A DNA stretch of 64,000 bases from a virus: the IMG/VR virus record IMGVR_UViG_3300042471_001276, positions 1 to 64,000 of that record; one strand, written 5' to 3'. How positions within the stretch are numbered: the first letter of the stretch is position 1; the number at the start of each line of letters is the position of its first letter. Positions 1 through 64,000 of the stretch are shown one piece after another. The notes under the pieces were generated by a model. It ran no database searches. It had not been told where the DNA came from and worked only from the letters and a program-made list of their open reading frames with translations. A program made the position numbers and the translations under genes.

Positions 1-546
1 AAAGTTTATTTCCCTTTTGGTATTGTAACATTAATTCAATTTATTGGTAACATATTCTTTGCTTATCAGTATATTGACGTTGCATCCCAGTCATTCAAAG
101 ATTGGGTAGACCTTGTTGACCCTATTGTAAGTTATTTAGGTGTTGAATCAGGCGACCCAGTTGGACATAAAAGATTCTTGGCATTATTTGCTGGTGGAAT
201 GTTACCTATAATCTCTCTTTCATTCTTACACATGTTAGTTAAGTTTGAAGAAGAGGAAAAGAAAAAAATAATTGACACTCCTAAAAACTTGGACATTGAC
301 GAGTTAAGTATCCAAGCGGGTAAACTTGAAGCTGAGATTGAAAAAGAAAAATATACACCAACAAGTGAAGAGTTATCTAAACTTGAGGAAGAATTAAGAA
401 AACTAAACGAACAAAAATTTGGTACTTTAGAAGGTCCAACAGAAGAAGTTGGTCCTGATGATTCAGGGATGGTAGAGGAACAAGTAATTGAAGAATCAAC
501 TGAACCTGAAAAGAAAACGCTTAGTTACCTAAGAAGTCATGGTTAA
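1..546 (+). CDS. Partial membrane protein with charged coiled-coil tail
   Basis: The frame is open from base 1, so the start lies outside the window; 181 residues are visible. Two hydrophobic segments are seen (about residues 4-24 and 60-81), followed by a Glu/Lys-rich helical region (residues 83-145) and an acidic C-terminus. The last bases overlap the start of the amidase gene by 8 nt, so it is probably co-transcribed with the lysis genes. I do not recognise the family. A holin-like or virion membrane role is possible from position only. Confidence 0.7.
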   Translation, partial: KVYFPFGIVTLIQFIGNIFFAYQYIDVASQSFKDWVDLVDPIVSYLGVESGDPVGHKRFLALFAGGMLPIISLSFLHMLVKFEEEEKKKIIDTPKNLDIDELSIQAGKLEAEIEKEKYTPTSEELSKLEEELRKLNEQKFGTLEGPTEEVGPDDSGMVEEQVIEESTEPEKKTLSYLRSHG

Positions 547-1144
547 TATTGAGAAATACGGAAACTTCAAACCTATCGGAAAACAAAAACGAAAGAAACA
601 AATAATTCTATGTCATACTTCAAGGGAGGTTGGGGAATACCTGGTCTCCCTTAAGTTTAGGTATAACTCCAAGTTTGATAAGATACCTAACTATATTGTG
701 ACAAGGGATGGTAATATTCTGCAATTACTTCCCGACCAAGCATACACCAATTATTTCGTAGACGAAGTAATAAATAAAAACTCAATTATCATATCATTAG
801 AGAACCTTGGGTGGTTGGAAAAGAAACCACTATCTAACTATTATATTAACTGGAAAGGAAGTATTTATAATCAACAGGTATACGAAAAAAAATGGAGAGA
901 TTTCTTCTTTTGGCAACCTTACACTCCTGAGCAAGTTAAATCAACTGCTGATTTGTGTAATCACCTAACAGAAACTCTTCAGATTGATAAGACGTGTATA
1001 GGTCATAACACAAAGGTTGATGGTATGAAAAACTTCGAAGGTATATCATCCAGAAGTAATTACGACACCTCCTTTACAGACTTAAACCCATCATTCAATT
1101 TCGACACCTTTATTAAATTTTTAGAAAATGAACAATTTGCATAA
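539..1144 (+). CDS. N-acetylmuramoyl-L-alanine amidase-like endolysin
   Basis: Resembles the Amidase_2/PGRP fold that cuts the bond between muramic acid and the peptide stem of peptidoglycan. Visible signs: a strand ending ILCHT with H26 as the likely first zinc ligand, the 'NYIVTRDGNILQLLP' strand typical of the fold (residues 51-65), and 'IGHN' with H156 as second ligand. The third ligand may be D181 in 'TDLNPSF'. Length (201 aa) fits phage amidases. No signal peptide, so release would need a holin. It overlaps the previous gene by 8 nt and the next by 17 nt, and leads a lysis cluster with the spanin-like genes downstream. Confidence 0.75.
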   Translation: MVNIEKYGNFKPIGKQKRKKQIILCHTSREVGEYLVSLKFRYNSKFDKIPNYIVTRDGNILQLLPDQAYTNYFVDEVINKNSIIISLENLGWLEKKPLSNYYINWKGSIYNQQVYEKKWRDFFFWQPYTPEQVKSTADLCNHLTETLQIDKTCIGHNTKVDGMKNFEGISSRSNYDTSFTDLNPSFNFDTFIKFLENEQFA

Positions 1145-1700
1145 CGAAAGATACGACGAGATTAAATCTCTGTTAAAGAAGTCCAGATTTTTGTTTGAAC
1201 AAGAAGGACAAATAAATGTTGCCAAAGATGTTGAGAGTAGATTGAAACAAGATGTTCAATACGACACTGCAGAAACTGAAATTGCAAATGGAGAAGAACC
1301 ATCACCAAAAGATAAGACACAGAAATATAGAATTTCTGGTGGAATCATGGCTCTTCATGGTAAAGACAGAAGTGAATTAGACATCACCACTGACGAGAAG
1401 ATTGCATTCCAAGAAACAATGGACGAGTTTGTTGAAGAGGTTTCAGACCTTGTTGACTTCAACACTTTAAATGTGTATCCACAAAACGTTGAATGGTCTG
1501 GTAAACTTATTGATGAAGACCTTGAATTTATATTCACAATTGGTGAAGACAGCGGAATTTATATTAACGGACAGATGATTAAAGTGGACGACGAGTTCCT
1601 TGCAATGATTAATAAACTTCAACAGTATTATCAGAAGTTTAAATCTAAATGGGGTAAAGTTTTGGCAAGTAGAAAGAAAACAAAAGAATCACCAGTTTAA
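1128..1700 (+). CDS. Conserved-type phage hypothetical protein
   Basis: 190 aa, soluble, acidic, with a helical N-terminus, a middle beta-rich region (residues 100-150) and a basic C-terminal tail. No recognised motif. It starts inside the amidase gene (17 nt overlap) and is followed after one base by a membrane protein, so it belongs to the same operon. Function unknown. Confidence 0.7.
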   Translation: MNNLHNERYDEIKSLLKKSRFLFEQEGQINVAKDVESRLKQDVQYDTAETEIANGEEPSPKDKTQKYRISGGIMALHGKDRSELDITTDEKIAFQETMDEFVEEVSDLVDFNTLNVYPQNVEWSGKLIDEDLEFIFTIGEDSGIYINGQMIKVDDEFLAMINKLQQYYQKFKSKWGKVLASRKKTKESPV

Positions 1701-1701
1701 T

Positions 1702-2052
1702 ATGAGAGAAACTATAAATAACAACAAACAAAACATATTACTAATCATAGTAATAGTTTTAGCCGCTTGGAATATCTTTAATACAAATGGGATTAAGACT
1801 GATGTTAAATCCTATAAAGAAAAGATTGAAAGTATTCAAGTACAAGTTGATTCTGCACAATCAGTCAACAAAGAAATAGATGTAAAAGTTTCGAGTGTAA
1901 AAGAGAATGTAAATTCCATTACAAAAGAAATTCATCATATTGATAACAACCTAACTATAGTTAAAGAAAAAACAAATGAAAAAGTTATTAGTGTTGAGCT
2001 TATTGGTAATGTTGAGCTTGAAAGGCTTTTCGCAGAACGTTACGGAAACTAA
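1702..2052 (+). CDS. Spanin-like protein 1 (N-terminal TM plus coiled coil)
   Basis: 116 aa. A single N-terminal membrane helix (about residues 11-27) is followed by a long periplasm-facing coiled coil with regular Ile/Val spacing. This is the topology of i-spanins (Rz type), which link inner and outer membrane in the last step of lysis of Gram-negative hosts. It lies in the lysis module and its 3' end overlaps the next gene by 77 nt in another frame, as Rz/Rz1 pairs do. Assignment rests on topology and context, not on sequence similarity. Confidence 0.5.
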   Translation: MRETINNNKQNILLIIVIVLAAWNIFNTNGIKTDVKSYKEKIESIQVQVDSAQSVNKEIDVKVSSVKENVNSITKEIHHIDNNLTIVKEKTNEKVISVELIGNVELERLFAERYGN

Positions 2053-2398
2053 GACGGATACAACAAAAGTTATTTTACCTGTAAAGGTTGCCAGATTAAT
2101 ATACCAAGACCTATTAAAATATGATGGTCTTAAAGAAGAAATGGGTTTATTGAAACTTAAACTTGTAAAAGTTGAGGAGAGAGAAATTCAAAAAGATACA
2201 ATCATCAATCTATTAACAAAGAAAGATGAGAACAATCAATTTATTATCGGTAAGAAAGATGAACAGTTACAAGTATCAAAAGAACTAACCGATAAGTTAC
2301 ACAAAGAATTGAAAGGACAAAGAACCAAAACATTTTTATGGAAGTTGGGAACTTTTGCTGGAATTGTAACATCAACATTTTTATTAATTGGTAAATAA
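1976..2398 (+). CDS. Spanin-like protein 2 (signal peptide, coiled coil, C-terminal TM)
   Basis: 140 aa with a clear Sec signal peptide (residues 1-20, ending in a Bacteroidota-style FSQ cleavage site), a coiled-coil ectodomain and a C-terminal hydrophobic helix (residues 121-138). No lipobox cysteine is present, so it is not a classical Rz1 lipoprotein. The start lies within the preceding membrane gene in a different frame. The stop TAA shares one base with the next ATG. Candidate partner in envelope fusion during lysis. Confidence 0.5.
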   Translation: MKKLLVLSLLVMLSLKGFSQNVTETKTDTTKVILPVKVARLIYQDLLKYDGLKEEMGLLKLKLVKVEEREIQKDTIINLLTKKDENNQFIIGKKDEQLQVSKELTDKLHKELKGQRTKTFLWKLGTFAGIVTSTFLLIGK

Positions 2399-2643
2399 TG
2401 GCACTTACAAGTTCAGAGGTAAAGGAGATTGAAGTTATGATTCGTAAAGAAATTAGGTCTTTTATGGACAATAACACAATTAAACAATTCGAAGACAAGT
2501 TAATGGATAAGATACAGAGAGAAATGAAAAGAGGAAAACTTGAGGGAGAAGTTAAAGATATCACATTAAAAATGTTCCGTGAGTTCTACCAATTTATGTG
2601 GGTAAATAGAAGTTATTGGGAACCAAGATTAAAAAACGCGTAA
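2398..2643 (+). CDS. Small helical hypothetical protein
   Basis: 81 aa, predicted all-helical and charged, ending in an aromatic-rich segment (residues 61-76). No motif recognised. The TAATG junction with the upstream gene supports translational coupling. Sits between the spanin-like genes and two virion-type proteins. Confidence 0.65.
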   Translation: MALTSSEVKEIEVMIRKEIRSFMDNNTIKQFEDKLMDKIQREMKRGKLEGEVKDITLKMFREFYQFMWVNRSYWEPRLKNA

Positions 2644-2644
2644 A

Positions 2645-3652
2645 ATGAAAAGTTCTAAGGATGTATTCAAAACTAGTTTAGACAAAGCGTTCTCAACAAT
2701 ATCATTAAACGCTTCAACATTGGGAGACCATATGAAATACAAACAAGGATTTACTGAACAAAGTTTAGAGGGTGGACTTGCTGATGGTTCAACATTAATG
2801 GACCTTGCACAAAAACATTCAACTTCAAAAGGTAATATACAAGACATGTATAAAACTTTGAAGTTAGAATTAGATAAAGGTGTCAAAGTTGAAATGGAAC
2901 ATACCAAGAGTAGAGTTAAAGCAAAAGAAATAGCTATGGACCATTTATTCGAAGACCCTGAGTATTATAACAAATTACGTAAATCCGAAACTAAAGAAGC
3001 TACGGGTTCTGGTTCGTCAGGTGCGTTTGTAGGTCCTGTATTTGGTGGTGATGATGCGTTTTGGGAAAGAAGCAGAAGTGAAAACCCTAAGTTAGAAGAA
3101 CAAAGACGCAAGACAATGAAAGCCGCAAAAGAAGTTAAAAAGGCGACCAACAACGAAGGAAATACTTTTAAAGTTGGAGATAAAGCTAAAACTTACGATA
3201 GAAAAGAAGACATTAAAATTAAGGCTTTATGGGAAAAAAATGGTAGAGTTAAGGCATTTTATATGATAGGAAACAGCGGGCACGAAATTGATATCGACGG
3301 ACTTGACCCAATTAAAGAACAAGTTGAAAAGGTTGAAACAAAAGAAGCAACAGGTTCAGGTTCTGTAGGTGGATATGAAACACCTGCAATGTGGGCTAAA
3401 TCAACTAAAAAGAAAGATTGGGGACCTAGCAGAAAAACTCAAATACCTGGTGGAGGATTCGTAAAAATTAAAAAGAAATGTACTAAATTTCCTTACTGTA
3501 ACCAAGGAGACATTAATAATGTAAAAATCAGTAAAAACGAATCGGTTAAAGAGGCTATTAAAACAGTTGCTAAAAAACTAAATATAGGTGAGAACGTAAT
3601 CATAACTATTTTAGAACATGAATACGAAAAGAGGAGTAAAAGAAATAAATAA
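2645..3652 (+). CDS. Virion-type hypothetical protein with duplicated EATGSGS motif
   Basis: 335 aa. The peptide TKEATGSGS occurs twice (about residues 116-124 and 232-240), each time followed by a Gly/Pro/aromatic segment. Near residue 285 there is a Cys-containing 'KKCTKFPYCNQGD' segment. I recall similar motifs in large uncultured Bacteroidota phage proteins, but no function. A helical 'LFEDPEYYNKLRKSE' block precedes the first repeat. It lies just upstream of a gene with a late-type promoter and is likely structural. Confidence 0.65.
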   Translation: MKSSKDVFKTSLDKAFSTISLNASTLGDHMKYKQGFTEQSLEGGLADGSTLMDLAQKHSTSKGNIQDMYKTLKLELDKGVKVEMEHTKSRVKAKEIAMDHLFEDPEYYNKLRKSETKEATGSGSSGAFVGPVFGGDDAFWERSRSENPKLEEQRRKTMKAAKEVKKATNNEGNTFKVGDKAKTYDRKEDIKIKALWEKNGRVKAFYMIGNSGHEIDIDGLDPIKEQVEKVETKEATGSGSVGGYETPAMWAKSTKKKDWGPSRKTQIPGGGFVKIKKKCTKFPYCNQGDINNVKISKNESVKEAIKTVAKKLNIGENVIITILEHEYEKRSKRNK

Positions 3653-3655
3653 AGA

Positions 3656-3662
3656 TATTTAT
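3656..3662 (+). promoter_or_regulatory. Late-type TATTTAT element upstream of 3680 gene
   Basis: AAAGATATTTATTA, 17 nt before the ATG. The same 14-mer context precedes the gene at 25456. Confidence 0.45.
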
Positions 3663-3679
3663 TATAAAAATAATCGACA

Positions 3680-5419
3680 ATGAGTAATTTTAAAAACAAT
3701 ATTGATAAACTAGTTTCCAGAATTTTGAATGAGGAAATTGAAAATAAAGTTAAACAACTTTCAGAAGGTATGCACGAAGGAGAGTGGACTGAGATTGAGG
3801 TTGACGAAGAATTGCACGGTAAACAGAAAAAAATTGATGTTGCTGAGCCAAAAGGTAAAATAACTGCCGACGACTTCAAAAAGTTAAGACAAGCTAAAGC
3901 TCACAAAGAAGAAGTTGAGGAATGGTTTTTCTTTGACGACGAGGAAGATAAATCAGTTCCTGGTGACTACGAAGGTGACGAAGAAGAAGAGGAAGAAGCC
4001 GAAGAATTATCTGCTCAAGAACCAACTTATGTTGGTAGAGGATTAGGTGACAACCAATGGGATGTTAGTCGTAGACCAAGAATGATGGCATCATTTGATG
4101 ATGAGCATGGATGGTACGATGATATTGATAGACCATATAGAGGTAAATTTGATTTTGATTATGATGAAGAAGAATTCGAAGACTTTCCATCATTGATGGA
4201 TAAGTACGGTGACAAACAATCTTGGTTTGACCCAAAACACGGAGAAAAGTTCTTCAACAGATATAAAGAAATGTATGGAGGAAAACCATTCAGAATAAGA
4301 GTTCCTAAAGGATTAGAGGAAGAGGCAGAAACAGAAGAAGGAAATGCATTTACAGGTGCTTTAGCTGACGCTAAAAAAAGTGGAAAAGATTCTTTTGAAG
4401 TTGACGGTAAAAAATTCAACGTAAAAGAAGCTGAAGAAAAGTGGATTCAAAAAACAAAGATGAATAAGGGAGCTCTTCACAAGAAATTGGGAGTACCCGA
4501 AGGAGATAAAATTCCTCAAGCTAAATTAAAGTCTTTGAAGAAAGAATTAATGAAAAAGGGAGAAGGTGATAAAAAATTATCTGCGGCAGATTCTAAATTA
4601 TTAAAACAAGTCAATTTGGCGTTAACACTTAAAAGTGTTAAGGAGAGTGTAAGTTCTTTAAGATTGACTGAAGATGAATTAATCGATATGATTGAAAATA
4701 TAGTAATTGAACAAAAGGTTAAGGACAATGCTGAGAAAGAAAATATTAGTAAAAAATCACCTGAAGGTCTTAAAAAGACTATGAAAGCGTTAGATGGTTC
4801 TAAAAAAGAGAATGACGATTACGCTAAAGATGTTGTTAAGAAAATGAAGGATTATATGAAAGATATGTTCTCAGGTGGTAATGGGTATGAAGAAAACCCT
4901 GACGATTTCCCTCAAAGTAATTATGATATGGAGAAAGAACACAATGAAATGAAATATCACCCATCAGATGCTGTTGAAGAATATATTGAGGCATTTGCAT
5001 ACCCTGGTATGACAAATCTTGTTTATGATGAAATCAAACCAGACGATGAGATGATTGAAAAACAAATGAAAGGTGATTCTAAAAATGGTAATGCTGTTAC
5101 AGGTAAAGACGGTAAGGCTTTAGGTAACGTATCTAAGAGAAGTGAAAAAGTTGGAGAAAGATTCAAAAAGAACTTTGACGAAAACTTATATGGTGCTGAA
5201 CAAATGAACGTATCATACAAAAGACAACCTCAACCTGTTGATGTTGGTGGAAGTAAAACACAGGCGGGGTCATTAAAAAGTATCAGAAAAGGGTCAACTA
5301 ACAAAGCACAAAAAATCATGAACCAACTTGAGTCAACTGAAGATAAAAAATCTAAAGTTATTGCTGAAGAAATGGAGAAAATGAAAAATCTTATCGGATA
5401 CAATAGAAAGACACAGTAA
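3680..5419 (+). CDS. Large acidic virion-type protein with (I/L)xE leader
   Basis: 579 aa, very rich in Glu, Asp and Lys. The N-terminus is an amphipathic helix ending in 'SRILNEE', and an internal segment near residue 334 (LTEDELIDMIENIVIEQ) repeats the leader motif found at the start of other proteins in this window. Acidic low-complexity stretches (residues 85-115) and scattered aromatic motifs suggest a scaffold or internal head protein. Preceded by a TATTTAT element, followed by a strong terminator. No enzymatic motif seen. Function inferred only. Confidence 0.7.
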   Translation: MSNFKNNIDKLVSRILNEEIENKVKQLSEGMHEGEWTEIEVDEELHGKQKKIDVAEPKGKITADDFKKLRQAKAHKEEVEEWFFFDDEEDKSVPGDYEGDEEEEEEAEELSAQEPTYVGRGLGDNQWDVSRRPRMMASFDDEHGWYDDIDRPYRGKFDFDYDEEEFEDFPSLMDKYGDKQSWFDPKHGEKFFNRYKEMYGGKPFRIRVPKGLEEEAETEEGNAFTGALADAKKSGKDSFEVDGKKFNVKEAEEKWIQKTKMNKGALHKKLGVPEGDKIPQAKLKSLKKELMKKGEGDKKLSAADSKLLKQVNLALTLKSVKESVSSLRLTEDELIDMIENIVIEQKVKDNAEKENISKKSPEGLKKTMKALDGSKKENDDYAKDVVKKMKDYMKDMFSGGNGYEENPDDFPQSNYDMEKEHNEMKYHPSDAVEEYIEAFAYPGMTNLVYDEIKPDDEMIEKQMKGDSKNGNAVTGKDGKALGNVSKRSEKVGERFKKNFDENLYGAEQMNVSYKRQPQPVDVGGSKTQAGSLKSIRKGSTNKAQKIMNQLESTEDKKSKVIAEEMEKMKNLIGYNRKTQ

Positions 5420-5447
5420 AAATTCACATTTAAAGATTTTATATTAT

Positions 5448-5482
5448 ATTCTCCATAGATGGCCTCTATGGAGAATTTTTTT
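5448..5482 (+). terminator. Strong intrinsic terminator (overlaps next start codon)
   Basis: Perfect 12-bp stem: ATTCTCCATAGA (5448-5459) with TCTATGGAGAAT (5465-5476), loop TGGCC, then a T run. It contains the first possible start codon of the next gene. Confidence 0.85.
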
Positions 5483-5935
5483 AATTGGATGTCTAAACCA
5501 ATTCCAACAGACGAAGTAGTAATATGGTTTAATGTTCATAACATGATTTATGAACGAATAGAACTATATGGTGATATATTCAAAACATTGAATCATATCA
5601 TCGTAGACACGTATATGGGTGAACCAATAGGTAGTTCATCCGAGACCAAAATATCTTTAACCCCAGAAGATAAGAACCTTCACTTTGAATGGTGTTGGAA
5701 TAAAACAGTTGAAAATTTCAAAAAAGAAAATATTAATATTAATTCAACTGGTGACCACAAAGATTATTTCAAATCTTTTTATATGGATACCTTTTACAAT
5801 CAACTTGAAAGAAGTGTTAAAGAATCCATTCCTGTTTTTTTAGATGAAATATTTGATGTGTTTAAACCTTTTAGTAAATCTGACTTAGATATGATTACAG
5901 AGATGTATAAGTTGATGGAAAAAAATGTAGAATAG
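5459..5935 (+). CDS. Conserved phage hypothetical protein
   Basis: 158 aa from the first ATG; in-frame ATGs also occur at 5468 and 5489. The first two lie in the terminator hairpin, so 5489 is possible as the real start, although the FNWM residues between look conserved in related phages from memory. Acidic, helical, with aromatic motifs such as 'HFEWCWNKTVENFKKENI'. No membrane segment or catalytic motif. Function unknown. Confidence 0.7.
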   Translation: MASMENFFNWMSKPIPTDEVVIWFNVHNMIYERIELYGDIFKTLNHIIVDTYMGEPIGSSSETKISLTPEDKNLHFEWCWNKTVENFKKENININSTGDHKDYFKSFYMDTFYNQLERSVKESIPVFLDEIFDVFKPFSKSDLDMITEMYKLMEKNVE

Positions 5936-6016
5936 AAAAAAACCTTTATTCTATTTACACCAGAGTAAAAAAAGTTAATATTTGAGAATAAACAATAAAC
6001 GTAAATTATATTACAA

Positions 6017-6199
6017 ATGGAAACATTAGAAAAAATTAAAGAACTAACTGAATTGTTATCAGTTGACGCAGCTAAATTTTACAAAGGTAATAAAAGTGCT
6101 GGTACAAGAGCAAGAAAATCTGCACAAGAATTAAAAGCATTACTTCAAAAATTTAGAGCAGAAGTTCTTGAACACAACAAGACAGAAAAAGATGCATAA
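6017..6199 (+). CDS. Histone H1-like protein, Hc1 family
   Basis: 60 aa, basic and helical. The central 'DAAKFYKGNKSAGTRARKS' and 'AQELKALLQKFRAEV' segments match the small Hc1-type histone-like proteins common in Bacteroidota, which bind and compact DNA. Length is normal for that family. In a phage it may act on phage or host nucleoid. It overlaps the following membrane gene by 8 nt. Confidence 0.75.
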   Translation: METLEKIKELTELLSVDAAKFYKGNKSAGTRARKSAQELKALLQKFRAEVLEHNKTEKDA

Positions 6200-6380
6200 T
6201 ATTGACACAATATATTTTTTTATATTTGTTTTTACAATATTAGTGTCATTGAAAAATGTCACGAAGTTTATAGGTGCCCTGTTACAAAGAGAACCAAAAC
6301 CATTGGTTTATAGTAACAGGGAACTTATATTTCTAGGATTATCAATAAGTTACATAATAACATACCTTTACACATCATGA
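6192..6380 (+). CDS. Small two-TM membrane protein
   Basis: 62 aa with start at ATG 6192, inside the end of the Hc1 gene; an upstream in-frame ATG at 6168 would overlap that gene further. Two hydrophobic helices (about residues 4-22 and 41-60) separated by a short basic loop. Holin-like in size and topology, but not next to the amidase. Function unknown. Confidence 0.6.
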   Translation: MHNIDTIYFFIFVFTILVSLKNVTKFIGALLQREPKPLVYSNRELIFLGLSISYIITYLYTS

Positions 6381-6850
6381 GTTTATATAAAGAATTAGCC
6401 CCTTTTGTTGAAAACATACATTCAATTAGGAAGTTGAAAAACTATCTTAGTTTTGATATGGTGTTTCCCGCAAAATGGTCCCTACCTAAAAGTATTGTTG
6501 AGGAAGGACAATTAGTTGGGTTTGAGGTAGAGAATCAAAATACAAAAGGAGTTTCATTTGTTTCGCCAATAGATGAGGCCGAGGTCTCAAAGACACTTAC
6601 TAAAATTGCCAAAATAATTAAATTAAATAAAGAAAAAGAACTTAAGGAGAGATTGTTCAAACAAACAGTTGAACAATTAAAAACTACGTTTGAAAAAACT
6701 GATTTGGATAAACTTAAGGGTCTATATTTTGACTTTGATGAAGGGGATGATACTCCTGAGTTAGATGTTAATTTAGATGATACTGAAACCGAAATGGACT
6801 ATGAGCAAGAAGGACAAAGTACAGTTGGAGTTACTGAGGACTCAGAGTGA
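6377..6850 (+). CDS. Conserved phage hypothetical protein
   Basis: 157 aa, N-terminal globular part with a 'HSIRKLKNYLSFDMVFP' segment, a helical middle and a strongly acidic C-terminus (residues 118-157). ATGA overlap with the upstream gene. I recall related proteins in other large Bacteroidota phages without function. Confidence 0.65.
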   Translation: MSLYKELAPFVENIHSIRKLKNYLSFDMVFPAKWSLPKSIVEEGQLVGFEVENQNTKGVSFVSPIDEAEVSKTLTKIAKIIKLNKEKELKERLFKQTVEQLKTTFEKTDLDKLKGLYFDFDEGDDTPELDVNLDDTETEMDYEQEGQSTVGVTEDSE

Positions 6851-6995
6851 GGAGCGTAAAGACGCCAGACAAGTTGAACAGATTAAACAATCTTACATAA
6901 AAGAAATAAGTAAGTTTAAAAAGGAGGACTTGTTTCCTATACCAAAAAAACTAACACTATGGCAGAAGATAAAAGTATTGATTTTGGGGAATTAG
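6801..6995 (+). CDS. Small hypothetical protein with hydrophobic C-terminus
   Basis: 64 aa from ATG 6801 (an in-frame ATG at 6777 also exists). It overlaps the previous gene by 50 nt in another frame. Highly charged helix followed by 'LTLWQKIKVLILG', a membrane-surface or short membrane segment. Function unknown. Confidence 0.55.
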   Translation: MSKKDKVQLELLRTQSEERKDARQVEQIKQSYIKEISKFKKEDLFPIPKKLTLWQKIKVLILGN

Positions 6996-7189
6996 AAAAA
7001 TTGGCGTTGATTGCTGAATCTTGTCAAACAATTTTCAGTGGAAAGGCAACCATTGTTTTTGAGTTGCCAAAAGGAGAATACACCAGTGTGATTAATCACT
7101 TCAGAGAAGTGGACAGACATCACAAACAATTTTCAATAGACATATCAGGAACTGAGTTCCATTTTATTTTGACTGAGGCAAAGTCGTAA
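6959..7189 (+). CDS. Small hypothetical protein
   Basis: 76 aa, mixed alpha/beta, no motif recognised. Starts within the previous gene and converges on the minus-strand gene 7164-7808, overlapping it by 26 nt. The overlap zone is followed by an AT-rich hairpin and T run (about 7188-7212) that may terminate transcription. Confidence 0.6.
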   Translation: MAEDKSIDFGELEKLALIAESCQTIFSGKATIVFELPKGEYTSVINHFREVDRHHKQFSIDISGTEFHFILTEAKS

Positions 7190-7808
7190 ATTTTCTATAG
7201 AGAATTTTTTTATCGATACCGTTGGATTCCAACAAAGAGTATAGATATTTTCTTTGAGCGGTTGAATAATCTTTAACGAACAAACAATCACCTCTTTTTA
7301 TCTTAAAGAAGTGAAGAGACATACAATCAATAAATCTTGAAGATTCACTCTCAGACTTTAAAGTAAAGAGGTGAATCTTTTCGTCTTCTTGGAGTACAAT
7401 CTTGTTATTCAATACGGATAACATTTTTAAACCATCTCCTTTCATGTACCTTTTTATTAAATCAGACATTGTGATTTTTTTTCTTTCTTTAATGTCGTAA
7501 ATGGTTTCTTCTTTTTTATATGGTTGAATTTTAAATAAAGTCATACCATCCTCATCCAATTTAACTTTAACGCTTCTACCAAATTCATCGGTCATATAAA
7601 CTGGTACAAGTTGTTTTGAACTCATCTCAACAATACCAATTTCGTAATTACATTCTTTACCACCTTCGACTCTTATTTCAAATAAGACCTCGTTTGATTC
7701 TTTGATTAACTTTTCGTAAAATTGTTTAGCACGGGAGAACGTTATAAACTTCTTTATAATTCGTTTCTTTTTCTTATTCTTAAATAATACTACAATGTAG
7801 TTCTCCAT
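7164..7808 (-). CDS. Conserved phage hypothetical protein
   Basis: 214 aa starting at MENYIVVLF; the longer reading would begin inside the DnaJ gene. N-terminal '[24 protein letters not shown]' strand-helix, then mostly beta. No catalytic motif. It diverges from dnaJ with only two bases between the two start codons. Function unknown. Confidence 0.7.
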
Positions 7809-7810
7809 AT

Positions 7811-8737
7811 ATGAAAGATTACTATAAAATACTAGAAGTTGAAGAGAAAGCTTCAATAGATGAAATAAAAAAATCATACCGAAAACTTGCGGCTCAATAC
7901 CATCCTGACAGAAATCCTGATGGAGAGGAAAAATTTAAAGAAATTGCTGAGGCATACGAAACTTTGGGAAACCCCGAGAAAAAAGAAAAATACGACAACA
8001 AAAGTAAAAACCCATTCCAAGGAACACCATATGAGGACATGTTCTCACAAATGTTTGGTAGTAGAAATGGGTTCCAACAACAAAGAAGAAAATCCGCACC
8101 TGATAAAGTTGTAAGAGTTCAGATTACTCCAATTGAATCTTATAAAGGTGAAGAGAAAAGTATCCAATACATGAAAGACAATCATTGTAATGTTTGTAAC
8201 GGTAGTGGAGGGGAACAACAAGTTTGCGGTACCTGTGGAGGACAAGGATTTCAAATTAAGTCATTCGGAACTGGATTCATGATGCAACAAATCAGAACTG
8301 CATGTCCAACATGTGCTGGTCGTGGTTATACTTTGATTCATAAGTGTTACGGTTGTGATGGTAGGGGAACAAAATCCGCGGCTCACGACCTTAGAATTAT
8401 CTTACCCAAAGGAATTGATAGTGGCCAATATTTAAAAATTGAAAATGCTGGCGATTTTAAAAATGGAGAGTATGGAGATTTAGTTATACAAATTGAAGTT
8501 ATGCCAAAAGACGGATTCGAAAAAATAAATAACGACTTAATATACAACTTGTTTCTAAACTTAGAACAAGTTAAAGAATCTAATTTCTTAATACCACATC
8601 CTGATGGTGAACTAAAAATGGAGTCACCAAAAATATTTGACACTTCAAGACCTCTCAGACTTAAAAATAAGGGATATAATGGCGGGGATATGTATGTAAA
8701 ACTAAATGTTAAATTTAATAGAGAATCAGTTAAATAA
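7811..8737 (+). CDS. dnaJ: DnaJ-type co-chaperone
   Basis: 308 aa. J domain at residues 1-65 with the HPD triad (31-33) that stimulates DnaK ATPase. Then a cysteine-rich zinc domain with four CxxCxGxG-type motifs (about residues 119-190) and a C-terminal substrate-binding domain. Somewhat shorter than bacterial DnaJ (about 370 aa), with little Gly/Phe linker. No DnaK is in the window, so it probably redirects host DnaK to phage replication or assembly. The start is 2 bp from the divergent minus-strand start. Confidence 0.92.
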
Positions 8738-8866
8738 ACTGATAATTAATTCAAACAATTTAATTGTACCGTAGATAGATGAACCCAACATATACAAACC
8801 TAATGCAATAGTAGCATATTGTAATTTACTTGTTGGTTTTTGGTTGCATTTTTGACATTCAGACAT
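8726..8866 (-). CDS. Small CxxC plus TM protein
   Basis: 46 aa: N-terminal CxxC (residues 4-7), a basic stretch, then a hydrophobic segment (about residues 17-45). It ends inside the last codons of dnaJ (convergent) and diverges by 10 nt from the next plus-strand gene. I recall similar short CxxC/TM proteins in related phages. Function unknown. Confidence 0.6.
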
Positions 8867-8876
8867 AATTATAAGT

Positions 8877-9050
8877 ATGTTAAGTGAACAAATTCGTAGA
8901 ATTCTTTATATGTACCTTGATGAGAAGGAACAACAAAAGTATAAGAAACCTCGCAAATATAGTAAATCGTATTGTACATCTACACCATGTAAAGAAATGG
9001 GGTTCACACAGAAAGCATCTTGTAGACCTTATAAAAATTGTTATAAGTAG
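8877..9050 (+). CDS. Small Cys-motif protein (TPCKEMGFTQKASC)
   Basis: 57 aa. Contains four cysteines in C-x4-C-x10-C-x5-C spacing around 'TPCKEMGFTQKASCRPYKNC', a motif I associate with small proteins of T4-like and large Bacteroidota phages. This frame is preferred over an overlapping +1 frame reading (8884-9090), which lacks any such pattern. Possibly zinc-binding. A host-type promoter and dam follow. Confidence 0.65.
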   Translation: MLSEQIRRILYMYLDEKEQQKYKKPRKYSKSYCTSTPCKEMGFTQKASCRPYKNCYK

Positions 9051-9051
9051 A

Positions 9052-9082
9052 TTTGCCTTTCTTGTTTTTTTTACTATATTTG
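9052..9082 (+). promoter_or_regulatory. Host-type promoter for dam-like gene (TTTG-N19-TATATTTG)
   Basis: TTTG at 9052-9055 and TATATTTG at 9075-9082, 4 nt before the ATG; the predicted transcript would be leaderless. Confidence 0.65.
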
Positions 9083-9086
9083 TCCT

Positions 9087-9926
9087 ATGATAAGTTATAT
9101 AGGAGGAAAATCAAAAATCGGAAAATGGATAGTACCGTACTATCTTGAAGACATGGAAACATATGTTGAACCTTTTTCAGGTATGTTTTGGTGTTTTTTT
9201 AACATGGATTTGGAAAGATACCCAAATCTAAAAAGAGTTGTCTACAACGACTTCAACCCACTAAACTACAATCTTTTTCAGTGTGTACAAAATCCTGCGG
9301 AATTACAACGAGCAATGGATGCGATTACTGTACAACAAGTTGGAGTTGATAATACACCACCAGAGTTTAGGGAAAAATTTATCAGCTTTCAGGCTGAAAT
9401 TTTTGGAGAAAACTTCAGCGTACAACCTTATGATTACGTAACGGCAGCAAAGTATGTTTACGTATTGTCACAAGTTTTTAGTGGAAGTAAACCTGAAACA
9501 TCTAATTTTATAGACCTGAAGGGTAAGTACCGTTCAAAGTATCTTGCCTTCAGAGACAAGTTGAGCAAACCAGCATGGGTTGAACATTTTACAAAAATAA
9601 CGCACGTTGAAAACTTAGATTTTCAAGAGGTTATTGAAAAATATGATTCACCATCAACTTATATCTATTTGGACCCACCTTATTGGAAGACCGAGAACTA
9701 TTATAGTAATCATGATTTTGACAGAGCGGACCATGAAAGATTGGCAAATGTACTAAATAATGTACAAGGTAAATTTAGTTTATCTTATTACGATTTTGAT
9801 TTATTACATCAATGGTTCCCTGAAGATAGGTTTAGATGGGAGAAAAAAGAGTTTGCAAAAGCTGCTGCGGCAAAAAAAGGTGTAAAACAAAATATGGCTC
9901 AAGAACTTCTTATATTGAATTATTAG
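9087..9926 (+). CDS. D12-class DNA adenine N6-methyltransferase (Dam-type)
   Basis: 279 aa. 'YIGGKSKIGKWI' at the N-terminus and 'VEPFSGMF' (motif I, SAM binding) plus DPPY at residues 196-199 (catalytic motif IV) mark the alpha-type D12 family that methylates adenine. Length matches. Likely protects phage DNA from restriction or marks it. Directly preceded by a host-type promoter with only 4 nt spacing, so probably early expressed. No restriction partner is adjacent. Confidence 0.9.
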   Translation: MISYIGGKSKIGKWIVPYYLEDMETYVEPFSGMFWCFFNMDLERYPNLKRVVYNDFNPLNYNLFQCVQNPAELQRAMDAITVQQVGVDNTPPEFREKFISFQAEIFGENFSVQPYDYVTAAKYVYVLSQVFSGSKPETSNFIDLKGKYRSKYLAFRDKLSKPAWVEHFTKITHVENLDFQEVIEKYDSPSTYIYLDPPYWKTENYYSNHDFDRADHERLANVLNNVQGKFSLSYYDFDLLHQWFPEDRFRWEKKEFAKAAAAKKGVKQNMAQELLILNY

Positions 9927-9946
9927 TTATTTTTGCTCTGGCAATA

Positions 9947-9953
9947 TATTTAT
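9947..9953 (+). promoter_or_regulatory. Late-type TATTTAT element upstream of 9971 gene
   Basis: TATTTAT with 17 nt to the ATG, the same spacing as before the gene at 3680. Confidence 0.4.
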
Positions 9954-9970
9954 TATTAAATTAAGAATAG

Positions 9971-11290
9971 ATGAAATTTACTTCGTTATTAAAGTCGTTA
10001 ATAGTTGAGCAGTCAAGATTTGAAGTGTTGTTTAACGCTTTGACAAAACCTGGCCAAGATAAAGAGGGAAAGAAAACAAAACCAAAGTTATCTAAGGATG
10101 AATTTTTGGCTCTTGTGCAAGCTGACCCAACAACCAGAATGAACAATGTTGATTTAGATACCGCGAGTTCAGAAGATTTAGCAAGAGTTAAAGCTGGTAG
10201 CTATGTTCAATGGTTAGTTAAGAATTACTTAATGCCAAAAACAGAAAGACAACCTGGTGATAATGGGTATGAGAAAGAAGTAAAACAAGTTAAGGACACG
10301 TTCATGGAGGACTTGTATAAAGTTACCGATGACTTAAAAAAATTCGAAAGATTCAAAGGTAGATTACCTAAGGAGATGAGAGATATTAACAAGTTGACTC
10401 CTGATTCATTATACGACGCTGTTAAAGATTTTGATTTAACTTTGGCTTCAACTACTAAAGCCGAAAGAAAAAGTGCTGAGGTTCACCCTGGTGCTAAATT
10501 AGTTTATGACGGTGAAAATTGGAGAGTTGTTGAAATTAAAGATAAAGGTGTTGTTGGTAAAGAAGCTGCATGTTTCTATGGTGGTAATAATCAAGAAACA
10601 AGATGGTGTACATCTGCACCAGGAGCTTCTTGGTTTGACAGATACATTAAAGACGGTCCATTATATGTAGTATTCAATCCTAATGATACAGATGTTGCGC
10701 CAGGTACAGGATTACCTAAAACACGTTATCAATTCCATTTCCCTTCTAATCAATTTATGGATAAGGATGACCGTCAACAAGATTTAGTTCAATTACTTAA
10801 TGGTCCTATGCAAGAACTTAAGTCATTCTTTAAACCTGAGTTTGCAAAAGGATTGACTGTTGGTGGTGAAAAATTAGTTATTGATAGTTTTAGTCACGGA
10901 GCAATTGGTAAGTTTATTGCCTTATACGGTTTGGAAGACTTAATTGGAAGTTTACCTGACACCCTTAAAGAATTCCAAATTCAAAATAGAGATGGAAAAT
11001 CAAACGTAACAATTAACATACCTGAAGAAATAGGAAGATTTAAGGATTTACACATGATTCTATTAGATAATTGTGTTGACAGTATTCCTGAATCTATTTG
11101 TGAATTACCTAAGTTAAGATTCTTAGCTTTGATTAACAATCCAGGTTTAAGAACCATCCCTTCATGTATTGCGGACCTACCTAACTTATATTTCTTGAAT
11201 TTAAAAGGAAGTGATAATGTTCAGGTTCCTGAGTCAATCAAATCTAAGGGTACTGACATGGGTGGAGGTATGTGGGATTTACAGGACTAA
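9971..11290 (+). CDS. WCT-domain protein with (I/L)xE leader and leucine-rich repeats
   Basis: 439 aa. Residues 1-14 form a hydrophobic helix ending 'LIVEQ', matching a T4 prohead-protease-type site. Residues 175-270 hold a domain with 'ACFYGGNNQETRWCTSA' and 'DGPLYVVF', shared with the gene at 25456. The C-terminus (about 345-425) contains leucine-rich repeats (for example 'LPKLRFLALINNPGLRTIP'). LRRs bind proteins, so this may be a packaged effector or host-factor binder. No known enzymatic function for the WCT domain is claimed. Confidence 0.7.
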   Translation: MKFTSLLKSLIVEQSRFEVLFNALTKPGQDKEGKKTKPKLSKDEFLALVQADPTTRMNNVDLDTASSEDLARVKAGSYVQWLVKNYLMPKTERQPGDNGYEKEVKQVKDTFMEDLYKVTDDLKKFERFKGRLPKEMRDINKLTPDSLYDAVKDFDLTLASTTKAERKSAEVHPGAKLVYDGENWRVVEIKDKGVVGKEAACFYGGNNQETRWCTSAPGASWFDRYIKDGPLYVVFNPNDTDVAPGTGLPKTRYQFHFPSNQFMDKDDRQQDLVQLLNGPMQELKSFFKPEFAKGLTVGGEKLVIDSFSHGAIGKFIALYGLEDLIGSLPDTLKEFQIQNRDGKSNVTINIPEEIGRFKDLHMILLDNCVDSIPESICELPKLRFLALINNPGLRTIPSCIADLPNLYFLNLKGSDNVQVPESIKSKGTDMGGGMWDLQD

Positions 11291-11316
11291 TTGTTTAACT
11301 TTCAAAAATTTAACAT

Positions 11317-11601
11317 ATGAGTGTTGATGTTGAAATATACATGAATGGCATTCTCAAATTCTTCAGAGAAAATCCAAATGATTTATTGAATCTGGTTCCA
11401 AAAACCAAAGAGGAAGAGTTTTATAAAAAAATCAAAGAAGTTGCTTTAAAAAATTATGAGAAGGGTGAGGAAGTTAGCCTTACCCAACCTCAACTTATTG
11501 ATGTTTGTGTTGAAATTAATAAGCCTAAAGCCAAAAAAATTGAAAAATCTGTTAATCATCTTTTTGTTCAGACAAAATTTGGTGAATATTGTTTGAATTA
11601 A
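11317..11601 (+). CDS. Conserved phage hypothetical protein
   Basis: 94 aa, helical, N-terminal 'VDVEIYMNGILKFFRENP' segment. I recall near relatives in other Bacteroidota phages, no function. Lies between the LRR protein and a host-type promoter. Confidence 0.7.
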   Translation: MSVDVEIYMNGILKFFRENPNDLLNLVPKTKEEEFYKKIKEVALKNYEKGEEVSLTQPQLIDVCVEINKPKAKKIEKSVNHLFVQTKFGEYCLN

Positions 11602-11602
11602 A

Positions 11603-11634
11603 TTTGGTAGTCTGAAACGTTTAGATTATCTTTG
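11603..11634 (+). promoter_or_regulatory. Host-type promoter for DUF932-like gene
   Basis: TTTGG near 11603 and TATCTTTG at 11627-11634, leaving a leader of about 15 nt before ATG 11654. Confidence 0.65.
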
Positions 11635-11653
11635 TATTCTAAATCAATCAGAT

Positions 11654-12403
11654 ATGTTATCAATAGAAACCCTCAAGCAAGTTACCCCGTCAGTATTCGC
11701 AACATCTCCATCCCCAAAGATGTCCCAAAAGTACACTTTCGTACCAACTATCGAAATCGTTGAAAATTTCGACAGAGAAGGTTGGAAGGTATATTCAGCC
11801 AAACAGGTTGGTTCAGGTCAATACGCACAACACGAATTACGTCTTCGTAATGGTGGTTTACCAAACGTAGGAGATTCTTTAATCGAAGCGGTTATCAGAA
11901 ACTCACACAATGGTCTAAGTGCATTCTCAGTAAGTTCTGGTTTACACAGATTAGTTTGTTCTAACGGACTAACAGTTCCAACATCAGTTGCAGATTCTAT
12001 TTCTGTTAAACACATGAAGTTTGACATGGGAATGGTGAGAGAAATCACAGACCAATTTGCAGAGAGACTTCCTGTAATTCAAAGGTCAGTTGGAAAGATG
12101 GAGACAACATTTCTTGAGGAAGATAGATTGGTTGATTTTGTTAACAAATCCGCTCTCATTCGTTGGGAGAAAGGTTCGTTACCTAAGATTAATGTTGAGG
12201 ACTTCTTACGTCCTGAGAGAGACGGAGATGTAGGAAACTCAGTTTGGAAAACCTTCAATGTAATTCAAGAGAAGTTTGTTCGTGGTGGGTTGAAATACCA
12301 ATCAAAAAAAGGACGATTTACCTCAATGAAGGAGTTGAAAAACTTCCAAAACATCAATAAGATTAATACTAATCTTTGGGAGCTAGCCGAATCTTATTGT
12401 TAA
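11654..12403 (+). CDS. DUF932-like phage/plasmid protein
   Basis: 249 aa. The order 'YTFVPTIEIVENFDREGWKV', 'ELRLRN', 'NSHNGLSAFSVSSGLHRLVCSNGL' follows the DUF932 (TIGR03299-like) family found on phages and plasmids. Its biochemical role is unknown; it is often near recombination or early genes. It has its own host-type promoter upstream and a clear terminator downstream, so it is a single-gene early unit. Confidence 0.8.
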   Translation: MLSIETLKQVTPSVFATSPSPKMSQKYTFVPTIEIVENFDREGWKVYSAKQVGSGQYAQHELRLRNGGLPNVGDSLIEAVIRNSHNGLSAFSVSSGLHRLVCSNGLTVPTSVADSISVKHMKFDMGMVREITDQFAERLPVIQRSVGKMETTFLEEDRLVDFVNKSALIRWEKGSLPKINVEDFLRPERDGDVGNSVWKTFNVIQEKFVRGGLKYQSKKGRFTSMKELKNFQNINKINTNLWELAESYC

Positions 12404-12406
12404 TTT

Positions 12407-12438
12407 AAATGGGGAATTAAATTTCCCCATTTTTTTTA
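12407..12438 (+). terminator. Intrinsic terminator after DUF932-like gene
   Basis: AAATGGGGAA (12407-12416) pairs with TTCCCCATTT (12423-12432), followed by T8. Confidence 0.85.
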
Positions 12439-12439
12439 T

Positions 12440-12447
12440 TACATTTG
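12440..12447 (+). promoter_or_regulatory. Host-type -7 element TACATTTG for PcfJ-like gene
   Basis: TACATTTG lies 4 nt before ATG 12452 and immediately after the terminator T run; no clear TTTG at -33. Confidence 0.5.
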
Positions 12448-12451
12448 ACAA

Positions 12452-14146
12452 ATGAAAGAAGAAATTTTTAAAGTTAAGTTTGAGAAGTATGAGTGTGTGA
12501 CATTTCACGACTCAACTACATTGTCATATCCACACCCAAGAATAAACAATCCTTTAACGGTAGAATCTCCTTCATGGATTGATGAAGAGGTTGAAGAAAA
12601 ACCACAACGAACTCCAAAAAAAAGAAATGAAAGATTGGTTTGGATAGAAAAAGAAAATTTTGATTCTGACGAGAAATATATCGAAAATTACGGAAACCCT
12701 CTAACCAAGGTTTGTAAAACTTATTCCATGGTTGTTGTTGAAAAACAAGAACATAAAGTTTCTATGAAATTATTTTGGGGTTTCAGAGAAAGAAGAGTTG
12801 GAAATACTTGGTTTAAAACAAGTAAAAATGTTGAGTACATTACTGTGAATACAAAAACAGGTGATGTATACACAGGATATTTGCATAATTTTCAAAAAAA
12901 GAGAAAGGCAACAAAAAAAATAAATAAAAACTCTTTTATTTCTGAACCAATCAATACGTTTAAGATGAAACTCAGAAACCTCCTTACTACTTTTACGACA
13001 AAACATTATGAGATATCTATGGAGGCAATTTCTAAGTTTATTTTTGAAATAGACAAAAGAGAAGATTTTGAAAAGTTAGATTTTGAAAAAAGATTATTTA
13101 GATTTTATTTAAATAATAAAGGAATAAAATACCCAAACAATTTTCACCTTTATTCTAAAGTATTAATTGGACCAAAAATTAGAAAAGAGTTAAAAAAACG
13201 CGACAAAAAATTGGTTGATGCGTTTATGGGGGAAAAAGGGTTGTCTGGTAAAAAACTAAAGACCGCATTACATAAATGTTCTTCATTGAATATAGGACTT
13301 TATGAGTGTGCTAAAAAATTGTTTGGGGATGATTGGGTAAACCAAGAGCCAGATTTCATTATCAATACTTTGAACTGTGAACATAGTAATTTTGACAGGT
13401 CTGTTCCTGTTGAGTTTGTAAATGTTATCAGTAAAGAAGAACTTAGACGAGTTTTTAGGTTATTCAAACGAGTGTATTTTGATGGTGTGTTAGATTACTT
13501 TACTTTCATAGACCACATCCGTATGTATACTGAACTTAAATTATATGGTGAACAGGATTTGAAATGGATGAGTGATGAGGACAGTAAGGAGTTTTTCAGA
13601 GAAGAACATTTGGATTGGACCGACAAGATACAGTTTTACAAGAGAGGTCACTACAATAGGATATATCCAACATGTTTGTACGATTTGATTGAGAAACCAA
13701 TAGGTGATTATTATCCAGTGGTTCTTAATAGCTCAACGAATTATAATGAGGAGAGTTCATTACAGTCAAATTGTGTGAAAACATATATCGGTAGACCATC
13801 GTCTTTAATCATTTCATTAAGAAAAGGTTCTCCAAATGCTGATGATAGAGCAACAATTGAATACAAACTTTCAAACAATGGAAATTATGTTGTTAGTAAT
13901 AGAGTACAAAGTTTGGGTAGGTTTAATAGTAAACTTGACGAACATTGGATAACTCCTCTATTTAAATTAGATGAACATGTATTATCTTATGTTAAAGATA
14001 AAAAGTTTGAAACTGTTAAGTTAACCAAGAAATGTGCAAACGGAACTCTATTAGAATCTGATTCAGAATGGGACGAGTTTGGTACGTTGAGGTGGACGTA
14101 TAAAGGAATCGAAGGAATACACCAAAGTATATTTAATTGGATATAA
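12452..14146 (+). CDS. PcfJ-like protein
   Basis: 564 aa. The C-terminal third (residues 425-520) has 'EESSLQSNCVKTYIG', 'LIISLRKG', 'ATIEYKLS' and 'RVQSLGRFN', the signature order of PcfJ-like proteins of plasmids and phages. PcfJ was named in enterococcal conjugative plasmids; its molecular function is not settled. The N-terminal two thirds are basic and helical and could bind nucleic acid. Stop and next start share one base (TAATG). Confidence 0.7.
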   Translation: MKEEIFKVKFEKYECVTFHDSTTLSYPHPRINNPLTVESPSWIDEEVEEKPQRTPKKRNERLVWIEKENFDSDEKYIENYGNPLTKVCKTYSMVVVEKQEHKVSMKLFWGFRERRVGNTWFKTSKNVEYITVNTKTGDVYTGYLHNFQKKRKATKKINKNSFISEPINTFKMKLRNLLTTFTTKHYEISMEAISKFIFEIDKREDFEKLDFEKRLFRFYLNNKGIKYPNNFHLYSKVLIGPKIRKELKKRDKKLVDAFMGEKGLSGKKLKTALHKCSSLNIGLYECAKKLFGDDWVNQEPDFIINTLNCEHSNFDRSVPVEFVNVISKEELRRVFRLFKRVYFDGVLDYFTFIDHIRMYTELKLYGEQDLKWMSDEDSKEFFREEHLDWTDKIQFYKRGHYNRIYPTCLYDLIEKPIGDYYPVVLNSSTNYNEESSLQSNCVKTYIGRPSSLIISLRKGSPNADDRATIEYKLSNNGNYVVSNRVQSLGRFNSKLDEHWITPLFKLDEHVLSYVKDKKFETVKLTKKCANGTLLESDSEWDEFGTLRWTYKGIEGIHQSIFNWI

Positions 14147-14493
14147 TGAATAAACCATATTACATACAAAATTTAGAATCCAAAGAAGGCGCTCTATCGG
14201 AAGTCGTTTGTCATCAATTGGAAGGAGAATTTTTTAAGTTTTTAAATAAAAAGAAACTTATGACGGTTTATGAAAAAGTATCTTCAAATAAAGAGGGATT
14301 AATCAAACATGAAGAAGTAATTTTCAGAAGCCAACAAGGATTTTATTTATGTATTGAAAACAAAACACAAATATCCGCAGAGCCCAAATTTAATCTAACT
14401 ATTTATTATAAAGTAGAACAAAATACTGAGTTATTTATGTTCTTATCACAATTATTAAAACAATTTAAAAATGACACAACAACTAACAAGTGA
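14146..14493 (+). CDS. Hypothetical protein
   Basis: 115 aa from ATG 14146, which overlaps the stop of the PcfJ-like gene; a TTG upstream is less likely. Mixed alpha/beta, no recognised motif. Overlaps the thioredoxin gene by 23 nt. Confidence 0.6.
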   Translation: MNKPYYIQNLESKEGALSEVVCHQLEGEFFKFLNKKKLMTVYEKVSSNKEGLIKHEEVIFRSQQGFYLCIENKTQISAEPKFNLTIYYKVEQNTELFMFLSQLLKQFKNDTTTNK

Positions 14494-14794
14494 GGAATTA
14501 AAACAAAAGATTACAAGTAATGAAAACTTTGTTCTTGATTTATTTGCCACATGGTGTGGACCATGTAAGATAATGTTATCTAACTTAGAAAAGGTTAACG
14601 AATCATTAATCAAAGAATCTAACGGCTCACCATCATATAATGTATACAAATTCAACATTGAAGATGACATGGATTTGATGGCAGAGTGGGGTGTTAGAGG
14701 TGTACCAACCATAAAAGTATTTAAGGAAGGAAAAGAGACATTCTCTCGTGCTGGTGTTATGTCACCTGACATGGTTCTTTCCCAACTAAATTAA
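14471..14794 (+). CDS. Thioredoxin
   Basis: 107 aa, full thioredoxin fold length. Active site WCGPC at residues 28-32 and cis-proline motif 'GVPT' near residue 77. A cytosolic disulfide reductant, likely supplying electrons to ribonucleotide reductase or keeping phage proteins reduced. Followed 4 nt later by a glutaredoxin-like gene. There is no thioredoxin reductase in the window, so host enzyme would be used. Confidence 0.92.
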   Translation: MTQQLTSEELKQKITSNENFVLDLFATWCGPCKIMLSNLEKVNESLIKESNGSPSYNVYKFNIEDDMDLMAEWGVRGVPTIKVFKEGKETFSRAGVMSPDMVLSQLN

Positions 14795-14798
14795 TGTT

Positions 14799-15098
14799 AT
14801 GAAAGAATTAAATGTTATTGTTTATACAATGAAAGGTTGTCCCTTCTGTGTTGACTTCAAAGAAATGTTAACCAAAGAGGGTATTGAGTTCTATGATAGA
14901 GATATTGATGAATATAAAGACGAATATGATACCTTCAGTGAAATAACTGAAAATGATATGATTCCAGCTTTATTAATTATTGAAGGGAATGGTAAAAATT
15001 ATAAATCATTCTTATATGCTCCTGATAGAAACTACAACGAATTAACCGAAGCGGTTCAGATTATAAAAGAACACCGTAAAAAAGTTGGAATTGTTTAA
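14799..15098 (+). CDS. Glutaredoxin-like thiol oxidoreductase
   Basis: 99 aa. N-terminal 'VIVYTMKGCPFC' with the CxxC active site at residues 14-17 and 'IPALLII' at the cis-Pro position. Forms a redox pair with the thioredoxin upstream. Converges with the minus-strand gene at 15095. Confidence 0.88.
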   Translation: MKELNVIVYTMKGCPFCVDFKEMLTKEGIEFYDRDIDEYKDEYDTFSEITENDMIPALLIIEGNGKNYKSFLYAPDRNYNELTEAVQIIKEHRKKVGIV

Positions 15099-15841
15099 AA
15101 AATAACAAAGTCTTTATTTCTTTTCTTAACGAAAGGATATTCTTCAAGTGGATTTGTGAGTTCAATACTCCAATCCACTTTTTTCATTTCTGAATTAATT
15201 GATGACATATCAAAATCAAATACATCAAGAATTGCGGAACGTAGAATCTCATCATCAGACTCTTTATACGAGTTATAAACCGAAATAATATTTTCACCTT
15301 CCTCGTTTTTATCTGTTGATAGAGTAAATGATATGGTAGATACGGGATAATTTAAAGGTATACTATAAAAGATGTGTTTTCCATAAAGATATATTAATCT
15401 ACCTTGGTTTAAAGAATGACCATGTGGAAATTCAGAAGTTATTATCAATTGGTCGTCATTAAATTCAATTGGTTGGTACTCAAACGAATATGAGTTTTCA
15501 CTCTCAACAAAATTACTAATTTGAGTTTTATGGTATGAACAATTTTCGGATTTATGTAAAGTGAATGATAACTCTTTTACTTTGGGTAATCTAATACCGT
15601 ACTCAATAAGGTCTATTGTATGGGATATTGGAAATTTTGGGTTGTATTTTTCATTAAACTCGGTAGATATTGAATTTATGTCCAATATTTCTTTATGCGA
15701 GGTTTGACCTTTTATTACTATAAAATTTTTACAATCAGATATGGATATAACCGTATCTTCTGTTTGTGGTATTTTGGATAAAATAAAATCGGCAAATAAA
15801 TTAACAGTATAAACCCGACTGTTCTTTTTCTTTAGAATCAT
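15095..15841 (-). CDS. Hypothetical protein
   Basis: 248 aa, beta-rich. The N-terminal 'YTVNLFADFILSKIP' and 'ISISDCKNFIVIKGQT' segments look conserved in related phages from memory, without function. It may be late since it lies next to fibre genes, but no TATTTAT is seen at its start. Confidence 0.65.
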   Translation of the reverse strand: MILKKKNSRVYTVNLFADFILSKIPQTEDTVISISDCKNFIVIKGQTSHKEILDINSISTEFNEKYNPKFPISHTIDLIEYGIRLPKVKELSFTLHKSENCSYHKTQISNFVESENSYSFEYQPIEFNDDQLIITSEFPHGHSLNQGRLIYLYGKHIFYSIPLNYPVSTISFTLSTDKNEEGENIISVYNSYKESDDEILRSAILDVFDFDMSSINSEMKKVDWSIELTNPLEEYPFVKKRNKDFVIF

Positions 15842-15935
15842 TAAAACAAGACTTAATATTTATTGTTGAGGAAATTATAATAAATTTTATAAACAAAACG
15901 AATACAATTGTTTGGTAAATAACGAATCTTAGTTG

Positions 15936-15942
15936 TATTTAT
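15936..15942 (+). promoter_or_regulatory. Late-type TATTTAT element for collagen fibre operon
   Basis: TATTTAT 22 nt upstream of the first fibre gene; presumably drives all three overlapping fibre genes. Confidence 0.4.
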
Positions 15943-15964
15943 AACATAATAGAAATACATTTTC

Positions 15965-18238
15965 ATGGCTAAAAATATTGTAATCACCCCAAGAGTATCT
16001 GTACCCAACATATCATTTGACAATGGAGGGGAAATTACGTTGACGGTGACCCAAGGTGCAAGGATAAATTTTAATACTTCTTCTCAATCCAATCTACTTT
16101 ACATTGATATTTCTAACAAAATAATTTCTGTTGGAAATACTCTTAACGTTAAAGATAATTTAACCGTTGGCGGAACTCAAGTTATTAATGGAACTGCAAA
16201 TTGGGTTGGTCCAACAACTGGTATTTTGGGGAGTCAAGGTGCTAAAGGAGGCACAGGGGCTCAAGGTAGTGTAGGTGAAATAGGGTCTACAGGTGCACAA
16301 GGTACTCAAGGACCTAATAATACAACTCAAGGAGCGCAAGGAGCCACAGGAAATGTTCAAGGTGCTCAAGGACCTCAAGGCGATATTGGAGCGACAGGCC
16401 CCCAAGGACCAACAGGTTCACAAGGTAGTTTGGGACCAACAGGTGCACAAGGTAATACAGGCGCACAAGGTAATACAGGAGCCCAAGGTCATACAGGAGC
16501 TCAAGGAGCAACAGGACCAACAGGACCAACAGGAACTCAAGGTAACACAGGACATCCAGGAGCTCAAGGAGCAACAGGACCAACAGGACCAACAGGAACT
16601 CAAGGTAACACAGGACATCCAGGAGCTCAAGGAGCAACAGGACCAACAGGAAACACAGGAGCCACAGGACCAACAGGTTCACAAGGAGGAATAGGACCAA
16701 CAGGACCAACAGGTGCACAAGGTAATACAGGTTCAACAGGACATCCTGGTGCTCAAGGAAACACAGGTCCAACAGGGCCAACAGGTAACACAGGACCAAC
16801 AGGTAATACAGGCGCTCAGGGTTCAACAGGGCCAACGGGACCAACAGGTTCACAAGGAGCAACAGGTCACCCTGGAGCTCAAGGAGCCACTGGTACTACA
16901 GGACCAACAGGTAATACAGGACCAACAGGTAATACAGGAGCCCAAGGAACAACAGGTCCGACAGGACCAACAGGTTCACAAGGAGCAACAGGTCACCCTG
17001 GAGCTCAAGGAGCCACTGGTACGACAGGACCAATAGGTAATACAGGACCAACAGGTAATATAGGTGCTCAGGGTTCAACAGGACCAAAGGGACCACAAGG
17101 TTCACAAGGAGCAACAGGTCACCCTGGTGCACAAGGTTCAGGAGGTGCAACGGGAGCACAAGGTTCAACAGGAGGACAAGGAGCCCAAGGTTCTCAAGGA
17201 GGTGTGGGACCAACAGGAGCCCAAGGTAATCCTGGTGCAACAGGACACCCTGGTGCACAAGGTGCTACGGGTGTAACAGGAGCACAAGGTTCAACAGGAG
17301 GACAAGGAGCCCAAGGTTCTCAAGGAGGTGTGGGACCAACAGGAGCCCAAGGTAATCCTGGTGCAACAGGACACCCTGGTGCACAAGGTTCAGGAGGTGC
17401 AACGGGTAATCAGGGTGCTCAAGGAGTTGGTGCATATCAAGGAGCACAAGGGGCTCCTGGTGTGAGTGCTGGAGGACAAGGAGCCCAAGGAGCTCAAGGT
17501 ACAAATGGAACTCCTGGAGGACAGGGTGCACAAGGTGCGATAGGTTTTACACCAGGTACCTCAGGACCACAAGGAGCCCAGGGTGCTGGAGGACCAGGTG
17601 GAGGTCCAGGACCAACAGGTGCTCAAGGTAACGTTGGACCAACGGCAACAACTTGTTATTCCCATTCAGGATGTGCTGGTTCTAGTGTTCTCCAAGCTTG
17701 TAATTGCGTTCAAACCGCATTTTATTATCAACAAACTTCGTTTAACGACTTCCAAGGAATAAAATATAATAATTTAACCAATTGTCAAAACTCTACTTGT
17801 GATTGGAATGGTACTTATGATTATGTTGGTAGTGCTGCGGCTGCTTATGGTGCTTTAGGTTATAGTTGTGGTAGTGGTGGTACAGGATATCTTTGTGGTG
17901 GTTCACCATATTCAGATGAGAGACTAAAAAATGGAATTGAGACTCTTAAAAATGCTTTAGAAAACATAATGAAGATTGAGGCGGTTGAATATGATTGGAA
18001 TGAAAATTTAAGAGAATACGAATATTTCAAAACCCAACAAAAATTACATACAATAGGACTTATTGCCCAAAACGTTAGATTATATTATCCTGAAGCGGTA
18101 AGAATTAATAATGACGGGTATTATTCAATTGATTATACAAAATTAAATGCTGTGTTGGTAGAAGGTATCAAAGAGCAATCAATATTTATCGAAAGTATCG
18201 ATAAAGAATTAGATTATATAGAAACAAAACTTAGTTAA
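15965..18238 (+). CDS. Collagen-like tail fibre 1 with S74 chaperone
   Basis: 757 aa. A beta head domain (residues 1-85) is followed by about 157 Gly-X-Y triplets (88-558), mostly GPT, GAQ, GNT and GHP. Then comes a Cys-rich tip (about 560-645, with C-x4-C and several further Cys) and a peptidase S74 intramolecular chaperone (about 650-757) starting '[12 protein letters not shown]'. The serine of SDERLK is the expected self-cleavage residue. Chaperones of this type trimerise phage fibres and are then cut off. The Cys-rich tip, absent from the two paralogues, could be the receptor-binding part. Confidence 0.9.
16220..17640 (+). repeat. Gly-X-Y coding repeat tract 1
   Basis: Degenerate 9-nt units encoding GXY, with near-identical longer copies (for example around 16500-16560 and 16560-16630; also around 17130-17250 and 17250-17370). 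Could expand or contract by recombination. Confidence 0.9.
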
Positions 18239-20430
18239 TGGCTAATATTATAATATATCCCCAAGGTAATGTAGGAAATACGAATCCACAAGTTGTTTTC
18301 AATGACGGTTCTACCACATTGCAATTCAATGTTGGAGTATCGACATTAACTCTTTCATCTAGTACTGTATCTTCAGGTGTTCAATTAGGACCACAAAATG
18401 TTGTTGTTTCAGGCGCTAGTGCGCAAGGTACAAGTATCTCAGAAGGAAACGTATACGTTGGTGGGGTTAAAATGATTAACTATGACGCAACTTGGGTTGG
18501 TCCATCATCAGGAATTGCGGGGGCACAAGGACCAACAGGTGCACAAGGTAATACAGGTGCACAAGGTAACAAAGGAGGACAGGGTTCTCAAGGAGCAACA
18601 GGAAGTTTAGGAGCGGATGGAGCTCAAGGGCCAATTGGACCTCAAGGGTCTCAAGGAAATGTTGGTTTCCAAGGAACACAAGGTTTCCAAGGACCAACAG
18701 GACCAACAGGTGCTCAAGGTGCTAATACAGGGGCGCAAGGAAATACAGGAGCACAAGGAGGACAAGGGGCTCAAGGTACCCAAGGTGCGAACACGGGAGC
18801 TCAAGGAAACACAGGTCCAACAGGACCAACAGGTGCTCAAGGGACACAAGGAGCCAATACAGGTGCTCAAGGAAACACAGGTCCAACAGGACCAACAGGT
18901 GCTCAAGGGACACAAGGAGCCAATACAGGTGCTCAAGGACCAACAGGACCACAAGGGGCTCAAGGACCTACTGGCCCGACAGGGGCACAAGGTCCAACTG
19001 GACCACAAGGAGCTCAAGGTTCGACAGGTGCTCAAGGTACACAAGGTGCTAATACAGGAGCCCAAGGTGCTTTAGGTTCTCAAGGAGCACAAGGACCAAC
19101 AGGACCACAAGGAGCACAAGGTACAACAGGACCACAAGGTACAACAGGACCACAAGGTGCTCAAGGTACACAAGGGGCTAATACAGGTGCCCAAGGTGCT
19201 TTAGGTTCTCAAGGAGCACAAGGTCCAACAGGACCACAAGGTGCTCAAGGGACAGGAGGACCACAAGGTACAACAGGACCACAAGGTGCTCAAGGGTCTC
19301 AAGGAGGAAGTACAGGAGCCCAAGGTGCTTTAGGTTCTCAAGGAGCACAAGGTCCAACAGGACCACAAGGTGCTCAAGGGACAGGAGGACCACAAGGGCC
19401 AACAGGTATATCAGGAGCTCAAGGTACACAAGGAGCCAATACAGGAGGACAAGGAAATGTTGGTAATACAGGAGCTCAAGGTGCTGTAGGGTTCCAAGGA
19501 GCTGGAGGTCCAGGAGGACCACAAGGTACAACAGGACCACAAGGTGCTCAAGGGTCTCAAGGAGGAAGTACAGGAGGACAAGGAAATGTTGGTAATACAG
19601 GGGCTCAAGGCGCTGTAGGGTTCCAAGGAGCTGGAGGTCCAGGAGGACCACAAGGTTCTCAAGGACCACAAGGAGCCCAAGGTTCTCAAGGTGGAAATAC
19701 AGGTGCTCAAGGACCTTTAGGAAATGTTGGTGCTCAAGGTGCTGTAGGGTTCCAAGGAGCTGGAGGTCCAGGAGGACCACAAGGTTCTCAAGGACCACAA
19801 GGAGCCCAAGGTTCTCAAGGTGGAAGTACAGGTGCTCAAGGCGCTCAAGGTTCTCAAGGAGACGGTGGAGGTACTTTATCTGGACCACAAGGAGCTCAAG
19901 GAGCCCAAGGTGCGGTAGGTACACCTGGTGCAACAGGAGCCCAAGGTGCGGCAGGTAACAATGGTACAACAGGAGCCCAAGGTGCTCAAGGACCCTCAGG
20001 TGGAATACCAACAGGTAATACAGGAGCACAAGGTGGACCAGGACCAACAGGACCACAAGGTGCTCAAGGTTCACAAGGACCACCATCAGATAGAAGATTG
20101 AAAGATAATATCAAGAAACTTGAAAATGTTATTGATACTGCAAAAAAAATACAAGGGGTTTCTTTTGAATGGGATGAAACTCATGAAAAAATATCAAAAC
20201 ATGAGTATATCCACTTCAAGTCTGCGTTTTCTGGAACTGCAATTGGATTCATTGCTCAAGAGATAGAAAAAGTTGTCCCTGATGTTGTATTTACAAGTGA
20301 CGATGGATTCAAATCGGTTGAATACGGACAATTAGTTAGTATTGGTGTTGGAGCGGTTCAAGAACAACAAACAAGGATAGAATCTATTTATAAAAGAATA
20401 AACAAACTTAAAGAAGTAATAGGTGGCTGA
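18238..20430 (+). CDS. Collagen-like tail fibre 2 with S74 chaperone
   Basis: 730 aa. Start overlaps the previous stop by one base. Beta head (1-94), then about 520 residues of Gly-X-Y broken by regular GANTGAQG-type interruptions, then an S74 chaperone beginning '[12 protein letters not shown]' near residue 617. The head shares 'NIIIYP' and 'WVGPSSGI' features with fibre 1, so the genes are paralogues. No Cys-rich tip: the collagen runs straight into the chaperone, so after cleavage the fibre would end in collagen. Confidence 0.9.
18520..20090 (+). repeat. Gly-X-Y coding repeat tract 2
   Basis: Long tandem array with near-identical blocks of 60-120 nt (for example around 18800-18860 and 18860-18930). 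Confidence 0.9.
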
Positions 20431-22507
20431 GAATATAATTATAACGCCAGGTAGTGGTACAATCGATTTTTACGATTCAGGTAATACTTTAACGACATTA
20501 ATTGTTGAATCAGGTAGCTTAAAATTTAAAAGAGCTGGGGGAACATACCTTGCTTTGGATAATACATATCCAAACTTTAAAGTTACTCTTGGTAATTTAT
20601 ATGTAGGAAACGCACTTCAAAATAACTTTGGAAATGTAATTAACTCTACAGGTTGGTTGGGAAATCCATTACCAACAGGTCCACAAGGTGCTCAAGGTTC
20701 ACAAGGTGCTCAAGGTTCACAAGGACCCACAGGACCACAAGGAGCCCAAGGTAATCAAGGGGCTCAAGGACCAACAGGGGCTCAAGGACCAGTTGGACCA
20801 ACAGGTGCTCAAGGGCCACAAGGAGCTTTAGGTCCTCAAGGACCAACAGGTCCTCAAGGAGCACAGGGAGGACAAGGTGCACAGGGAAACCAAGGAGCAC
20901 AGGGAAATACAGGTTCACAAGGAACTACAGGAGGACAAGGAGCCCAAGGAACACAAGGACCGACAGGACCTCAAGGAGCCCAAGGAACTACAGGAGGACA
21001 AGGAGCCCAAGGAACACAAGGACCGACAGGACCACAAGGTGCTCAAGGAACAGGAGGTACCCAAGGAGCAACAGGACCAGTGGGTCCGCAAGGGTCACAA
21101 GGACCAACAGGACCACAAGGTGCTCAAGGAACAGTTGGACCATCACCAACAGGTGCTCAAGGGTCTCAGGGACCTGCAGGAGGACAAGGAGCTCAAGGTC
21201 CAAAAGGACCACAAGGTTCACAAGGACCTGTAGGACCTCAAGGTTCACAAGGTGCGGTTGGAGCATCACCTGTAGGACCACAAGGGGCCCAAGGAACTGC
21301 AGGAGGACAAGGAGCTCAAGGTCCAAAAGGGCCACAAGGTTCACAAGGACCTGTAGGACCTCAAGGTTCCCAAGGAGCAGTCGGAGCATCACCTGTAGGA
21401 CCACAAGGAGCCCAAGGACCTGGTGGAGTACAAGGAGCTCAAGGTCCAAAAGGACCGCAAGGTTCACAAGGACCAACAGGACCTCAAGGTTCCCAAGGAG
21501 CAGTCGGAGCATCACCTGTAGGACCACAAGGAGCCCAAGGACCTGGTGGAGGGCAAGGAGCCCAAGGTTCACAAGGACCTCAAGGTGCTCAAGGTCCAAA
21601 AGGACCACAAGGTGCCCAAGGTAATACGGGAGCATCACCTGTAGGACCACAAGGAGCCCAAGGACCTGGTGGAGGACAAGGAGCCCAAGGTTCACAAGGA
21701 CCTCAAGGTGCTCAAGGTCCAAAAGGACCACAAGGAGCCCAAGGTAATACAGGAGGTTCACCAGGAGGAGCCCAAGGTGCTCAAGGTGGTGGTGGAGGCC
21801 AAGGAGCTCCAGGACCTATAGGACCTCAAGGTGCTCAAGGACCAAAAGGACCACAAGGAGCCCAAGGTAATACAGGAGGTTCACCAGGAGGAGCCCAAGG
21901 TGCTCAAGGTGGTGGTGGAGGCCAAGGAGCCCAAGGAGCCCAAGGAGCAAAGGGTGCTCAAGGGGCTAAAGCGGTACCAGGAGCTCAAGGAGCTCAAGGA
22001 GTTCAACCGACATATGCTCAAGGTGCACAAGGTGCTCAAGGTATTAACAGAGGGGCTGGACCAACAGGTGCTCAAGGAGGAACAGGACCTGACAACCCTG
22101 GACCACAAGGTGCTCAAGGACCAGGAGGAGGTCCAGGACCAACAGGTTCACAAGGAGCAACAGGGTCGCCAGGACCTTCAGATGTTAGATTAAAGAAAAA
22201 CATTAAAAAAATTGAAAGTCCGTTATCTAAGTTATTAAAATTAAGAGGTGTTTCATTCATTTGGAATTCCAAAAATCCAAACTTAGAGAATACAAAAGAT
22301 ATTGGTTTTGTGGCACAAGAAATTGCTCACGTTATACCTGAATTAGTATTTAAAGAAAATAACGGAAAAGATTTATATAAAGTAAAATATGGTGATATAA
22401 TAGCACTTTGTTTAGAAGCTGTTAAAGAACATGAAGAAATGATAAATTCTAAAGAAGAACGATTAAGTAAATTAGAATATAAGGCAAAAGAAAAGGGGTT
22501 AATCTAA
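20423..22507 (+). CDS. Collagen-like tail fibre 3 with S74 chaperone
   Basis: 694 aa, GTG start overlapping fibre 2 by 8 nt. Beta head (1-82), about 500 residues of Gly-X-Y with more GPQ, GPK and GGG triplets than its paralogues, then S74 chaperone from '[12 protein letters not shown]' near residue 586. Lys-containing triplets are commoner here, which matters if lysine or threonine is modified. Ends at a bidirectional terminator shared with the convergent metallopeptidase operon. Confidence 0.9.
20680..22170 (+). repeat. Gly-X-Y coding repeat tract 3
   Basis: Near-perfect internal copies of about 100-120 nt (for example around 21180-21290, 21290-21400 and 21400-21530). Confidence 0.9.
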
Positions 22508-22518
22508 ACCCCTTTTTT
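22491..22518. terminator. Bidirectional terminator between fibre 3 and metallopeptidase gene
   Basis: AAAAGGGGTT pairs with AACCCCTTTT; T runs on both strands. Confidence 0.85.
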
Positions 22519-23355
22519 ATTTATAATATTTTCTATTTCTTCTTTGGTGTTGTACAACATTGTTAAGAATCTCGGCCAAATTTCAGGATTAAACTTTTTA
22601 ATCAATTCAATATAAGTTTTGTAATACGGTTCTTCTTCACCAGTATTTAATAGTTCAATTGCATCAGGGTAATCTAAAGATATATTTGCAAGTAGTTTAG
22701 AAACTCTATTATCGTTAACACCTTCATCATTTATTCTACGTATAATATCCAAAGAAAGATTTGATAATTGTTCTCCTTTACCAAAATAATTCAAAATATT
22801 ATTCAAAGATTTTAATAGATACTTTTTATTTTCTAAGTTTCTTAATCTATTTGCTCTTCTTGAAAACTCATTTACCAAACCTTCAAGGAATTCATTTGTA
22901 ATTGCCCTGAATTCTATTTTGTGACCCCAATAATCTTTATCAGATTTCTCATTGTATGTAGATTGATATTTCATATTCATTCTATTTGATTGAGATGGGT
23001 CTGTGGCGTGCAACATTTCATGATATATGGTTAAGAACAGATTTTTCTTTGAACCATACATTTTCGGATTTAACTGTATTACCAAATCCATAGGGTCTCT
23101 TGAACCTTTTGGTCGCGTATCTAACTCACCAAAATGAGGGTATCTTGGGTTGATATAAATTCTAACTAATGCATCTGTTCCATCAGAAGTTTTAAATTGA
23201 AGATGGTCAACTTGAGTTTTTTTATCATACTTTACATTTCTATTTGACCATAACTTATCAGTCAACTCCACCAACTTTGTGTAAGTTTCTGGGTCAAACT
23301 TGAATCGTTTTTGTTCGGTAAGAACTGAGGATAGTATGTTTATAAATTTAATCAT
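22504..23355 (-). CDS. HExxH metallopeptidase-like protein with (I/L)xE leader
   Basis: 283 aa from ATG 23355, which overlaps the upstream stop (ATGA); a longer start would enter that gene. The leader '[12 protein letters not shown]' ends in a prohead-protease-type (I/L)xE site. '[12 protein letters not shown]' gives a zincin motif (H112, E113, H116), followed by a conserved '[13 protein letters not shown]' helix that could hold the third ligand. Likely a zinc peptidase of unknown substrate, perhaps virion-packaged. Third gene in a minus-strand operon. Confidence 0.75.
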
Positions 23356-24143
23356 CTGTCTAAATCTGTACTCCAATTAATAGGAATTCTTTTTGGTTTA
23401 ATTTTTTTCGAATAACTATCAAAAGTATCTACGAAAGGTATCTGAGCTTTTTTGATGTCTTTAATTCTTTTCATCTCATCACCAATACCTGTAGATAAAT
23501 AGGCTTGAATCTCATCATCCACCACATTTTCACCATAACCCATCCCTGTTATTTTTCTTGAGATAATATCTCGTGTGTTAGGTGAAAGGTTTTCTATGTT
23601 AACCATTTGTTTTCTTTTATATATTGGCGACGAAAACCATAAACCATGCGCAACTTCATGGAATATAAGTGAAGTGTCTTCACCATCACTTTGGTCTATC
23701 CCAATTAAATAAAAGTTTTCAGAACCAACCTTTTCTCTAATTGTATCAACAACACTAAACATAATAAGGTCGTAGAAGTTAAGGTCGGGGATTTTAGTTA
23801 TACATGATTCTATTGAGGTACATGGTATATTATAGCCTGCCCAATCCTCATGATAAGAAAAGTAATCTTTTTTAGTTTTTTCTTTATAGAATTTAACATA
23901 GTCATACCATTTAAAACCTTTACCTCTGAATGTGTCTGAATCTGATTCATAGAACTCTTGGTATCTCATGAATACTCTGGCTCTTAACTTGTCGTCTTTG
24001 ATAACAAGTGCAAAGATACCAGGTAACATTTCAAACAACTCAATCTGAGAAAGGACATTCTTAATGTTTTTTGGCGGAGTTTTTGGAGGGGTAAAACCTC
24101 TCTGTTCTTTCAATATGGATAATATTTTATTTGTTAATTCCAT
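23352..24143 (-). CDS. HExxH metallopeptidase-like protein with (I/L)xE leader
   Basis: 263 aa. Leader 'LTNKILSILKEQ' matches the (I/L)xEQ pattern. 'LIFHEVAHGLWFSS' gives H162, E163, H166; 'VVDDEIQAYLSTG' (E211) is a probable third ligand helix. Cytosolic by composition. Not similar outside the motif to its downstream neighbour, so these look like two separate zincins sharing the same tag. Overlaps its neighbours by 4 and 1 nt. Confidence 0.75.
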   Translation of the reverse strand: MELTNKILSILKEQRGFTPPKTPPKNIKNVLSQIELFEMLPGIFALVIKDDKLRARVFMRYQEFYESDSDTFRGKGFKWYDYVKFYKEKTKKDYFSYHEDWAGYNIPCTSIESCITKIPDLNFYDLIMFSVVDTIREKVGSENFYLIGIDQSDGEDTSLIFHEVAHGLWFSSPIYKRKQMVNIENLSPNTRDIISRKITGMGYGENVVDDEIQAYLSTGIGDEMKRIKDIKKAQIPFVDTFDSYSKKIKPKRIPINWSTDLDR

Positions 24144-25147
24144 TAAATAAAATCTTGAAAATACATGTTAATATTTTTGTCAACTAATCTTGAATCAGGG
24201 TAGTCAGGAGGATATACACTCAGACAATCTACATATTCATCTAATATAGATATGTATGAACCCCAGTATTCTAATGTGCCCGAATTACCATATCCTTTAT
24301 TATCGTTCAAATAGTCTAGTATAACGGTATCAAAATTACTTGCTACAGGGATTTTAAATATTTCAACCATCGTGTCTTTCTTATAAGTGTGAGGTCTTGA
24401 AGTCCATTCACCTTTACCGTTGAAATATTCATTAATTTTGTCAAAAATATCTTCGTAAACTTCTGATTCGTAGGCTGAATTATATGAGTTACTATGGATT
24501 GAATATAATTCTGACTTCAAATCTTCTAAAACATTATCCAATAAATAATCCATGGAATCTTTGTCATCAATAATTCTTTTTACATTTTCTGAGGTAATGA
24601 TTGCGAATTCAGGATGACCTTGCTCAGAAGCAATCAATTCCAACTCTTCACTCTCAGGCTCAACTTCTCTACCATTTAAAGTATCAACAACATATTCCTG
24701 TAATCTTTTATCATTCTCAGGTGTTAACTCTTCTATCACATCTCTGTGAACATCATCTGTGGTGTCCCAATACGGTTCCCAAACGTCACCATCACCAGAT
24801 AAAACTTGCTCAATGGTATCTCTACTAATATCGTTTCTACCTGAACAAAATAACTTTGATAAACTACCTCTATCCGTTGTTTCTAAAAATATGTTTCCGT
24901 TACCATCCATTGTTAAATCACTATTCAACAACCTAACAACATATTCGTAGAATTTTTTTCTATCTTCTTCGTAAAGCCAAATAAGATATTCATTTTGCCA
25001 ATCTTCTGAGTCAGGAGCTGTGGGGTCCACCAAAGACATATAACCCCTTTTCTTCAAAATACTGAAAAAGGTACCATAGTCGTTAAAATACTTTGTAACG
25101 TCTAAATCTCCGTTATTAAAATCATCTACGATTTCTTCGAATGTCAT
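24143..25147 (-). CDS. Acidic hypothetical protein
   Basis: 334 aa, strongly acidic, with segments 'DWQNEYLIWLYEEDRKKFYEYVV' and 'NIFLETTDRGSLSKLFCSG' that I recall as conserved in related phages. No catalytic motif recognised. First gene of the minus-strand operon with the two metallopeptidases; has TATTTAT 4 nt before its ATG. Could be an inhibitor or partner of them, but this is guesswork. Confidence 0.65.
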   Translation of the reverse strand: MTFEEIVDDFNNGDLDVTKYFNDYGTFFSILKKRGYMSLVDPTAPDSEDWQNEYLIWLYEEDRKKFYEYVVRLLNSDLTMDGNGNIFLETTDRGSLSKLFCSGRNDISRDTIEQVLSGDGDVWEPYWDTTDDVHRDVIEELTPENDKRLQEYVVDTLNGREVEPESEELELIASEQGHPEFAIITSENVKRIIDDKDSMDYLLDNVLEDLKSELYSIHSNSYNSAYESEVYEDIFDKINEYFNGKGEWTSRPHTYKKDTMVEIFKIPVASNFDTVILDYLNDNKGYGNSGTLEYWGSYISILDEYVDCLSVYPPDYPDSRLVDKNINMYFQDFI

Positions 25148-25151
25148 ACTA

Positions 25152-25158
25152 ATAAATA
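25152..25158 (-). promoter_or_regulatory. Late-type TATTTAT element, 4 nt before ATG
   Basis: TATTTAT-TAGT-ATG on the minus strand for the 25147 operon. Confidence 0.5.
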
Positions 25159-25187
25159 CAAAAAAAGGGACAAATTTTTGTCCCTTT
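25158..25187 (-). terminator. Terminator of the 52-aa minus-strand gene
   Basis: AAAGGGACAAA pairs with TTTGTCCCTTT, followed on the minus strand by T7. It abuts the TATTTAT element of the next operon. Confidence 0.8.
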
Positions 25188-25208
25188 CACTAATTTTGGA
25201 GAAATCTG

Positions 25209-25367
25209 TTATTTAGAAGATTTGTTTACGTTGTAATACTTCTCAACAGTTTTCTTAATTGCAGCCTTAATACTCTCTGATTGTTGTTGTTTTACTAACT
25301 GAGCAGCTTGTTGTTGCTGTTGAGTTTGAGGCTGTGATTGATTGTTATTTTTGCATCCGCATCCCAT
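25209..25367 (-). CDS. Small MGCGCKNN Gln-rich protein
   Basis: 52 aa: N-terminal 'MGCGCKNN', a Gln-rich linker (residues 10-20) and a basic C-terminal helix. The CxC near the start recalls short phage proteins of the same type. Own terminator downstream; a TATTTAT lies 29 nt upstream of its ATG. Function unknown, perhaps metal-binding. Confidence 0.65.
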   Translation of the reverse strand: MGCGCKNNNQSQPQTQQQQQAAQLVKQQQSESIKAAIKKTVEKYYNVNKSSK

Positions 25368-25434
25368 ATTGATATATTTTTGTTTTGTTTATGTCTATAA
25401 ATAGTTCCTGACTCTAATTATAATATACAAAAGA

Positions 25435-25441
25435 TATTTAT
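25435..25441 (+). promoter_or_regulatory. Late-type TATTTAT element upstream of 25456 gene
   Basis: AAAGATATTTATTA, 14 nt before ATG; same context as at 3656. Confidence 0.45.
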
Positions 25442-25455
25442 TAAATAAAAGACTA

Positions 25456-27213
25456 ATGGATTTTTTAAAATTGATACAAGAAGGTAGGGTTGAGGATTTC
25501 AAATCCAAGTATAGTAATAAGTTTTCACCAGAACAACTTAAAAGGATTGTTGATTCAGTTCCTCATAAATATTTGATGTGGGTTGGTAAAACGTTTGATG
25601 GAATCAACTTTGAAGAAAACTTTCCAAAATTATATAACTCATTAAACAAGTTCACAAAACTATCAACAAACCTACCAAAAACAGACATCAATCAGTATCA
25701 AAATTTAGATGACCTTCTAAATGCTATTTCTGTTTATGAAAATAGAGAAAGAAGAGATGTGAAAAAAGTTGAGGGTGGTAATGTTGTTTATGACGATGGT
25801 AAACTATTCGTTGTTAATCCGTTAGATTATAAAGCCTCTTGTTATTACGGTAAAGGCACCAAATGGTGTACCGCTGCTGAGACAGACACACAGTTTAAAA
25901 AATACAACGAAGATGGTAAGTTGTTTTATATTATAGACAGAACCAAACCAACAAGTGACCCACTATATAAAGTTGCGTTATTAAGAAAATTTGATGGGGA
26001 AAAAAAATACTTTGATGCAAAAGATGAATATGTAAAATCAGGATGGATTTTTGGTACAAAACAATTGAATGATTTGGATAAGACTGTGGACCAATACTTA
26101 CAAAGTGAGTTTGCGGAGCAGTTAAAGATATTCAACGACATAGAACTTGCAAAAAAAGAAAAAGAAAGATTACGTAAATTGGAAATTAATAGGATATTAA
26201 ACCAAAGACGTGAAGAAGCACAAGAAAGAAGATTGGACGGAGATTGGGATTTGAGTAATCCTGATATTGATGAGATTGGACTCAAAGCTCAGGCGTTATT
26301 AGAATATTTGGTGGATAATGGGGACGCTCAAGTTTTAACTAATGAACAAAAAATCGAGATTCAAAGAATCAAAGACGAGATAGAAAGACTTAATACGGAG
26401 TATAATGATAGTGAAGATGTAAGAACTGACCTTTTAACTCAAATAGAAGAGTTAGAAGATGAATTAGATGATTATGATTCTTACATTGATGTTTATAATA
26501 TTATACCCGCTGGCGGTTTTTACGATACAACTGAATTTGAAGTTATTGATAGTGAGGTTGACAACAACCGATATGCTGTTGGTACAGATAGTGAAATGCA
26601 ATCAAGTTGTGAGGAGTATATTGAAAACCTTATAGATGATATAGGTTATGAAGGGTTTAACGCTGGTTTTGCTAAAGGTTATTTAGATGAAGATGCAATT
26701 GCAAATGAAGCTGAAGACATTTATGAAAATGATGTAAGGGATAATCCTGAGGCATATTTTGATGATAGTCAAAGGATGTTGTCTGATGCTCAAGAAGAAA
26801 GAATTAGAATTTTGGAATATACTATTCAGAAGGTAAACAAAACAATAGACCAGTTCGAATCAATGATGGACGGGGAAAATGATGATGCAATCCAAGAAAA
26901 AATAGAAGAACTACAGGAAAGATTGGAAGAGTATGATTCTGAGATTGAAGAAATAAAGGACGACCCTGAAGGTGATTTTCCTGATGAATTGATAGATGAT
27001 AAAGTAAGTGATTTGGTTAGTGATGTAAAAAGTGACCCTGAGTGGTTTTTATCTGAATTTGGTCTTAATTGGGATGATTATGTAAATAAAGAAGAGTTTA
27101 TTCAAGGAGTTATAGACGCTGACGGTTATGGACATACAATCAATAGTTATGATGGAAGTGCTGATGAGATATATGTAAATGACCAGTTATTTTACGTAAT
27201 GAGAATTGATTAA
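25456..27213 (+). CDS. WCT-domain protein with acidic coiled-coil C-terminus
   Basis: 585 aa. Short leader 'MDFLKLIQEG' carries an IxE site. Residues 115-200 hold the same WCT domain as the gene at 9971 ('SCYYGKGTKWCTAA', 'DGKLFYIID'). The rest is a long acidic helical region (residues 270-560) with many Glu/Asp. Late-type promoter. Paralogous by domain with 9971 but with a different C-terminal partner, so the WCT module seems to be mixed and matched. Function unknown. Confidence 0.7.
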   Translation: MDFLKLIQEGRVEDFKSKYSNKFSPEQLKRIVDSVPHKYLMWVGKTFDGINFEENFPKLYNSLNKFTKLSTNLPKTDINQYQNLDDLLNAISVYENRERRDVKKVEGGNVVYDDGKLFVVNPLDYKASCYYGKGTKWCTAAETDTQFKKYNEDGKLFYIIDRTKPTSDPLYKVALLRKFDGEKKYFDAKDEYVKSGWIFGTKQLNDLDKTVDQYLQSEFAEQLKIFNDIELAKKEKERLRKLEINRILNQRREEAQERRLDGDWDLSNPDIDEIGLKAQALLEYLVDNGDAQVLTNEQKIEIQRIKDEIERLNTEYNDSEDVRTDLLTQIEELEDELDDYDSYIDVYNIIPAGGFYDTTEFEVIDSEVDNNRYAVGTDSEMQSSCEEYIENLIDDIGYEGFNAGFAKGYLDEDAIANEAEDIYENDVRDNPEAYFDDSQRMLSDAQEERIRILEYTIQKVNKTIDQFESMMDGENDDAIQEKIEELQERLEEYDSEIEEIKDDPEGDFPDELIDDKVSDLVSDVKSDPEWFLSEFGLNWDDYVNKEEFIQGVIDADGYGHTINSYDGSADEIYVNDQLFYVMRID

Positions 27214-27239
27214 TATTTTTAAACCATTATAATTTTCAC

Positions 27240-28019
27240 ATGGGTAGAAAGAAAAAAATGTCATTCAAATTAAATCCAGAGTGGATGTATAAAGAACCTT
27301 TGGATTTTGAATATAACAAATATACATTATTAGATTACTTACAAAAGTGTGATAAGAGCTTTGATAAGTTCGAGTTATATCCAAATTTTGTTGAGTTGTC
27401 ATTACACTTGGCAAACATTCAATCCATAGTTAAAGAAAATACCCTATTACTTACTGATAAAAAATTTGAATCATTTGATGATGAAATATTGGTTAAAGAA
27501 CTTATACCAAAAAAACCAAGAAAACTTTCAGAAGATGAGGAGGATGAATTAGACAAAACAATCAAATTTTCAGGACCAAAATTATTTGACGCATTTAACA
27601 TTGCAAAATCAATTTGGAATATTGCATTTGAATCTATTGATTTGTATCTAAGAAAGAATCGAAAAAATTTAGTGGCGGGAACTGGATATATTTTCTTTTA
27701 TAGAAAACAAATTGAAAAGTTATATGTTTGGGAGTATGAAATTAAAACAGACAAGAAAGATAAGTCAACTAATAGGACTTATTTAAATTTAATATACGAA
27801 GGAGTTGCTGACGAGATACCTTTATCAGAAATTATTGATACATTTTCAAAATGGAATCAAACTGAATACTACAAAGAACTTCCAATCTTTGAGATTAGAT
27901 GTTCACAAAATTTTCCGTTTGAGGAAACAATGGTCCCAATTATAAAGAGAAAAGTTATGTCTTATATTTTTCAAGTTGTTAATACTGAAAAAATAAATAA
28001 CTTTGACTCTGACAATTAA
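27240..28019 (+). CDS. Conserved phage hypothetical protein
   Basis: 259 aa, basic N-terminus then mixed alpha/beta with an acidic 'KLSEDEEDELDK' loop near residue 100. No motif recognised. Follows the WCT protein after 26 nt and may share its transcript. Confidence 0.7.
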   Translation: MGRKKKMSFKLNPEWMYKEPLDFEYNKYTLLDYLQKCDKSFDKFELYPNFVELSLHLANIQSIVKENTLLLTDKKFESFDDEILVKELIPKKPRKLSEDEEDELDKTIKFSGPKLFDAFNIAKSIWNIAFESIDLYLRKNRKNLVAGTGYIFFYRKQIEKLYVWEYEIKTDKKDKSTNRTYLNLIYEGVADEIPLSEIIDTFSKWNQTEYYKELPIFEIRCSQNFPFEETMVPIIKRKVMSYIFQVVNTEKINNFDSDN

Positions 28020-28037
28020 TTTTACTATAATTCATTC

Positions 28038-28274
28038 ATGGGATTCAATAAACGATGGGTCGACCTTGACCGATGTATTAACGCCTTAAAAGTAGGTAAA
28101 CTCAGAGAGTATTACGGTAAGAGTGATATGTTAGTTTTCGAGGACGACACTAGCTCATTAATATATGATTTGTACATCCAAGGAAAAACGGATGAAGAAA
28201 TATTAATTATTATTAACAAACAAAACACGGAGGAAAAAACCAATGAAGTGCATCAAATCAATCAAAGCAACTAA
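28038..28274 (+). CDS. Small hypothetical protein
   Basis: 78 aa. 'GFNKRWVDLDRCINALKVGKLREYYGKSDML' N-terminus suggests a small regulatory fold, but nothing is certain. Its stop precedes a terminator hairpin that lies in the next gene. Confidence 0.6.
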   Translation: MGFNKRWVDLDRCINALKVGKLREYYGKSDMLVFEDDTSSLIYDLYIQGKTDEEILIIINKQNTEEKTNEVHQINQSN

Positions 28275-28500
28275 AAACACCGAAGTAGGTGTTTTTATGA
28301 GAACCAGCGAAATCGAGGCTGAAAGTAAAGTTAAAACAGGTTATTGGGCATACGCACCAAAGTCTGAGTATAAGTCGTGGAAAAGAGGTACAACTACCGA
28401 AGAACCACAATCAACTGAAAAAAAGAAAGATAATCCAAAACAAATGAATGGTGTAGAAACCGCAGAAACATTTGTAAAAACAAGAAAAAAATCTAAATAA
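28243..28500 (+). CDS. Small conserved phage protein
   Basis: 85 aa. One of the few genes here with a Shine-Dalgarno-like GGAGG (near 28230). 'EVGVFMRTSEIEAESKVKTGYWAYAPKSEYKSW' resembles a small protein common in T4-like phages, function unknown. Basic C-terminal tail. An intrinsic hairpin lies within its first codons. Confidence 0.65.
   Translation: MKCIKSIKATKNTEVGVFMRTSEIEAESKVKTGYWAYAPKSEYKSWKRGTTTEEPQSTEKKKDNPKQMNGVETAETFVKTRKKSK
28273..28296 (+). terminator. Terminator-like hairpin inside a coding region
   Basis: AAAAACACC-GAAGTA-GGTGTTTTT begins at the stop of the upstream gene and lies within codons 11-18 of the next gene; may attenuate it. Confidence 0.5.
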
Positions 28501-28712
28501 TGGACAAGAAACTAGTCAAAATGTTAAAGACCTCAGCAGAGGCAGATAAAGCTAAAGCGTTATTAACCTTAGATTTATTAGGAAACAGAGGTGTTGGAAT
28601 CGGAGACCACTCAACTAAAGATTTCTATAACAACGCTGAAGAAGCATTACACATGTTAATCGATGCTGACGATAGATTAGATGCTATCGAAAAGTATTTT
28701 GAGTCTAAATAA
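28500..28712 (+). CDS. Small hypothetical protein
   Basis: 70 aa, helical, with a Gly-rich 'GNRGVGIGDHSTKDF' loop. TAATG junction with previous gene. I recall relatives in large phages, no function. Confidence 0.65.
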   Translation: MDKKLVKMLKTSAEADKAKALLTLDLLGNRGVGIGDHSTKDFYNNAEEALHMLIDADDRLDAIEKYFESK

Positions 28713-28736
28713 ACTTTGGAAGATTTTATATTCACA

Positions 28737-28799
28737 ATGATAATAATTGTGGGGATATTCTCCATTGGTTATTACATTGGTAAAAGAGACGCAAGATAA
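28737..28799 (+). CDS. 20-aa membrane microprotein
   Basis: Short ORF encoding a single hydrophobic helix (residues 2-14) followed by KRDAR. It lies in series between two small genes with 1-24 nt spacing. Could be real; too short for proof. Confidence 0.35.
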   Translation: MIIIVGIFSIGYYIGKRDAR

Positions 28800-28800
28800 A

Positions 28801-28926
28801 TGAAAAAGTTTTTTAAAAAATTGGAGTTTTGGTTTGACCTATACTTTGTATATTTTTTATACAATGGTAATAAGACACACAAATACTACGAATACATGGA
28901 AAAAAAATGGGGTAAAAATGAGTAAA
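28801..28926 (+). CDS. 41-aa basic aromatic microprotein
   Basis: Lys-rich N-terminus, then an aromatic stretch 'FWFDLYFVYFLYN' that may lie on the membrane. It overlaps the DUF3310 start (ATGAGTAA), which supports coupled translation. Confidence 0.4.
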
Positions 28927-29142
28927 GAAATGGTAAATGGTCCTGCTCATTATGGTGGAGCGGATAACCCATATGAAGTAATTAAAGTGTGCGAGGCTTG
29001 GGATTTAGATAAAGACGCATACCTGTTCAACGTTGTCAAATACGTTGCGAGGGCTGGTAAGAAAGACGAAACTAAAGAACTTGAAGACCTTAAGAAGGCT
29101 GCGTTCTATTTAGACAGAAAAATTCAAAACCTTCAGAAATGA
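28918..29142 (+). CDS. DUF3310 protein (SaV-like)
   Basis: 74 aa starting MSKEMVNGPAHYGG. 'PAHY', 'YEVIKVCEAW' and 'FNVVKYVARAGKK' are the hallmark segments of DUF3310, a small helical protein of many phages, sometimes labelled nucleotide kinase without direct proof. Start chosen at 28918 because the motif begins there; earlier in-frame codons lie in another gene. ATGA overlap with the APS kinase. Confidence 0.8.
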   Translation: MSKEMVNGPAHYGGADNPYEVIKVCEAWDLDKDAYLFNVVKYVARAGKKDETKELEDLKKAAFYLDRKIQNLQK

Positions 29143-29573
29143 TAATTTGGTTTACAGGACAACCTGGTTCAGGAAAGACAACAATTTGTAAAAGAATTCT
29201 TTGGGACAAGCCAGGTGTTTTCCATATTGATGGTGATGACCTAAGAGACCTTTTTGATAACAAAGATTATTCAGAGTTAGGTAGAAGAAAAAATGTTGAA
29301 TTAGCTCAACAAATTGCCCATTACCTCCACAAAAAAGGTAAAGACGTGGTTGTCTCATTGGTTTCTCCATACAAAGACCAAAGAGATAAGTTCAAAGAAA
29401 AGATTGGTCATAATATGTTTGAGGTTTATGTCCATACTTCTGAAATAAGAGGACGAGAAGATTTCTTTGTAAAGGAATATGGACAACCAACTGAAAACTA
29501 CTTGGATATCGACACAACAAACGAAAGTGTTGAAGAATCCATAAAAAAAGTTTTAGATTACGTAAAAAAATAA
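29139..29573 (+). CDS. Adenylylsulfate (APS) kinase-like P-loop kinase
   Basis: 144 aa. P-loop GQPGSGKT (residues 7-14), 'HIDGDDLRDLF' (like the LDGDxxR of CysC), 'GRRKNVELAQQIA' and 'VSLVSPYKDQRDKF' follow the APS kinase order. APS kinase converts adenosine 5'-phosphosulfate plus ATP to PAPS, the sulfate donor for sulfotransferases, two of which appear to be encoded in this window. Shorter than bacterial CysC (about 200 aa), but all core motifs are present. Overlaps DUF3310 by 4 nt. Confidence 0.8.
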   Translation: MIIWFTGQPGSGKTTICKRILWDKPGVFHIDGDDLRDLFDNKDYSELGRRKNVELAQQIAHYLHKKGKDVVVSLVSPYKDQRDKFKEKIGHNMFEVYVHTSEIRGREDFFVKEYGQPTENYLDIDTTNESVEESIKKVLDYVKK

Positions 29574-29576
29574 TTT

Positions 29577-30332
29577 ATGATTGACTTAACTATATTTGAA
29601 AAACTTAAAACATCATACCAAGGGGCTTATCCATTTCCTTATGTTGTGATTGATAACTTCCTACCAGAATTTATTATGACCAAATGTCTTGAGGAGTTAC
29701 AGAATCATAAGGAGTGGAGTAGTAACAAAATGGAATGGGTTGAACCATTCCAAGTAAATAAATTCTTTATCCCTGATGAAAAAGATGATATCGAATATGT
29801 TAAATCAAAAGTGCCGATTACATCGCTTATACTTGATTACTTGAACACCCCTGAATTTCTGAAACATTTGGAGAATTTGACAGGTATTAAGAAATTATTT
29901 AGAGACCCTTTATTAATGGGTGGAGGTGTTCACAAGATAAATAAGGGTGGGAAATTATCCATTCATATTGATTACAACAATCATCCAATCACGAAACATA
30001 GGAGAAAATTAAACTTATTAATTTATCTTAATAAAGATTGGGATAAAAATTGGGGGAGTAATTTAGAACTTTGGGATAAAGAACTGACAAAAAAAGTTAT
30101 AGAGGTTGAACCAATATTCAACAGAGCTGTTATTTTTACAATAGATGGTGCACCACACGGACATCCACACCCATTGAACTGTCCTGAAAACGTTTCAAGG
30201 TATTCTTTGGCGTTGTATTATTTTATTGATGAAGAACCTGAAGAAAAACATTCAGTGATTTTTTATAGAAACGATGAAGTTGGTATTACGGATAATAATA
30301 ACAGTTATGATAAAATTTTTAAAACAAACTAA
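29577..30332 (+). CDS. 2OG-Fe(II) oxygenase (prolyl hydroxylase-like)
   Basis: 251 aa. Double-stranded beta-helix signature: H130-x-D132 in 'SIHIDYN', a distal His in 'HGHPHPL' (H194-H198) and R208 in 'SRYSLALYYF' that would bind 2-oxoglutarate. This is the prolyl 4-hydroxylase-type arrangement. Substrate unknown; candidates include the collagen-like fibres or sugars. It sits between APS kinase and a nucleotidyltransferase with gaps of 2-3 nt, so it is part of a modification operon. Confidence 0.85.
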   Translation: MIDLTIFEKLKTSYQGAYPFPYVVIDNFLPEFIMTKCLEELQNHKEWSSNKMEWVEPFQVNKFFIPDEKDDIEYVKSKVPITSLILDYLNTPEFLKHLENLTGIKKLFRDPLLMGGGVHKINKGGKLSIHIDYNNHPITKHRRKLNLLIYLNKDWDKNWGSNLELWDKELTKKVIEVEPIFNRAVIFTIDGAPHGHPHPLNCPENVSRYSLALYYFIDEEPEEKHSVIFYRNDEVGITDNNNSYDKIFKTN

Positions 30333-30334
30333 CT

Positions 30335-30733
30335 ATGAAAATCCATGTTGAAGGAGACCCAAAGCTAAAGAACAATTCAGGTAAACAATATTCAATGTTT
30401 ATCGGAAGATGGCAACCATGGCACAATGGACACAAATGGTTAATTGACCAAAGATTAAATGAAGGTAAGAATGTTCTTATTTGTATAAGAGATATTGAAC
30501 CAAATGAAAAGAATCCATTTACTGCGGAGGAGGTTGAGGCAAACATTAAACGTGAGTTGTGGCAACTAATTGGAAATGAAAGAGTTAAGGTTATGATTAT
30601 ACCTGACATCGAATCTGTCAACTTTGGTAGGGGAGTTGGTTATGATATAATTGAACACATACCACCACAAGAAGTTTCAGATATATCTGCAACAAAGATT
30701 AGAGAACAATTAAAAGAAGAAGGTAAATTATGA
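30335..30733 (+). CDS. HxGH nucleotidyltransferase (cytidylyltransferase-like)
   Basis: 132 aa. 'MFIGRWQPWHNGH' (H30xxH33) and 'ISATKIREQL' near residue 117 are the two signature motifs of the HIGH nucleotidyltransferase superfamily, which transfers NMP to a phosphorylated substrate. Substrate cannot be told from sequence. Next to APS kinase it could make APS or activate another compound; NMN adenylyltransferase-like activity is an alternative. Overlaps the methylase gene by 4 nt. Confidence 0.8.
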   Translation: MKIHVEGDPKLKNNSGKQYSMFIGRWQPWHNGHKWLIDQRLNEGKNVLICIRDIEPNEKNPFTAEEVEANIKRELWQLIGNERVKVMIIPDIESVNFGRGVGYDIIEHIPPQEVSDISATKIREQLKEEGKL

Positions 30734-31584
30734 TTGAAATAAATAAGATAATTAATGGAGATTGTATTGAGGAAATGGGTAAAATGCCAGAGTCATCAAT
30801 TGACCTTTTGGTTACATCACCACCTTATAACGTTGGAATTGACTATGATACTCACGATGACAATCAGTCCATGGAAGATTATTGGCAATTTACTGAGGAT
30901 TGGTTGACTCAATCATTTAGAATACTGAAGGATGACGGTAGAATTGCTATTAACATTCCTTATGAAGTTAATGTACAAGACAGAGGAGGAAGAGTATTAT
31001 TCATGTCTGAATTTTGGACGATAATGAAAAAGGTTGGATTTAAGTTTTATGGACTTGTTGACCTTGATGAGAACTCTCCACACAGAAGTAAAACCACCGC
31101 TTGGGGTTCTTGGATGTCACCGTCATCACCATATATCTATAATCCAAAAGAGTGTGTTATCCTTGCTTACAAGAAAGATAGAATCAAAAAAGTTAAGGGA
31201 GAACCTCAATGGGTTGCAGAAGTTGTTGATGTTGAACAAGAAGACGGAACCATAAAAAAGAAGAATGTTTATCAAGATGAAGACAAGAAAGAGTTTATGA
31301 GTTTAGTGTACGGACAATGGGAATACTTTGCAGATACTAAACAACAAACCAAAGCCACATTCTCAATGGACATTCCAATGAAAGCTATAAAAATTCTTAC
31401 ATACAAAAATGATATTGTTTTGGACCCATTCTGTGGTTCAGGAACAAGTATGGTTGCGGCTGTTGTTGGTGACCGAAGATGGGTTGGAATTGAATTAAGT
31501 CCAAACTATTGTGATGTTGCAAGAAAACGAGTTCAACACTTTGTTGACCTTAAAAAACAAGGAGTTTTAAACTTCGGTGAATAA
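30730..31584 (+). CDS. DNA methyltransferase, beta class (N4-cytosine or N6-adenine)
   Basis: 284 aa. Catalytic TSPPYN at residues 29-34 comes before the SAM-binding 'DPFCGSGT' (about 232-239), the order of beta-class MTases. The SPPY form is commoner in N4-cytosine enzymes. Recognition sequence unknown. Second DNA methylase in the window; probably antirestriction. Last gene of an operon, followed by a terminator. Confidence 0.88.
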   Translation: MIEINKIINGDCIEEMGKMPESSIDLLVTSPPYNVGIDYDTHDDNQSMEDYWQFTEDWLTQSFRILKDDGRIAINIPYEVNVQDRGGRVLFMSEFWTIMKKVGFKFYGLVDLDENSPHRSKTTAWGSWMSPSSPYIYNPKECVILAYKKDRIKKVKGEPQWVAEVVDVEQEDGTIKKKNVYQDEDKKEFMSLVYGQWEYFADTKQQTKATFSMDIPMKAIKILTYKNDIVLDPFCGSGTSMVAAVVGDRRWVGIELSPNYCDVARKRVQHFVDLKKQGVLNFGE

Positions 31585-31603
31585 TATAATAATACATAAA
31601 CAT

Positions 31604-31629
31604 AAAAAGGTCCAAAAGACCTTTTTTTT
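31604..31629 (+). terminator. Intrinsic terminator after methylase
   Basis: AAAAAGGTC-CAAAA-GACCTTTTT with T8. Confidence 0.85.
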
Positions 31630-31640
31630 GTTTCTATGAA

Positions 31641-31647
31641 TATTTAT
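31641..31647 (+). promoter_or_regulatory. Late-type TATTTAT element upstream of 31662 operon
   Basis: TATTTATTAAG, 14 nt before ATG, directly after the terminator. Confidence 0.45.
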
Positions 31648-31661
31648 TAAGAAAAACATTA

Positions 31662-32735
31662 ATGGCTGAAATAATAATAACCGAACGTCAACTACAATTA
31701 ATCAAAGAAAAAACCCTTTCAGAATACACAGATGAAAATGGTGAGTTGATTAATGAGGCGGCTTGGTATAATACTGTAATGGACATATTAGGTATTATTG
31801 ACCCAACACCTGTTGTTGATATCATCAACGCCACATCATACTTCATTCAAGGAGACACACTTTTTGGTATTCTAACAATAGTTGGGGCAATACCATACGC
31901 TGGTGATTTTGTTGCCAAACCTGTTTTAGGTGCCCTTAAAATTGGTGGACCATCTGTTAAAGCTTTGGAATCGGCAATAAAAATGTCCAAGGGAGCTGCG
32001 GTAGGTAGTAAAGAATACAAAGCGGCTCAAGAGACAATTGAAAGATTGGCTAAAGAACCTGGTGTTATTGGAAGTTTCTTACAAAAAATGGGTGGAGGTT
32101 TTGGTGACAAGGTTATTAAAACAATTGACGAAATTCCTGCAGGACCATTCAAAGGAATGAAAGATACAATAAAAAGTTATTTCCAATTGTTAGGTAATGC
32201 TGGTAAAAAAAGTGTTATGTTCCAAAAAAGAGCTGGGGTTCTTGCAAAAAACTTCCAAAAAGGAACTGCCGCTGTCAAAGATGTTGAACTTCTAAAAAAT
32301 TATCTTAAAACTCAAAAAGTATTTAATCCCGCCACTCTTACTAAACCAGGATTCTTTACAAATGTATTTTTTGGGGGGATTCCAAGATTATTTAGAAGCC
32401 CATCCCAAAGAAGATTAAGAATTTTAATGCAATCTACAAAATGGTGGTTAGGATTCCTTGATTACATTGGATTAGGTAACTGGGTAGGTGCTGAAGAATT
32501 AGCTAAAAAAATGGGAGAAGAAAATTTTAATAATAAAGTTGAAGAATATAATCAAACACCCGAGGCTAAACAAAACTTTGAGGACCAATTTGGAACTGAA
32601 AACATGCAAGGTCAAACAAATAATCAACAAAGTACCACTTCATCAACAACAACATCATCACCTGACATAGACCCATTTGCTAAGTGGTTAAGAAATTTAT
32701 TGATGGGACAAGTAAATCCAGTTCCTGGAATGTAA
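31662..32735 (+). CDS. Tagged hydrophobic protein, translocator or pre-toxin-like
   Basis: 357 aa. Leader 'IIITERQLQLIKEK' is one of the (I/L)xE tags. Residues 34-90 form a hydrophobic region with the order D-x-IGIIDPTPVVD, INATSYFIQGD, 'LFGILTIVGAIPYAGD', which resembles the hydrophobic helical segment found before toxin domains in polymorphic toxins. The centre is Gly/Lys-rich, and the C-terminus has a Ser/Thr-rich stretch (about residues 318-332). A membrane-inserting ejection protein is a reasonable idea. No toxin domain is seen. Late promoter; first of four adjacent genes. Confidence 0.6.
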   Translation: MAEIIITERQLQLIKEKTLSEYTDENGELINEAAWYNTVMDILGIIDPTPVVDIINATSYFIQGDTLFGILTIVGAIPYAGDFVAKPVLGALKIGGPSVKALESAIKMSKGAAVGSKEYKAAQETIERLAKEPGVIGSFLQKMGGGFGDKVIKTIDEIPAGPFKGMKDTIKSYFQLLGNAGKKSVMFQKRAGVLAKNFQKGTAAVKDVELLKNYLKTQKVFNPATLTKPGFFTNVFFGGIPRLFRSPSQRRLRILMQSTKWWLGFLDYIGLGNWVGAEELAKKMGEENFNNKVEEYNQTPEAKQNFEDQFGTENMQGQTNNQQSTTSSTTTSSPDIDPFAKWLRNLLMGQVNPVPGM

Positions 32736-32746
32736 AATATTAAGAA

Positions 32747-33118
32747 ATGAAAGAAGAATTAATAAAAAAATTAGTACAAATACAATTACAATGGAAGTTT
32801 TTACATTGGCAAACTTTTGGTGATGCCAAACATAGATTGTATGGTGAAATTTATGATGGTTTAGGTGATTTAATTGATGAGTTTACAGAAACTATGATGG
32901 GAAAATATGGTAGACCCGAGTTTGACCCTGAATTTGCTTTAATGTTTCAAGACATTAAATCATTGAGTATTCAAAACTTCATGGATGGAATTACTGAATT
33001 TTTGGTGAGTTTCTCAGACCAATTGGATTCAAGATATGATACCGACCTATTAAATATAAGAGACGAAATGTTAGGTTTAATTAATAAATCTAAATTCTTG
33101 TTAACATTAAAATACTAA
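32747..33118 (+). CDS. Ferritin/Dps-like helical protein (DUF5856-like)
   Basis: 123 aa, all helical. 'WKFLHWQTFGDAKHRLYGEIYDGLGDLIDEFTE' resembles the first helices of Dps-like four-helix bundles (LHW...H...D...E) and, from memory, DUF5856 of phages. Iron binding is not proven: the Dps ferroxidase set is not complete by eye. Confidence 0.6.
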   Translation: MKEELIKKLVQIQLQWKFLHWQTFGDAKHRLYGEIYDGLGDLIDEFTETMMGKYGRPEFDPEFALMFQDIKSLSIQNFMDGITEFLVSFSDQLDSRYDTDLLNIRDEMLGLINKSKFLLTLKY

Positions 33119-33120
33119 TC

Positions 33121-33456
33121 ATGGCAAAAAAAATTATAAGATTAACCGAAGCTGATTTAACCAAATTAGTTAAAAGAGTTATAAAGGAGCAAAATCAAAT
33201 GAGTGGCGAAGAAGTATTTGAAATCCAAAACGCCTTAAATGATTATTTCAAAATGAAAGGAATCAAACTTAGAATTCCTACAGATGCAAAGTGGGGACCA
33301 GCCACAGTAAACGCTTTGAAAGAATTCCAAAAAAGAGAAGGTATTGACCCCGACGGTATTGCAGGACCTAATACATATAAAGCACTTCACAAATTAGGAT
33401 TAAACCAAGATATTATTGATAAGGCAATTGCTTGGATTGGTAAACTGTTTGGATAA
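33121..33456 (+). CDS. Tagged peptidoglycan-binding domain protein
   Basis: 111 aa. Residues 5-23 hold a leader 'RLTEADLTKLVKRVIKEQ' that contains two (I/L)xE sites. Residues 30-95 are a PG_binding_1 domain ('KWGPATVNALKEFQKREGIDPDGIAGPNTYKAL'-type, here cited in parts: WGPATVNALKEFQ and GIAGPNTYKAL). Such domains anchor cell-wall enzymes. Here there is no catalytic domain, so it may bind wall material in the virion or in the host during entry. Confidence 0.8.
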   Translation: MAKKIIRLTEADLTKLVKRVIKEQNQMSGEEVFEIQNALNDYFKMKGIKLRIPTDAKWGPATVNALKEFQKREGIDPDGIAGPNTYKALHKLGLNQDIIDKAIAWIGKLFG

Positions 33457-33459
33457 TCT

Positions 33460-34878
33460 GTGAGAAAAATAATTAACGAAAGCGGATTAAGAGATATTTC
33501 AGCCTTAAGTAAAAGATACCCTAAGGCTGAAATATATTTTCACCAAGACTTAGATGGTGTTACAACTGCGATTGCAATGAAGAAATACCTTGAGGACAAT
33601 GGTATTGATGTTGTCGGTGCACACGTAATTCAATATGGGGACAAAGAATTTTCAGTTAAGAAAAACGATGCTCAAGGAGATACAATGCCAGTTCTTGTTG
33701 ATTTTGCTCACGGTAAACCAATGTTTGTTATTCATACAGACCATCACGATAGACAAGCTGGAGCTGAGGATACAAAATCAACATCATTTAGACCTTCTCG
33801 TTCAAATGTTGAAACCATATCTCAAGTTGTTTCGCCAAAAGACTTATTTCCCTCATCAGACATTTTACTGATTAGCACTGTCGATTCAGCAGATTTTGCC
33901 AAATACAATATCACACCTACTGAGGTTGTGAACTATCTTTATAGGGTTGATAAAGAAAAACCACTACAAAAGAATAAGATGTTGCTTGGATTGGTAATAA
34001 ATAAATTATTATTAGCTTTCAAAAACAAACCAGGATTTTTAGAAGGATTAGTTATGGATTCAGAGCCATCACTTTTATCCATCTTGAATAATATTAAATC
34101 TTGGATGAAAAACACAAACGCGGCATCACCAGAAGAACTACAAAAAAATGCAGAAGAATACGCAAAACAAATGAAGGACTATCCGACCGTCTCGGACAAC
34201 ATTATATTCCAGTACGGTGGAGGTAGCATGTTTAAGCCTGGGTCTTATGACAGGTATACCCCATTCAGAAATAATCCTGAAGCAGACTTTCTTATTATGG
34301 CATGGCCGATGGGTCTCGTTCAAGCGTCTTGTAACCCTTTTAAGAAAGAAAGAGAACTTAAAGGTGTTAATCTCGGGGAAATAGCTCAAGAAGTTTTATC
34401 CAAGTGGGAAGACCAATTAAAAACAAAAACAATTCCACTCTCAACTATTAAATGGGTTAGCGAGACAAGTGTTGGACCTGAGAGTATTGGTTTTACATTT
34501 AAAGATTTTGATGCTCTTTATGGTGGAAAAATTATGTTCATGGAAAATGGAGAACAAATTTTAAATCACATTAAAGATATGATGGAAACACCATTTAAAG
34601 ATTTAAGTGAGGAACACAGACAAATGTTAGATAAGATTGGTATCAATGCTTGGGACTTAATTCAGTCAAACTCAGGGGGACACAAATGTATTACTAACAT
34701 ATCAGGACTTAATTACTTAGGAAGAAGTACGAGACCGCCTCAAGGTCAATACAGATACAATCCTGATAAAGATGATTCACCATCTGTTAAGTTTACCAAA
34801 ATGATTGCAACACAATTCCAAAAAGTTTTGAAAGAAAAAATCGAACAATCAAAACAATCTGTTGAAACAACTAAATAA
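33460..34878 (+). CDS. DHH-family phosphoesterase-like protein with tag
   Basis: 472 aa, GTG start. Leader 'KIINESGL' has an IxE site. 'FHQDLDGVTTAIAMKKYL' (DxDG) and 'IHTDHHDRQ' (DHH) are the metal-binding motifs of the DHH superfamily; 'GGHKCITNISGLNYLG' near the C-terminus fits the DHHA1 GGH motif. Family members hydrolyse cyclic dinucleotides, nanoRNAs or 3',5'-ADP (pAp). A pAp or cyclic-nucleotide substrate would make biological sense here (pAp is made by sulfotransferases; cyclic nucleotides signal in CBASS defence), but this is inference. Long insertions (residues 220-330) differ from NrnA. Confidence 0.75.
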   Translation: MRKIINESGLRDISALSKRYPKAEIYFHQDLDGVTTAIAMKKYLEDNGIDVVGAHVIQYGDKEFSVKKNDAQGDTMPVLVDFAHGKPMFVIHTDHHDRQAGAEDTKSTSFRPSRSNVETISQVVSPKDLFPSSDILLISTVDSADFAKYNITPTEVVNYLYRVDKEKPLQKNKMLLGLVINKLLLAFKNKPGFLEGLVMDSEPSLLSILNNIKSWMKNTNAASPEELQKNAEEYAKQMKDYPTVSDNIIFQYGGGSMFKPGSYDRYTPFRNNPEADFLIMAWPMGLVQASCNPFKKERELKGVNLGEIAQEVLSKWEDQLKTKTIPLSTIKWVSETSVGPESIGFTFKDFDALYGGKIMFMENGEQILNHIKDMMETPFKDLSEEHRQMLDKIGINAWDLIQSNSGGHKCITNISGLNYLGRSTRPPQGQYRYNPDKDDSPSVKFTKMIATQFQKVLKEKIEQSKQSVETTK

Positions 34879-34884
34879 GTTTTT

Positions 34885-34892
34885 TATATTTG
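34885..34892 (+). promoter_or_regulatory. Host-type -7 element TATATTTG, 3 nt before ATG
   Basis: TATATTTG-TGT-ATG; implies a leaderless mRNA for the adenosyltransferase gene. Confidence 0.5.
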
Positions 34893-34895
34893 TGT

Positions 34896-35450
34896 ATGGC
34901 AAAGAAAATATACACAAAAACAGGAGACCAAGGTCTAACTTCATTATTGGGGGGTACTAAAGTACCAAAGAACGATTGGAGAATTGAGGCATATGGTACG
35001 GTAGATGAATTGAATTCATTTATTGGTCTTTTAGGGGACAAATTACAAAGTAACAACTCTTCATTTTCATTCAGTTTTTTAGAGTTAGAAAAAATTCAAA
35101 ACAATTTATTCAAAATTGGTTCTGTTTTGTCTTATGACATGACCGCTGATTTAAAAATTGAACTACCAAATGTAACCGAAGCGGACGTTAAGAATTTGGA
35201 AGACTGGATGGATACAATGGAGTTAACATTACAGCCTTTGAAAAACTTTATCATACCAGGTGGACACGAGGCGGTTTCATTGGCTCATGTGTGTAGAACA
35301 GTATCAAGAAGAGCGGAAAGAAATACCGTACAAGCAATTCAATATCCAATCATTATGAAATACATCAACAGATTGAGTGATTACTTCTTCATGTTGAGTA
35401 GATATATTGCTTCAGAGGTTGGAGTAGAGGAAAAAATTTGGAAAGGTTAA
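34896..35450 (+). CDS. ATP:cob(I)alamin adenosyltransferase, PduO/MMAB type
   Basis: 184 aa from ATG 34896. 'KIYTKTGDQGLTSLLGG' at the N-terminus (ATP-binding P-loop-like), 'AYGTVDELNSFIG', and 'CRTVSRRAERNTV' plus 'YINRLSDYFFMLSRY' are the conserved blocks of PduO-type enzymes, which make adenosylcobalamin. Full length for the family. In a phage it could support a B12-dependent ribonucleotide reductase, of host or phage, during DNA synthesis. Own host-type promoter; converges with the DUF192 gene. Confidence 0.9.
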   Translation: MAKKIYTKTGDQGLTSLLGGTKVPKNDWRIEAYGTVDELNSFIGLLGDKLQSNNSSFSFSFLELEKIQNNLFKIGSVLSYDMTADLKIELPNVTEADVKNLEDWMDTMELTLQPLKNFIIPGGHEAVSLAHVCRTVSRRAERNTVQAIQYPIIMKYINRLSDYFFMLSRYIASEVGVEEKIWKG

Positions 35451-35800
35451 TCCAAGATATATTCAACTGAATCACCAGCCTGAATGTTTTTGATTTCACA
35501 GGTACCACCTTCGACTTCTAATACTATATTACCATTACCACAATAAGAAGGACAGTCAAACTCGTCATCACAAGGAGGGCAACTATGATGAATATTCACA
35601 ATCACGTTATTTTTAATAACAATGATGTCTAATGGTATTAAACAATTTTTCATCCAAAAACATTGTTTCTTACCTCCCATCAAAAACAATAAACCATTAA
35701 AGGTTTCATCGAAAGTTTTCCCCATCATTCCAATTGATTGGGATTTTTCATCGATAAGTGTTTTGACTTTAAATATATTTTTATTAATTTTGACTTTCAT
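35447..35800 (-). CDS. DUF192 family protein
   Basis: 117 aa from ATG 35800. 'GMMGKTFDETFNGLLFLM' and 'FWMKNCLIPLDIIVI' are the DUF192 hallmarks. An insertion with four Cys (about residues 75-88) is unusual and may bind metal. Function unknown, sometimes linked to envelopes. A late-type TATTTAT lies 5 nt before its ATG and overlaps the start region of the divergent Nudix gene. Confidence 0.85.
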   Translation of the reverse strand: MKVKINKNIFKVKTLIDEKSQSIGMMGKTFDETFNGLLFLMGGKKQCFWMKNCLIPLDIIVIKNNVIVNIHHSCPPCDDEFDCPSYCGNGNIVLEVEGGTCEIKNIQAGDSVEYILD

Positions 35801-35805
35801 ACTAA

Positions 35806-35812
35806 ATAAATA
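35806..35812 (-). promoter_or_regulatory. Late-type TATTTAT element, 5 nt before ATG
   Basis: TATTTAT-TTAGT-ATG on the minus strand for the DUF192 gene. Confidence 0.5.
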
Positions 35813-35814
35813 CA

Positions 35815-36234
35815 ATGGAAAAGAAAAGGTACGTAGGTGTTATGGTTAAATGTAAAGATAAGATACTTCTTTGCAAAAGAAATAACCAAGGTTCATTCCC
35901 AGGTATGTGGTCCATCCCTGGCGGAAAGTTGGAAGATAATGAAACCACACAAGAGGGGGCAAAAAGAGAATTCTTAGAGGAAACCGCTGTAGACATTTCT
36001 GATATGGACTTACAATTCATTGGTTTAATACCAAGACATACTCGTGACGGTAAGAAGGTTAAAGGTCTTATGTATGTGTATCTTTTGACTGTTGAAAATG
36101 AAATCGAACCTGATTTGGAAAAAGCGATTGACGGTAATGAACATACTGAATGGGATTATTTTCCATTAAGTGGAATCAAACCTGAAAATAGCGGTGAATA
36201 TATGTATAAACTTGCAGAAATTATATTAAAATGA
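35815..36234 (+). CDS. Nudix hydrolase
   Basis: 139 aa. Nudix box at residues 37-59: G37, E43, R51-E52, E55-E56, with Ala instead of the usual Gly at position 58. MutT-like length and 'FPGMWSIPGGKLE' context suggest a nucleotide pyrophosphohydrolase, perhaps cleaning oxidised dNTPs. The start is 14 bp from the divergent DUF192 start. ATGA overlap with a TM microprotein downstream. Confidence 0.9.
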   Translation: MEKKRYVGVMVKCKDKILLCKRNNQGSFPGMWSIPGGKLEDNETTQEGAKREFLEETAVDISDMDLQFIGLIPRHTRDGKKVKGLMYVYLLTVENEIEPDLEKAIDGNEHTEWDYFPLSGIKPENSGEYMYKLAEIILK

Positions 36235-36341
36235 TTACAGTAGTATTGTCATTAATTGGTGTTGTTATATTTGTTGGAGTATATGGATGGATTTCAATCA
36301 ACAGACAAATAAAAAATATGATTGATGATATTGATTTTTAA
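36231..36341 (+). CDS. 36-aa single-TM microprotein
   Basis: One membrane helix (residues 2-20) then a polar, acidic-ended tail. ATGA overlap with the Nudix stop supports translation. Function unknown. Confidence 0.5.
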   Translation: MITVVLSLIGVVIFVGVYGWISINRQIKNMIDDIDF

Positions 36342-36352
36342 AAAAAATGTTC

Positions 36353-36360
36353 TATCTTTG
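36353..36360 (+). promoter_or_regulatory. Host-type -7 element TATCTTTG of small RNA 1
   Basis: TATCTTTG right after the end of the coding operon. Confidence 0.6.
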
Positions 36361-36363
36361 TAG

Positions 36364-36428
36364 AACTTTTGGGGGAAATGGAGATATTTATATGTTCATG
36401 TCCGAAAGGACGAACACCCCAAAATAAG
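36364..36428 (+). ncRNA. Candidate small structured RNA 1
   Basis: Between a promoter and the next promoter. TTTTGGGG (36367-36374) pairs with CCCCAAAA (36417-36424); inside, TGTTC/GAACA and GTCC/GGAC close a GAAA tetraloop at 36404-36407. An 11-codon ORF (36393-36428) also fits but the pairing looks stronger. Confidence 0.55.
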
Positions 36429-36444
36429 TTTCATAAAAAAAAGA

Positions 36445-36476
36445 TTTGATTGTTTGAAAAAACATTCTTACCTTTG
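36445..36476 (+). promoter_or_regulatory. Promoter of RNA unit 1 (TTTG-N20-TACCTTTG)
   Basis: TTTG at 36445 and TACCTTTG at 36469-36476. The 43-nt promoter block is nearly identical to that at 36885-36916. Confidence 0.75.
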
Positions 36477-36534
36477 TGAAACGAAAATCCCATAAGAAAG
36501 TTTTCGAGAGAATTCAAACCTTGTGGGATTTTTT
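36477..36534 (+). ncRNA. Leader RNA with terminator hairpin, unit 1
   Basis: AATCCCATAAG (36486-36496) pairs over 11 bp with CTTGTGGGATT (36520-36530), followed by T6. May be a free small RNA or an attenuator for the tRNA downstream. Confidence 0.6.
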
Positions 36535-36541
36535 ATCTGAA

Positions 36542-36550
36542 GTTCTTTAA
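36542..36550 (+). promoter_or_regulatory. boxA-like element before tRNA
   Basis: GTTCTTTAA between terminator hairpin and tRNA; similar to rRNA antitermination boxA (GCTCTTTAA in E. coli). Confidence 0.45.
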
Positions 36551-36563
36551 TATAAAAATATAT

Positions 36564-36636
36564 CGCGAGATAGTAGCAGCGGTAGCTCGCAAGGCTCATA
36601 ACCTTGAGGTCGGGGGTTCGATTCCCTCTCTCGCAA
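36564..36636 (+). tRNA. tRNA-Met (CAU), initiator-type
   Basis: Cloverleaf with acceptor stem CGCGAGA/TCTCGCA, whose first pair is a C-A mismatch as in bacterial initiator tRNA-fMet. Anticodon stem CAAGG/CCTTG with loop CTCATAA (anticodon at 36597-36599), variable loop AGGTC, T-arm GGGGG-TTCGATT-CCCTC. The anticodon stem has two rather than three consecutive G-C pairs. The D-stem (GTAGC/GCTC) seems to have a bulged T. CCA is not encoded. Confidence 0.88.
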
Positions 36637-36641
36637 CTAAG

Positions 36642-36690
36642 AATAGGTTGACTACGTTAGTCGTAAAATTACGGTTCCCTATTTTTTTTT
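36642..36690 (+). terminator. Structured terminator after tRNA
   Basis: AATAGG (36642-36647) pairs with CCTATT (36678-36683) around inner hairpins GACTA/TAGTC and GTAA/TTAC, then T9. Confidence 0.75.
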
Positions 36691-36698
36691 ACAAAGAG

Positions 36699-36730
36699 TT
36701 TGACAAACTGAAAATGTTTTTCTATCTTTG
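36699..36730 (+). promoter_or_regulatory. Host-type promoter of small RNA 2 (TTTG-N20-TATCTTTG)
   Basis: TTTG 36699-36702, TATCTTTG 36723-36730. Confidence 0.75.
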
Positions 36731-36732
36731 TA

Positions 36733-36860
36733 GTCCAATCGGGTAAAACTGATTGGTGTCTTTGACAAACAGACGAATTAGCCTGTCCTATAAAGTGTAG
36801 GAGGTCAACAAGATAGTTGGATGATACTATCAAGGAAGAATGAATTCGTTTAAATCATCA
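36733..36860 (+). ncRNA. Candidate small structured RNA 2
   Basis: No ORF. Hairpin CCAATC/GATTGG (36735-36756), then a stem ACGAATT/AATTCGT (36773-36779 with 36843-36849) that encloses hairpins CCTA/TAGG and GATAGT/ACTATC, so a three-way junction. No strong terminator is visible; the 3' end is uncertain. Confidence 0.6.
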
Positions 36861-36884
36861 GTCAAAAAAAAAGTTTCTAAAAAG

Positions 36885-36916
36885 TTTGATTGTTTCCCAA
36901 AACATTCTTACCTTTG
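36885..36916 (+). promoter_or_regulatory. Promoter of RNA unit 2 (TTTG-N20-TACCTTTG)
   Basis: TTTG 36885-36888, TACCTTTG 36909-36916; near copy of the unit 1 promoter. Confidence 0.75.
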
Positions 36917-37027
36917 TGAAACAAATGAAGGAGACAGGTTGTAAAGATTCCTGTTGTTGATTATGAGACCTTTGGTTGATTATGAGACTTACTCAGGTTG
37001 TAAAGATTCCTTTCTCCTTCATTTTTA
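36917..37027 (+). ncRNA. Leader RNA with A-B-B-A repeats and terminator, unit 2
   Basis: ATGAAGGAGA (36925-36934) pairs with TCTCCTTCAT (37013-37022), then T5. Between them AGGTTGTAAAGATTCCT occurs at 36936-36952 and 36995-37011, and TTGATTATGAGAC at 36957-36969 and 36976-36988. Free small RNA or attenuator of the large RNA downstream. Confidence 0.65.
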
Positions 37028-37034
37028 AAAGTAC

Positions 37035-37044
37035 GTTCTTTGAA
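37035..37044 (+). promoter_or_regulatory. boxA-like element before large RNA
   Basis: GTTCTTTGAA, matching the element before the tRNA. Confidence 0.45.
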
Positions 37045-37049
37045 TTAAA

Positions 37050-37900
37050 ATATTGGCGGTCTATAGTCGTTAAATAAACCATGAAAGTGGTATAAAGTGA
37101 CTTAGTTTGGTTGAACTAAGTTGCGGCTTCCGAAAGGGAGCTCGAGTAGACAAGCGAGATATCGTTAGACCTTTAGTACCGAGGGTGACACTGTAGGGAA
37201 AATGGTTTGACGACCAAGCGATGTGGGTCGTTTGGTTGAGGTGGGAACACCAATAAGAATAACTCGTAGAACTGTTGCAAGACATATGGTCATCCAACCA
37301 TACGATTGCGGAGTTCAATATCAGGGTGGTCTTAAAATCGAAAGATAAGACCTCGTACAGGTGGTGCTGTTGTAGTCCTTAACTTGACTCTACCAAGAGT
37401 TCTGTTATGAAGATGACCCAAAATATCGAGGCAGGGATGTCTCAGAGAGTAGTTTAGTATTCTGTTGTTCAAAAGACGACGGAGCTGGCGACGGGCCACT
37501 ACTTTCTTAATCCACAAACCACTTACTTTGTTAATTTTGGTTTAACAAAACTATAAATCAGATAAAGGAAAAGTGCTCGTCAGTTCTGGATGACAGGTCA
37601 CTACATAGTCGTGAGATGTTCACGGCCATGAAGGGTCCCAAGCCCGACATGATTTTCACCAAAGTTCTCTAATCTCGCAAGGATTAATTGGGGTGGCAAC
37701 CTCGAAGAGTGATGAGTAATGAGAGAGTGATTCAGAACTTAAGGATTGGTTAATCTAATTGACCGTGACTGAGAGTTACTACTCAAAAGGTAGTGGAAAT
37801 CGGAGGAAATAATAATCTCCCGTAAAGATTCTCAAATTAAGGTGTATTCTCAGCCTGAATGCCAAATTGACCCTGACTATTTCCATAGTTGGGGTTTTTT
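37050..37900 (+). ncRNA. Large structured noncoding RNA, about 850 nt
   Basis: No credible ORF over about 850 nt and base composition richer in G than neighbours. Many local helices: 37100-37121 (8 bp), 37127-37140 (GAAA loop), 37210-37231, 37240-37251 (GGAA loop), 37261-37315 (nested), 37328-37352 (with a GAAA-capped inner stem), 37527-37549 (8 bp), 37610-37624, 37778-37794, 37802-37820. It ends in an intrinsic terminator at 37871-37900. Size, lack of coding, several GNRA loops and a tRNA next door recall the GOLLD and ROOL giant RNAs of phages, but I cannot confirm membership. rRNA, tmRNA and RNase P signatures were not seen. The 5' end is uncertain (after boxA, about 37050). Confidence 0.75.
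37871..37900 (+). terminator. Intrinsic terminator of the large RNA
   Basis: CCCTGACTAT-TTCC-ATAGTTGGGG, 10 bp with two G-U pairs, then T6. Confidence 0.88.
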
Positions 37901-37914
37901 GTTATTATTAATTT

Positions 37915-38832
37915 ATGAATGTAATTATGGTAGCTGAGGACATCAATAAAGATGGCTCATTCAAACAGACAAAGGGGGAAATCATGTGTACGGTTTCCAA
38001 TCTTGCATTCATAAAACATTATTATCCTGACTTTCACACAATACTTTTTGTAGATAAATTTACCAGACCATATTATGAATCGTTCGGTATTACCGAACTG
38101 TTCGATGAGGTTAATGATATCATGCTGAACGAACATGTTGATATCGATAAAAATGTGTTTTGGGCGGCGGGTAAACTAATGGCTCAAAGAATAACACCAG
38201 GACCAACATTAACTATGGATTTGGATTTTTGGGTTCGAGCTGACATATCAATGTTTGGAATTTTTGATTCAGATATTTCTTGTCTTTGGGTTGAAGAAAT
38301 AAATGAAAAGTATTACCATAGACATGAGGATGCATTAAAAAACTCAAACTTAAAAATTGAATGTGATTGGGACCAATATGGAATAAATGTTTCGTTTCTT
38401 TATTTAAAAGATGAAGAATTTAAAAATACATATTGTGATTTATCAATAGAATACATGAAATCAATGTACGGTAAAATACCAAACAATCTTTCATTTGAAG
38501 ATAAAACAAAATACATTTTATTTGCGGAACAATATCTTTTGAATCAAATTGCCAAAAAATATGATAAAAAAGTTAAAGTTCTTGTTGATGATTTTTATGA
38601 CATTACCAATTTGAAACATGTTGAATCCATTGGTGTTCATATGAAAACTTGTCCAAAATACATTTATCATATGGGTAACCACAAACACGATTACAGAGCA
38701 AAGAATAGTTTTGCCCTTGAAGGAATAGAGATATTTTATAAAACAACCACATCGGTAATAACCGATGATAGGTTTATTAGAGTAATAAATAACATTTATA
38801 ACAAATCAGAATATGAAGGGTGTTTTTGTTAA
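37915..38832 (+). CDS. Glycosyltransferase-like protein (GT-A type, DUF6734-like)
   Basis: 305 aa. The N-terminal alpha/beta part contains 'LTMDLDFWVRAD' (residues 99-110), a DxD-like metal site as in GT-A glycosyltransferases. The gene shares layout with the next one ('FWAAGK' here, 'FWTSGK' there, before the DLDF motif), so they are tandem paralogues. I recall DUF6734 for such Bacteroidota proteins, uncertain. Likely sugar transfer to a phage or host structure. Starts 15 nt after the large-RNA terminator. Confidence 0.6.
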   Translation: MNVIMVAEDINKDGSFKQTKGEIMCTVSNLAFIKHYYPDFHTILFVDKFTRPYYESFGITELFDEVNDIMLNEHVDIDKNVFWAAGKLMAQRITPGPTLTMDLDFWVRADISMFGIFDSDISCLWVEEINEKYYHRHEDALKNSNLKIECDWDQYGINVSFLYLKDEEFKNTYCDLSIEYMKSMYGKIPNNLSFEDKTKYILFAEQYLLNQIAKKYDKKVKVLVDDFYDITNLKHVESIGVHMKTCPKYIYHMGNHKHDYRAKNSFALEGIEIFYKTTTSVITDDRFIRVINNIYNKSEYEGCFC

Positions 38833-39763
38833 TTGGACAAAACCATACGAAGAAAGAAAACGTTTGAGGGGGCACGCCTTCAAAATACACAGAGAACAGT
38901 TATCTGAGGAATATACAACAACAGATGAAGAGTTGTTATTCACAATATTATCTGTTGGATACTGGAAAAAATTTAACGGTCCTACCAAACTTTATACGGA
39001 TAAAAAAGGTTTGGCTTACTACGCCAAGAATAACATGTTGGACTTATGGGATGAAATTGATACTCATACCCTGGAGAACTATAAAGACATTGACCCAGCT
39101 CAGTTTTGGACATCAGGTAAATCGTATTGTATAGGAAAAGAACAAGTGCCATTTTGTTTTATGGATTTAGATTTTATGGTTATGGAGAAATTACCTCAAT
39201 GGGTTTTTGAGTCTGAAGTAACCATACCATACTGGGAAATACCAAGAGGATATTATTACCCTAATGAGGACCAATACAAAGAAATAAAACATTGGCAACC
39301 CCCATCTGACTATTCATATAAGATGATGATTCCAAACACATCTTTTTTATACATTGGGAGTGACAAAGTCCAATCCGAATACCTCAAAGACCATCTCGAG
39401 GCGGTTGACACCAAAAATGAAATACCTGAATGGTTTTGGTTAGTTACTGACCAAGGTTTATTTGGACAAGTTCTTAGGAGGTTCAATGTCAAAACTAATA
39501 CTCTTACCGATAAAGTATTTTTGTCTGACCACGAAGGTTATGAAGGTAAAGTCGGTGAAGCAACTGGATTTTACTATTTGACCAACGCGGATTATTCCAA
39601 AGACAACCTTAAATGGTGGCACGTATGGACAAGGAAAGTTTTATACAATCAAGACGAAAATGTTAGAGTTTCTGACTGCAAAGAGTTCTACCAACGAATT
39701 ATGGATGAACTACCTAAGTACAAACACATACTAAATAACCCTCGTTTGGTGAGGTATAGATAA
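38813..39763 (+). CDS. Glycosyltransferase-like protein (GT-A type, DUF6734-like)
   Basis: 316 aa, overlaps the upstream gene by 20 nt. 'CFMDLDFMVMEKLP' (near residue 117) is the presumed DxD region; 'PYWEIPRGYYYPNEDQY' and 'LVTDQGLFGQVL' are further family-like blocks. Substrate unknown. Confidence 0.6.
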   Translation: MKGVFVNWTKPYEERKRLRGHAFKIHREQLSEEYTTTDEELLFTILSVGYWKKFNGPTKLYTDKKGLAYYAKNNMLDLWDEIDTHTLENYKDIDPAQFWTSGKSYCIGKEQVPFCFMDLDFMVMEKLPQWVFESEVTIPYWEIPRGYYYPNEDQYKEIKHWQPPSDYSYKMMIPNTSFLYIGSDKVQSEYLKDHLEAVDTKNEIPEWFWLVTDQGLFGQVLRRFNVKTNTLTDKVFLSDHEGYEGKVGEATGFYYLTNADYSKDNLKWWHVWTRKVLYNQDENVRVSDCKEFYQRIMDELPKYKHILNNPRLVRYR

Positions 39764-39764
39764 A

Positions 39765-39796
39765 TTTGGTCAGGTCAAAAAAAGGGCGTATCTTTG
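39765..39796 (+). promoter_or_regulatory. Host-type promoter for SPFH gene (TTTG-N20-TATCTTTG)
   Basis: TTTG 39765-39768, TATCTTTG 39789-39796; leader about 20 nt. Confidence 0.75.
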
Positions 39797-39818
39797 TGGT
39801 GTACCAAACCTAAAATAT

Positions 39819-40358
39819 ATGTTTGATAAGTTAATTGACCTTATTGTTACGTTCATTAATGACATCCTTCCGTGGAAAATTGTTGACCAATGGGAAGAAG
39901 GTGTTCACCTCAGTACAGGTAAATTCAAAAGGGTTGTAAAACCTGGATTGAATTTCAAAGTACCGTTTTTTGACCAAATTATTACTACACCTGTTATTAC
40001 CCAAACGGTAAACTTGAAACCACAAACAGTTACATCTTTTGACGATAAATCAATTGTGTTAACCAGTATTGTTAGGTATCATATTCATGACGTTGAAAAG
40101 TTTTTGTTAGGTGTAATGCATGCGAATGACGCACTCGTTGACACAACTCAAGGAGTTATCCGAGACATAGTTGAAAACACTATGTGGGAAGAGTTGGCTG
40201 ATTTAGGGTCGATAGTGAAACCTGAAGTTAATGAACAAGTATCTAAGTGGGGAATTACTGTAGAACAGATTAGTTTTCCTGACCTTGGAGAAATAAAGAC
40301 ATATCGTATTATGTCTGATGGAGGTAAAGACAACGTATTACCAATAAATGGGGACTAA
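39819..40358 (+). CDS. SPFH/Band 7 domain protein
   Basis: 179 aa. A hydrophobic N-terminus (residues 4-18) is followed by a Band 7 core: 'EEGVHLSTGKFKRVVKPGLNFKVPFFDQI', then 'TSFDDKSIVLTSIVRYHIHDVEKFL' and 'EVNEQVSKWGITVEQI' (parts quoted). Family members (stomatin, HflK/C, prohibitin) oligomerise at membranes and may protect or modulate proteases. The usual coiled-coil tail is missing, so it is a short form. Own early-type promoter. Confidence 0.85.
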   Translation: MFDKLIDLIVTFINDILPWKIVDQWEEGVHLSTGKFKRVVKPGLNFKVPFFDQIITTPVITQTVNLKPQTVTSFDDKSIVLTSIVRYHIHDVEKFLLGVMHANDALVDTTQGVIRDIVENTMWEELADLGSIVKPEVNEQVSKWGITVEQISFPDLGEIKTYRIMSDGGKDNVLPINGD

Positions 40359-40377
40359 TAGTCCTCATTTATTTTTT
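40346..40377. terminator. Bidirectional terminator
   Basis: AAATGGGGAC-TAATA-GTCCTCATTT between the convergent SPFH and oxygenase-sulfotransferase genes; T run on plus strand. Confidence 0.8.
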
Positions 40378-41526
40378 CCAAGAGTTTCTATCATAATCCC
40401 CAAGTTCAAATACTTGGGCATAATTGTAATAAACCATGTCTGCAATATTTTGATTATATAATGACCTCCAATCAAAATTTGTATAATCAGAAGAATTTTT
40501 TTTAATTAAACAATCTTTTTCCAATTCTCCAGACTTATAATACTCTGTATGTCTAACATGAGGAATCTTTAAATAATCATCTAACATAGACTCAACCCTA
40601 ATGATGTAATCTGGTTTTCTAATTGTGTGGTCATAACATGGAAAACGTTGAACATCGTGAATTTCTTCATATAAATAAGAGTATAAAAATTGTTCAAATT
40701 GTTCAGATGTCCATTGTTCTTTATCTGTAGATGCCTTGAAATAAGACACTATCATGTTATATGGGTTCCTTAATGTTGTTATAAAAGATAATTTTTCGTG
40801 CCCATAACAGAAAATACAATGATGATGATTAGGGTTTTCCCTTTGATAAGGTTTCAAAAAACCTCCCTCTTGTTTGTAAAGTTCAAATCCCAATTTTGGT
40901 AGTATGAATGACGCTGAAGTTGAGGCGGTTTTTGGAGGTGTCCACGCGAATATTTTTTGAGTTAAATTCGCTAAAACTAAATTTTCTTTTGGGTATTGTA
41001 TCTTTTCTAAAGACACCCAATTTACTAAAGAATGACGAACCCCCTCTGTAATTGGGGTCACCCTATGTAGTATATCTGAAAAAAATATATGTAAATTACC
41101 AACTCCCCTTTCAAATTTAATTTCATTTCCGTTTACATCTTTAAATTCTAAATCACCACCTTCGTATTCATTGTTTAATTGTATAACAATTGAACAATAC
41201 CTATTTTTATTTTTATTATTATCAGAATCAATATGCCAACCATAATATTCTCCGACGCCATATTGTGTAAGTTGATATCTACTTAATCCTGTTAACGTAT
41301 TATCTTTTATTTTTATGTTTTGATTTAAAGTATTTTTTAATCTATTATCGATTGAATCAATAGTGTCTATAAATGCAACAGAAGATTTTCTCAAATTGTT
41401 ATCTAATTTACCACCATCAATTAACGCTGGTTCCAATTTTAACTTTGACAAGTATGTGTCCAATATTTTTTTACATTCATCTTCTGATAAGAAATTTTTT
41501 ATTGTAATTGGTTTGCGGTCCTCCAT
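40369..41526 (-). CDS. Fusion: 2OG-Fe(II) oxygenase plus sulfotransferase-like domain
   Basis: 385 aa. Residues 1-175 form a prolyl-hydroxylase-type oxygenase: H98-x-D100 in 'GWHIDSD', H154 in 'DILHRVTP' and R164 for 2-oxoglutarate. Residues 190-385 look like a sulfotransferase: 'TPPKTASTSASFIL' (197-210) as the PAPS 5'-phosphate loop and 'TLRNPYNMIVSYF' (R253, S261) as the 3'-phosphate site. The two domains exist as separate adjacent genes at 44750 and 45345. Suggests a substrate that is hydroxylated and then sulfated on the new hydroxyl. PAPS would come from the APS kinase at 29139. Confidence 0.8.
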   Translation of the reverse strand: MEDRKPITIKNFLSEDECKKILDTYLSKLKLEPALIDGGKLDNNLRKSSVAFIDTIDSIDNRLKNTLNQNIKIKDNTLTGLSRYQLTQYGVGEYYGWHIDSDNNKNKNRYCSIVIQLNNEYEGGDLEFKDVNGNEIKFERGVGNLHIFFSDILHRVTPITEGVRHSLVNWVSLEKIQYPKENLVLANLTQKIFAWTPPKTASTSASFILPKLGFELYKQEGGFLKPYQRENPNHHHCIFCYGHEKLSFITTLRNPYNMIVSYFKASTDKEQWTSEQFEQFLYSYLYEEIHDVQRFPCYDHTIRKPDYIIRVESMLDDYLKIPHVRHTEYYKSGELEKDCLIKKNSSDYTNFDWRSLYNQNIADMVYYNYAQVFELGDYDRNSWKK

Positions 41527-41548
41527 AATAAACTATTTTTTAATTTTC

Positions 41549-41580
41549 CTTTGTGGTTTAAAATAAAAATACTATCTTTG
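41549..41580 (+). promoter_or_regulatory. Host-type promoter (TTTG-N20-TATCTTTG)
   Basis: TTTG 41549-41552, TATCTTTG 41573-41580; leader about 16 nt to ATG 41600. Confidence 0.75.
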
Positions 41581-41599
41581 TCAAACAAATCAAGAAATT

Positions 41600-41881
41600 A
41601 TGAACATGGCATCCCACAACATCAAGATTCAACACGAAAAATTCGGTGTCCTTTTGAACGAAACATTCGTAAATCCTATCCAATTCAAGCTTTTCTTGAA
41701 AATGGTTCAGGGATGTATTGAGTTAAAAAATGACCTTACATTCTTCAACGGTACTGATTTCTTTGTACACGTACCTTACAAGCATTTGGTTGAATCTATC
41801 ATCACTACAGGTGTTGATAACTATACACTCGCAGAACACTTGATTAACAAATCTAAAATGGAGGCTGAAGTAACAAAATGA
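41600..41881 (+). CDS. Hypothetical protein, early type
   Basis: 93 aa; a second ATG at 41606 could be the start. Mixed alpha/beta, no motif. First gene of a three-gene operon under a perfect host-type promoter. Confidence 0.7.
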   Translation: MNMASHNIKIQHEKFGVLLNETFVNPIQFKLFLKMVQGCIELKNDLTFFNGTDFFVHVPYKHLVESIITTGVDNYTLAEHLINKSKMEAEVTK

Positions 41882-42144
41882 GTAGACTATTAGACAACTT
41901 ATTAAGAGCCGCTGGTGTGGGGGCAATTCTCTACGGAGTTTATAAACTTGGTGAGAAAAACGCTTTACGTTCTATGGAACAAGAACAACCACCACTAAAG
42001 ATTGAGGAAAAACCAAAGACAGAGAGTGAGGTTATTTCTGATATGATTGAAGAACTTAAACAAAAACCCAACAAAACTCGAAAAGATAAAGACAATATTG
42101 AATTGTTGGAAATAAAACTCAAACAAGTAAAAAATCAAAAATGA
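41878..42144 (+). CDS. Small protein with hydrophobic N-terminus and coiled coil
   Basis: 88 aa. Residues 8-22 are hydrophobic (weak membrane helix), the rest is charged helix with Pro-rich linker (residues 37-47). ATGA overlap. Function unknown. Confidence 0.65.
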   Translation: MSRLLDNLLRAAGVGAILYGVYKLGEKNALRSMEQEQPPLKIEEKPKTESEVISDMIEELKQKPNKTRKDKDNIELLEIKLKQVKNQK

Positions 42145-42440
42145 TAACTATTGAGCAAATAATAGGATGGTCTAACCCACATCCAATAGGAAACGGAGCA
42201 AGAAGAACTCGTATTCTAAGCGACGCAATTGAGTTTTCAATTGTTGGTGGAGCAAATGGATTATACGGTAATTTTGACGATACTTTTGAAGTTGCAATCT
42301 TTGACAACCAAACAGGGGAGTTTATGACAAGATTTTTTTATCCTGAAGGTAATGATGATGTTATCCCTTACATGGGAGGCAAAGAGTTGGAAGAACTGGT
42401 AAACAAATTAATTAAAGATAAAGATTTCCAAGTTAGATAA
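42141..42440 (+). CDS. Hypothetical protein
   Basis: 99 aa, beta-rich, with 'GWSNPHPIGNGARRTRIL' near the start. ATGA overlap with the previous gene; ends before a UUCG-loop terminator. Confidence 0.65.
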   Translation: MITIEQIIGWSNPHPIGNGARRTRILSDAIEFSIVGGANGLYGNFDDTFEVAIFDNQTGEFMTRFFYPEGNDDVIPYMGGKELEELVNKLIKDKDFQVR

Positions 42441-42484
42441 AACTTGGTGGTGGATGGCTTACAAACCAGTACGGCCCCAAATTA

Positions 42485-42508
42485 AGAGGACTTCGGTCCT
42501 CTTTTTTT
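42485..42508. terminator. Bidirectional terminator with TTCG loop
   Basis: AGAGGAC-TTCG-GTCCTCT followed by T7; separates convergent operons. Confidence 0.9.
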
Positions 42509-43022
42509 ATACGTTATTTACAATGTCTTTTCGGTCGTCCCACCAAATACCGAAACCACAATTTTTATAGACTAATTTGTTACAGTCCTCTCTGATGTCG
42601 TCAACCATTTCATCGAAGTCTGCCCATTCACCCATACCAATTTCGTCTCCTATTTCTTGAATTGTTTTGTAAGTTTCATTACCATCTTCATCTTGATGTA
42701 GAATTTGTGTTTCACCCCAACTCCAATCACATAGTACTGTTGTTTCATCGTTTTCTAAATCAAGACGTGGGTTGAGTATATGGATATAGGCGTATTGATT
42801 TGAGTCATCATAAAGATTACTAATTCTTATACCATCTGAAGTTGACATTTTGTTGAGTGCTTTTTCTGTGAAGTCATCGGCTTTTTCTTCACCTATTTCG
42901 GCAACCATATCAGGAAGAAACTCTTCCAAATTATAATCAACCATTTTGGCAATAGATTGTATGTCAGGATTTGGATATCCGACTTTTTGTAATACTTTTA
43001 AAAATCTGTTTAAATCGCTCAT
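42507..43022 (-). CDS. Acidic hypothetical protein
   Basis: 171 aa, strongly acidic. 'VLCDWSWGETQIL' and 'NCGFGIWWDDRKDIV' are Trp/Cys-rich motifs without known function. Third gene in a minus-strand operon with a TATTTAT element. Confidence 0.65.
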   Translation of the reverse strand: MSDLNRFLKVLQKVGYPNPDIQSIAKMVDYNLEEFLPDMVAEIGEEKADDFTEKALNKMSTSDGIRISNLYDDSNQYAYIHILNPRLDLENDETTVLCDWSWGETQILHQDEDGNETYKTIQEIGDEIGMGEWADFDEMVDDIREDCNKLVYKNCGFGIWWDDRKDIVNNV

Positions 43023-43023
43023 A

Positions 43024-43875
43024 TTACGTTGTGTAGTAATCAGGTTCGTAGTTGTTATACCTATTATCTATTTTCATTTTTTCTGTGAAGTTTAACTTAG
43101 GCTCATCCGAATAAAACGTACAGTAAACCTCGTTAATTTTAACCCAGTCTTGAAACTCGGCGTGACCATCGTCTTCATATGTTAATACTATATATTCGTC
43201 TCTTAATCTGTCAAAATCATATTCGGATAATGCGGGATATTTGGTGTTTTCGTTTAATGAGAAATCACCATTAATTGCTCTATTCCATGTTACAACAAGA
43301 TACGCATCATATTTAAGTTGAGTTGTTTCAACATCACCATTACCATTACACTCCCAACATTCATTTTTTCCATTGTCACAATTATCACAACTTAAATAAC
43401 CTTCTCCACCACAATCAGGACATTTATCGTTGCCAGTACCCTCACAAGCTTCACAATCTTCCCATTCTCCGTCACCCATTTCTCTACCATCTCCATCACA
43501 TTCAGGACATGTGACCTCACCACTACCATCACACGTCTCGCATGTAATTTCACCTCTATCACAGTATTCACAATCAAGTTCACCCTCACCATCACATGAA
43601 TCACATGTTTTTACGTATTCAGTACCTTCAGTTGTGAATACGTTGGCAAACCCTAATGATGAAATCATAGTGTCACCAACATTAAATTTACCTGTTGTTT
43701 TAAATGAATATATGTAAAAGGTTAACTTAACAATATTATCAGGACCCAAATACTTGAAGTAATCGGATTGTTTTTGCATTACAGGGATTAATCCGTCATA
43801 GACCTCTTGAGGTGTTTCTGATTTAGGAATTAATTCCGATAATTTTACTGTTAATTTTTTTAATTTTTCGTCCAT
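43024..43875 (-). CDS. DnaJ-type zinc-ribbon array protein without J domain
   Basis: 283 aa. Residues 90-190 contain eight CxxC motifs, most as CxxCxGxG (for example CDSCDGEG, CETCDGSG, CPECDGDG, CEACEGTG, CPDCGGEG, CWECNGNG). The DnaJ cysteine-rich domain has four; here there are twice as many, enough for four zinc ions. There is no HPD motif or J domain. N- and C-terminal parts (about 90 residues each) are unrecognised. Could be a chaperone-like holder for assembly, or simply a zinc scaffold. Late-type operon. Confidence 0.8.
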   Translation of the reverse strand: MDEKLKKLTVKLSELIPKSETPQEVYDGLIPVMQKQSDYFKYLGPDNIVKLTFYIYSFKTTGKFNVGDTMISSLGFANVFTTEGTEYVKTCDSCDGEGELDCEYCDRGEITCETCDGSGEVTCPECDGDGREMGDGEWEDCEACEGTGNDKCPDCGGEGYLSCDNCDNGKNECWECNGNGDVETTQLKYDAYLVVTWNRAINGDFSLNENTKYPALSEYDFDRLRDEYIVLTYEDDGHAEFQDWVKINEVYCTFYSDEPKLNFTEKMKIDNRYNNYEPDYYTT

Positions 43876-43878
43876 AAA

Positions 43879-44268
43879 CTAATTTTCTTCGTAAAGGAAT
43901 TTGTAACCTAACACAAATTTATGTTTCTCGTCTACTCTATAATCGGCGCTGAATAGTAAAGGGTCTAAGGCGTAAACATTGCTATTATTGCCACTAACAA
44001 TTTTTCCTTCCTGATTTACCACAAACTCCAATAGATATTTTTGAAGCTCATTTGACATTTTCACTACATCACGAACAAATTCTGATAATTCTAAATCTAT
44101 TGCACCGTGATAATCTAATGTGATATCTAAGTCGTACCTACTTAACTTCTCTCTTGACTCGTCTGTATATTCGAACTCCACGTAAATATCTTGAATGTCA
44201 AACCACTTGGCAGCATTCATCTTAATTAGATATTTCAACTTTTCTGTTAAAACTTGTTCGTTAATCAT
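43879..44268 (-). CDS. Hypothetical protein with (I/L)xE leader
   Basis: 129 aa from ATG 44268. Leader 'MINEQVLTEKLKYLIK'. The rest is mixed alpha/beta. The start is chosen because TATTTAT ends 4 nt before this ATG and the leader motif begins here. First gene of the minus-strand operon with the zinc-array protein. Confidence 0.65.
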   Translation of the reverse strand: MINEQVLTEKLKYLIKMNAAKWFDIQDIYVEFEYTDESREKLSRYDLDITLDYHGAIDLELSEFVRDVVKMSNELQKYLLEFVVNQEGKIVSGNNSNVYALDPLLFSADYRVDEKHKFVLGYKFLYEEN

Positions 44269-44272
44269 ATCA

Positions 44273-44279
44273 ATAAATA
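44273..44279 (-). promoter_or_regulatory. Late-type TATTTAT element, 4 nt before ATG
   Basis: TATTTAT-TGAT-ATG, minus strand. A host-type TATTTTTG on the plus strand (44284-44291) lies back to back with it. Confidence 0.5.
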
Positions 44280-44283
44280 CATT

Positions 44284-44291
44284 TATTTTTG
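44284..44291 (+). promoter_or_regulatory. Host-type -7 element TATTTTTG
   Basis: Fits TAnnTTTG; leader about 35 nt to ATG 44331. No clear -33 seen. Confidence 0.35.
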
Positions 44292-44330
44292 TATTTAGGT
44301 TTATTATGTTTCTTGTATAAAAAAATTCAT

Positions 44331-44750
44331 ATGTCAATACAAATCACAGTAACCGAAGAAGAAATCCTATCAACGCCAAATTACTACGATATGGGTAAGA
44401 AAGTTCACGATAAATTCTGGCAAGCTAGAAGGGACCAAGAAGGACCTCAATTAGGAGATGAACACTTTCATATGTCCATTGATGAAAACGGTCTTGTAAC
44501 GTCTATAAATCGTCCGTGGACCTGTTCTATCTGTGGTGAGTCTACCGAAGAAATAGAATATGACTACTTAGTTGGATATGACCATTTAGGTTGTGTTCTA
44601 AAAACTGAAGATTCAGGAGACCAATACGATAAATGTGTTATATGTGGTAAAGAAACTCCTTACCTAAAAAGTACTAACATAGACTACAGAATAGGATATG
44701 TTGAAGGTGGGGGACAAGGTTGTTATCAACCAAATATTTGTAGTAAATAA
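44331..44750 (+). CDS. Zinc-ribbon-like conserved phage protein
   Basis: 139 aa from ATG 44331. N-terminal 'VTEEEILSTPNYYDMGKKV' helix, then two CxxC pairs ('CSICGES', 'CVICGKETPY'), probably one zinc site. I recall the N-terminal block in other phage proteins, unknown role. TAATG junction with the sulfotransferase. Confidence 0.7.
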   Translation: MSIQITVTEEEILSTPNYYDMGKKVHDKFWQARRDQEGPQLGDEHFHMSIDENGLVTSINRPWTCSICGESTEEIEYDYLVGYDHLGCVLKTEDSGDQYDKCVICGKETPYLKSTNIDYRIGYVEGGGQGCYQPNICSK

Positions 44751-45322
44751 TGGGAGAATTATTAGGTTATAATATATCTGAAAAATATAAATGCGAGTGG
44801 GTTGCGCCTGAAAGAACTGGTAGTCGTAAAGTTGCTGAAATACTCACTTTTTTTGGATTCACAAATAATAACAAACCAGTTTATTATTACAATAATCATT
44901 TTCATTCACATTATGGTCCAAGCGAAAAATACAAGGATTACACTTTGATTTGTAATGCTAGAAATCCATACGCTAGAACGTATTCAATTTTTAAAAATCT
45001 ATATCCACAATCTCTTGATAAATCTAAAGAGGCTTTTAAACAATATTTGTTTGAATATATGAATAAGGACATTACTAAAGACATGATTATTAAACCAATA
45101 TTTTCAAAAAAACCTGACCATATAATTAGGTTGGAACATATAGATGAAGACCTTATGAAGTTACCGTTCATATTAGATGTTCTTACCGAACCTAAATTAA
45201 AAATGTTAACTCAACACGGTAAACCTTTGGAAAATTGGGAACAGTATTATGACCAAGAAATCAAAGAATTTGTATATAGTTTAACAAAACACCATTTTGA
45301 TGAATGGGGATATGAAAAATAA
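44750..45322 (+). CDS. Sulfotransferase-like protein
   Basis: 190 aa. 'WVAPERTGSRKVAEIL' (residues 17-32) matches the 5'-phosphosulfate loop and 'CNARNPYARTYSIF' (R71, S79) the 3'-phosphate site; 'DHIIRLEHIDEDLMKLPFI' follows as in carbohydrate sulfotransferases and in the C-terminal half of the fusion protein at 40369. Short for the family. Followed 22 nt later by a 2OG oxygenase, the same pairing as in the fusion. Confidence 0.75.
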   Translation: MGELLGYNISEKYKCEWVAPERTGSRKVAEILTFFGFTNNNKPVYYYNNHFHSHYGPSEKYKDYTLICNARNPYARTYSIFKNLYPQSLDKSKEAFKQYLFEYMNKDITKDMIIKPIFSKKPDHIIRLEHIDEDLMKLPFILDVLTEPKLKMLTQHGKPLENWEQYYDQEIKEFVYSLTKHHFDEWGYEK

Positions 45323-45333
45323 CTTATAAAATC

Positions 45334-45340
45334 TATTTAT
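45334..45340 (+). promoter_or_regulatory. Late-type TATTTAT element, 4 nt before ATG
   Basis: TATTTAT-TGGT-ATG upstream of the 2OG oxygenase. Confidence 0.5.
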
Positions 45341-45344
45341 TGGT

Positions 45345-45857
45345 ATGAAAACACCAGTTGGACAAACTTATTATCATAACGATTTTATAACAGAAGAAGA
45401 AAGAATAATAATTAAAGAATGGGCAATAAGGAATGAGAAATACCTTATTCCAAATCCAAGTGGACCTTTCAGGGCTAGAGAGTTATTTGAACTTATCCCT
45501 GAAAAACTTGACTTGCTTGACAAAATTAAAGAAAGAATCATAGAAGTTGAAGGAATTGAGGAAGAAGTGTTTGAACCATTCAGAGGTGATTTTGTTAGTA
45601 TACAAAGAAATGGTGCAAAAGTTCCAGAGCACATAGACCACAATCCTGAAAATAAAACTTTATATTCAAGAAGATATAATGTTTTTATTTCCCTACCAGA
45701 AAAAGGAGGATTACCAATCTATGATGGTGAGGTATTACATTTATCAGAAAAATGTCTTTTAAAGGTCGATTCAGGACTAATACCACATTCAACTACAATT
45801 ATTGAAGGAAACACACCGAGAATTATTTTATCGTATGGGTTTGCTTTTAAAAAATAA
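45345..45857 (+). CDS. 2OG-Fe(II) oxygenase
   Basis: 170 aa. H96-x-D98 in 'PEHIDHNP', H148 in 'LIPHSTTI', R159 in 'TPRIILSYGF' complete the iron and 2-oxoglutarate sites. A small stand-alone hydroxylase. Its own late-type element suggests expression with fibre genes. Adjacent to a sulfotransferase, mirroring the fusion at 40369. Confidence 0.82.
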   Translation: MKTPVGQTYYHNDFITEEERIIIKEWAIRNEKYLIPNPSGPFRARELFELIPEKLDLLDKIKERIIEVEGIEEEVFEPFRGDFVSIQRNGAKVPEHIDHNPENKTLYSRRYNVFISLPEKGGLPIYDGEVLHLSEKCLLKVDSGLIPHSTTIIEGNTPRIILSYGFAFKK

Positions 45858-45858
45858 T

Positions 45859-45889
45859 TTTGGCAGTTAAATTTAAATGTGTATCTTTG
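45859..45889 (+). promoter_or_regulatory. Host-type promoter (TTTG-N19-TATCTTTG)
   Basis: TTTG 45859-45862, TATCTTTG 45882-45889; puts the real start at ATG 45913. Confidence 0.75.
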
Positions 45890-45912
45890 TATTCACAAAA
45901 ACAAAGAAACAT

Positions 45913-46371
45913 ATGACAACTACCACCACCCCTTCAGTAATCAAAGTAACAACAGGTACATTAGCAGGAGACGTATTCTACGGTTCATTCGACACCACAG
46001 TAAAAAACAAGAGAGTCTCTGTAATGGTCTCAAACCACATTAAATACGAGAATAAAGAGTACGAGTTCCGTATCGCAAACAAATGTCAAGCGGGATTCAT
46101 CAACATCCACGACAGTAAAGGTACTGCATCTGAAATCATCAGAGGATACTCAAAGAACTCCTTGGTTAACATCCAAATGAAAAACGAGTTTGGTCATTGG
46201 ATGAACGTTTACACAACTAAGGGTGGTAAGTGGTACTCAATCGACAAAGGTTTCTTGGATGTGATGACCGTAGGAACTATGAGACAATCATTCCCTGACA
46301 TGTGTGACATGAGTATTTGGAATCAATTTGGGGCTAAAACTTGGGCGGATAAAGCCTTCACTCAGAACTAA
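45913..46371 (+). CDS. Hypothetical protein, early type
   Basis: 152 aa starting MTTTTTPSVIKV; an upstream in-frame ATG (45877) lies within the promoter and is rejected. Beta-rich with basic surface, no motif. The codon use is more GC-rich than in late genes (many ...C endings), as in the gene at 46907. Confidence 0.75.
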   Translation: MTTTTTPSVIKVTTGTLAGDVFYGSFDTTVKNKRVSVMVSNHIKYENKEYEFRIANKCQAGFINIHDSKGTASEIIRGYSKNSLVNIQMKNEFGHWMNVYTTKGGKWYSIDKGFLDVMTVGTMRQSFPDMCDMSIWNQFGAKTWADKAFTQN

Positions 46372-46388
46372 AAAAAAGTCAAAAAAAG

Positions 46389-46419
46389 TTTGAAAGATAG
46401 GGAGAAATCCCTATCTTTG
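46389..46419 (+). promoter_or_regulatory. Host-type promoter embedded in a 10-bp palindrome
   Basis: TTTG 46389-46392, TATCTTTG 46412-46419. AAAGATAGGG (46393-46402) and CCCTATCTTT (46409-46418) form a perfect inverted repeat over the -7 box. Confidence 0.7.
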
Positions 46420-46436
46420 TAAATTAAAACTAACAT

Positions 46437-46838
46437 ATGAACTGGCATGATGATTTTATTGATTTAGTATTGTTGGCACCTAAACAAAACCCTTTTTGGA
46501 ATAATAAGATTGAGAAAGCTATCCGAGATATTCACTCTCATGTAGAATTCCCTCTTACAGATAAACTGAAAGAACAAATACGTAACATAGGGGAACCTTC
46601 ACCTGAAAAGATGTCCGTGAAATCCAAACAGTATTTAAATCGAAAATTGAAAGAGTTCGGGGTAAATGACCAAATACAGATTGAACACATGATTTCCGTT
46701 AAGACTATAATAAAAAAAATTTGGTTGTTAAAAAAGGAGAATACAAAGCCGACACCTGAAATGATTAGGACCCTTATGAATCAAAACACGAATTGTATCT
46801 ACAAATTACGGAAAAAAGAAAAAGAGCTTCACGGATAA
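46437..46838 (+). CDS. Hypothetical protein, early type
   Basis: 133 aa, basic, helical. 'MNWHDDFIDLVLLAPKQNPFW' N-terminus. No motif recognised. Single gene between two host-type promoters. Confidence 0.7.
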   Translation: MNWHDDFIDLVLLAPKQNPFWNNKIEKAIRDIHSHVEFPLTDKLKEQIRNIGEPSPEKMSVKSKQYLNRKLKEFGVNDQIQIEHMISVKTIIKKIWLLKKENTKPTPEMIRTLMNQNTNCIYKLRKKEKELHG

Positions 46839-46876
46839 TTTTTTTCGAAAAAGTTTTTCGATTTGAAATAAATCAC

Positions 46877-46884
46877 TATCTTTG
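46877..46884 (+). promoter_or_regulatory. Host-type -7 element TATCTTTG
   Basis: Leader about 20 nt to ATG 46907; fixes the start of the next gene. The -33 part is less clear. Confidence 0.65.
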
Positions 46885-46906
46885 TATTCACAAAACACTA
46901 CCACAT

Positions 46907-47644
46907 ATGACTCCTACTACCACCCTTCAGAAAGTTAGAAATTACCAAGGTCAAAACTCTTTCGTATTAAAAATGAAAGACGTAATCGCGAAGTACAACG
47001 GGTTAACCCCGAACCAACTCGCAGCTGTTGAGAAATGTCTCAACGCGACCACAGAGGTCAAACCAATGGAGTTGACCGAGGACCTTAAGAGAATCGTTGA
47101 CTACAAGGGTGAGAACCCATTCGTCAAAGACATCTCCGCTAAGTTCCAAAAGTACGGTACTCTAACCGAGAAACAAATCTCAGCGGGTCTGAAACAAATT
47201 CAGAAAGAGGAGGACAAAGAGAAGACCATCCGTATGAACTGGCCTACTGTTGGTGAAACCATCAAGTTGGGTCGTAAGGTTGGTCAACAACTGAAAGAGA
47301 CATACGGTTTGAAGTTCAATCCAATTTTGATTGACATCACTTCTCTAAAAGCGGTCTCTCCTAAAGCGGTTCAATTCACAGGGAAAATGACCGTCAAAAG
47401 AGGTAAAGTTTGTACCTGTTGTATGAAGACCCTGACTGATGAGTTCTCAATGTTGACAGGAATGGGTAAGATTTGTGCTGGTCACATGGGTGTGGAGTAC
47501 ATTACAGACGCTTCTCAAGCCGACCGTTTCCGTGAGGAATATCTCAACAGAGTTGAGGAAATCGGGGAGATGGAGTTTTGGGTCCCAAAGAGTCAAATCG
47601 TTAAATGGGACGGAGCCACAGAGGCAATTCTGAGAGCTATGTAA
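46907..47644 (+). CDS. DUF6011-like zinc-motif protein with duplicated N-terminal repeat
   Basis: 245 aa from ATG 46907, the first ATG after the promoter; earlier in-frame codons lie in another gene. Two related helical units (about residues 5-45 and 57-97, compare 'YQGQNSFVLKM' and 'YKGENPFVKDI'). Near residue 165 'CTCCMKTLTDEFSMLTGMGKICAGHMG' (quoted in parts: CTCC and ICAGH) looks like the treble-clef C-x2-C...C-x2-H of DUF6011. Perhaps nucleic-acid binding. Confidence 0.7.
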   Translation: MTPTTTLQKVRNYQGQNSFVLKMKDVIAKYNGLTPNQLAAVEKCLNATTEVKPMELTEDLKRIVDYKGENPFVKDISAKFQKYGTLTEKQISAGLKQIQKEEDKEKTIRMNWPTVGETIKLGRKVGQQLKETYGLKFNPILIDITSLKAVSPKAVQFTGKMTVKRGKVCTCCMKTLTDEFSMLTGMGKICAGHMGVEYITDASQADRFREEYLNRVEEIGEMEFWVPKSQIVKWDGATEAILRAM

Positions 47645-47648
47645 TGGT

Positions 47649-47681
47649 AAACCCCTGACGAAAGTCGGGGGTTTTATTTTT
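47649..47681 (+). terminator. Intrinsic terminator with GAAA loop
   Basis: AAACCCCTGAC-GAAA-GTCGGGGGTTT then T-rich tail. Confidence 0.88.
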
Positions 47682-47696
47682 TACGATATTGCGATA

Positions 47697-47721
47697 TATA
47701 TGTATTAAAAAAGTACATATA
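47697..47721. promoter_or_regulatory. Perfect 8-bp inverted repeat upstream of SAM decarboxylase
   Basis: TATATGTA (47697-47704) and TACATATA (47714-47721), 5 nt before ATG 47726. Could be an operator. Confidence 0.35.
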
Positions 47722-47725
47722 CATA

Positions 47726-48118
47726 ATGGAAAAATTCAATCCCCATCATCAACATTTGCTGGTTAAGTGTTGGGTAACAAACCCTCCAAAGAAAGAGGAA
47801 CAATTGAACAAATGGTTTATAAATTTAGTTGAAACGGTTGGGATGAAAGTGGTTGCTGGTCCTACAAGTGTTTATGTTTCAGACCCTGGCAATGAGGGGT
47901 TAACAGGTACAGTTACTTTGGCAACTTCACACGCATCAATACACATTTGGGATGAAGAAAAACCTTCAATGGTACAGTTTGATATCTACAGTTGTAAATG
48001 TTTTGAATTGGAACAAGTAATGAAGTGTTTTGAACCATTTGGATTAGTTAAGGCAGAATGGGTTATGATAGATAGAAATGATAAACCTACTATTGTGTCA
48101 GAAGGAATATGGGAATAA
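47726..48118 (+). CDS. S-adenosylmethionine decarboxylase-like protein
   Basis: 130 aa. 'ATSHASIHIWDEEKPSMVQFDIYSC' around residues 66-90 matches the SpeD core, where the Ser of the (E)SH motif (here S68) would become the pyruvoyl group after self-cleavage; the usual Glu before SH is Thr. Product would be decarboxylated SAM for spermidine synthesis, useful for DNA packaging charge. 'GNEGLTG' near residue 55 is another family feature. No spermidine synthase in the window. Confidence 0.78.
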   Translation: MEKFNPHHQHLLVKCWVTNPPKKEEQLNKWFINLVETVGMKVVAGPTSVYVSDPGNEGLTGTVTLATSHASIHIWDEEKPSMVQFDIYSCKCFELEQVMKCFEPFGLVKAEWVMIDRNDKPTIVSEGIWE

Positions 48119-48426
48119 GGAACCCATTTAAGACGTGGTCCAAACAAGAGGCTCATTTCACTTCGTGGTTACTTAAAGACGTATTTTGGTGTTTAAAACT
48201 ACCCTTATTTGCAACTTTAATGGTTATACCAACAACATTACTTACACTATACATTCTATTCAAAGAACAGGACAACAGAGATACAAATTTAATACTTTCA
48301 AGTTGGGTATTCATGAACATATTTTGGATGTTACATGAACTACAGAATTTTCCTTATTGGCCTGTACAGGTATGTATGATTCTCGGAGGACTCGCAGTTA
48401 TTAATTCTGTAACAAGAAACAAATAG
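48109..48426 (+). CDS. Membrane protein, three TM segments
   Basis: 105 aa; hydrophobic segments near residues 30-50, 63-78 and 85-100. Overlaps SpeD-like gene by 10 nt and converges with the FkbM gene. Function unknown. Confidence 0.65.
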   Translation: MGIRNPFKTWSKQEAHFTSWLLKDVFWCLKLPLFATLMVIPTTLLTLYILFKEQDNRDTNLILSSWVFMNIFWMLHELQNFPYWPVQVCMILGGLAVINSVTRNK

Positions 48427-49006
48427 ACCAATCTGTTATAGGTTTCTTATCAGAGGTATAACCCTGTGAACATATAAAATCGAATGTTGAGGTATCGATA
48501 CCTTTTTCACTATTAATCTCAATTATTATTACTTTTGGTTTAACCAAATTAAAAGGAAACTGTCTTATTACTTTGCTATCCAATCCTTCCAAATCAATAT
48601 TAACTACCTCTAAATCAAACAATTCTCTTTTGGTTATAAAGTCAGTAATTGTTTCACAGTCCACCACTTTTTCAACATAAGAATCCAATGGTATTTTTAG
48701 TTTACCACAAATCTCTTTTACTTTTTCATAATTAAAAGTACCTGTTTGATAAAACCATTCAGGGACATTCTTGATTTTCTTTGGTTCATAAAATGTTTTT
48801 GAACCTGAAGATGTGTGTATTCCAAGACCAACGAATGTATAATCAAAACCAATAAAGTTATCGCGACACTCTGAAAGAACTTCAAAATTTGCATCAACAA
48901 AATAACCTGTTAAATTATATTCTAAAATATAGTTTAGAATTGGGTCATTTGACACACAATCATAACATCCAAAATTAATAAACTTGCCACCTTTTTTAAT
49001 TTCCAT
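48401..49006 (-). CDS. FkbM-family methyltransferase-like protein
   Basis: 201 aa. 'FINFGCYDCVSNDPI' is the SAM-binding motif I region; 'EVVNIDLEGLDSKVIRQFP' and 'KPKVIIIEIN' match the FkbM (Methyltransf_21) motif 'D-x-EG'. These enzymes O-methylate sugars and other hydroxyls. Fits with the surrounding glycan genes. Slightly short but complete. Confidence 0.75.
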   Translation of the reverse strand: MEIKKGGKFINFGCYDCVSNDPILNYILEYNLTGYFVDANFEVLSECRDNFIGFDYTFVGLGIHTSSGSKTFYEPKKIKNVPEWFYQTGTFNYEKVKEICGKLKIPLDSYVEKVVDCETITDFITKRELFDLEVVNIDLEGLDSKVIRQFPFNLVKPKVIIIEINSEKGIDTSTFDFICSQGYTSDKKPITDWSICFLLQN

Positions 49007-49071
49007 AATTTAATTATAAAAACATTTCCCTATTAAAAAAGATTTGTTTAATTTTATAAAAAACAAATATT

Positions 49072-49272
49072 ATGGTAGTGCAACTTAAAGAAATGATTGA
49101 GAATAATGAAATTACCGAGATTGAATTGGTTGATTTTGTCAGAACACTAAAAAAACTCGGAAAGAATAATTTCATGGACAAAAGAAATGTCAAACTAGTA
49201 ACCAAACACTTTGGTTTTAAAAAGAAAAAAGGATGGTTAAAGATAGAGAAGGGAAACAAAGTACAACTGTAA
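49072..49272 (+). CDS. Small basic hypothetical protein
   Basis: 66 aa, helical, Lys-rich C-terminus. No motif recognised. Overlaps the next gene by 40 nt. Confidence 0.55.
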   Translation: MVVQLKEMIENNEITEIELVDFVRTLKKLGKNNFMDKRNVKLVTKHFGFKKKKGWLKIEKGNKVQL

Positions 49273-49661
49273 TAAGAAGAAGGTCTCCAGAATATATCAA
49301 GGAGAAAATGATTGAGGATGTGTTGGAACATTTTGATTTTGATAAGTGCCAATACGTTATGAAACAATTGAATTGGCAATGGTATGGAAGAGGTATTCCA
49401 ACCATTGACGAATTAAAATATTCTGCAAGACAAAGATTGGAATCTGCAATTGCGGGTGCTTTGGATAGAAAAGATACACTTCCATTAAATTCTTATTATT
49501 TTTCTTCAAGCGGAGGATTAAAGGCCACCGCATGGAGAAACAGATACTGGCATTTAGAAGCCATTAACTTAGAATTCGTCTTGACCGAGTGGGATTCGGA
49601 TGGAGATTATGTTATAGATAAGAAAAATGAAAACAAAACTACCGAGCGCAATAATTTATAA
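49233..49661 (+). CDS. Hypothetical protein
   Basis: 142 aa. 'QLNWQWYGRGIPTIDELKYSARQRLESAIAG' looks like a conserved phage segment. Overlaps both neighbours (40 and 35 nt). Function unknown. Confidence 0.6.
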   Translation: MVKDREGKQSTTVIRRRSPEYIKEKMIEDVLEHFDFDKCQYVMKQLNWQWYGRGIPTIDELKYSARQRLESAIAGALDRKDTLPLNSYYFSSSGGLKATAWRNRYWHLEAINLEFVLTEWDSDGDYVIDKKNENKTTERNNL

Positions 49662-50874
49662 CTTTCATACTGAAGGTGAAATAAAATTACAATCTCAAAT
49701 TTATTGGGAAGAAGGACTACAAGATGATGTGGTCCTTTATTCCATTCCATTCAATGAAACCGTTGTTGAGGACTACACCAAATACAGACCTGACTTAATA
49801 ATTTCTGTTGGAAAGGATATACACATACCTCACAACCAACTTAAACAAAGATATGTAAAAGTTGATGAAGGACTTGAAGATTCGGTAATTGCAAATATAA
49901 TCGCTTGTCAGACCGTTTTTAGAAACTGTAAAGTTGTTCGACCAAAATTTTCAATATTCACACCAGTATATAAAACAGGCGAAAGAATTCTAAGAACATA
50001 TCGAGGACTATTAGAACAAAGTTTTTGGGATTGGGAATGGGTTGTAGTTGACGACTCTCCCGATGACGACACATGGAAACTACTCAAGGAGATAGAATCC
50101 AAAGATTACAGAGTTAAGTTACATAGAATTAATCCAATATCTGGTGGAAATGTTGGTTTAGCCAAACACAGAGCCGCAATGTTATGTGATGGTGATTGGT
50201 TAATAGAATTAGACCACGATGATTATCTTACCAAGCAGGCTCTATCCACATTAGAGGAAGCTATCAACAAGTTCCCTGATGCTAAATTCCTTTACAGTGA
50301 ATGTTCTGAAATATATGATGACGGTGGATTCAAAACCTATGACCATAGATGGGATGGTGATTGGTATGGTAGAGAAGATAATTTCTTTGATTTTGGTTAT
50401 GCTGGCCATTCACTTGTAAAAGTAGATGATAGAGTTGTAGTTGCTCATCATTATCCTGATGTTAATCCTTTAACAATACGATTCAATATTAGTATGCCAA
50501 ACCACGTAAGAGTTTGGGAAAGAAACTTATATCATGAGATTGGAGGACATAACAAACATACGCCAGTTGCTGATGACTTTGAAATTATTGTTCGTACATT
50601 TTTAAAGACCAAAATGGTCCACATAAAAAAAGTATTATACTTTCAATATAACAACAGAAACAGTACTGTGGATAATAATGCAACTGACATAAATAGAAGG
50701 GCAAGATTAATCAGAGATTATTACGACAAAGACATACACAACAGAATAATTGAATTAGGATTTGAAGATTGGTGTTGGGATGAAGAAAGACAACACTCAC
50801 ATAAATTTCAAAACCATCAACCCGTCAAAAAATTTAATGACGAAGAACAAGTAATGAATTACATTTATGAATAA
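49627..50874 (+). CDS. Family 2 glycosyltransferase
   Basis: 415 aa. An N-terminal domain (about 1-115) of unknown fold precedes a GT2 domain: 'FSIFTPVYKTGERILRTYRGLLEQSFWDWEWVVVDDSPDD' (parts quoted), then 'GNVGLAKHRAAMLCDGDWLIELDHDDYLT' with the DHDD metal site near residue 198, and 'PVADDFEI' near residue 317. Transfers a sugar from a nucleotide sugar in the cytoplasm. First of three adjacent glycan genes ending with UDP-galactopyranose mutase. Confidence 0.88.
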   Translation: MKTKLPSAIIYNFHTEGEIKLQSQIYWEEGLQDDVVLYSIPFNETVVEDYTKYRPDLIISVGKDIHIPHNQLKQRYVKVDEGLEDSVIANIIACQTVFRNCKVVRPKFSIFTPVYKTGERILRTYRGLLEQSFWDWEWVVVDDSPDDDTWKLLKEIESKDYRVKLHRINPISGGNVGLAKHRAAMLCDGDWLIELDHDDYLTKQALSTLEEAINKFPDAKFLYSECSEIYDDGGFKTYDHRWDGDWYGREDNFFDFGYAGHSLVKVDDRVVVAHHYPDVNPLTIRFNISMPNHVRVWERNLYHEIGGHNKHTPVADDFEIIVRTFLKTKMVHIKKVLYFQYNNRNSTVDNNATDINRRARLIRDYYDKDIHNRIIELGFEDWCWDEERQHSHKFQNHQPVKKFNDEEQVMNYIYE

Positions 50875-52024
50875 AAGAGCTAAAATTGTTATGAACTCGA
50901 TGGTAGGTAATGAAGCCAGAACCATCACAAGAATGTTAGAATCAGTTGCTCCACACATTGACTATTGGGTAGTTCAATGTAATGGTAATGATGAGACAGA
51001 GAAAATAATCAATGATTTCTTTAATGAGAGAAACATACCAGGGTTTACCTATCAAGTTGAATGGAATTTCCCTGGATGGAATAGAGACCACACCTTACAA
51101 GAATGTTTAAAGGCAGACCACGGATGTGATTGGATATTAAGAATGGATGCCGATGAAACACTTGAAATAGATGAAGATTTTGATTGGGGTATTTTGGATA
51201 ACACATCAATACAAAGTTTTAATGTTAATGCTTATTCCAATGACACAAAGTACTTTAGAACTTGGATGTGGAATGCAAAACTACCATGGTTTTTCCAACA
51301 TGACAAAAGACATGAAACAATACACTTACCTAATATTTCAGAAGATTTTGAAAGAGTTAATTTACCTGAAAGTTTCAGACACAAAGTATCTCAAGATGGT
51401 GAAACGTGGTACGTACCAAGAAAGTTCTTGAGAGATGCATTGGAACTTGAAATTGACAAAGTTGTTGGATATAAAGTATTAGAAGACCATTACCATCTTT
51501 GGTATGTTGCAAAAAGTTATTCTGATTGTTATGGAAATCCTAACGAATTACCTTTTGGTAAATCACACTCAGATGAATATGCAAGAAGGTCTATATGGTA
51601 TTTTGAAAAGTTCTTAGAAACCGTACATAATTGGAGAAACCGTGGCGATGAGATAAAGAGAGAAGACGAGATGGCTTACTATGGGTTAGTTTTAATGGCT
51701 ATGGCATATAATTTCATTGGTGACTATACAAAATCTGATGAATGTTTTACTAACGCTGGATTATTCTGCGGGGATAGAAATGAACATTTATTGAATTGGA
51801 TTATCATATTAGAAAAGAATGGAAGATATGAAGAAATTATACCTATTATTGATATAATGGAAGAACCATCAAGAGTTAATCCTTTTCCTAATAAAACTTT
51901 TTTAATTGAAAATAGGGCTTACTATAACAGTAGTAGTTTCCTTAAAGAATTTAGAGAGAGAATTGAAAAAAGGTTAACTGAGCATGTTGTTAACATGACA
52001 AGCGTTAAGTTTGATTTTAAATGA
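50867..52024 (+). CDS. Family 2 glycosyltransferase (WaaE/KdtX-like) with helical C-terminus
   Basis: 385 aa, overlapping the previous gene by 8 nt. 'NSMVGNEARTITRMLESV' start, 'GWNRDHTLQ', and 'DWILRMDADETLEID' (DAD near residue 87) follow the beta-1,4-glucosyltransferase-like GT2 subgroup. The C-terminal part (about 260-360) looks TPR-like. Stop and next start overlap (ATGA). Confidence 0.85.
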   Translation: MNKRAKIVMNSMVGNEARTITRMLESVAPHIDYWVVQCNGNDETEKIINDFFNERNIPGFTYQVEWNFPGWNRDHTLQECLKADHGCDWILRMDADETLEIDEDFDWGILDNTSIQSFNVNAYSNDTKYFRTWMWNAKLPWFFQHDKRHETIHLPNISEDFERVNLPESFRHKVSQDGETWYVPRKFLRDALELEIDKVVGYKVLEDHYHLWYVAKSYSDCYGNPNELPFGKSHSDEYARRSIWYFEKFLETVHNWRNRGDEIKREDEMAYYGLVLMAMAYNFIGDYTKSDECFTNAGLFCGDRNEHLLNWIIILEKNGRYEEIIPIIDIMEEPSRVNPFPNKTFLIENRAYYNSSSFLKEFRERIEKRLTEHVVNMTSVKFDFK

Positions 52025-53127
52025 TTCTTTTGAGAAAAAAACCTTATGATTATTTAATAGTCGGGGCTGGAGTATTTGGTTCCGTCTGTGCTTACGAACT
52101 CAATAAAAGAGGTAAGAAGTGTATTGTCATCGATAAACGAAATGTTATCGGTGGCAATTGTTACACAGAAAACGTTGATGGAATTCACGTACACAAATAC
52201 GGTGCTCACATATTCCATACAAACGACAAATACCTTTGGGACTACGTAAATCAATTTGCGGAGTTCAGACAATATACCCACAACGTAATTGCAAACTACA
52301 AAGGGGAAATGTATACACTTCCCTTCAACATGTGGACATTCAATCAACTTTGGGATGTTAATGAGCCTGAGAAGGCCAAACAAATTCTTGAGGGCCAAAC
52401 ATTTTCAGGTACACCATCAAATTTAGAGGAACAAGCAATATCCATGGTTGGTAAAGATATCTATGAGAAGTTAATCAAAGGATATACAGAAAAACAATGG
52501 AACAAATTGTGTTCAGAGTTACCCGCATCAATCATCAAAAGACTCCCAGTAAGATTTACGTGGGATAGCAATTATTTCAATGACAAGTATACTGGGATGC
52601 CAATAGGTGGTTACACCCAAATATTTGAAAAAATGTTAGAGGATACCAATGTAATGTTGAATGCTGATTATTTTAAAGATAGAGAATTTTACGATTCTTT
52701 GGCTGAAAAAGTAATATACACGGGACCTATAGATAAATTTTTTGATTACAAACACGGAGAGTTAGATTACAGAAGTTTGACTTGGGAAACTAAAAAATTA
52801 GACAAAGATAATTTCCAAGGAGTTCCTGTAGTAAATTATACTGACTCTGAAACCCCATTCACACGTATTTTGGAACACAAATGGTTTGACCCTAACAATC
52901 AAAAAGGGACTATTATAAGTTACGAATATCCTGCCGAGTATGATGGTACCAACGAACCTTATTACCCCGTTAGAGACACTAAAAACACCCTTATTTACGA
53001 GAAATACCGTGAGATGACAAAAGAGTTAGACAACTACATTTTTGGAGGTAGATTGGGGTCTTATTCCTACTTCGATATGCATCAAGTAATAGCTCAAGCG
53101 TTAAAAACTGTAAAAGATATCGTTTAA
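52021..53127 (+). CDS. glf: UDP-galactopyranose mutase
   Basis: 368 aa, normal length. FAD-binding GAGVFG (residues 15-20), 'VIDKRNVIGGNCYTE', 'HKYGAHIFHTND' and 'YTEKQWNKL' are Glf signatures. Converts UDP-Galp to UDP-Galf, the donor of galactofuranose. With the two GT2 enzymes upstream it points to a galactofuranose-containing glycan made during infection, on fibres, on the cell surface or on other targets. Confidence 0.92.
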   Translation: MILLRKKPYDYLIVGAGVFGSVCAYELNKRGKKCIVIDKRNVIGGNCYTENVDGIHVHKYGAHIFHTNDKYLWDYVNQFAEFRQYTHNVIANYKGEMYTLPFNMWTFNQLWDVNEPEKAKQILEGQTFSGTPSNLEEQAISMVGKDIYEKLIKGYTEKQWNKLCSELPASIIKRLPVRFTWDSNYFNDKYTGMPIGGYTQIFEKMLEDTNVMLNADYFKDREFYDSLAEKVIYTGPIDKFFDYKHGELDYRSLTWETKKLDKDNFQGVPVVNYTDSETPFTRILEHKWFDPNNQKGTIISYEYPAEYDGTNEPYYPVRDTKNTLIYEKYREMTKELDNYIFGGRLGSYSYFDMHQVIAQALKTVKDIV

Positions 53128-53130
53128 TGA

Positions 53131-53137
53131 TATTTAT
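53131..53137 (+). promoter_or_regulatory. Late-type TATTTAT element, 5 nt before ATG
   Basis: TATTTAT-ACTTG-ATG; supports ATG 53143 over a TTG at 53140. Confidence 0.5.
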
Positions 53138-53142
53138 ACTTG

Positions 53143-54123
53143 ATGAAAGTATGTATTAAAAATTCAAAGACTGAAATAACAGAAGAACAATTAGAAGTTA
53201 TATCTTCATTTGTTAAATTCCTACAAAGCCAAGTTCCGTTATCTTCTGATATTCAGGTTGTTTTAACCAATAATCAAAAGACAACAGGAACAACAGGTAT
53301 AAGAATGCCTGGCAGTAAAATCTACGTCCTTACAAAAGGAAGAATGTTGGTTGACATTCTAAGAACTCTATCACATGAATGGGTCCACGAATTCCAACAT
53401 CAAAAGTTAGGGTTAGATGATAATGCCAAAATCCAAAACATCGGCGGGCCCGAAGAAAACATGTGTAATATCTTATCAGGAATATTCATTAAGAAATTCG
53501 ACAAACAAAACCCTGATTACAAAACAACAATCTACGAACAAAAAATACTTAATGAGTTATCGCCAAACTCAAGCGGAGTCAGTGATGTTTTATCGTTACT
53601 ATCTAAAAAACCTGAACTTGTTAAACAATTAGGATTTAGAAGTTTAGACGCTGTTCAATATTTTATTGATGGAGCCAGTTATGATGACTTTGATGAATTA
53701 AAAGATGATATTGAAAAGTTTTTGAAAGAAAAAGAACAATACTTTGAAAAGGAAATGGATGAAATACAAAGAGCGGTTCAAGAACTATCAAGAGACGAAG
53801 GGTTAGATATTTCGGTTAAAGATGTTGTTGAATCTTTTAGAAATTCAAATGAAGTCACACTTACTGATGACATATGGTCAAAGTTAGAAAACACAGAATC
53901 CAATCAAGTCAAAAAAGGAGAAATGAAAAAGGTTGTTGAAATTGCAAAAAAATACGACAAGACATCTCCTTACATATTAAAAAAATCATTACTTAAAGAT
54001 GATTATGAGAGGCCTCTTATCCTTAAGTTTGGGGACAGATATCATCTTGTTGCTGGTAATACAAGACTATGTACTGCATCTGCAATGGGAATGAAACCGC
54101 AAGTACTTATTGCGGAAATATAA
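53143..54123 (+). CDS. HExxH metallopeptidase fused to ParB/Srx-like domain
   Basis: 326 aa. Residues 10-25 ('TEITEEQLEVISSFV') resemble the (I/L)xE leader. 'LSHEWVHEFQHQ' gives H78, E79, H82, with a downstream Glu in 'PEENMCNIL' as possible ligand. The C-terminus (about 270-326) 'LLKDDYERPLILKFGDRYHLVAGNTRLCTASAMG' (quoted in parts) is a ParB/sulfiredoxin-like fold with the GNTR motif. I know of no such fusion. Late promoter. Confidence 0.7.
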   Translation: MKVCIKNSKTEITEEQLEVISSFVKFLQSQVPLSSDIQVVLTNNQKTTGTTGIRMPGSKIYVLTKGRMLVDILRTLSHEWVHEFQHQKLGLDDNAKIQNIGGPEENMCNILSGIFIKKFDKQNPDYKTTIYEQKILNELSPNSSGVSDVLSLLSKKPELVKQLGFRSLDAVQYFIDGASYDDFDELKDDIEKFLKEKEQYFEKEMDEIQRAVQELSRDEGLDISVKDVVESFRNSNEVTLTDDIWSKLENTESNQVKKGEMKKVVEIAKKYDKTSPYILKKSLLKDDYERPLILKFGDRYHLVAGNTRLCTASAMGMKPQVLIAEI

Positions 54124-54128
54124 TCTTT

Positions 54129-54326
54129 ATGGACAAACAAAATAGAATCAACGGAATATACATTCCACTAAAAGTTGGGGATATTATCTACACAGGAAGA
54201 TTTAAAAACAAAAAAACAACAGTTAAAACAATTGGTGTGGATGAATACGGTATGCCAACTATCAATGGTAAACGAGCATTTACCTTTAGAATTCTTCCAT
54301 CAACTCCTCCAAAACCTTCAAAATAA
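54129..54326 (+). CDS. Small SH3-like hypothetical protein
   Basis: 65 aa from ATG 54129. 'KVGDIIYTGRFKNKKTTVKTIG' looks like a small beta-barrel; common in related phages from memory. Function unknown. Confidence 0.6.
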   Translation: MDKQNRINGIYIPLKVGDIIYTGRFKNKKTTVKTIGVDEYGMPTINGKRAFTFRILPSTPPKPSK

Positions 54327-54358
54327 TTCCAATTCTTTTTTTATCGAAAAAAATAATT

Positions 54359-54366
54359 TATATTTG
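54359..54366 (+). promoter_or_regulatory. Host-type -7 element TATATTTG
   Basis: 17 nt before ATG 54384. Confidence 0.5.
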
Positions 54367-54383
54367 CGTAAAATTATGATACG

Positions 54384-54794
54384 ATGAGAATAGGGATTAC
54401 CGCAAGTTGTTTTGATTTATTACATGCTGGACACATATTGATGTTAAAAGAAGCTAAATCAGTTTGTGACCATCTTATTGTTGCGTTACAGGTTGACCCA
54501 ACAATCGATAGACCAAACAAAAATAAACCAATACAATCTTTTTATGAAAGATGGGTACAAGTATCTGCGGTCAAATATGTGGACGAGATAATACCGTATA
54601 TCACCGAAAGTGAATTACTAACTATTCTACAAAACTATGATATAGATGTTAGAATTTTAGGAGAAGAATATGAAACGAAACCATTCACAGGGAATAACTT
54701 GGACATGGATTATTACTTCAACAAAAGAACACACGAATATAGTTCAACTGAATTAAAAAAAAGAATAATTAATGGAACATCAGAGCTCAAATAA
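54384..54794 (+). CDS. Cytidylyltransferase-like protein (TagD/GCT type)
   Basis: 136 aa. 'ITASCFDLLHAGHILML' (HAGH at residues 14-17) and 'YSSTELKKRI' near the C-terminus are the HxGH nucleotidyltransferase motifs; length and layout fit glycerol-3-phosphate cytidylyltransferase or a sugar-phosphate relative. 'ERWVQVSAVKYVDEIIPY' is the family linker. Would make CDP- or ADP-activated precursors for glycans. Confidence 0.8.
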   Translation: MRIGITASCFDLLHAGHILMLKEAKSVCDHLIVALQVDPTIDRPNKNKPIQSFYERWVQVSAVKYVDEIIPYITESELLTILQNYDIDVRILGEEYETKPFTGNNLDMDYYFNKRTHEYSSTELKKRIINGTSELK

Positions 54795-55167
54795 AAATAA
54801 GTCAAAGAACGGAACCGCTTTCGAGAAGGAATTCACCGACGCAACGGGGATTACAAAAATACGAAAAAAAGACAAACCAAGGTTCAAAAACTCTCACGGG
54901 TTATCACAAATCGTAGATTTTGATTTTATTACTACAATTGATGAGATTATGGTATGTGTCGACGTTTCGACTACTTTTAGAAGTGACAGATTGAAACAGA
55001 AATCATATAACGCATTGATGATGAAACAGAACATCAAACAAGAATGTAAGTTTTATATGGTGGTTAGGTCTTTAACTGAAAAAGGTAAGACCAAGAAACC
55101 TGTGTTGATTGAAGGTATTGATGGTGTTATGGAGATTGGGGATTTCCTTAAACTATTAACTAAATAA
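54772..55167 (+). CDS. Nuclease-like protein (possible PD-(D/E)xK fold)
   Basis: 131 aa, very basic. 'GTAFEKEF', 'VDFDFIT' and 'VCVDVSTTFRSDRLKQKSYNAL' resemble the strand-helix order of restriction-endonuclease-fold proteins (E...D...(D/E)xT), but the usual ExK lysine is not seen. Overlaps the previous gene by 23 nt. Confidence 0.45.
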   Translation: MEHQSSNKNKSKNGTAFEKEFTDATGITKIRKKDKPRFKNSHGLSQIVDFDFITTIDEIMVCVDVSTTFRSDRLKQKSYNALMMKQNIKQECKFYMVVRSLTEKGKTKKPVLIEGIDGVMEIGDFLKLLTK

Positions 55168-55815
55168 TTATTTATTTTCCTTGAACTCATAGAAGAAATT
55201 ATCTTCATCACCTGCCGACCACTTAGTACCTTTCTCACAAATAAACTCTTTGGTTGAAACTTTGAAATCAGGTTTGTTAACTCCAAAAGGTGTTAGAGAT
55301 TGGTCAAAGAACAAGATTCTATTATTGGGTTGGGCGGCGAATTGTCCGTTGTCCAACTTGATAATATTAAATGACTTATGTTCGTTAGGGGTTTCAGACA
55401 AAGATATGTTTATTTCATTTGGTTCCGAACTACATGAATCGATTGTGAACATGTATTGTCCTTTGTGGTATTTTCTATCCTTCATGTAGACCATAACGTC
55501 TAACTTAGATAATGTTTTCTTTTCGATTACTGAAATATTATAAGAAAAGGCATCCCAAATTTCCAAAAAATCTAATGGTAATTGTTCCTCATCATTTATT
55601 TCTGTTTTCCAAACATATGCTGAGATTGGTAATTTATCATACAATGCCCCATAGTTTGTTAGTAAAGATTCAATATAAAGGGCTTTACCTTTAACTGATT
55701 TTATACTAATCCAATAACAAGGTTCAAACTCACCGTGACCTTTCTGTAAATCATACAGATATTCTTTTTTAATATAACATTGTACTGGGGGTAAATTAGC
55801 AACTAAATAACTCAT
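55168..55815 (-). CDS. Conserved phage hypothetical protein
   Basis: 215 aa. 'YLVANLPPVQCYIKKEYLYDLQKGHGEFEPC' N-terminus looks conserved among large phages from memory. Beta-rich. Abuts the plus-strand gene. Has a TATTTAT 4 nt before ATG. Confidence 0.7.
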   Translation of the reverse strand: MSYLVANLPPVQCYIKKEYLYDLQKGHGEFEPCYWISIKSVKGKALYIESLLTNYGALYDKLPISAYVWKTEINDEEQLPLDFLEIWDAFSYNISVIEKKTLSKLDVMVYMKDRKYHKGQYMFTIDSCSSEPNEINISLSETPNEHKSFNIIKLDNGQFAAQPNNRILFFDQSLTPFGVNKPDFKVSTKEFICEKGTKWSAGDEDNFFYEFKENK

Positions 55816-55819
55816 ACCT

Positions 55820-55826
55820 ATAAATA
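55820..55826 (-). promoter_or_regulatory. Late-type TATTTAT element, 4 nt before ATG
   Basis: TATTTAT-AGGT-ATG on the minus strand. Confidence 0.5.
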
Positions 55827-55827
55827 C

Positions 55828-56091
55828 TTATTCAATTTCTTTAATCTCAAGTTTATAGGTATTTTTAAACCAAGCAGCAACAACTGTAAGTAATACGTTA
55901 TCAATATATCCTTTACCGAACTTCTTATACAACGTATATTTTGCTTCATCAGACACAAACATAACGCCTGTCTTAATATCAAATAAAAAGAATGCGTTGG
56001 CCCAAGTTTGCTCCTCTCTCGAATAATCCATATACGGGAAACCAAACTTATCATCGATGAACTTAACGATATGTTTTTCAATTGTTGTCAT
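55828..56091 (-). CDS. Small hypothetical protein
   Basis: 87 aa. 'IEKHIVKFIDDKFGFPYMDY' start, then mixed alpha/beta. Host-type TATATTTG 4 nt before ATG. Same overall look as the small minus-strand proteins at 61 kb. Function unknown. Confidence 0.65.
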   Translation of the reverse strand: MTTIEKHIVKFIDDKFGFPYMDYSREEQTWANAFFLFDIKTGVMFVSDEAKYTLYKKFGKGYIDNVLLTVVAAWFKNTYKLEIKEIE

Positions 56092-56095
56092 AAGA

Positions 56096-56103
56096 CAAAT
56101 ATA
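56096..56103 (-). promoter_or_regulatory. Host-type -7 element TATATTTG, 4 nt before ATG
   Basis: TATATTTG-TCTT-ATG on the minus strand. Confidence 0.5.
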
Positions 56104-56126
56104 AGAAAAAATAAGGGTGGGGTAAA

Positions 56127-56447
56127 TTACATATCAGAATCTGTAACAGAAAGGGAAAACTTATCAGAGAACTTTTCCTGAAAGTACCTGGTAAACAACT
56201 CATTTGTCGTCTTATAAGATATTGGCATCATATTCATAAAAGACCAATAATAACTTCTCTGAATTAAAAATCCGTAATCGTTGTATTGTATGATAGGATT
56301 ACCTTCTGAAGTAACCCACTCAACATCATCCTCATGTGTTTGCCACCATGGTTTATCTCTATAAGTTAACTCAGAGAACTTATCATCCACTATTCTTTTG
56401 AATAACTTATACAGCCTCTCTTGGTCTATTTCATATGTTTGTCCCAT
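56127..56447 (-). CDS. Small hypothetical protein with leader-like helix
   Basis: 106 aa. 'YEIDQERLYKLFKRIVDDKF' N-terminal helix is of the leader type. The rest is aromatic-rich, no motif. TATTTAT 5 nt before ATG. Confidence 0.65.
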   Translation of the reverse strand: MGQTYEIDQERLYKLFKRIVDDKFSELTYRDKPWWQTHEDDVEWVTSEGNPIIQYNDYGFLIQRSYYWSFMNMMPISYKTTNELFTRYFQEKFSDKFSLSVTDSDM

Positions 56448-56452
56448 AATCT

Positions 56453-56459
56453 ATAAATA
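56453..56459 (-). promoter_or_regulatory. Late-type TATTTAT element, 5 nt before ATG
   Basis: TATTTAT-AGATT-ATG on the minus strand. Confidence 0.5.
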
Positions 56460-56476
56460 GTTTAAGGTAAACATTA

Positions 56477-56483
56477 TATTTAT
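56477..56483 (+). promoter_or_regulatory. Late-type TATTTAT element, 4 nt before ATG
   Basis: TATTTAT-CAAT-ATG on the plus strand, divergent from the one at 56453. Confidence 0.5.
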
Positions 56484-56487
56484 CAAT

Positions 56488-57396
56488 ATGAAATACGAGA
56501 TACCTGAAGAGCGTTTATTGGGACTTATAGACAAATACATGGAAATTACTTATCCCAATTCTGTTAAAGTTCAACTTGCACCTCCTGGTGGAAACGTCAG
56601 TATAACTTCATTGTTTAAGAATTTAGAAGATGCTGAGAACGGAACCGCAGATGAACATGACGTTCTTATTCACAAGATGGATGCTTACGGTATGTCCAAT
56701 ATCAATATCAACAAAGAGTTTGCAATTTCGGTTAAAGCCATGTTTGGTGGTATCAAAAACGTTAAAGGTTTATTAGAGAAATGGTTTGATAACAAACCTA
56801 TAGACGTGGACCTTTTGGGTTCTAACAAACAAGAACAGAACGAGGGGGAGATAACCGAAAGATGTTGGAAAGGATATACTCAAAAAGGAATGAAGACAAT
56901 GTTTGGTAAAAGATATCCAAACTGTGTTAAGATAAAGAAGAAGAGTGTAAATGAATCCAAGATGATGGATTATTTAAAACAATTTTTATCAGGGGAATTT
57001 CTCGACAAATATAAAGAAGAAAAAGGGAGAAAAGAGTTCCAAAGGATGGTTGACATGGTATACAAAATAACCGCCAAAAATAATCCAATAGAAGGAATGG
57101 TCGGGGTTCTTGTTGGTAACATTGATAAAAGCATGTGGGGACAAAGTTTCAATGACCCAAATAGTGTTGGTGCAAGATGGGATTTTACTGTGATTCTTAG
57201 ACCATTATTTACAAATTACAATCCAAATAACGAAAGTGACTATGGTGAAAGAGTGCTGAATTTTGAAAAAGAGTTTAATGAAAATGCAAGGGGAATGGGA
57301 TTTGAACTTATATCACCAATACAACATGAAAGAGTAAAAAGTTATAGGGTTAAATTTGAATGGTCTTCCCGTTTGGATGTTAATCCTATTGATTAA
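56488..57396 (+). CDS. Virion-type protein with leader helix and CWKGYTQKG motif
   Basis: 302 aa. Leader-type N-terminus 'YEIPEERLLGLIDKYM'. In the middle (about 125-150) 'RCWKGYTQKGMKTMFGKRYPNC' is, in parts (CWKGYTQKG, GKRYPNC), a motif I associate with T4-like phage proteins of unknown role. A second leader-like stretch begins near residue 154 ('VNESKMMDYLKQFL'), so the protein may be two tagged units joined. Late promoter, then a terminator. Confidence 0.65.
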   Translation: MKYEIPEERLLGLIDKYMEITYPNSVKVQLAPPGGNVSITSLFKNLEDAENGTADEHDVLIHKMDAYGMSNININKEFAISVKAMFGGIKNVKGLLEKWFDNKPIDVDLLGSNKQEQNEGEITERCWKGYTQKGMKTMFGKRYPNCVKIKKKSVNESKMMDYLKQFLSGEFLDKYKEEKGRKEFQRMVDMVYKITAKNNPIEGMVGVLVGNIDKSMWGQSFNDPNSVGARWDFTVILRPLFTNYNPNNESDYGERVLNFEKEFNENARGMGFELISPIQHERVKSYRVKFEWSSRLDVNPID

Positions 57397-57398
57397 AT

Positions 57399-57425
57399 AA
57401 ACCCTCACTTAACGGTGGGGGTTTT
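57399..57425 (+). terminator. Intrinsic terminator
   Basis: AAACCCTCAC...GGTGGGGGTTTT; near copy of the one at 57859. Confidence 0.8.
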
Positions 57426-57426
57426 A

Positions 57427-57433
57427 TATTTAT
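57427..57433 (+). promoter_or_regulatory. Late-type TATTTAT element upstream of 57476 gene
   Basis: Directly after the terminator; 42 nt to ATG, longer than usual. Confidence 0.3.
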
Positions 57434-57475
57434 AATAAAACAAATTATAATAAATCAAAAAAATAAAGAATAATT

Positions 57476-57853
57476 ATGTGGAACGTAAACGTAACAATTA
57501 AGAATAATACCGATTATACAATTACTACGGTAAATAACTATTCACCTCAAGAGGTGATACAACCTGACGGTGGTGAATTCAGTTGGAACACAACTGAACC
57601 AAACAATTCAACATCAATTAGATTTTGGAAAGTACCTAGTCAATGGTACATGCAGGGTGGAGTAAGTTTTGGACCTGAAGCGGGTGTTTATGTTGACAGA
57701 GGATGGATGGCAGACAATGACCAAACAATCTCTATGACGGCAGTTGCGAATGGTAAGTCATGGACTCAAACGGCAAACGGTGGTGAAACATTATTGGCGT
57801 GGAATGAATTTGAATCAGGTGGTGACATATCACTAACCTTCGACAAACAATAA
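57476..57853 (+). CDS. Small beta-rich protein
   Basis: 125 aa, no signal peptide, almost all beta: alternating Thr/Asn/Val strands with conserved Trp and Gly ('RFWKVPSQWYMQGGVSFGPEAGVY'). Looks like a compact beta-sandwich such as a lectin or an aegerolysin-like fold, but I cannot assign it. Flanked by terminators on both sides, so a single-gene transcript. Confidence 0.65.
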   Translation: MWNVNVTIKNNTDYTITTVNNYSPQEVIQPDGGEFSWNTTEPNNSTSIRFWKVPSQWYMQGGVSFGPEAGVYVDRGWMADNDQTISMTAVANGKSWTQTANGGETLLAWNEFESGGDISLTFDKQ

Positions 57854-57858
57854 ATTAG

Positions 57859-57886
57859 AACCCTCACATAACGGTGAGGGTTTTTT
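57859..57886 (+). terminator. Intrinsic terminator
   Basis: AACCCTCAC-ATAAC-GGTGAGGGTT then T6. Confidence 0.88.
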
Positions 57887-57924
57887 ATTGATTAAATCTT
57901 ATTCATTTTTTATATTTAAAAAAC

Positions 57925-58893
57925 ATGAAAGATTTGATTTTTATTACTGCATATTGCCCAACAACTGAACAGGTTGAGAGATTGGAAAAATGTCTTGATT
58001 CTGTTATTAAAACAGGACACCATATTTTACTAATATCACATACTCATATTCCAATTCACATTCAACAAAAATGTCAGTATTACTTTTATGATTATCTAAA
58101 CGAAACCTCAGATGATTATAATTTATTTGGGTTTAATAATTATACCTCAAATGATTTTATTATTCAATCAAAGTTTTTTCAAAAGAGTTTTTATGGGTTC
58201 GCAATTTATAGAATGTTCTCAATTGCTAGTCAAATTGCAATAAACTTCGGATATAAAAAATTACATCATATAGAATACGATTGTGAATTATTAGACAAAA
58301 CTATAATTGATGAAAATAGTTCACTTTTAGAAAGTTATGATTCAGTATTATATACTAATGATGGAACTCCTGATGGATTTCTTTTTGGTTCATTAAAATC
58401 TTTCAAAGTTGATTCTTTACCTGAATTTTTCAAAACTTATAACAAAGATTTTATTGAGAATGAAATGAAAAAGATTGAACCAACTCATTTAGAGTTTTTA
58501 ACGAAAAAACTTTTCATAAATTCAGGTAATGTTTTATTTAAGAATGACAACGATTTATGTAAACAAGGATTCAGTAAAGGTCCCAAATTTTATGCCATAG
58601 GAGTACACTATACTTTATATTACAACCCGATTAATAATATGATAAACATTTTTTATCTGTCTATGAAATCACATGAAGAAAATATTGTAATTATAGTGAA
58701 TCATGATAAAATTGTTCGATTCAAAGCATTACCAAACCAATGGCATATTCAAAGATTGGGACTACTTGACGAAGTATATAATGTTAGAATAGACAACTCA
58801 AAACAATGTTTATATGAAAAATCTTTCGATGAAGAATTCAAAAAAGTGTTCATAAATAAATCTTACATCACTTATTATGAAAAAAATAATTAA
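57925..58893 (+). CDS. Glycosyltransferase-like protein
   Basis: 322 aa. 'DLIFITAYCPTTEQVERLEKCLDSV' at the start and 'IEYDCELLD' (residue about 115) resemble a GT-A fold with an atypical DxE/ExD site; 'TNDGTPDGFLFGS' follows. Hydrophobic and aromatic, AT-rich. First of a four-gene overlapping cassette (GT-like, BKACE, NeuD-like, DegT-like). Confidence 0.5.
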   Translation: MKDLIFITAYCPTTEQVERLEKCLDSVIKTGHHILLISHTHIPIHIQQKCQYYFYDYLNETSDDYNLFGFNNYTSNDFIIQSKFFQKSFYGFAIYRMFSIASQIAINFGYKKLHHIEYDCELLDKTIIDENSSLLESYDSVLYTNDGTPDGFLFGSLKSFKVDSLPEFFKTYNKDFIENEMKKIEPTHLEFLTKKLFINSGNVLFKNDNDLCKQGFSKGPKFYAIGVHYTLYYNPINNMINIFYLSMKSHEENIVIIVNHDKIVRFKALPNQWHIQRLGLLDEVYNVRIDNSKQCLYEKSFDEEFKKVFINKSYITYYEKNN

Positions 58894-59701
58894 TTTCACA
58901 CCTACGGGAACACAAACCACAAGGGACAATTCTTTAGCTCCATTATTGCCAAGTGAAATAATTGAGGAAGTTCATCAAGCAAATGAATTGGGAATTTCAA
59001 TTGTGCACTTACATGCGAGAGATGAAGATACAAATAACACTTACAAGAAAGAAGTATATCAAAAGATTATAGAAGGGATAAAGAAACATTGTCCTGAACT
59101 ATTAATTTGTGTTTCGTTGACGGGAAGAAACTTTCCTGAATTAGAACAAAGGTCAGAGGTATTGCAATTATTACCTGACATGGGTTCATTAACAATGTCA
59201 TCATTAAACTTCCCATCAGGGACATCAATTAACCAACCTGATATGATACTATCTTTAATCAAAGAGATGGATAAGTATGGGGTCCAACCTGAGATAGAAT
59301 GTTTTGACGCAGGCATGTTAAACTACACAAATTACATTATTTCAAAGAACATATTGAAACCACCATATCACATCAATGTTATATTAGGAAACATATACAA
59401 TGGTCAATGTGATTTCGGAACTTTGGCAACAATCAAATCAAACCTACCAACAAATTCATTTACTTGTTTAGGTGGAATAGGTTCCCAACAGATAAAGAGT
59501 ACCACGTATGGGTTATTAGATTTTGATGGAGTTAGAATCGGGCTTGAGGATAATCTATATTACAAAGATAAGGAAAAGACAACAAACATAAAATTATTAA
59601 AACGAGTACATAGAATAATGGATGAATTAGATATGACTCAATATACATCAGACGAATTAAGACAAAAAGGGTATGGGAACAAAATTATTAATAATAGGTA
59701 A
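58877..59701 (+). CDS. BKACE family protein (beta-keto acid cleavage enzyme, DUF849)
   Basis: 274 aa, normal length. 'TPTGTQTTRDNSLAPLLPSEI', H44-x-H46 with R48 in 'IVHLHARDE', 'EIECFDAGM' (E139, E141) and 'GVRIGLEDN' (E224) match the zinc-dependent BKACE family that cleaves beta-keto acids with acetyl-CoA. The actual substrate is unknown. A rare gene for a phage; it sits between a GT-like gene and an acyltransferase (overlaps 17 and 29 nt), so it may act on a sugar or acyl precursor. Confidence 0.85.
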   Translation: MKKIINFTPTGTQTTRDNSLAPLLPSEIIEEVHQANELGISIVHLHARDEDTNNTYKKEVYQKIIEGIKKHCPELLICVSLTGRNFPELEQRSEVLQLLPDMGSLTMSSLNFPSGTSINQPDMILSLIKEMDKYGVQPEIECFDAGMLNYTNYIISKNILKPPYHINVILGNIYNGQCDFGTLATIKSNLPTNSFTCLGGIGSQQIKSTTYGLLDFDGVRIGLEDNLYYKDKEKTTNIKLLKRVHRIMDELDMTQYTSDELRQKGYGNKIINNR

Positions 59702-60314
59702 GGGGGATAATATTATAACCATGGTTTTGGATAATCTATATTCCAATAACATCAAACCCAAAGTTACGGTTTATAATAATCTTAATCTACCAATACTTAA
59801 TTCATTCCAACATGATGATTTCAAAATAGAAATTCTACCTGAGGTTGACATGAATGAATTTGATGTGTGTGTTCTTGGTGTTTACAAACCAAAGTTAAAG
59901 ACTAAGATAATTAAAGAATTTGGACTAACCACAGATAAATTTATCAATGTAATACACGACGGGTTAGACATTTCTAAAATGAGTACAATCGGAAACGGTT
60001 TATTAATTAATTCAAAAGTTTCAATTGCTGCACATACAACAATAGGAAATTTTGTAACAATCAACAGACATGTTTCTATAGGTCATCACACAGTTATTGG
60101 TGACTATTGTTCTATTAATCCTGGTACAAACATTGCTGGCAATGTAAGGATAGGTGAAGGAACAACAATAGGTATGGGGGTAAATATAATAGACGGTATA
60201 AAGATAGGGAAAAATACCATAATAGGTGCGGGTTCTGTAGTAACGAAGGACATTCCTGATAATGTTATTGCTTACGGTTCACCTTGTAAAATAATTAGAG
60301 ACAATGAAGCATAA
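59673..60314 (+). CDS. NeuD/PglD-type sugar O- or N-acyltransferase
   Basis: 213 aa. N-terminal Rossmann-like part ('LLIIGKGDNIITMVLDNL', about 1-80) then a left-handed beta-helix of hexapeptide repeats (about 105-205; for example 'IGNFVTI', 'IGHHTVIG', 'IGKNTIIG'). 'NRHVSIGHHTVIG' carries the catalytic His region. Family acetylates amino sugars or sialic acid. Next to a DegT-type aminotransferase, as in bacillosamine-type pathways. Confidence 0.85.
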   Translation: MGTKLLIIGKGDNIITMVLDNLYSNNIKPKVTVYNNLNLPILNSFQHDDFKIEILPEVDMNEFDVCVLGVYKPKLKTKIIKEFGLTTDKFINVIHDGLDISKMSTIGNGLLINSKVSIAAHTTIGNFVTINRHVSIGHHTVIGDYCSINPGTNIAGNVRIGEGTTIGMGVNIIDGIKIGKNTIIGAGSVVTKDIPDNVIAYGSPCKIIRDNEA

Positions 60315-60900
60315 TCCATATAAAATAGTGGAGATGTTCGAAGAGGAGATTGCCGAATATACGGGAGCATCATATGCAGTTGCATTAGACAACTGTACTG
60401 ACGCATTGTTCTTATGTTGTACCTACTTAAAGGTGGAAGATGTTACGATACCTAAGAAAACTTATTTGTCGGTTCCACAAGCGGTAATGGCGTCAGGAGG
60501 CAAAGTATCATTTGACGACACGGAATGGAAAGGACTATACCAATTAAAACCATATCCGATATACGATTCGGCAAGAAGATTTACTTCAGGGATGTATATT
60601 CCAAATACATTTATGTGTCTATCGTTCCATCCCAAAAAGATATTAAAGATGAGAAAAGGCGGAATGATTCTAACTGATGACAAAGATGCTTATTCTTGGT
60701 TTAAGAAAGCAAGACACGAAGGTAGAGATGAAATTCCATACACGCAAGACAACATTAAATTCATGGGGTGGAACATGTACATGACACCACCTGACGCTGC
60801 TGAAGGGCTATGGATGATGACATCTATGCCGAAACACAATGAAGATACAATAGAAGATTATCCTGACTTAAGGAGAAACGATTTATATAAGGATATGTAA
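60304..60900 (+). CDS. Short DegT/DnrJ/EryC1 aminotransferase-like protein
   Basis: 198 aa, about half the usual 370 aa. 'EEEIAEYTGASYAVALDNCTDALFL' (cofactor region), D88 in 'IYDSARRF', and 'LSFHPKKILKMRKGGMILTDD' (quoted in parts: SFHPKK and GGMILTDD) with K112 as likely PLP lysine. The C-terminal domain is missing, although the gene has no sign of frameshift and ends cleanly. Such mini-DegT proteins may be active as oligomers. Would transaminate a keto-sugar. Confidence 0.78.
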   Translation: MKHNPYKIVEMFEEEIAEYTGASYAVALDNCTDALFLCCTYLKVEDVTIPKKTYLSVPQAVMASGGKVSFDDTEWKGLYQLKPYPIYDSARRFTSGMYIPNTFMCLSFHPKKILKMRKGGMILTDDKDAYSWFKKARHEGRDEIPYTQDNIKFMGWNMYMTPPDAAEGLWMMTSMPKHNEDTIEDYPDLRRNDLYKDM

Positions 60901-60944
60901 AAAGGGGTAGGGGATAAAACGCCAGCCGAACAACGACATATTAA

Positions 60945-61250
60945 TTATTCGGTATACTCTACCTCTACATTAAATCTATTTTCAAACCATTTAGTCATGA
61001 ACGGGATTATATCAAGGACACTCATCGCAAACAAATCACTCATAAATTTTTTAAATTGATTATTAATCCACAATCTGCCGTCAGTATTGTCAAACTCCAT
61101 AATATCATTCCAAGTATCATCTTCATTCTGAATATTATCTGAAATAATTATAAAAGGGTTAGAGTTAGATACAATCTTATCTTTTATCATAGAGTCAAGA
61201 TACTCGGACATGAAGTTATTTAATCTGCTTTCGGTGATGATATATTTCAT
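60945..61250 (-). CDS. Small protein with (I/L)xE leader
   Basis: 101 aa. Starts 'MKYIITESRLNNFMSEYL'. Acidic, aromatic-rich. Paralogue-like to the next gene only in the leader. Function unknown; possibly packaged. Confidence 0.65.
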   Translation of the reverse strand: MKYIITESRLNNFMSEYLDSMIKDKIVSNSNPFIIISDNIQNEDDTWNDIMEFDNTDGRLWINNQFKKFMSDLFAMSVLDIIPFMTKWFENRFNVEVEYTE

Positions 61251-61277
61251 ATTACTATAATTACAATGGGTCGGGGA

Positions 61278-61598
61278 TTAGCACTTCTCCCGACCTTTAA
61301 AATAAAACTCGGTACACTCAACATAGAACAAATCACTTAATATGTCATACATCATATCGTATTCCAAATGACTAAAATTCTCGTCATCATAAAAGTAGGG
61401 GTGGAGACAATCCATGAATACAGAGAAGAACTTCTTTTCAAACTTTTCATAATCGTCTATTCTACATATATCAAACTCCATAAGGTCATAAGTTTCTCTC
61501 AATGATACTTTAACCAAATCATATCTCCTCCTAATCCAAAAGAGTATAGTTTTATTAACCACTCTATCGTATTGTTCTTCTGTGATAATGTATTTCAT
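61278..61598 (-). CDS. Small protein with (I/L)xE leader
   Basis: 106 aa. Starts 'MKYIITEEQYDRVVNKTI', then an acidic, Tyr/Phe-rich part. Between it and the next gene is a GGTCGGGA hairpin (about 61267-61297) without a T run. Confidence 0.65.
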   Translation of the reverse strand: MKYIITEEQYDRVVNKTILFWIRRRYDLVKVSLRETYDLMEFDICRIDDYEKFEKKFFSVFMDCLHPYFYDDENFSHLEYDMMYDILSDLFYVECTEFYFKGREKC

Positions 61599-61607
61599 AT
61601 AACAAAA

Positions 61608-61874
61608 TTAAGCGAAGCTGACATCAACATAGTCACGACCATTTATTTGTTTTTCATTCAAAGAAGCCATTTTAAATAATGTTTCTATTTCCTCGCTAAT
61701 CTTTTTTTCAATAGAATATTCGGTGCTATTGGTTAATAATAAAACACCGTAACGTCTCATACCTCTAAAGAAATCAGATGAGATGATTACATCTGTTATT
61801 TCAGGATATTTTGGCATGACGATGGTCTCAATCATTCTTCTAAGAATATCCTCTTTTTCTTTATAGTGATTCAT
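61608..61874 (-). CDS. Small hypothetical protein
   Basis: 88 aa. First gene of a three-gene minus operon. N-terminal helix 'EKEDILRRMIETIVMPKY' is leader-like but less clear; 'DVIISSDFFRGMRRYGVLLL' follows. TATTTAT 4 nt before ATG. Confidence 0.65.
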   Translation of the reverse strand: MNHYKEKEDILRRMIETIVMPKYPEITDVIISSDFFRGMRRYGVLLLTNSTEYSIEKKISEEIETLFKMASLNEKQINGRDYVDVSFA

Positions 61875-61878
61875 GATA

Positions 61879-61885
61879 ATAAATA
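61879..61885 (-). promoter_or_regulatory. Late-type TATTTAT element, 4 nt before ATG
   Basis: TATTTAT-TATC-ATG on the minus strand. Confidence 0.5.
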
Positions 61886-61890
61886 CTAGG

Positions 61891-62748
61891 TTATAATATC
61901 TTTTTACCTTTCTTCATATTATCTACTCCCCATAATGGTTGCAAGTTTGTATAATGATTTAGTGATACCGCCTCATCTTTAGTTTTCGCTGAGGACAAAG
62001 GAACAATGTGGTCTATATGCCATCCTCTAAAACCATAGTTATCCCAAGACATTCCATCCACGAAGTTAGATTCTATATGTAGTTTTAATTCGGCGGGGGA
62101 ACAACCAATCATATCCAAAGTCTTCTTACTTATCTTACGGTTCATATTCTTAATCCTAAGATAACTCTTCAATCTAGAACGTAAGTTAAGACACAGTTTA
62201 AACATATCATCATTTTCCCTTCTTTTCTTAAAATAGTTCCTCTGTCTTGTCATGACCTTTTCTTTATTCTTTCTGTTGTACTCCGTCTTTTTCAAATTCA
62301 TGTGTGCAGCATTATCCATGTAGTACTTACTAACCACAATCTTTCTACATGCCCTACAGGTTGTATTCAATCCATCCTTAGCTAGTTTATGTTTTCCAAA
62401 ACATTCTTTATCTAATATTTCCTTACAGTCATAACAGTACTTCTTATTCTGAGATTCAGCAAGAGCGTGGATTCTCTCCTCCTCTAATATAACATCCATA
62501 GAAACACCTCTCTTCCACGCCCTCTTCTTAAGGTTGTCTTCACGTCTCTCCTCTTTAGTTCTTCCGTTCTTCTTTATTTTATTATTCTCCTTAACCTTTT
62601 CATACCACTCAGGATTCTTCTCTCTATGTATTCTACCTAACTCGGTGGAACATTTACTACAATAAGCCCTCACACCATTTCTATGCTTATGAAAGTTAGA
62701 TATAGGTTTTTCTTCATTACACGTATTACACACTTTTGTCTCCATCAT
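61891..62748 (-). CDS. HNH homing endonuclease-like protein with two zinc fingers
   Basis: 285 aa. Two CxxC...CxxC zinc modules (C7/C10/C30/C33 and a second near residues 104-133), a long basic helical linker, then a C-terminal HNH nuclease: 'GWHIDHIVPLSSAKT', 'LNHYTNLQPLWGVDNMKKG' (parts quoted). Free-standing HNH genes of this layout are typical phage homing endonucleases. Lies right beside the origin-like region, a common site for such elements. Host-type TACTTTTG 3 nt before ATG. Confidence 0.88.
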   Translation of the reverse strand: MMETKVCNTCNEEKPISNFHKHRNGVRAYCSKCSTELGRIHREKNPEWYEKVKENNKIKKNGRTKEERREDNLKKRAWKRGVSMDVILEEERIHALAESQNKKYCYDCKEILDKECFGKHKLAKDGLNTTCRACRKIVVSKYYMDNAAHMNLKKTEYNRKNKEKVMTRQRNYFKKRRENDDMFKLCLNLRSRLKSYLRIKNMNRKISKKTLDMIGCSPAELKLHIESNFVDGMSWDNYGFRGWHIDHIVPLSSAKTKDEAVSLNHYTNLQPLWGVDNMKKGKKIL

Positions 62749-62751
62749 TTA

Positions 62752-62759
62752 CAAAAGTA
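62752..62759 (-). promoter_or_regulatory. Host-type -7 element TACTTTTG, 3 nt before ATG
   Basis: TACTTTTG-TAA-ATG on the minus strand. Confidence 0.45.
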
Positions 62760-63479
62760 TTAATTTATATTTAGATTATCCAATCAATTCGTTCATTTCG
62801 GGACAAACACAATCCACTACACTATCGTTCCGTGGATGTCCCTTCATTCACTCATTCATTGTATAATCCTTTTTTATTGTAACCCACGTTACGGTAATCT
62901 ACATTACTATAATTCCCCCGCCTAAGTATGTTGTCCCCCACCTAATGAGAGGACATCGAATTACATGGTGTTTAGTAATCGTTAGTTAGATGATAAAAAA
63001 GAATATCGTGGATACCCACGATAAATAGGAATATCATATATTGACACGATATTATAATTTTCACACGACAAGATATTATAGAAAACCTACGGTATAAATT
63101 AGATATCTTCTACTCGTCCCACTTTATCCCACCATCTACGATATGTCCGTTGAAGGGGACTGTAATGGTCCATATGAGGGGTCATCTAAGATACCCTAAT
63201 ATTCGTTGAAGTCCTATTATAGGTCCCCTAAAGGGGACTCCCACGCCTTTATACTTACTAATCCTTTTTTTGCCAATATTCTTATGTAGTAAAAAACTGG
63301 TCCTCCTGATAGCGTCAGGGGGAAAAAAGTGGTCATTTCACATATGTGGCACAGGAAACGGTGGTAAAAAGTGGGGGGAAATGTTATATAGTGTGGGGGT
63401 CAAAACCCGTCAAAGGGATTATCCCCCATGTAACGCTCCCCTGACATTTTGACAAATCCAAATTTTTTCCCCTAAAAAG

Positions 63480-63488
63480 TTATCCACA
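63480..63488 (+). promoter_or_regulatory. DnaA box TTATCCACA
   Basis: Perfect match to the bacterial DnaA consensus. Confidence 0.6.
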
Positions 63489-63497
63489 ATAAAAAAG

Positions 63498-63506
63498 TTT
63501 TCCACA
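63498..63506 (+). promoter_or_regulatory. DnaA-box-like TTTTCCACA
   Basis: One mismatch to the consensus, 9 nt after the first box. Confidence 0.5.
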
Positions 63507-63535
63507 TGCAGACCCCTACAGACATAATGTCATGC

Positions 63536-63544
63536 TGTGGATAA
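63536..63544 (-). promoter_or_regulatory. DnaA box TTATCCACA, minus strand
   Basis: TGTGGATAA on the plus strand, inverted relative to the first two. Confidence 0.6.
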
Positions 63545-63596
63545 CTTTATTTTTATATGTTCCGCATGTATACTTAATGGTACAGACAATTTACAT

Positions 63597-63869
63597 ATGT
63601 ATACAATCGACACACTGACATATAAGATAGACCAAATAGAGGAGGGGAGAATAAGAATCACAGTACACCTCAACGAAGAGGTGGAGTTAGGGGCACTGTA
63701 TTTCGAGAAGGCCAAGAGGTCCTTCAATAGGAAACCTGTAAGCATGGATGCTTGGGCCTGTGTGGATGCAAAGGTCGAGGGGTTATACGTACATGGCGGG
63801 GATGAGATTACCCCCAAGGATATTGTGGCTAAATGTCAGTCACTTATTTCTTCTTGGTCAATGCGTTAA
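63597..63869 (+). CDS. Small hypothetical protein
   Basis: 90 aa from ATG 63597; an upstream GTG (63537) overlaps the DnaA box and is less likely. Richer in GC codons than neighbours. Beta-rich N-terminus, no motif. Converges with the minus-strand microprotein. Confidence 0.55.
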   Translation: MYTIDTLTYKIDQIEEGRIRITVHLNEEVELGALYFEKAKRSFNRKPVSMDAWACVDAKVEGLYVHGGDEITPKDIVAKCQSLISSWSMR

Positions 63870-63921
63870 ACACACCAAGAACAACATATCCAACGAATAC
63901 AGCTTTTACAAAGTTTTTCAT
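63844..63921 (-). CDS. 25-aa single-TM microprotein
   Basis: One hydrophobic helix (residues 4-20) and a KKK tail. ATGA overlap with the stop of the partial gene upstream supports translation. I recall similar 'MKNFVKAV' peptides in other phages. Confidence 0.5.
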   Translation of the reverse strand: MKNFVKAVFVGYVVLGVFNALTKKK

Positions 63922-64000
63922 ATCTTATTTTTTATATCATTCCAACAAATACTATACATGGTTTCAACCACACGAGCTTCAACCTCCTGAGGATGTTTGT
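63918..64000 (-). CDS. Partial CDS, C-terminal 26 residues (start beyond window)
   Basis: Open minus-strand frame ending at 63918; only 'HPQEVEARVVETMYSICWND' and a basic end are visible. Coupled by ATGA to the TM microprotein. No function can be given. Confidence 0.5.
   Translation of the reverse strand, partial: KHPQEVEARVVETMYSICWNDIKNKI

Follow-up and report, generated by a model that had tools for sequence, protein, structure and literature searches.

Why does a phage place a promoter, a hairpin and a boxA-like sequence, in this order, in front of RNAs that are not translated? The original prediction for this locus was that two such units, one ahead of a tRNA-Met and one ahead of a large RNA, may work as switches: transcription either stops at the hairpin and gives a short RNA, or is carried through by boxA antitermination and gives the stable RNA. 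We analysed the arrangement in the window, i.e., the whole stretch of 64,000 nucleotides, a 64-kb virus record with tail-fibre genes, and compared it with viral contigs and bacterial genomes. The results suggest another answer, namely that phages of Bacteroidota-type bacteria borrow the rRNA transcription machinery of the host to make their own structural RNAs.

A cluster of untranslated RNAs with three leaders

The untranslated units of the window are clustered at 36.3-37.9 kb on the plus strand (Table 1). The large RNA is GOLLD: it scores 335 bits against RF02032 (Rfam gathering score 150), with its conserved 3' domain matching positions 1-416 of the model in full, and its 5' domain, from about 37055, can be aligned to those of two phage genomes of 635-642 kb, LR756502 and LR745206. 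The presence of a tRNA gene nearby, in a virus record, is a trait of GOLLD members, and the tRNA-Met had been correctly recognised here. We take the C1-A72 mismatch of this tRNA to be a trait of initiator tRNAs. Separate terminator-like hairpins lie behind the tRNA and behind GOLLD. The cluster adjoins genes for a cobalamin adenosyltransferase, a DUF192 protein and a NUDIX protein (34890-36231), which are unusual metabolic genes for a phage, and further upstream three long tail-fibre-like genes with related repeats stand side by side (15965-22507).

The two promoters of the form TTTG-N20-TACCTTTG were found exactly where they had been predicted, and the near-identity of the 43-nt blocks that contain them, starting at 36441 and 36881, holds as well (37 of 43 bases agree, and no other block in the window comes closer than 28/43). 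They fit the Bacteroidota promoter consensus TTTG / TAnnTTTG (PMC7366714). The looser pattern TTTG-N17-21-TANNTTTG occurs 19 times in the window, for a mean of 4.4 in shuffled sequences. In the window, no promoter lies between boxA and either the tRNA or the large RNA, and boxA is conserved in relatives, so that neither of the two findings that would have refuted the original prediction was made. A further promoter-like site, with the -7 element TATCTTTG, opens an upstream unit (36330-36430) that leads into a stable hairpin RNA at 36363-36430 (GGGG..CCCC) and has no boxA.

The claim of twin units stands for both of them; what it missed is a third unit between the two, at 36699-36851, with a promoter, a hairpin, a boxA-like site and a small RNA. 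With this unit, the pattern is threefold and not twofold. The small RNA, RNA-c, occurs in 25 dereplicated loci (24 besides the window) among the fetched contigs, between the initiator tRNA and GOLLD and in two length types (e.g., L194, L233, L027, L058, L141). The exact 9-mer GTTCTTTRA precedes RNA-c in 16 of these 25 loci and the core TCTTTRA in 24. For RNA-c, Rfam returned no match at the gathering score in the window and none in L233 under a looser threshold. A closing helix with few compensatory changes is common to eight relatives of one type.

Table 1. Features of the RNA cluster in the window (all coordinates refer to the window).
Feature	Coordinates	Strand	Remarks
Additional promoter-like site, -7 element TATCTTTG	36353..36360	+	no TTTG at -33 (ATTG at 36330)
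Bacteroidota-type promoter, tRNA unit	36445..36476	+	
tRNA leader hairpin with T run, terminator-like, 5' of boxA	36483..36533	+	stem 36483-36496/36520-36533; z -4.0
boxA GTTCTTTAA, tRNA unit	36542..36550	+	
tRNA-Met(CAT), initiator-like	36564..36637	+	C1-A72 mismatch
Likely tRNA terminator	36639..36689	+	hairpin and long T run, the latter read directly; z only -1.2
Promoter, third unit (RNA-c)	36699..36730	+	
RNA-c leader hairpin	36735..36756	+	z -3.7
boxA-like GTGTCTTTGA of RNA-c	36756..36765	+	core TCTTTGA
RNA-c, unnamed structured RNA	36771..36851	+	core CCTGTCCYAT...GTRGGRGGT
Bacteroidota-type promoter, GOLLD unit	36885..36916	+	
GOLLD leader hairpin	36923..37024	+	stem 36923-36934/37013-37024; z -2.9
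boxA GTTCTTTGA, GOLLD unit	37035..37043	+	
GOLLD RNA	37055..37856	+	5' domain variable, 37055 onwards; 3' domain as modelled in Rfam, 37445-37856
GOLLD terminator	37869..37896	+	hairpin and T run; z -4.4

The boxA of phage and host leaders

The order of the elements is conserved, the boxA is specific to one strand, and its sequence is identical to the boxA of host 16S leaders. Both GTTCTTT(A/G)A sites of the window are where they had been reported. The 9-mer GTTCTTTRA alone is not rare there, with 12 copies, mostly elsewhere, for 3.3 expected, so that only its position makes it notable in the window. We therefore turn to the relatives. Two pattern scans of viral contigs gave at least 149 GOLLD loci; 151 oriented loci comprise 121 with a 5' anchor and 30 without one. 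Leaders with at least 120 nt upstream number 120, window included, and 67 after dereplication, with a promoter within reach in 60 of them. The 9-mer lies at most 120 nt 5' of GOLLD in 59 of the 67 leaders, compared with 0.3 on average and never more than 2 in 200 rounds of shuffling, and on the reverse strand it precedes GOLLD in 0 of 67. The exact 9-mer is missing in the other eight, including the close relative LR756502. Of the 30 unanchored loci, 17 extend 700 nt or more upstream; without dereplication, 16 of the 17 show a boxA at -703 to -801, the distance to be expected. Two extra GOLLD patterns found 0 and 2 loci in viral contigs, and both of the latter carry GTTCTTTAA where expected.

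The distance from boxA to GOLLD varies between 17 and 113 nt, which places boxA outside the GOLLD fold; that the 9-mer might be part of this fold was ruled out by this spacing and by its presence before unrelated RNAs. The leaders of one Acinetobacter and one Mycobacterium phage GOLLD (two loci each confirmed with Rfam) show no clear boxA by eye, which makes the arrangement a trait of Bacteroidota-type phages and not of GOLLD as such. In host genomes, the GOLLD scan matched 0 of 148 Bacteroidota and 0 of 250 Bacilli, but it also left its controls unmatched, so these zeros do not establish absence.

The motif extends to other stable RNAs. The 9-mer lies no more than 110 nt from 67 of the 417 tRNA and tmRNA genes of the GOLLD contigs, for a mean of 0.74 and a maximum of 3 in shuffled sequences and 0 on the reverse strand. 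The 31 initiator-like tRNA genes divide into 20 with the exact 9-mer, six with a variant and five with none, and the 9-mer precedes four of the 13 tmRNA genes, at -14/-15. An unbiased scan of new viral contigs for promoter plus boxA gave at least 112 sites; among the matches listed (112), 22 lead into GOLLD, 15 into tRNA or tmRNA and 19 into non-coding sequence of unknown nature, 52 lie in ORFs and four at contig ends. The 52 sites within ORFs indicate that some matches to a pattern of this length arise by chance. Separately, we observed in 17 dereplicated loci an insert, RNA-d (GATTACACCCGCTGGTACAACCAGCGCATGACGTGGATAGGTGAC..GTAATC), between boxA and the initiator tRNA, which is missing from the window. 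It lies just 5' of tRNA-Met in L058, L064, L102, L108, L130, L136, L141 and others, and the four loci scanned have no Rfam match at a loose threshold.

The likeness to rRNA leaders, which had been proposed from the order of the elements, is borne out by the bacterial genomes. Among the matches listed for a pattern of the same type, 16 of 119 sites lie 92-236 nt 5' of a 16S gene. In an unselected sample of the phylum, 13 of 27 Bacteroidota leaders carry the same 9-mer no more than 200 nt 5' of 16S (shuffle mean 0.09), and 20 of 27 carry the wider pattern GTTC[AT]T[TA]RA, which was chosen after viewing the leaders. The exact form is found in 2 of 29 Flavobacteriaceae 16S leaders and the same post hoc pattern in 25 of 29, mostly as GTTCATTRA. 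These counts identify the phage motif with the rrn boxA of many Bacteroidota, in its non-Flavobacteriaceae form.

Leader hairpins and alternative readings

The hairpins predicted in the tRNA and GOLLD leaders are real, each fold being better than all 200 shuffles; the term "terminator" is a label for the GOLLD one. In the window, the tRNA leader hairpin combines a G+C stem with six T, and the GOLLD leader hairpin has only five T behind it, some of them within the stem. A hairpin (dG <= -3) stands between promoter and boxA in 42 of the 60 promoter-bearing GOLLD leaders; the remaining 18 lack it and yet keep boxA. In L027, L058, L060 and L136, the nearest TANNTTTG in the long leaders may be a chance site, and their hairpins were left uncounted. 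A run of at least five T follows the hairpin in only 3 of 42 (window, L059, L123). The sequence of the GOLLD leader hairpin is not conserved among leaders. The outer stem covaries: across 14 large hairpins, 86.6% of cells are paired and 11 of 14 pairs vary on both sides, neither value was reached in any of 500 shuffles, and the true register beats every slide, a result favoured by the derivation of the structure from the same 14 sequences. As a side observation, the two arms of GOLLD leader hairpins (window 36923-37024; L014, L045, L127, L145) share a strand motif, GGTTGTAAAGATTCC or GGTCGTAAAGTTTCC, which gives a symmetric internal loop. This loop is perhaps a double UAA/GAN motif, and GTTGTAAAG also resembles a conserved stretch of 16S rRNA.

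Among the 31 initiator-tRNA leaders, the hairpin TCCCA..GTGGG is found in 18, of which 11 have a run of five or more T. The T-run counts thus make the tRNA hairpin terminator-like in several lineages, and the GOLLD hairpin not. Seven of the 18 tRNA hairpins have the promoter within their loop, and the transcripts of such a promoter are therefore unable to form the hairpin. In L006, L024, L035, L036, L069, L127 and L169, the entire promoter lies inside the loop of the inverted repeat TCCCAC..GTGGGA, directly 5' of the initiator tRNA; read-through from upstream would seemingly fold over the promoter, perhaps as an insulator or an operator. We read the leader hairpin most probably as a structural part of the leader, akin to boxB or serving processing or insulation, and not as the regulated terminator; partial attenuation at the tRNA leader hairpin is possible.

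How do other readings of the units fare? One of them makes the leader hairpin an attenuator under the control of a phage or host factor; boxA would play no part in it and would serve the downstream RNA. The terminator-like tRNA hairpins of the window and of L027, L058, L063, L096 and L136 are in its favour, but the GOLLD hairpins of relatives lack T runs, and we hold this to be unlikely. Less probable still is a structural or processing role of the 9-mer, for instance as an RNase site or a pairing partner of GOLLD, instead of one as a Nus-factor site. This would suit its position immediately 5' of RNAs that require 5' processing, as well as its predicted accessibility, which the partition function does not show to be raised (0.44 unpaired vs 0.47 overall, with 21 of 59 above their own mean). 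The same 9-mer, however, precedes RNAs as unrelated as GOLLD, tRNA, tmRNA, RNA-c and 16S, and does so at variable distances in the case of GOLLD.

The switch of the original prediction, in which the hairpin is an intrinsic terminator giving a short RNA and boxA antitermination permits the stable RNA, could draw on the G+C stem and six T of the window's tRNA hairpin, on the T runs of 11 of 31 initiator-tRNA leaders and on the five T of the window's GOLLD hairpin. It founders on the order of the elements: boxA (36542, 37035) lies 3' of hairpins that end at 36533 and 37024. Because the boxA RNA is absent when the polymerase meets the hairpin, it cannot decide termination there; transcribed after the hairpin, it can influence only the downstream RNA, i.e., the 800 nt of GOLLD, RNA-c or the tRNAs. 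The scarcity of T runs behind GOLLD hairpins, the hairpin-less leaders that keep boxA and the promoters lodged in tRNA hairpin loops all weigh in the same direction, and a boxA-controlled terminator, rejected for its wrong element order and for T runs that are not conserved in GOLLD leaders, appears very unlikely. Finally, chance, or the shared descent of an AT-rich motif copied along with promoters, is barely credible in spite of the near-copy promoter blocks and the 12 copies of the 9-mer in the window, given the shuffle controls (which, with the strand control, rule out a chance origin of the 9-mer), the zero reverse-strand copies and the unrelated downstream RNAs and leaders.

A possible mode of synthesis and its known counterparts

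The reading that we prefer takes the units for separate transcription units of the phage, each with a host-type promoter and a leader of the rRNA-operon type, whose boxA probably recruits host Nus factors; judged on the sequences, we consider this likely. It has against it the eight GOLLD leaders without the exact 9-mer, the rarity of the exact form in Flavobacteriaceae, a predicted accessibility of boxA that is not raised, and the Acinetobacter and Mycobacterium phage leaders. The order is 1) a promoter of the Bacteroidota sigma-A type, 2) an optional hairpin in the position of the rrn boxB, 3) boxA and 4) a stable untranslated RNA, which is the initiator tRNA, RNA-c or GOLLD, and in relatives also tmRNA and other tRNAs. 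In rRNA leaders, boxA is read as RNA by NusB-S10 (PMC10250234, PMC4807359), and for E. coli rRNA the present view is of faster elongation and of a tethering of the 5' end for folding and maturation, the role of boxA in Rho protection being disputed (PMC4807359). By analogy, the nascent boxA RNA of the phage would bind host NusB-S10, which, with NusA, NusG and perhaps SuhB, would build an rrn-type complex on the RNA polymerase. Such a complex could make the polymerase fast and Rho-resistant over untranslated stretches of as much as 800 nt, and could tether the 5' end during synthesis, favouring correct folding and maturation. Assisted folding would make sense for GOLLD, which forms large homo-oligomeric RNA cages (pull-downs have also recovered it together with ribosomes; PMC12286853). 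In the case of a short tRNA, processing seems the likelier benefit, and Rho protection seems little needed.

If units of this kind do recruit Nus factors, a broader and rather doubtful proposal can be made: a whole group of Bacteroidota phages might run an rRNA-like programme in which captured host Nus factors convert the polymerase that makes GOLLD, initiator tRNA, tmRNA and RNA-c; they would chaperone GOLLD into its cage and, during infection, divert NusB/S10 from the synthesis of host rRNA. A conserved rRNA-type leader would tell how GOLLD is synthesised, namely in a state of the host polymerase that otherwise serves mainly rRNA and some CRISPR arrays. A five-letter change in boxA would provide a direct handle on the need of GOLLD for assisted folding. 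The leader would also unite the tRNAs and tmRNA of phages with the small RNA-c in one regulatory class that can be recognised by sequence in metagenomes. The parts, boxA leaders and GOLLD, are known, and their combination is new; at the level of titles and abstracts, the literature gave no description of boxA before GOLLD or phage tRNAs.

Three known systems resemble these units. The nut sites of lambda (boxA-boxB, with protein N) are also a case of boxA carried by a phage. However, the order is reversed in the units described here, with the hairpin before boxA, and these serve stable RNAs instead of delayed early mRNAs. The boxA of CRISPR arrays (Stringer et al., cited in PMC7862264) likewise precedes a long non-coding RNA. 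That of the Legionella Lens CRISPR, GTTCTTTAAAA, is the same string as in the tRNA leaders of relatives such as L027 and is near-identical to the 9-mer; it is described as a working boxA that yields about tenfold more precursor crRNA when placed before CRISPR arrays in Legionella (PMC7862264). The phage units differ from it in the RNA, in their phage origin and in their Bacteroidota-type promoter. The third is the rrn leader with boxB-boxA-boxC (rrnTAC). Phage leaders are unlike it in preceding GOLLD, tRNA, tmRNA and RNA-c, and in often missing the hairpin. Yet they share with it the course from promoter to hairpin, boxA and long untranslated RNA, the hairpin, where present, lying 5' of boxA as in the boxB-boxA-boxC order given in PMC10250234, and their 9-mer is identical to that of Bacteroidota 16S leaders.

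Follow-up and report, generated by a model that had tools for sequence, protein, structure and literature searches.

The 64-kb virus record analysed here (hereafter the window, meaning the whole stretch of 64,000 nucleotides) contains a large structured noncoding RNA at 37052-37856 on the plus strand, which is a GOLLD RNA. It is a full-length GOLLD from a Bacteroidota phage, probably a large one, and it adds one member to a known class rather than founding a new one. The RNA body begins at about 37052, and with its leader and terminator the unit extends over about 36922-37902. As a whole, the explanation that we prefer and regard as highly probable is a GOLLD RNA with an rRNA-style leader, boxA antitermination and a 14-mer cage. 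GOLLD is among the largest natural RNA-only assemblies known, and a conserved rRNA-type boxA is a definite element that can be mutated to learn how phages express a giant RNA of this kind.

The assignment is based on a search with cmscan, one of the checks that the initial annotation of this DNA had named. Positions 37445-37856 (plus strand) matched the Rfam family RF02032 with 335 bits (E 2.6e-95, gathering cut-off 150) over model positions 1-416 of 416, and no other family exceeded its cut-off within 37033-37900. The ROOL model had no match over its cut-off in the window, nor at E up to 1 in 36200-38000. The Rfam model represents the 3' domain only, and the 5' domain (37052-37444, plus strand), which is the cap half in the published structure, was assessed separately by an end-to-end alignment of 38 relatives. 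The predicted fold of the transcript (36922-37905) reached -300.6 kcal/mol vs a shuffle mean of -258.5 (z -5.3, from only 20 shuffles). No credible ORF covered 37033-37900, where the only overlapping open frames, of 61 and 82 aa, lie on the minus strand; protein-coding content was thus rejected for this region. The largest coding gap contains, on the plus strand, several Bacteroidota-type promoters (TTTG-N20-TAnnTTTG), small structured elements, a tRNA-Met, GOLLD and a terminator. The location near a tRNA gene (tRNA-Met at 36564) in a virus record agrees with the phage or prophage location near tRNA genes that is a trait of GOLLD.

Relatives were collected from IMG/VR by two scans with exact patterns and from phage records by one blastn search. 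A match was present at 82 loci; 63 sequences including the window were full-length and 38 were below 97% identity to each other, the 37 other nonredundant relatives sharing 57-81% identity with the window. The two-domain GOLLD layout, of about 800 nt or more in total, is found here as 37052-37856 plus the leader, and the 5' half was co-conserved with the 3' half in all 38 full-length relatives. Covariation was measured with a background-corrected G statistic in a home-made tree-based analogue of R-scape, against a null in which the inferred substitutions were placed again along the tree in columns drawn at random, with weights given by column rate. Among the 38 relatives, 28 pairs covaried at E of 0.05 or below (nine in the 5' domain, the rest in the 3' domain), and each was canonical in nearly every sequence. 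Covarying helices were another check named in the initial annotation. The large structured noncoding RNA that it had placed at 37033-37900 is confirmed by the RF02032 match, the covarying helices, the fold (z -5.3) and the lack of a credible ORF, and membership in GOLLD, offered there as an inference, was established by the full-model match and the covariation. The GNRA loops that it had pointed out are also present, as CUUCC-GAAA-GGGAG at 37127-37140, GGUG-GGAA-CACC at 37240-37251 and UC-GAAA-GA inside 37328-37352; in the relatives' alignment, the hairpin at 37240 varies in its stem and keeps its loop, and the GAAA loop at 37338 is nearly invariant.

The GOLLD RNA env-38 has been solved by cryo-EM as a closed hollow 14-mer, a D7 cage; it is about 830 nt long, lies downstream of a Met-tRNA and forms the cage from RNA alone (PMC12286853). 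With stem names assigned to window positions from the text and spacing of that paper, the contacts between its subunits can be followed in our alignment. The kissing bridge B7 joins J13/15 (37567-37568, plus strand) to L20 (37638-37639, plus strand) and is kept by compensatory G-C/C-G change: the intermolecular pair 37568-37638 is GC in 19 and CG in 19 relatives, and 37567-37639 is GC in 36 and UA in 2, so that both are canonical in 38/38. The dinucleotide of L21a (37677-37678, plus strand; GC here), which forms the self-kissing bridge B8 between the half-shells, is palindromic in every relative, being GC, CG or AU. In the L22 pseudoknot, the J17/22 strand (37742-37744, plus strand) pairs with 37754-37756; here 37743-37755 (GC34/AU3/GU1) and 37744-37754 (GC19/GU14/AU5) are canonical in 38/38 and 37742-37756 is AU in 37/38. 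A further pseudoknot helix, formed by 37493-37495 (plus strand) and 37576-37578, crosses 37445-37453/37498-37506; its pair 37493-37578 occurs as GC27/AU10/UA1, and 37494-37577 and 37495-37576 are canonical in 38/38. A variable A/U-rich linker at 37508-37565 (plus strand), which has low cmscan alignment confidence, no consensus-fold helix and no tRNA inside, corresponds by position to the loop of env-38 that is disordered inside the cage. The present RNA thus shares with env-38 the complete 3' domain, the two-domain layout of about 800 nt, the variable linker, the Met-tRNA neighbour, the L20-J13/15 bridge, the L21a palindrome and the L22 pseudoknot, but it occurs in a Bacteroidota phage, is preceded by a promoter, hairpin and boxA, and belongs to a set of relatives in which L21a also takes an A-U state, beyond the published GC/CG switch. 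ROOL RNA, which is also large, is encoded near tRNAs in phages and prophages and builds a hollow cage; its sequence and fold are different, however, and its cage is an 8-mer (PMC12286853). The alignment provides an independent check that the inter-subunit contacts of the published cage are under selection.

The leader of the transcript resembles those of host rRNA operons. The host-type promoter noted in the initial annotation proved to be of the Bacteroidota type (TTTG-N20-TACCTTTG, 36885-36916, plus strand), and the boxA-like motif mentioned there was located at 37035-37043 (plus strand) as GTTCTTTGA. Between the two lies a leader hairpin (36922-37027, plus strand; fold z -2.8) with nested direct repeats (two copies of AGGTTGTAAAGATTCCT flanking two of GGTTGATTATGAGAC) at the position that boxB has in rrn leaders. 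Most relatives have the same layout, in which a TAnnTTTG promoter is followed after about 35 nt by boxA, with a short hairpin in between. The hairpin of the window is longer than the covarying one of most relatives, whose stems change compensatorily (TCGGA/TCCGA, TCAGGA/TCCTGA, CTTGGT/ACCAAG); in several relatives the nested repeats of the window are replaced by a TGATTATGAGACC...GGTTGATTATGAG repeat, located between boxA and GOLLD. The motif GTTCTTTGA was found within 200 nt upstream of GOLLD in 37/38 relatives (window included), at distances of 17-111 nt, a count that does not represent 37 independent events because the relatives share ancestry; the background expectation for GTTCTTT[AG]A in the same contigs was 0.018 sites per 200 nt. 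All nine positions were invariant, with 2.0 bits at each vs roughly 0.5 in most flanking columns. The varied spacing and the diverged flanks argue for selection on boxA without amounting to proof. The one relative with no boxA within 200 nt upstream was LR756502, and a first pattern for an extended boxA had no match in the window. Downstream, the 'perfect intrinsic terminator' of the initial annotation stood as a terminator (37869-37902, plus strand; stem 37869-37896, then a T run) but not as a perfect one, the continuous stem containing three G-U wobbles by inspection.

Among 18 distinct Bacteroidota 16S leaders, 11 contained the same 9-mer, as did 2 of 4 others, and in these leaders it is boxA; the remaining 7 of the 18 did not have the exact GTTCTTTGA, which has variants such as GATCTTTGA. 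No consistent boxA was seen in ten matches to other GOLLD subtypes or fragments, several with <810 nt of upstream sequence. A general GOLLD trait was thus rejected, and the leader belongs to this lineage. In E. coli rrn leaders a boxB hairpin is followed by boxA, which suffices to recruit antitermination factors (PMC10250234). The GOLLD leaders of this lineage share with the bacterial rRNA operon leader (boxB-boxA-boxC, with Nus-factor antitermination; PMC10250234) the order of promoter, hairpin, boxA and long untranslated structured RNA, as well as the 9-mer of Bacteroidota 16S leaders; they differ in driving a phage cage RNA, on which Nus factors would presumably act. Lambda nut sites also place boxA and a hairpin on a phage RNA and recruit Nus factors (PMC10250234), as may happen here, but they lie on mRNA operons and work with the phage protein N, whereas the RNA here is a stable noncoding one. 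No mention of GOLLD together with boxA was found in the openly accessible literature that was searched, and the boxA leader of GOLLD appears undescribed in that literature.

Transcription would start near 36922 from the host-type promoter, and the emerging boxA would recruit host NusB/S10, so that polymerase could read the long untranslated RNA without Rho termination. NusB/S10 might also aid the folding of GOLLD, as proposed for rRNA. Transcription would end at the terminator near 37900, and 14 copies would then close into a hollow D7 cage as solved for env-38. These sequence features lead us to infer antitermination of the GOLLD transcript by host Nus factors; the conserved boxA suggests that these phages tap the ribosome-making transcription machinery of the host.

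The initiator-type tRNA noted in the initial annotation is a predicted tRNA-Met (CAT) at 36564-36637 (plus strand), whose unpaired C1-A72 is the initiator mark; together with boxA, it was the most informative part of that annotation. It lies 414 nt upstream of GOLLD, preceded by a second boxA-like motif (GTTCTTTAA, 36542-36550, plus strand) and its own promoter (36445-36476). Across the relatives, 15 of the 23 tRNAs predicted no more than 500 nt from GOLLD were tRNA-Met, vs 8 of the 101 at greater distances (Fisher p 2e-8), at a relaxed threshold at which some non-Met types are likely false. Position 1-72 was unpaired in 12 of these 15; five of the Met genes came from one odd, possibly degenerate lineage with uncertain initiator status. 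In 9/38 relatives a tRNA-Met follows GOLLD at 5-17 nt, and many relatives have no tRNA nearby. A link between GOLLD and tRNA genes was already known (PMC12286853); the preference for Met is a refinement of it in this lineage, and this enrichment of usually initiator-like tRNAs may point to translation initiation.

BoxA also precedes other RNA genes. Besides those of GOLLD, 25 further promoter-boxA sites without a long ORF were found in the GOLLD contigs, most of them, by inspection, before tmRNA, tRNA or unclassified RNA. Genes for tmRNA occur on contigs L205, L104, L218, L106, L206 and others, several directly after boxA. It seems to us somewhat more probable than the opposite that Bacteroidota phages use boxA leaders of the host rRNA type to mark their genes for stable noncoding RNAs (GOLLD, tmRNA, tRNAs and the unclassified RNA); synthesis and folding of the giant cage-forming RNA would then take place on the antiterminated machinery that transcribes rRNA.

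Several alternatives concern the RNA itself. A new class had been allowed for in the initial annotation; in the form of a giant phage RNA that is GOLLD-like only in part, it could appeal to the 5' half, which is outside the Rfam model. The full-model RF02032 match (335 bits) refutes it for the 3' domain and excludes a new class, the 5' half has been conserved together with the 3' half in each of the 38 full-length relatives, and env-38 GOLLD has a similar length (about 830 nt) and likewise lies downstream of a Met-tRNA, which leaves this alternative a negligible probability. That the phage carries a decayed derivative without a working cage is very improbable: GOLLD is present as a single copy in the record and is known here from sequence, but the copy in the window has retained its pairs in the bridge, the pseudoknots and the helices, among them compensatory states (GG:CC at B7, for one), and its promoter, boxA and terminator are intact.

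Others accept GOLLD and differ on what it does or how it is transcribed. The nearby tRNAs, mostly Met, and the tRNA-Met located 5-17 nt downstream in 9/38 relatives would suit a carrier or processing partner of the neighbouring initiator tRNA in place of an independent cage; against this, many relatives have no tRNA nearby, the tRNA of the window is served by a separate promoter and boxA and lies 414 nt upstream, and the published cage forms from RNA alone, and we judge such a role improbable. It is unlikely, though less so, that GTTCTTTGA, instead of acting in antitermination, serves in processing, marks a start site or has persisted through common descent. The likeness to host leaders concerns a short motif, the relatives are kin and the evidence is sequence evidence, but nine positions are invariant between diverged flanks at spacings of 17-111 nt, the same element occurs in host 16S leaders and before unrelated tmRNA and tRNAs, and the hairpin precedes boxA as in rrn leaders (PMC10250234).

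As for function, GOLLD expression rises during phage lysis (PMC12286853), and the same source cites pull-downs with ribosomes. In one Lactobacillus brevis prophage GOLLD was reported to be dispensable for phage production (PMC7567579), which makes a vital role unlikely there. Our preferred guess, a tentative one with perhaps a modest chance of being right, is that the cage acts on the translation machinery in lytic growth, for example by holding or shielding initiator tRNA or ribosomes. No protein gene family was conserved beside GOLLD, none within 6 kb occurring at more than 11/38 loci; a dedicated partner protein was accordingly rejected, which is consistent with an RNA-only function.

A Bacteroidota host is indicated by a cobalamin adenosyltransferase gene near GOLLD, the best 80 relatives of which were almost all in Bacteroidota records, and the promoter form and boxA agree with this. 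No GOLLD was found in the chromosomes of 148 Bacteroidota genomes, a weak negative, as the control was likewise without a match in them. GOLLD relatives occur on phages of 642 and 635 kb (LR756502 and LR745206); contigs of relatives are otherwise up to 251 kb, and a partial GOLLD match lies on a 304-kb contig.

Some minor observations were also made. About 320-400 nt before GOLLD, contigs L205, L104, L033, L218 and L153 encode the unclassified RNA, which is 130-160 nt long and has a promoter and boxA of its own. It has the core TCTAGGTCCGTAGGGCTACTGTTG...GAGGAAAGTGACTACGGGAC and matched no Rfam family at E up to 2; its GAGGAAAGT stretch is a candidate likeness to RNase P RNA. Three small elements of the window (36352-36428, 36480-36540 and 36732-36868) fold better than shuffles (z -2.7, -4.0 and -3.4), and each follows its own Bacteroidota-type -7 box. 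All three are kept in L188 and the one at 36352-36428 also in L016; nothing among these upstream elements exceeded an Rfam cut-off. A recurrent element of about 50 nt, GGTTGAC...GTTGTAAAA...GGTTTCCT within a GAG/CTC stem, lies upstream of GOLLD in L012, L205, L104 and L026, and the window has one like it after the tRNA (36637-36692). In L071, 10852-10913 is a near-threshold match to freshwater-1 RNA (71.8 bits vs a cut-off of 72). The cobalamin adenosyltransferase of the window (34890-35450, Pfam E 2.5e-55) is phage-borne. Two adjacent DUF6734 genes, the second just under the cut-off, directly follow the GOLLD terminator (37915-39763). Finally, three consecutive long tail-fibre genes occupy 15965-22507; Pfam assigns collagen-like repeats and an S74 chaperone end to the first two, and the third matches the same tail-fibre families.
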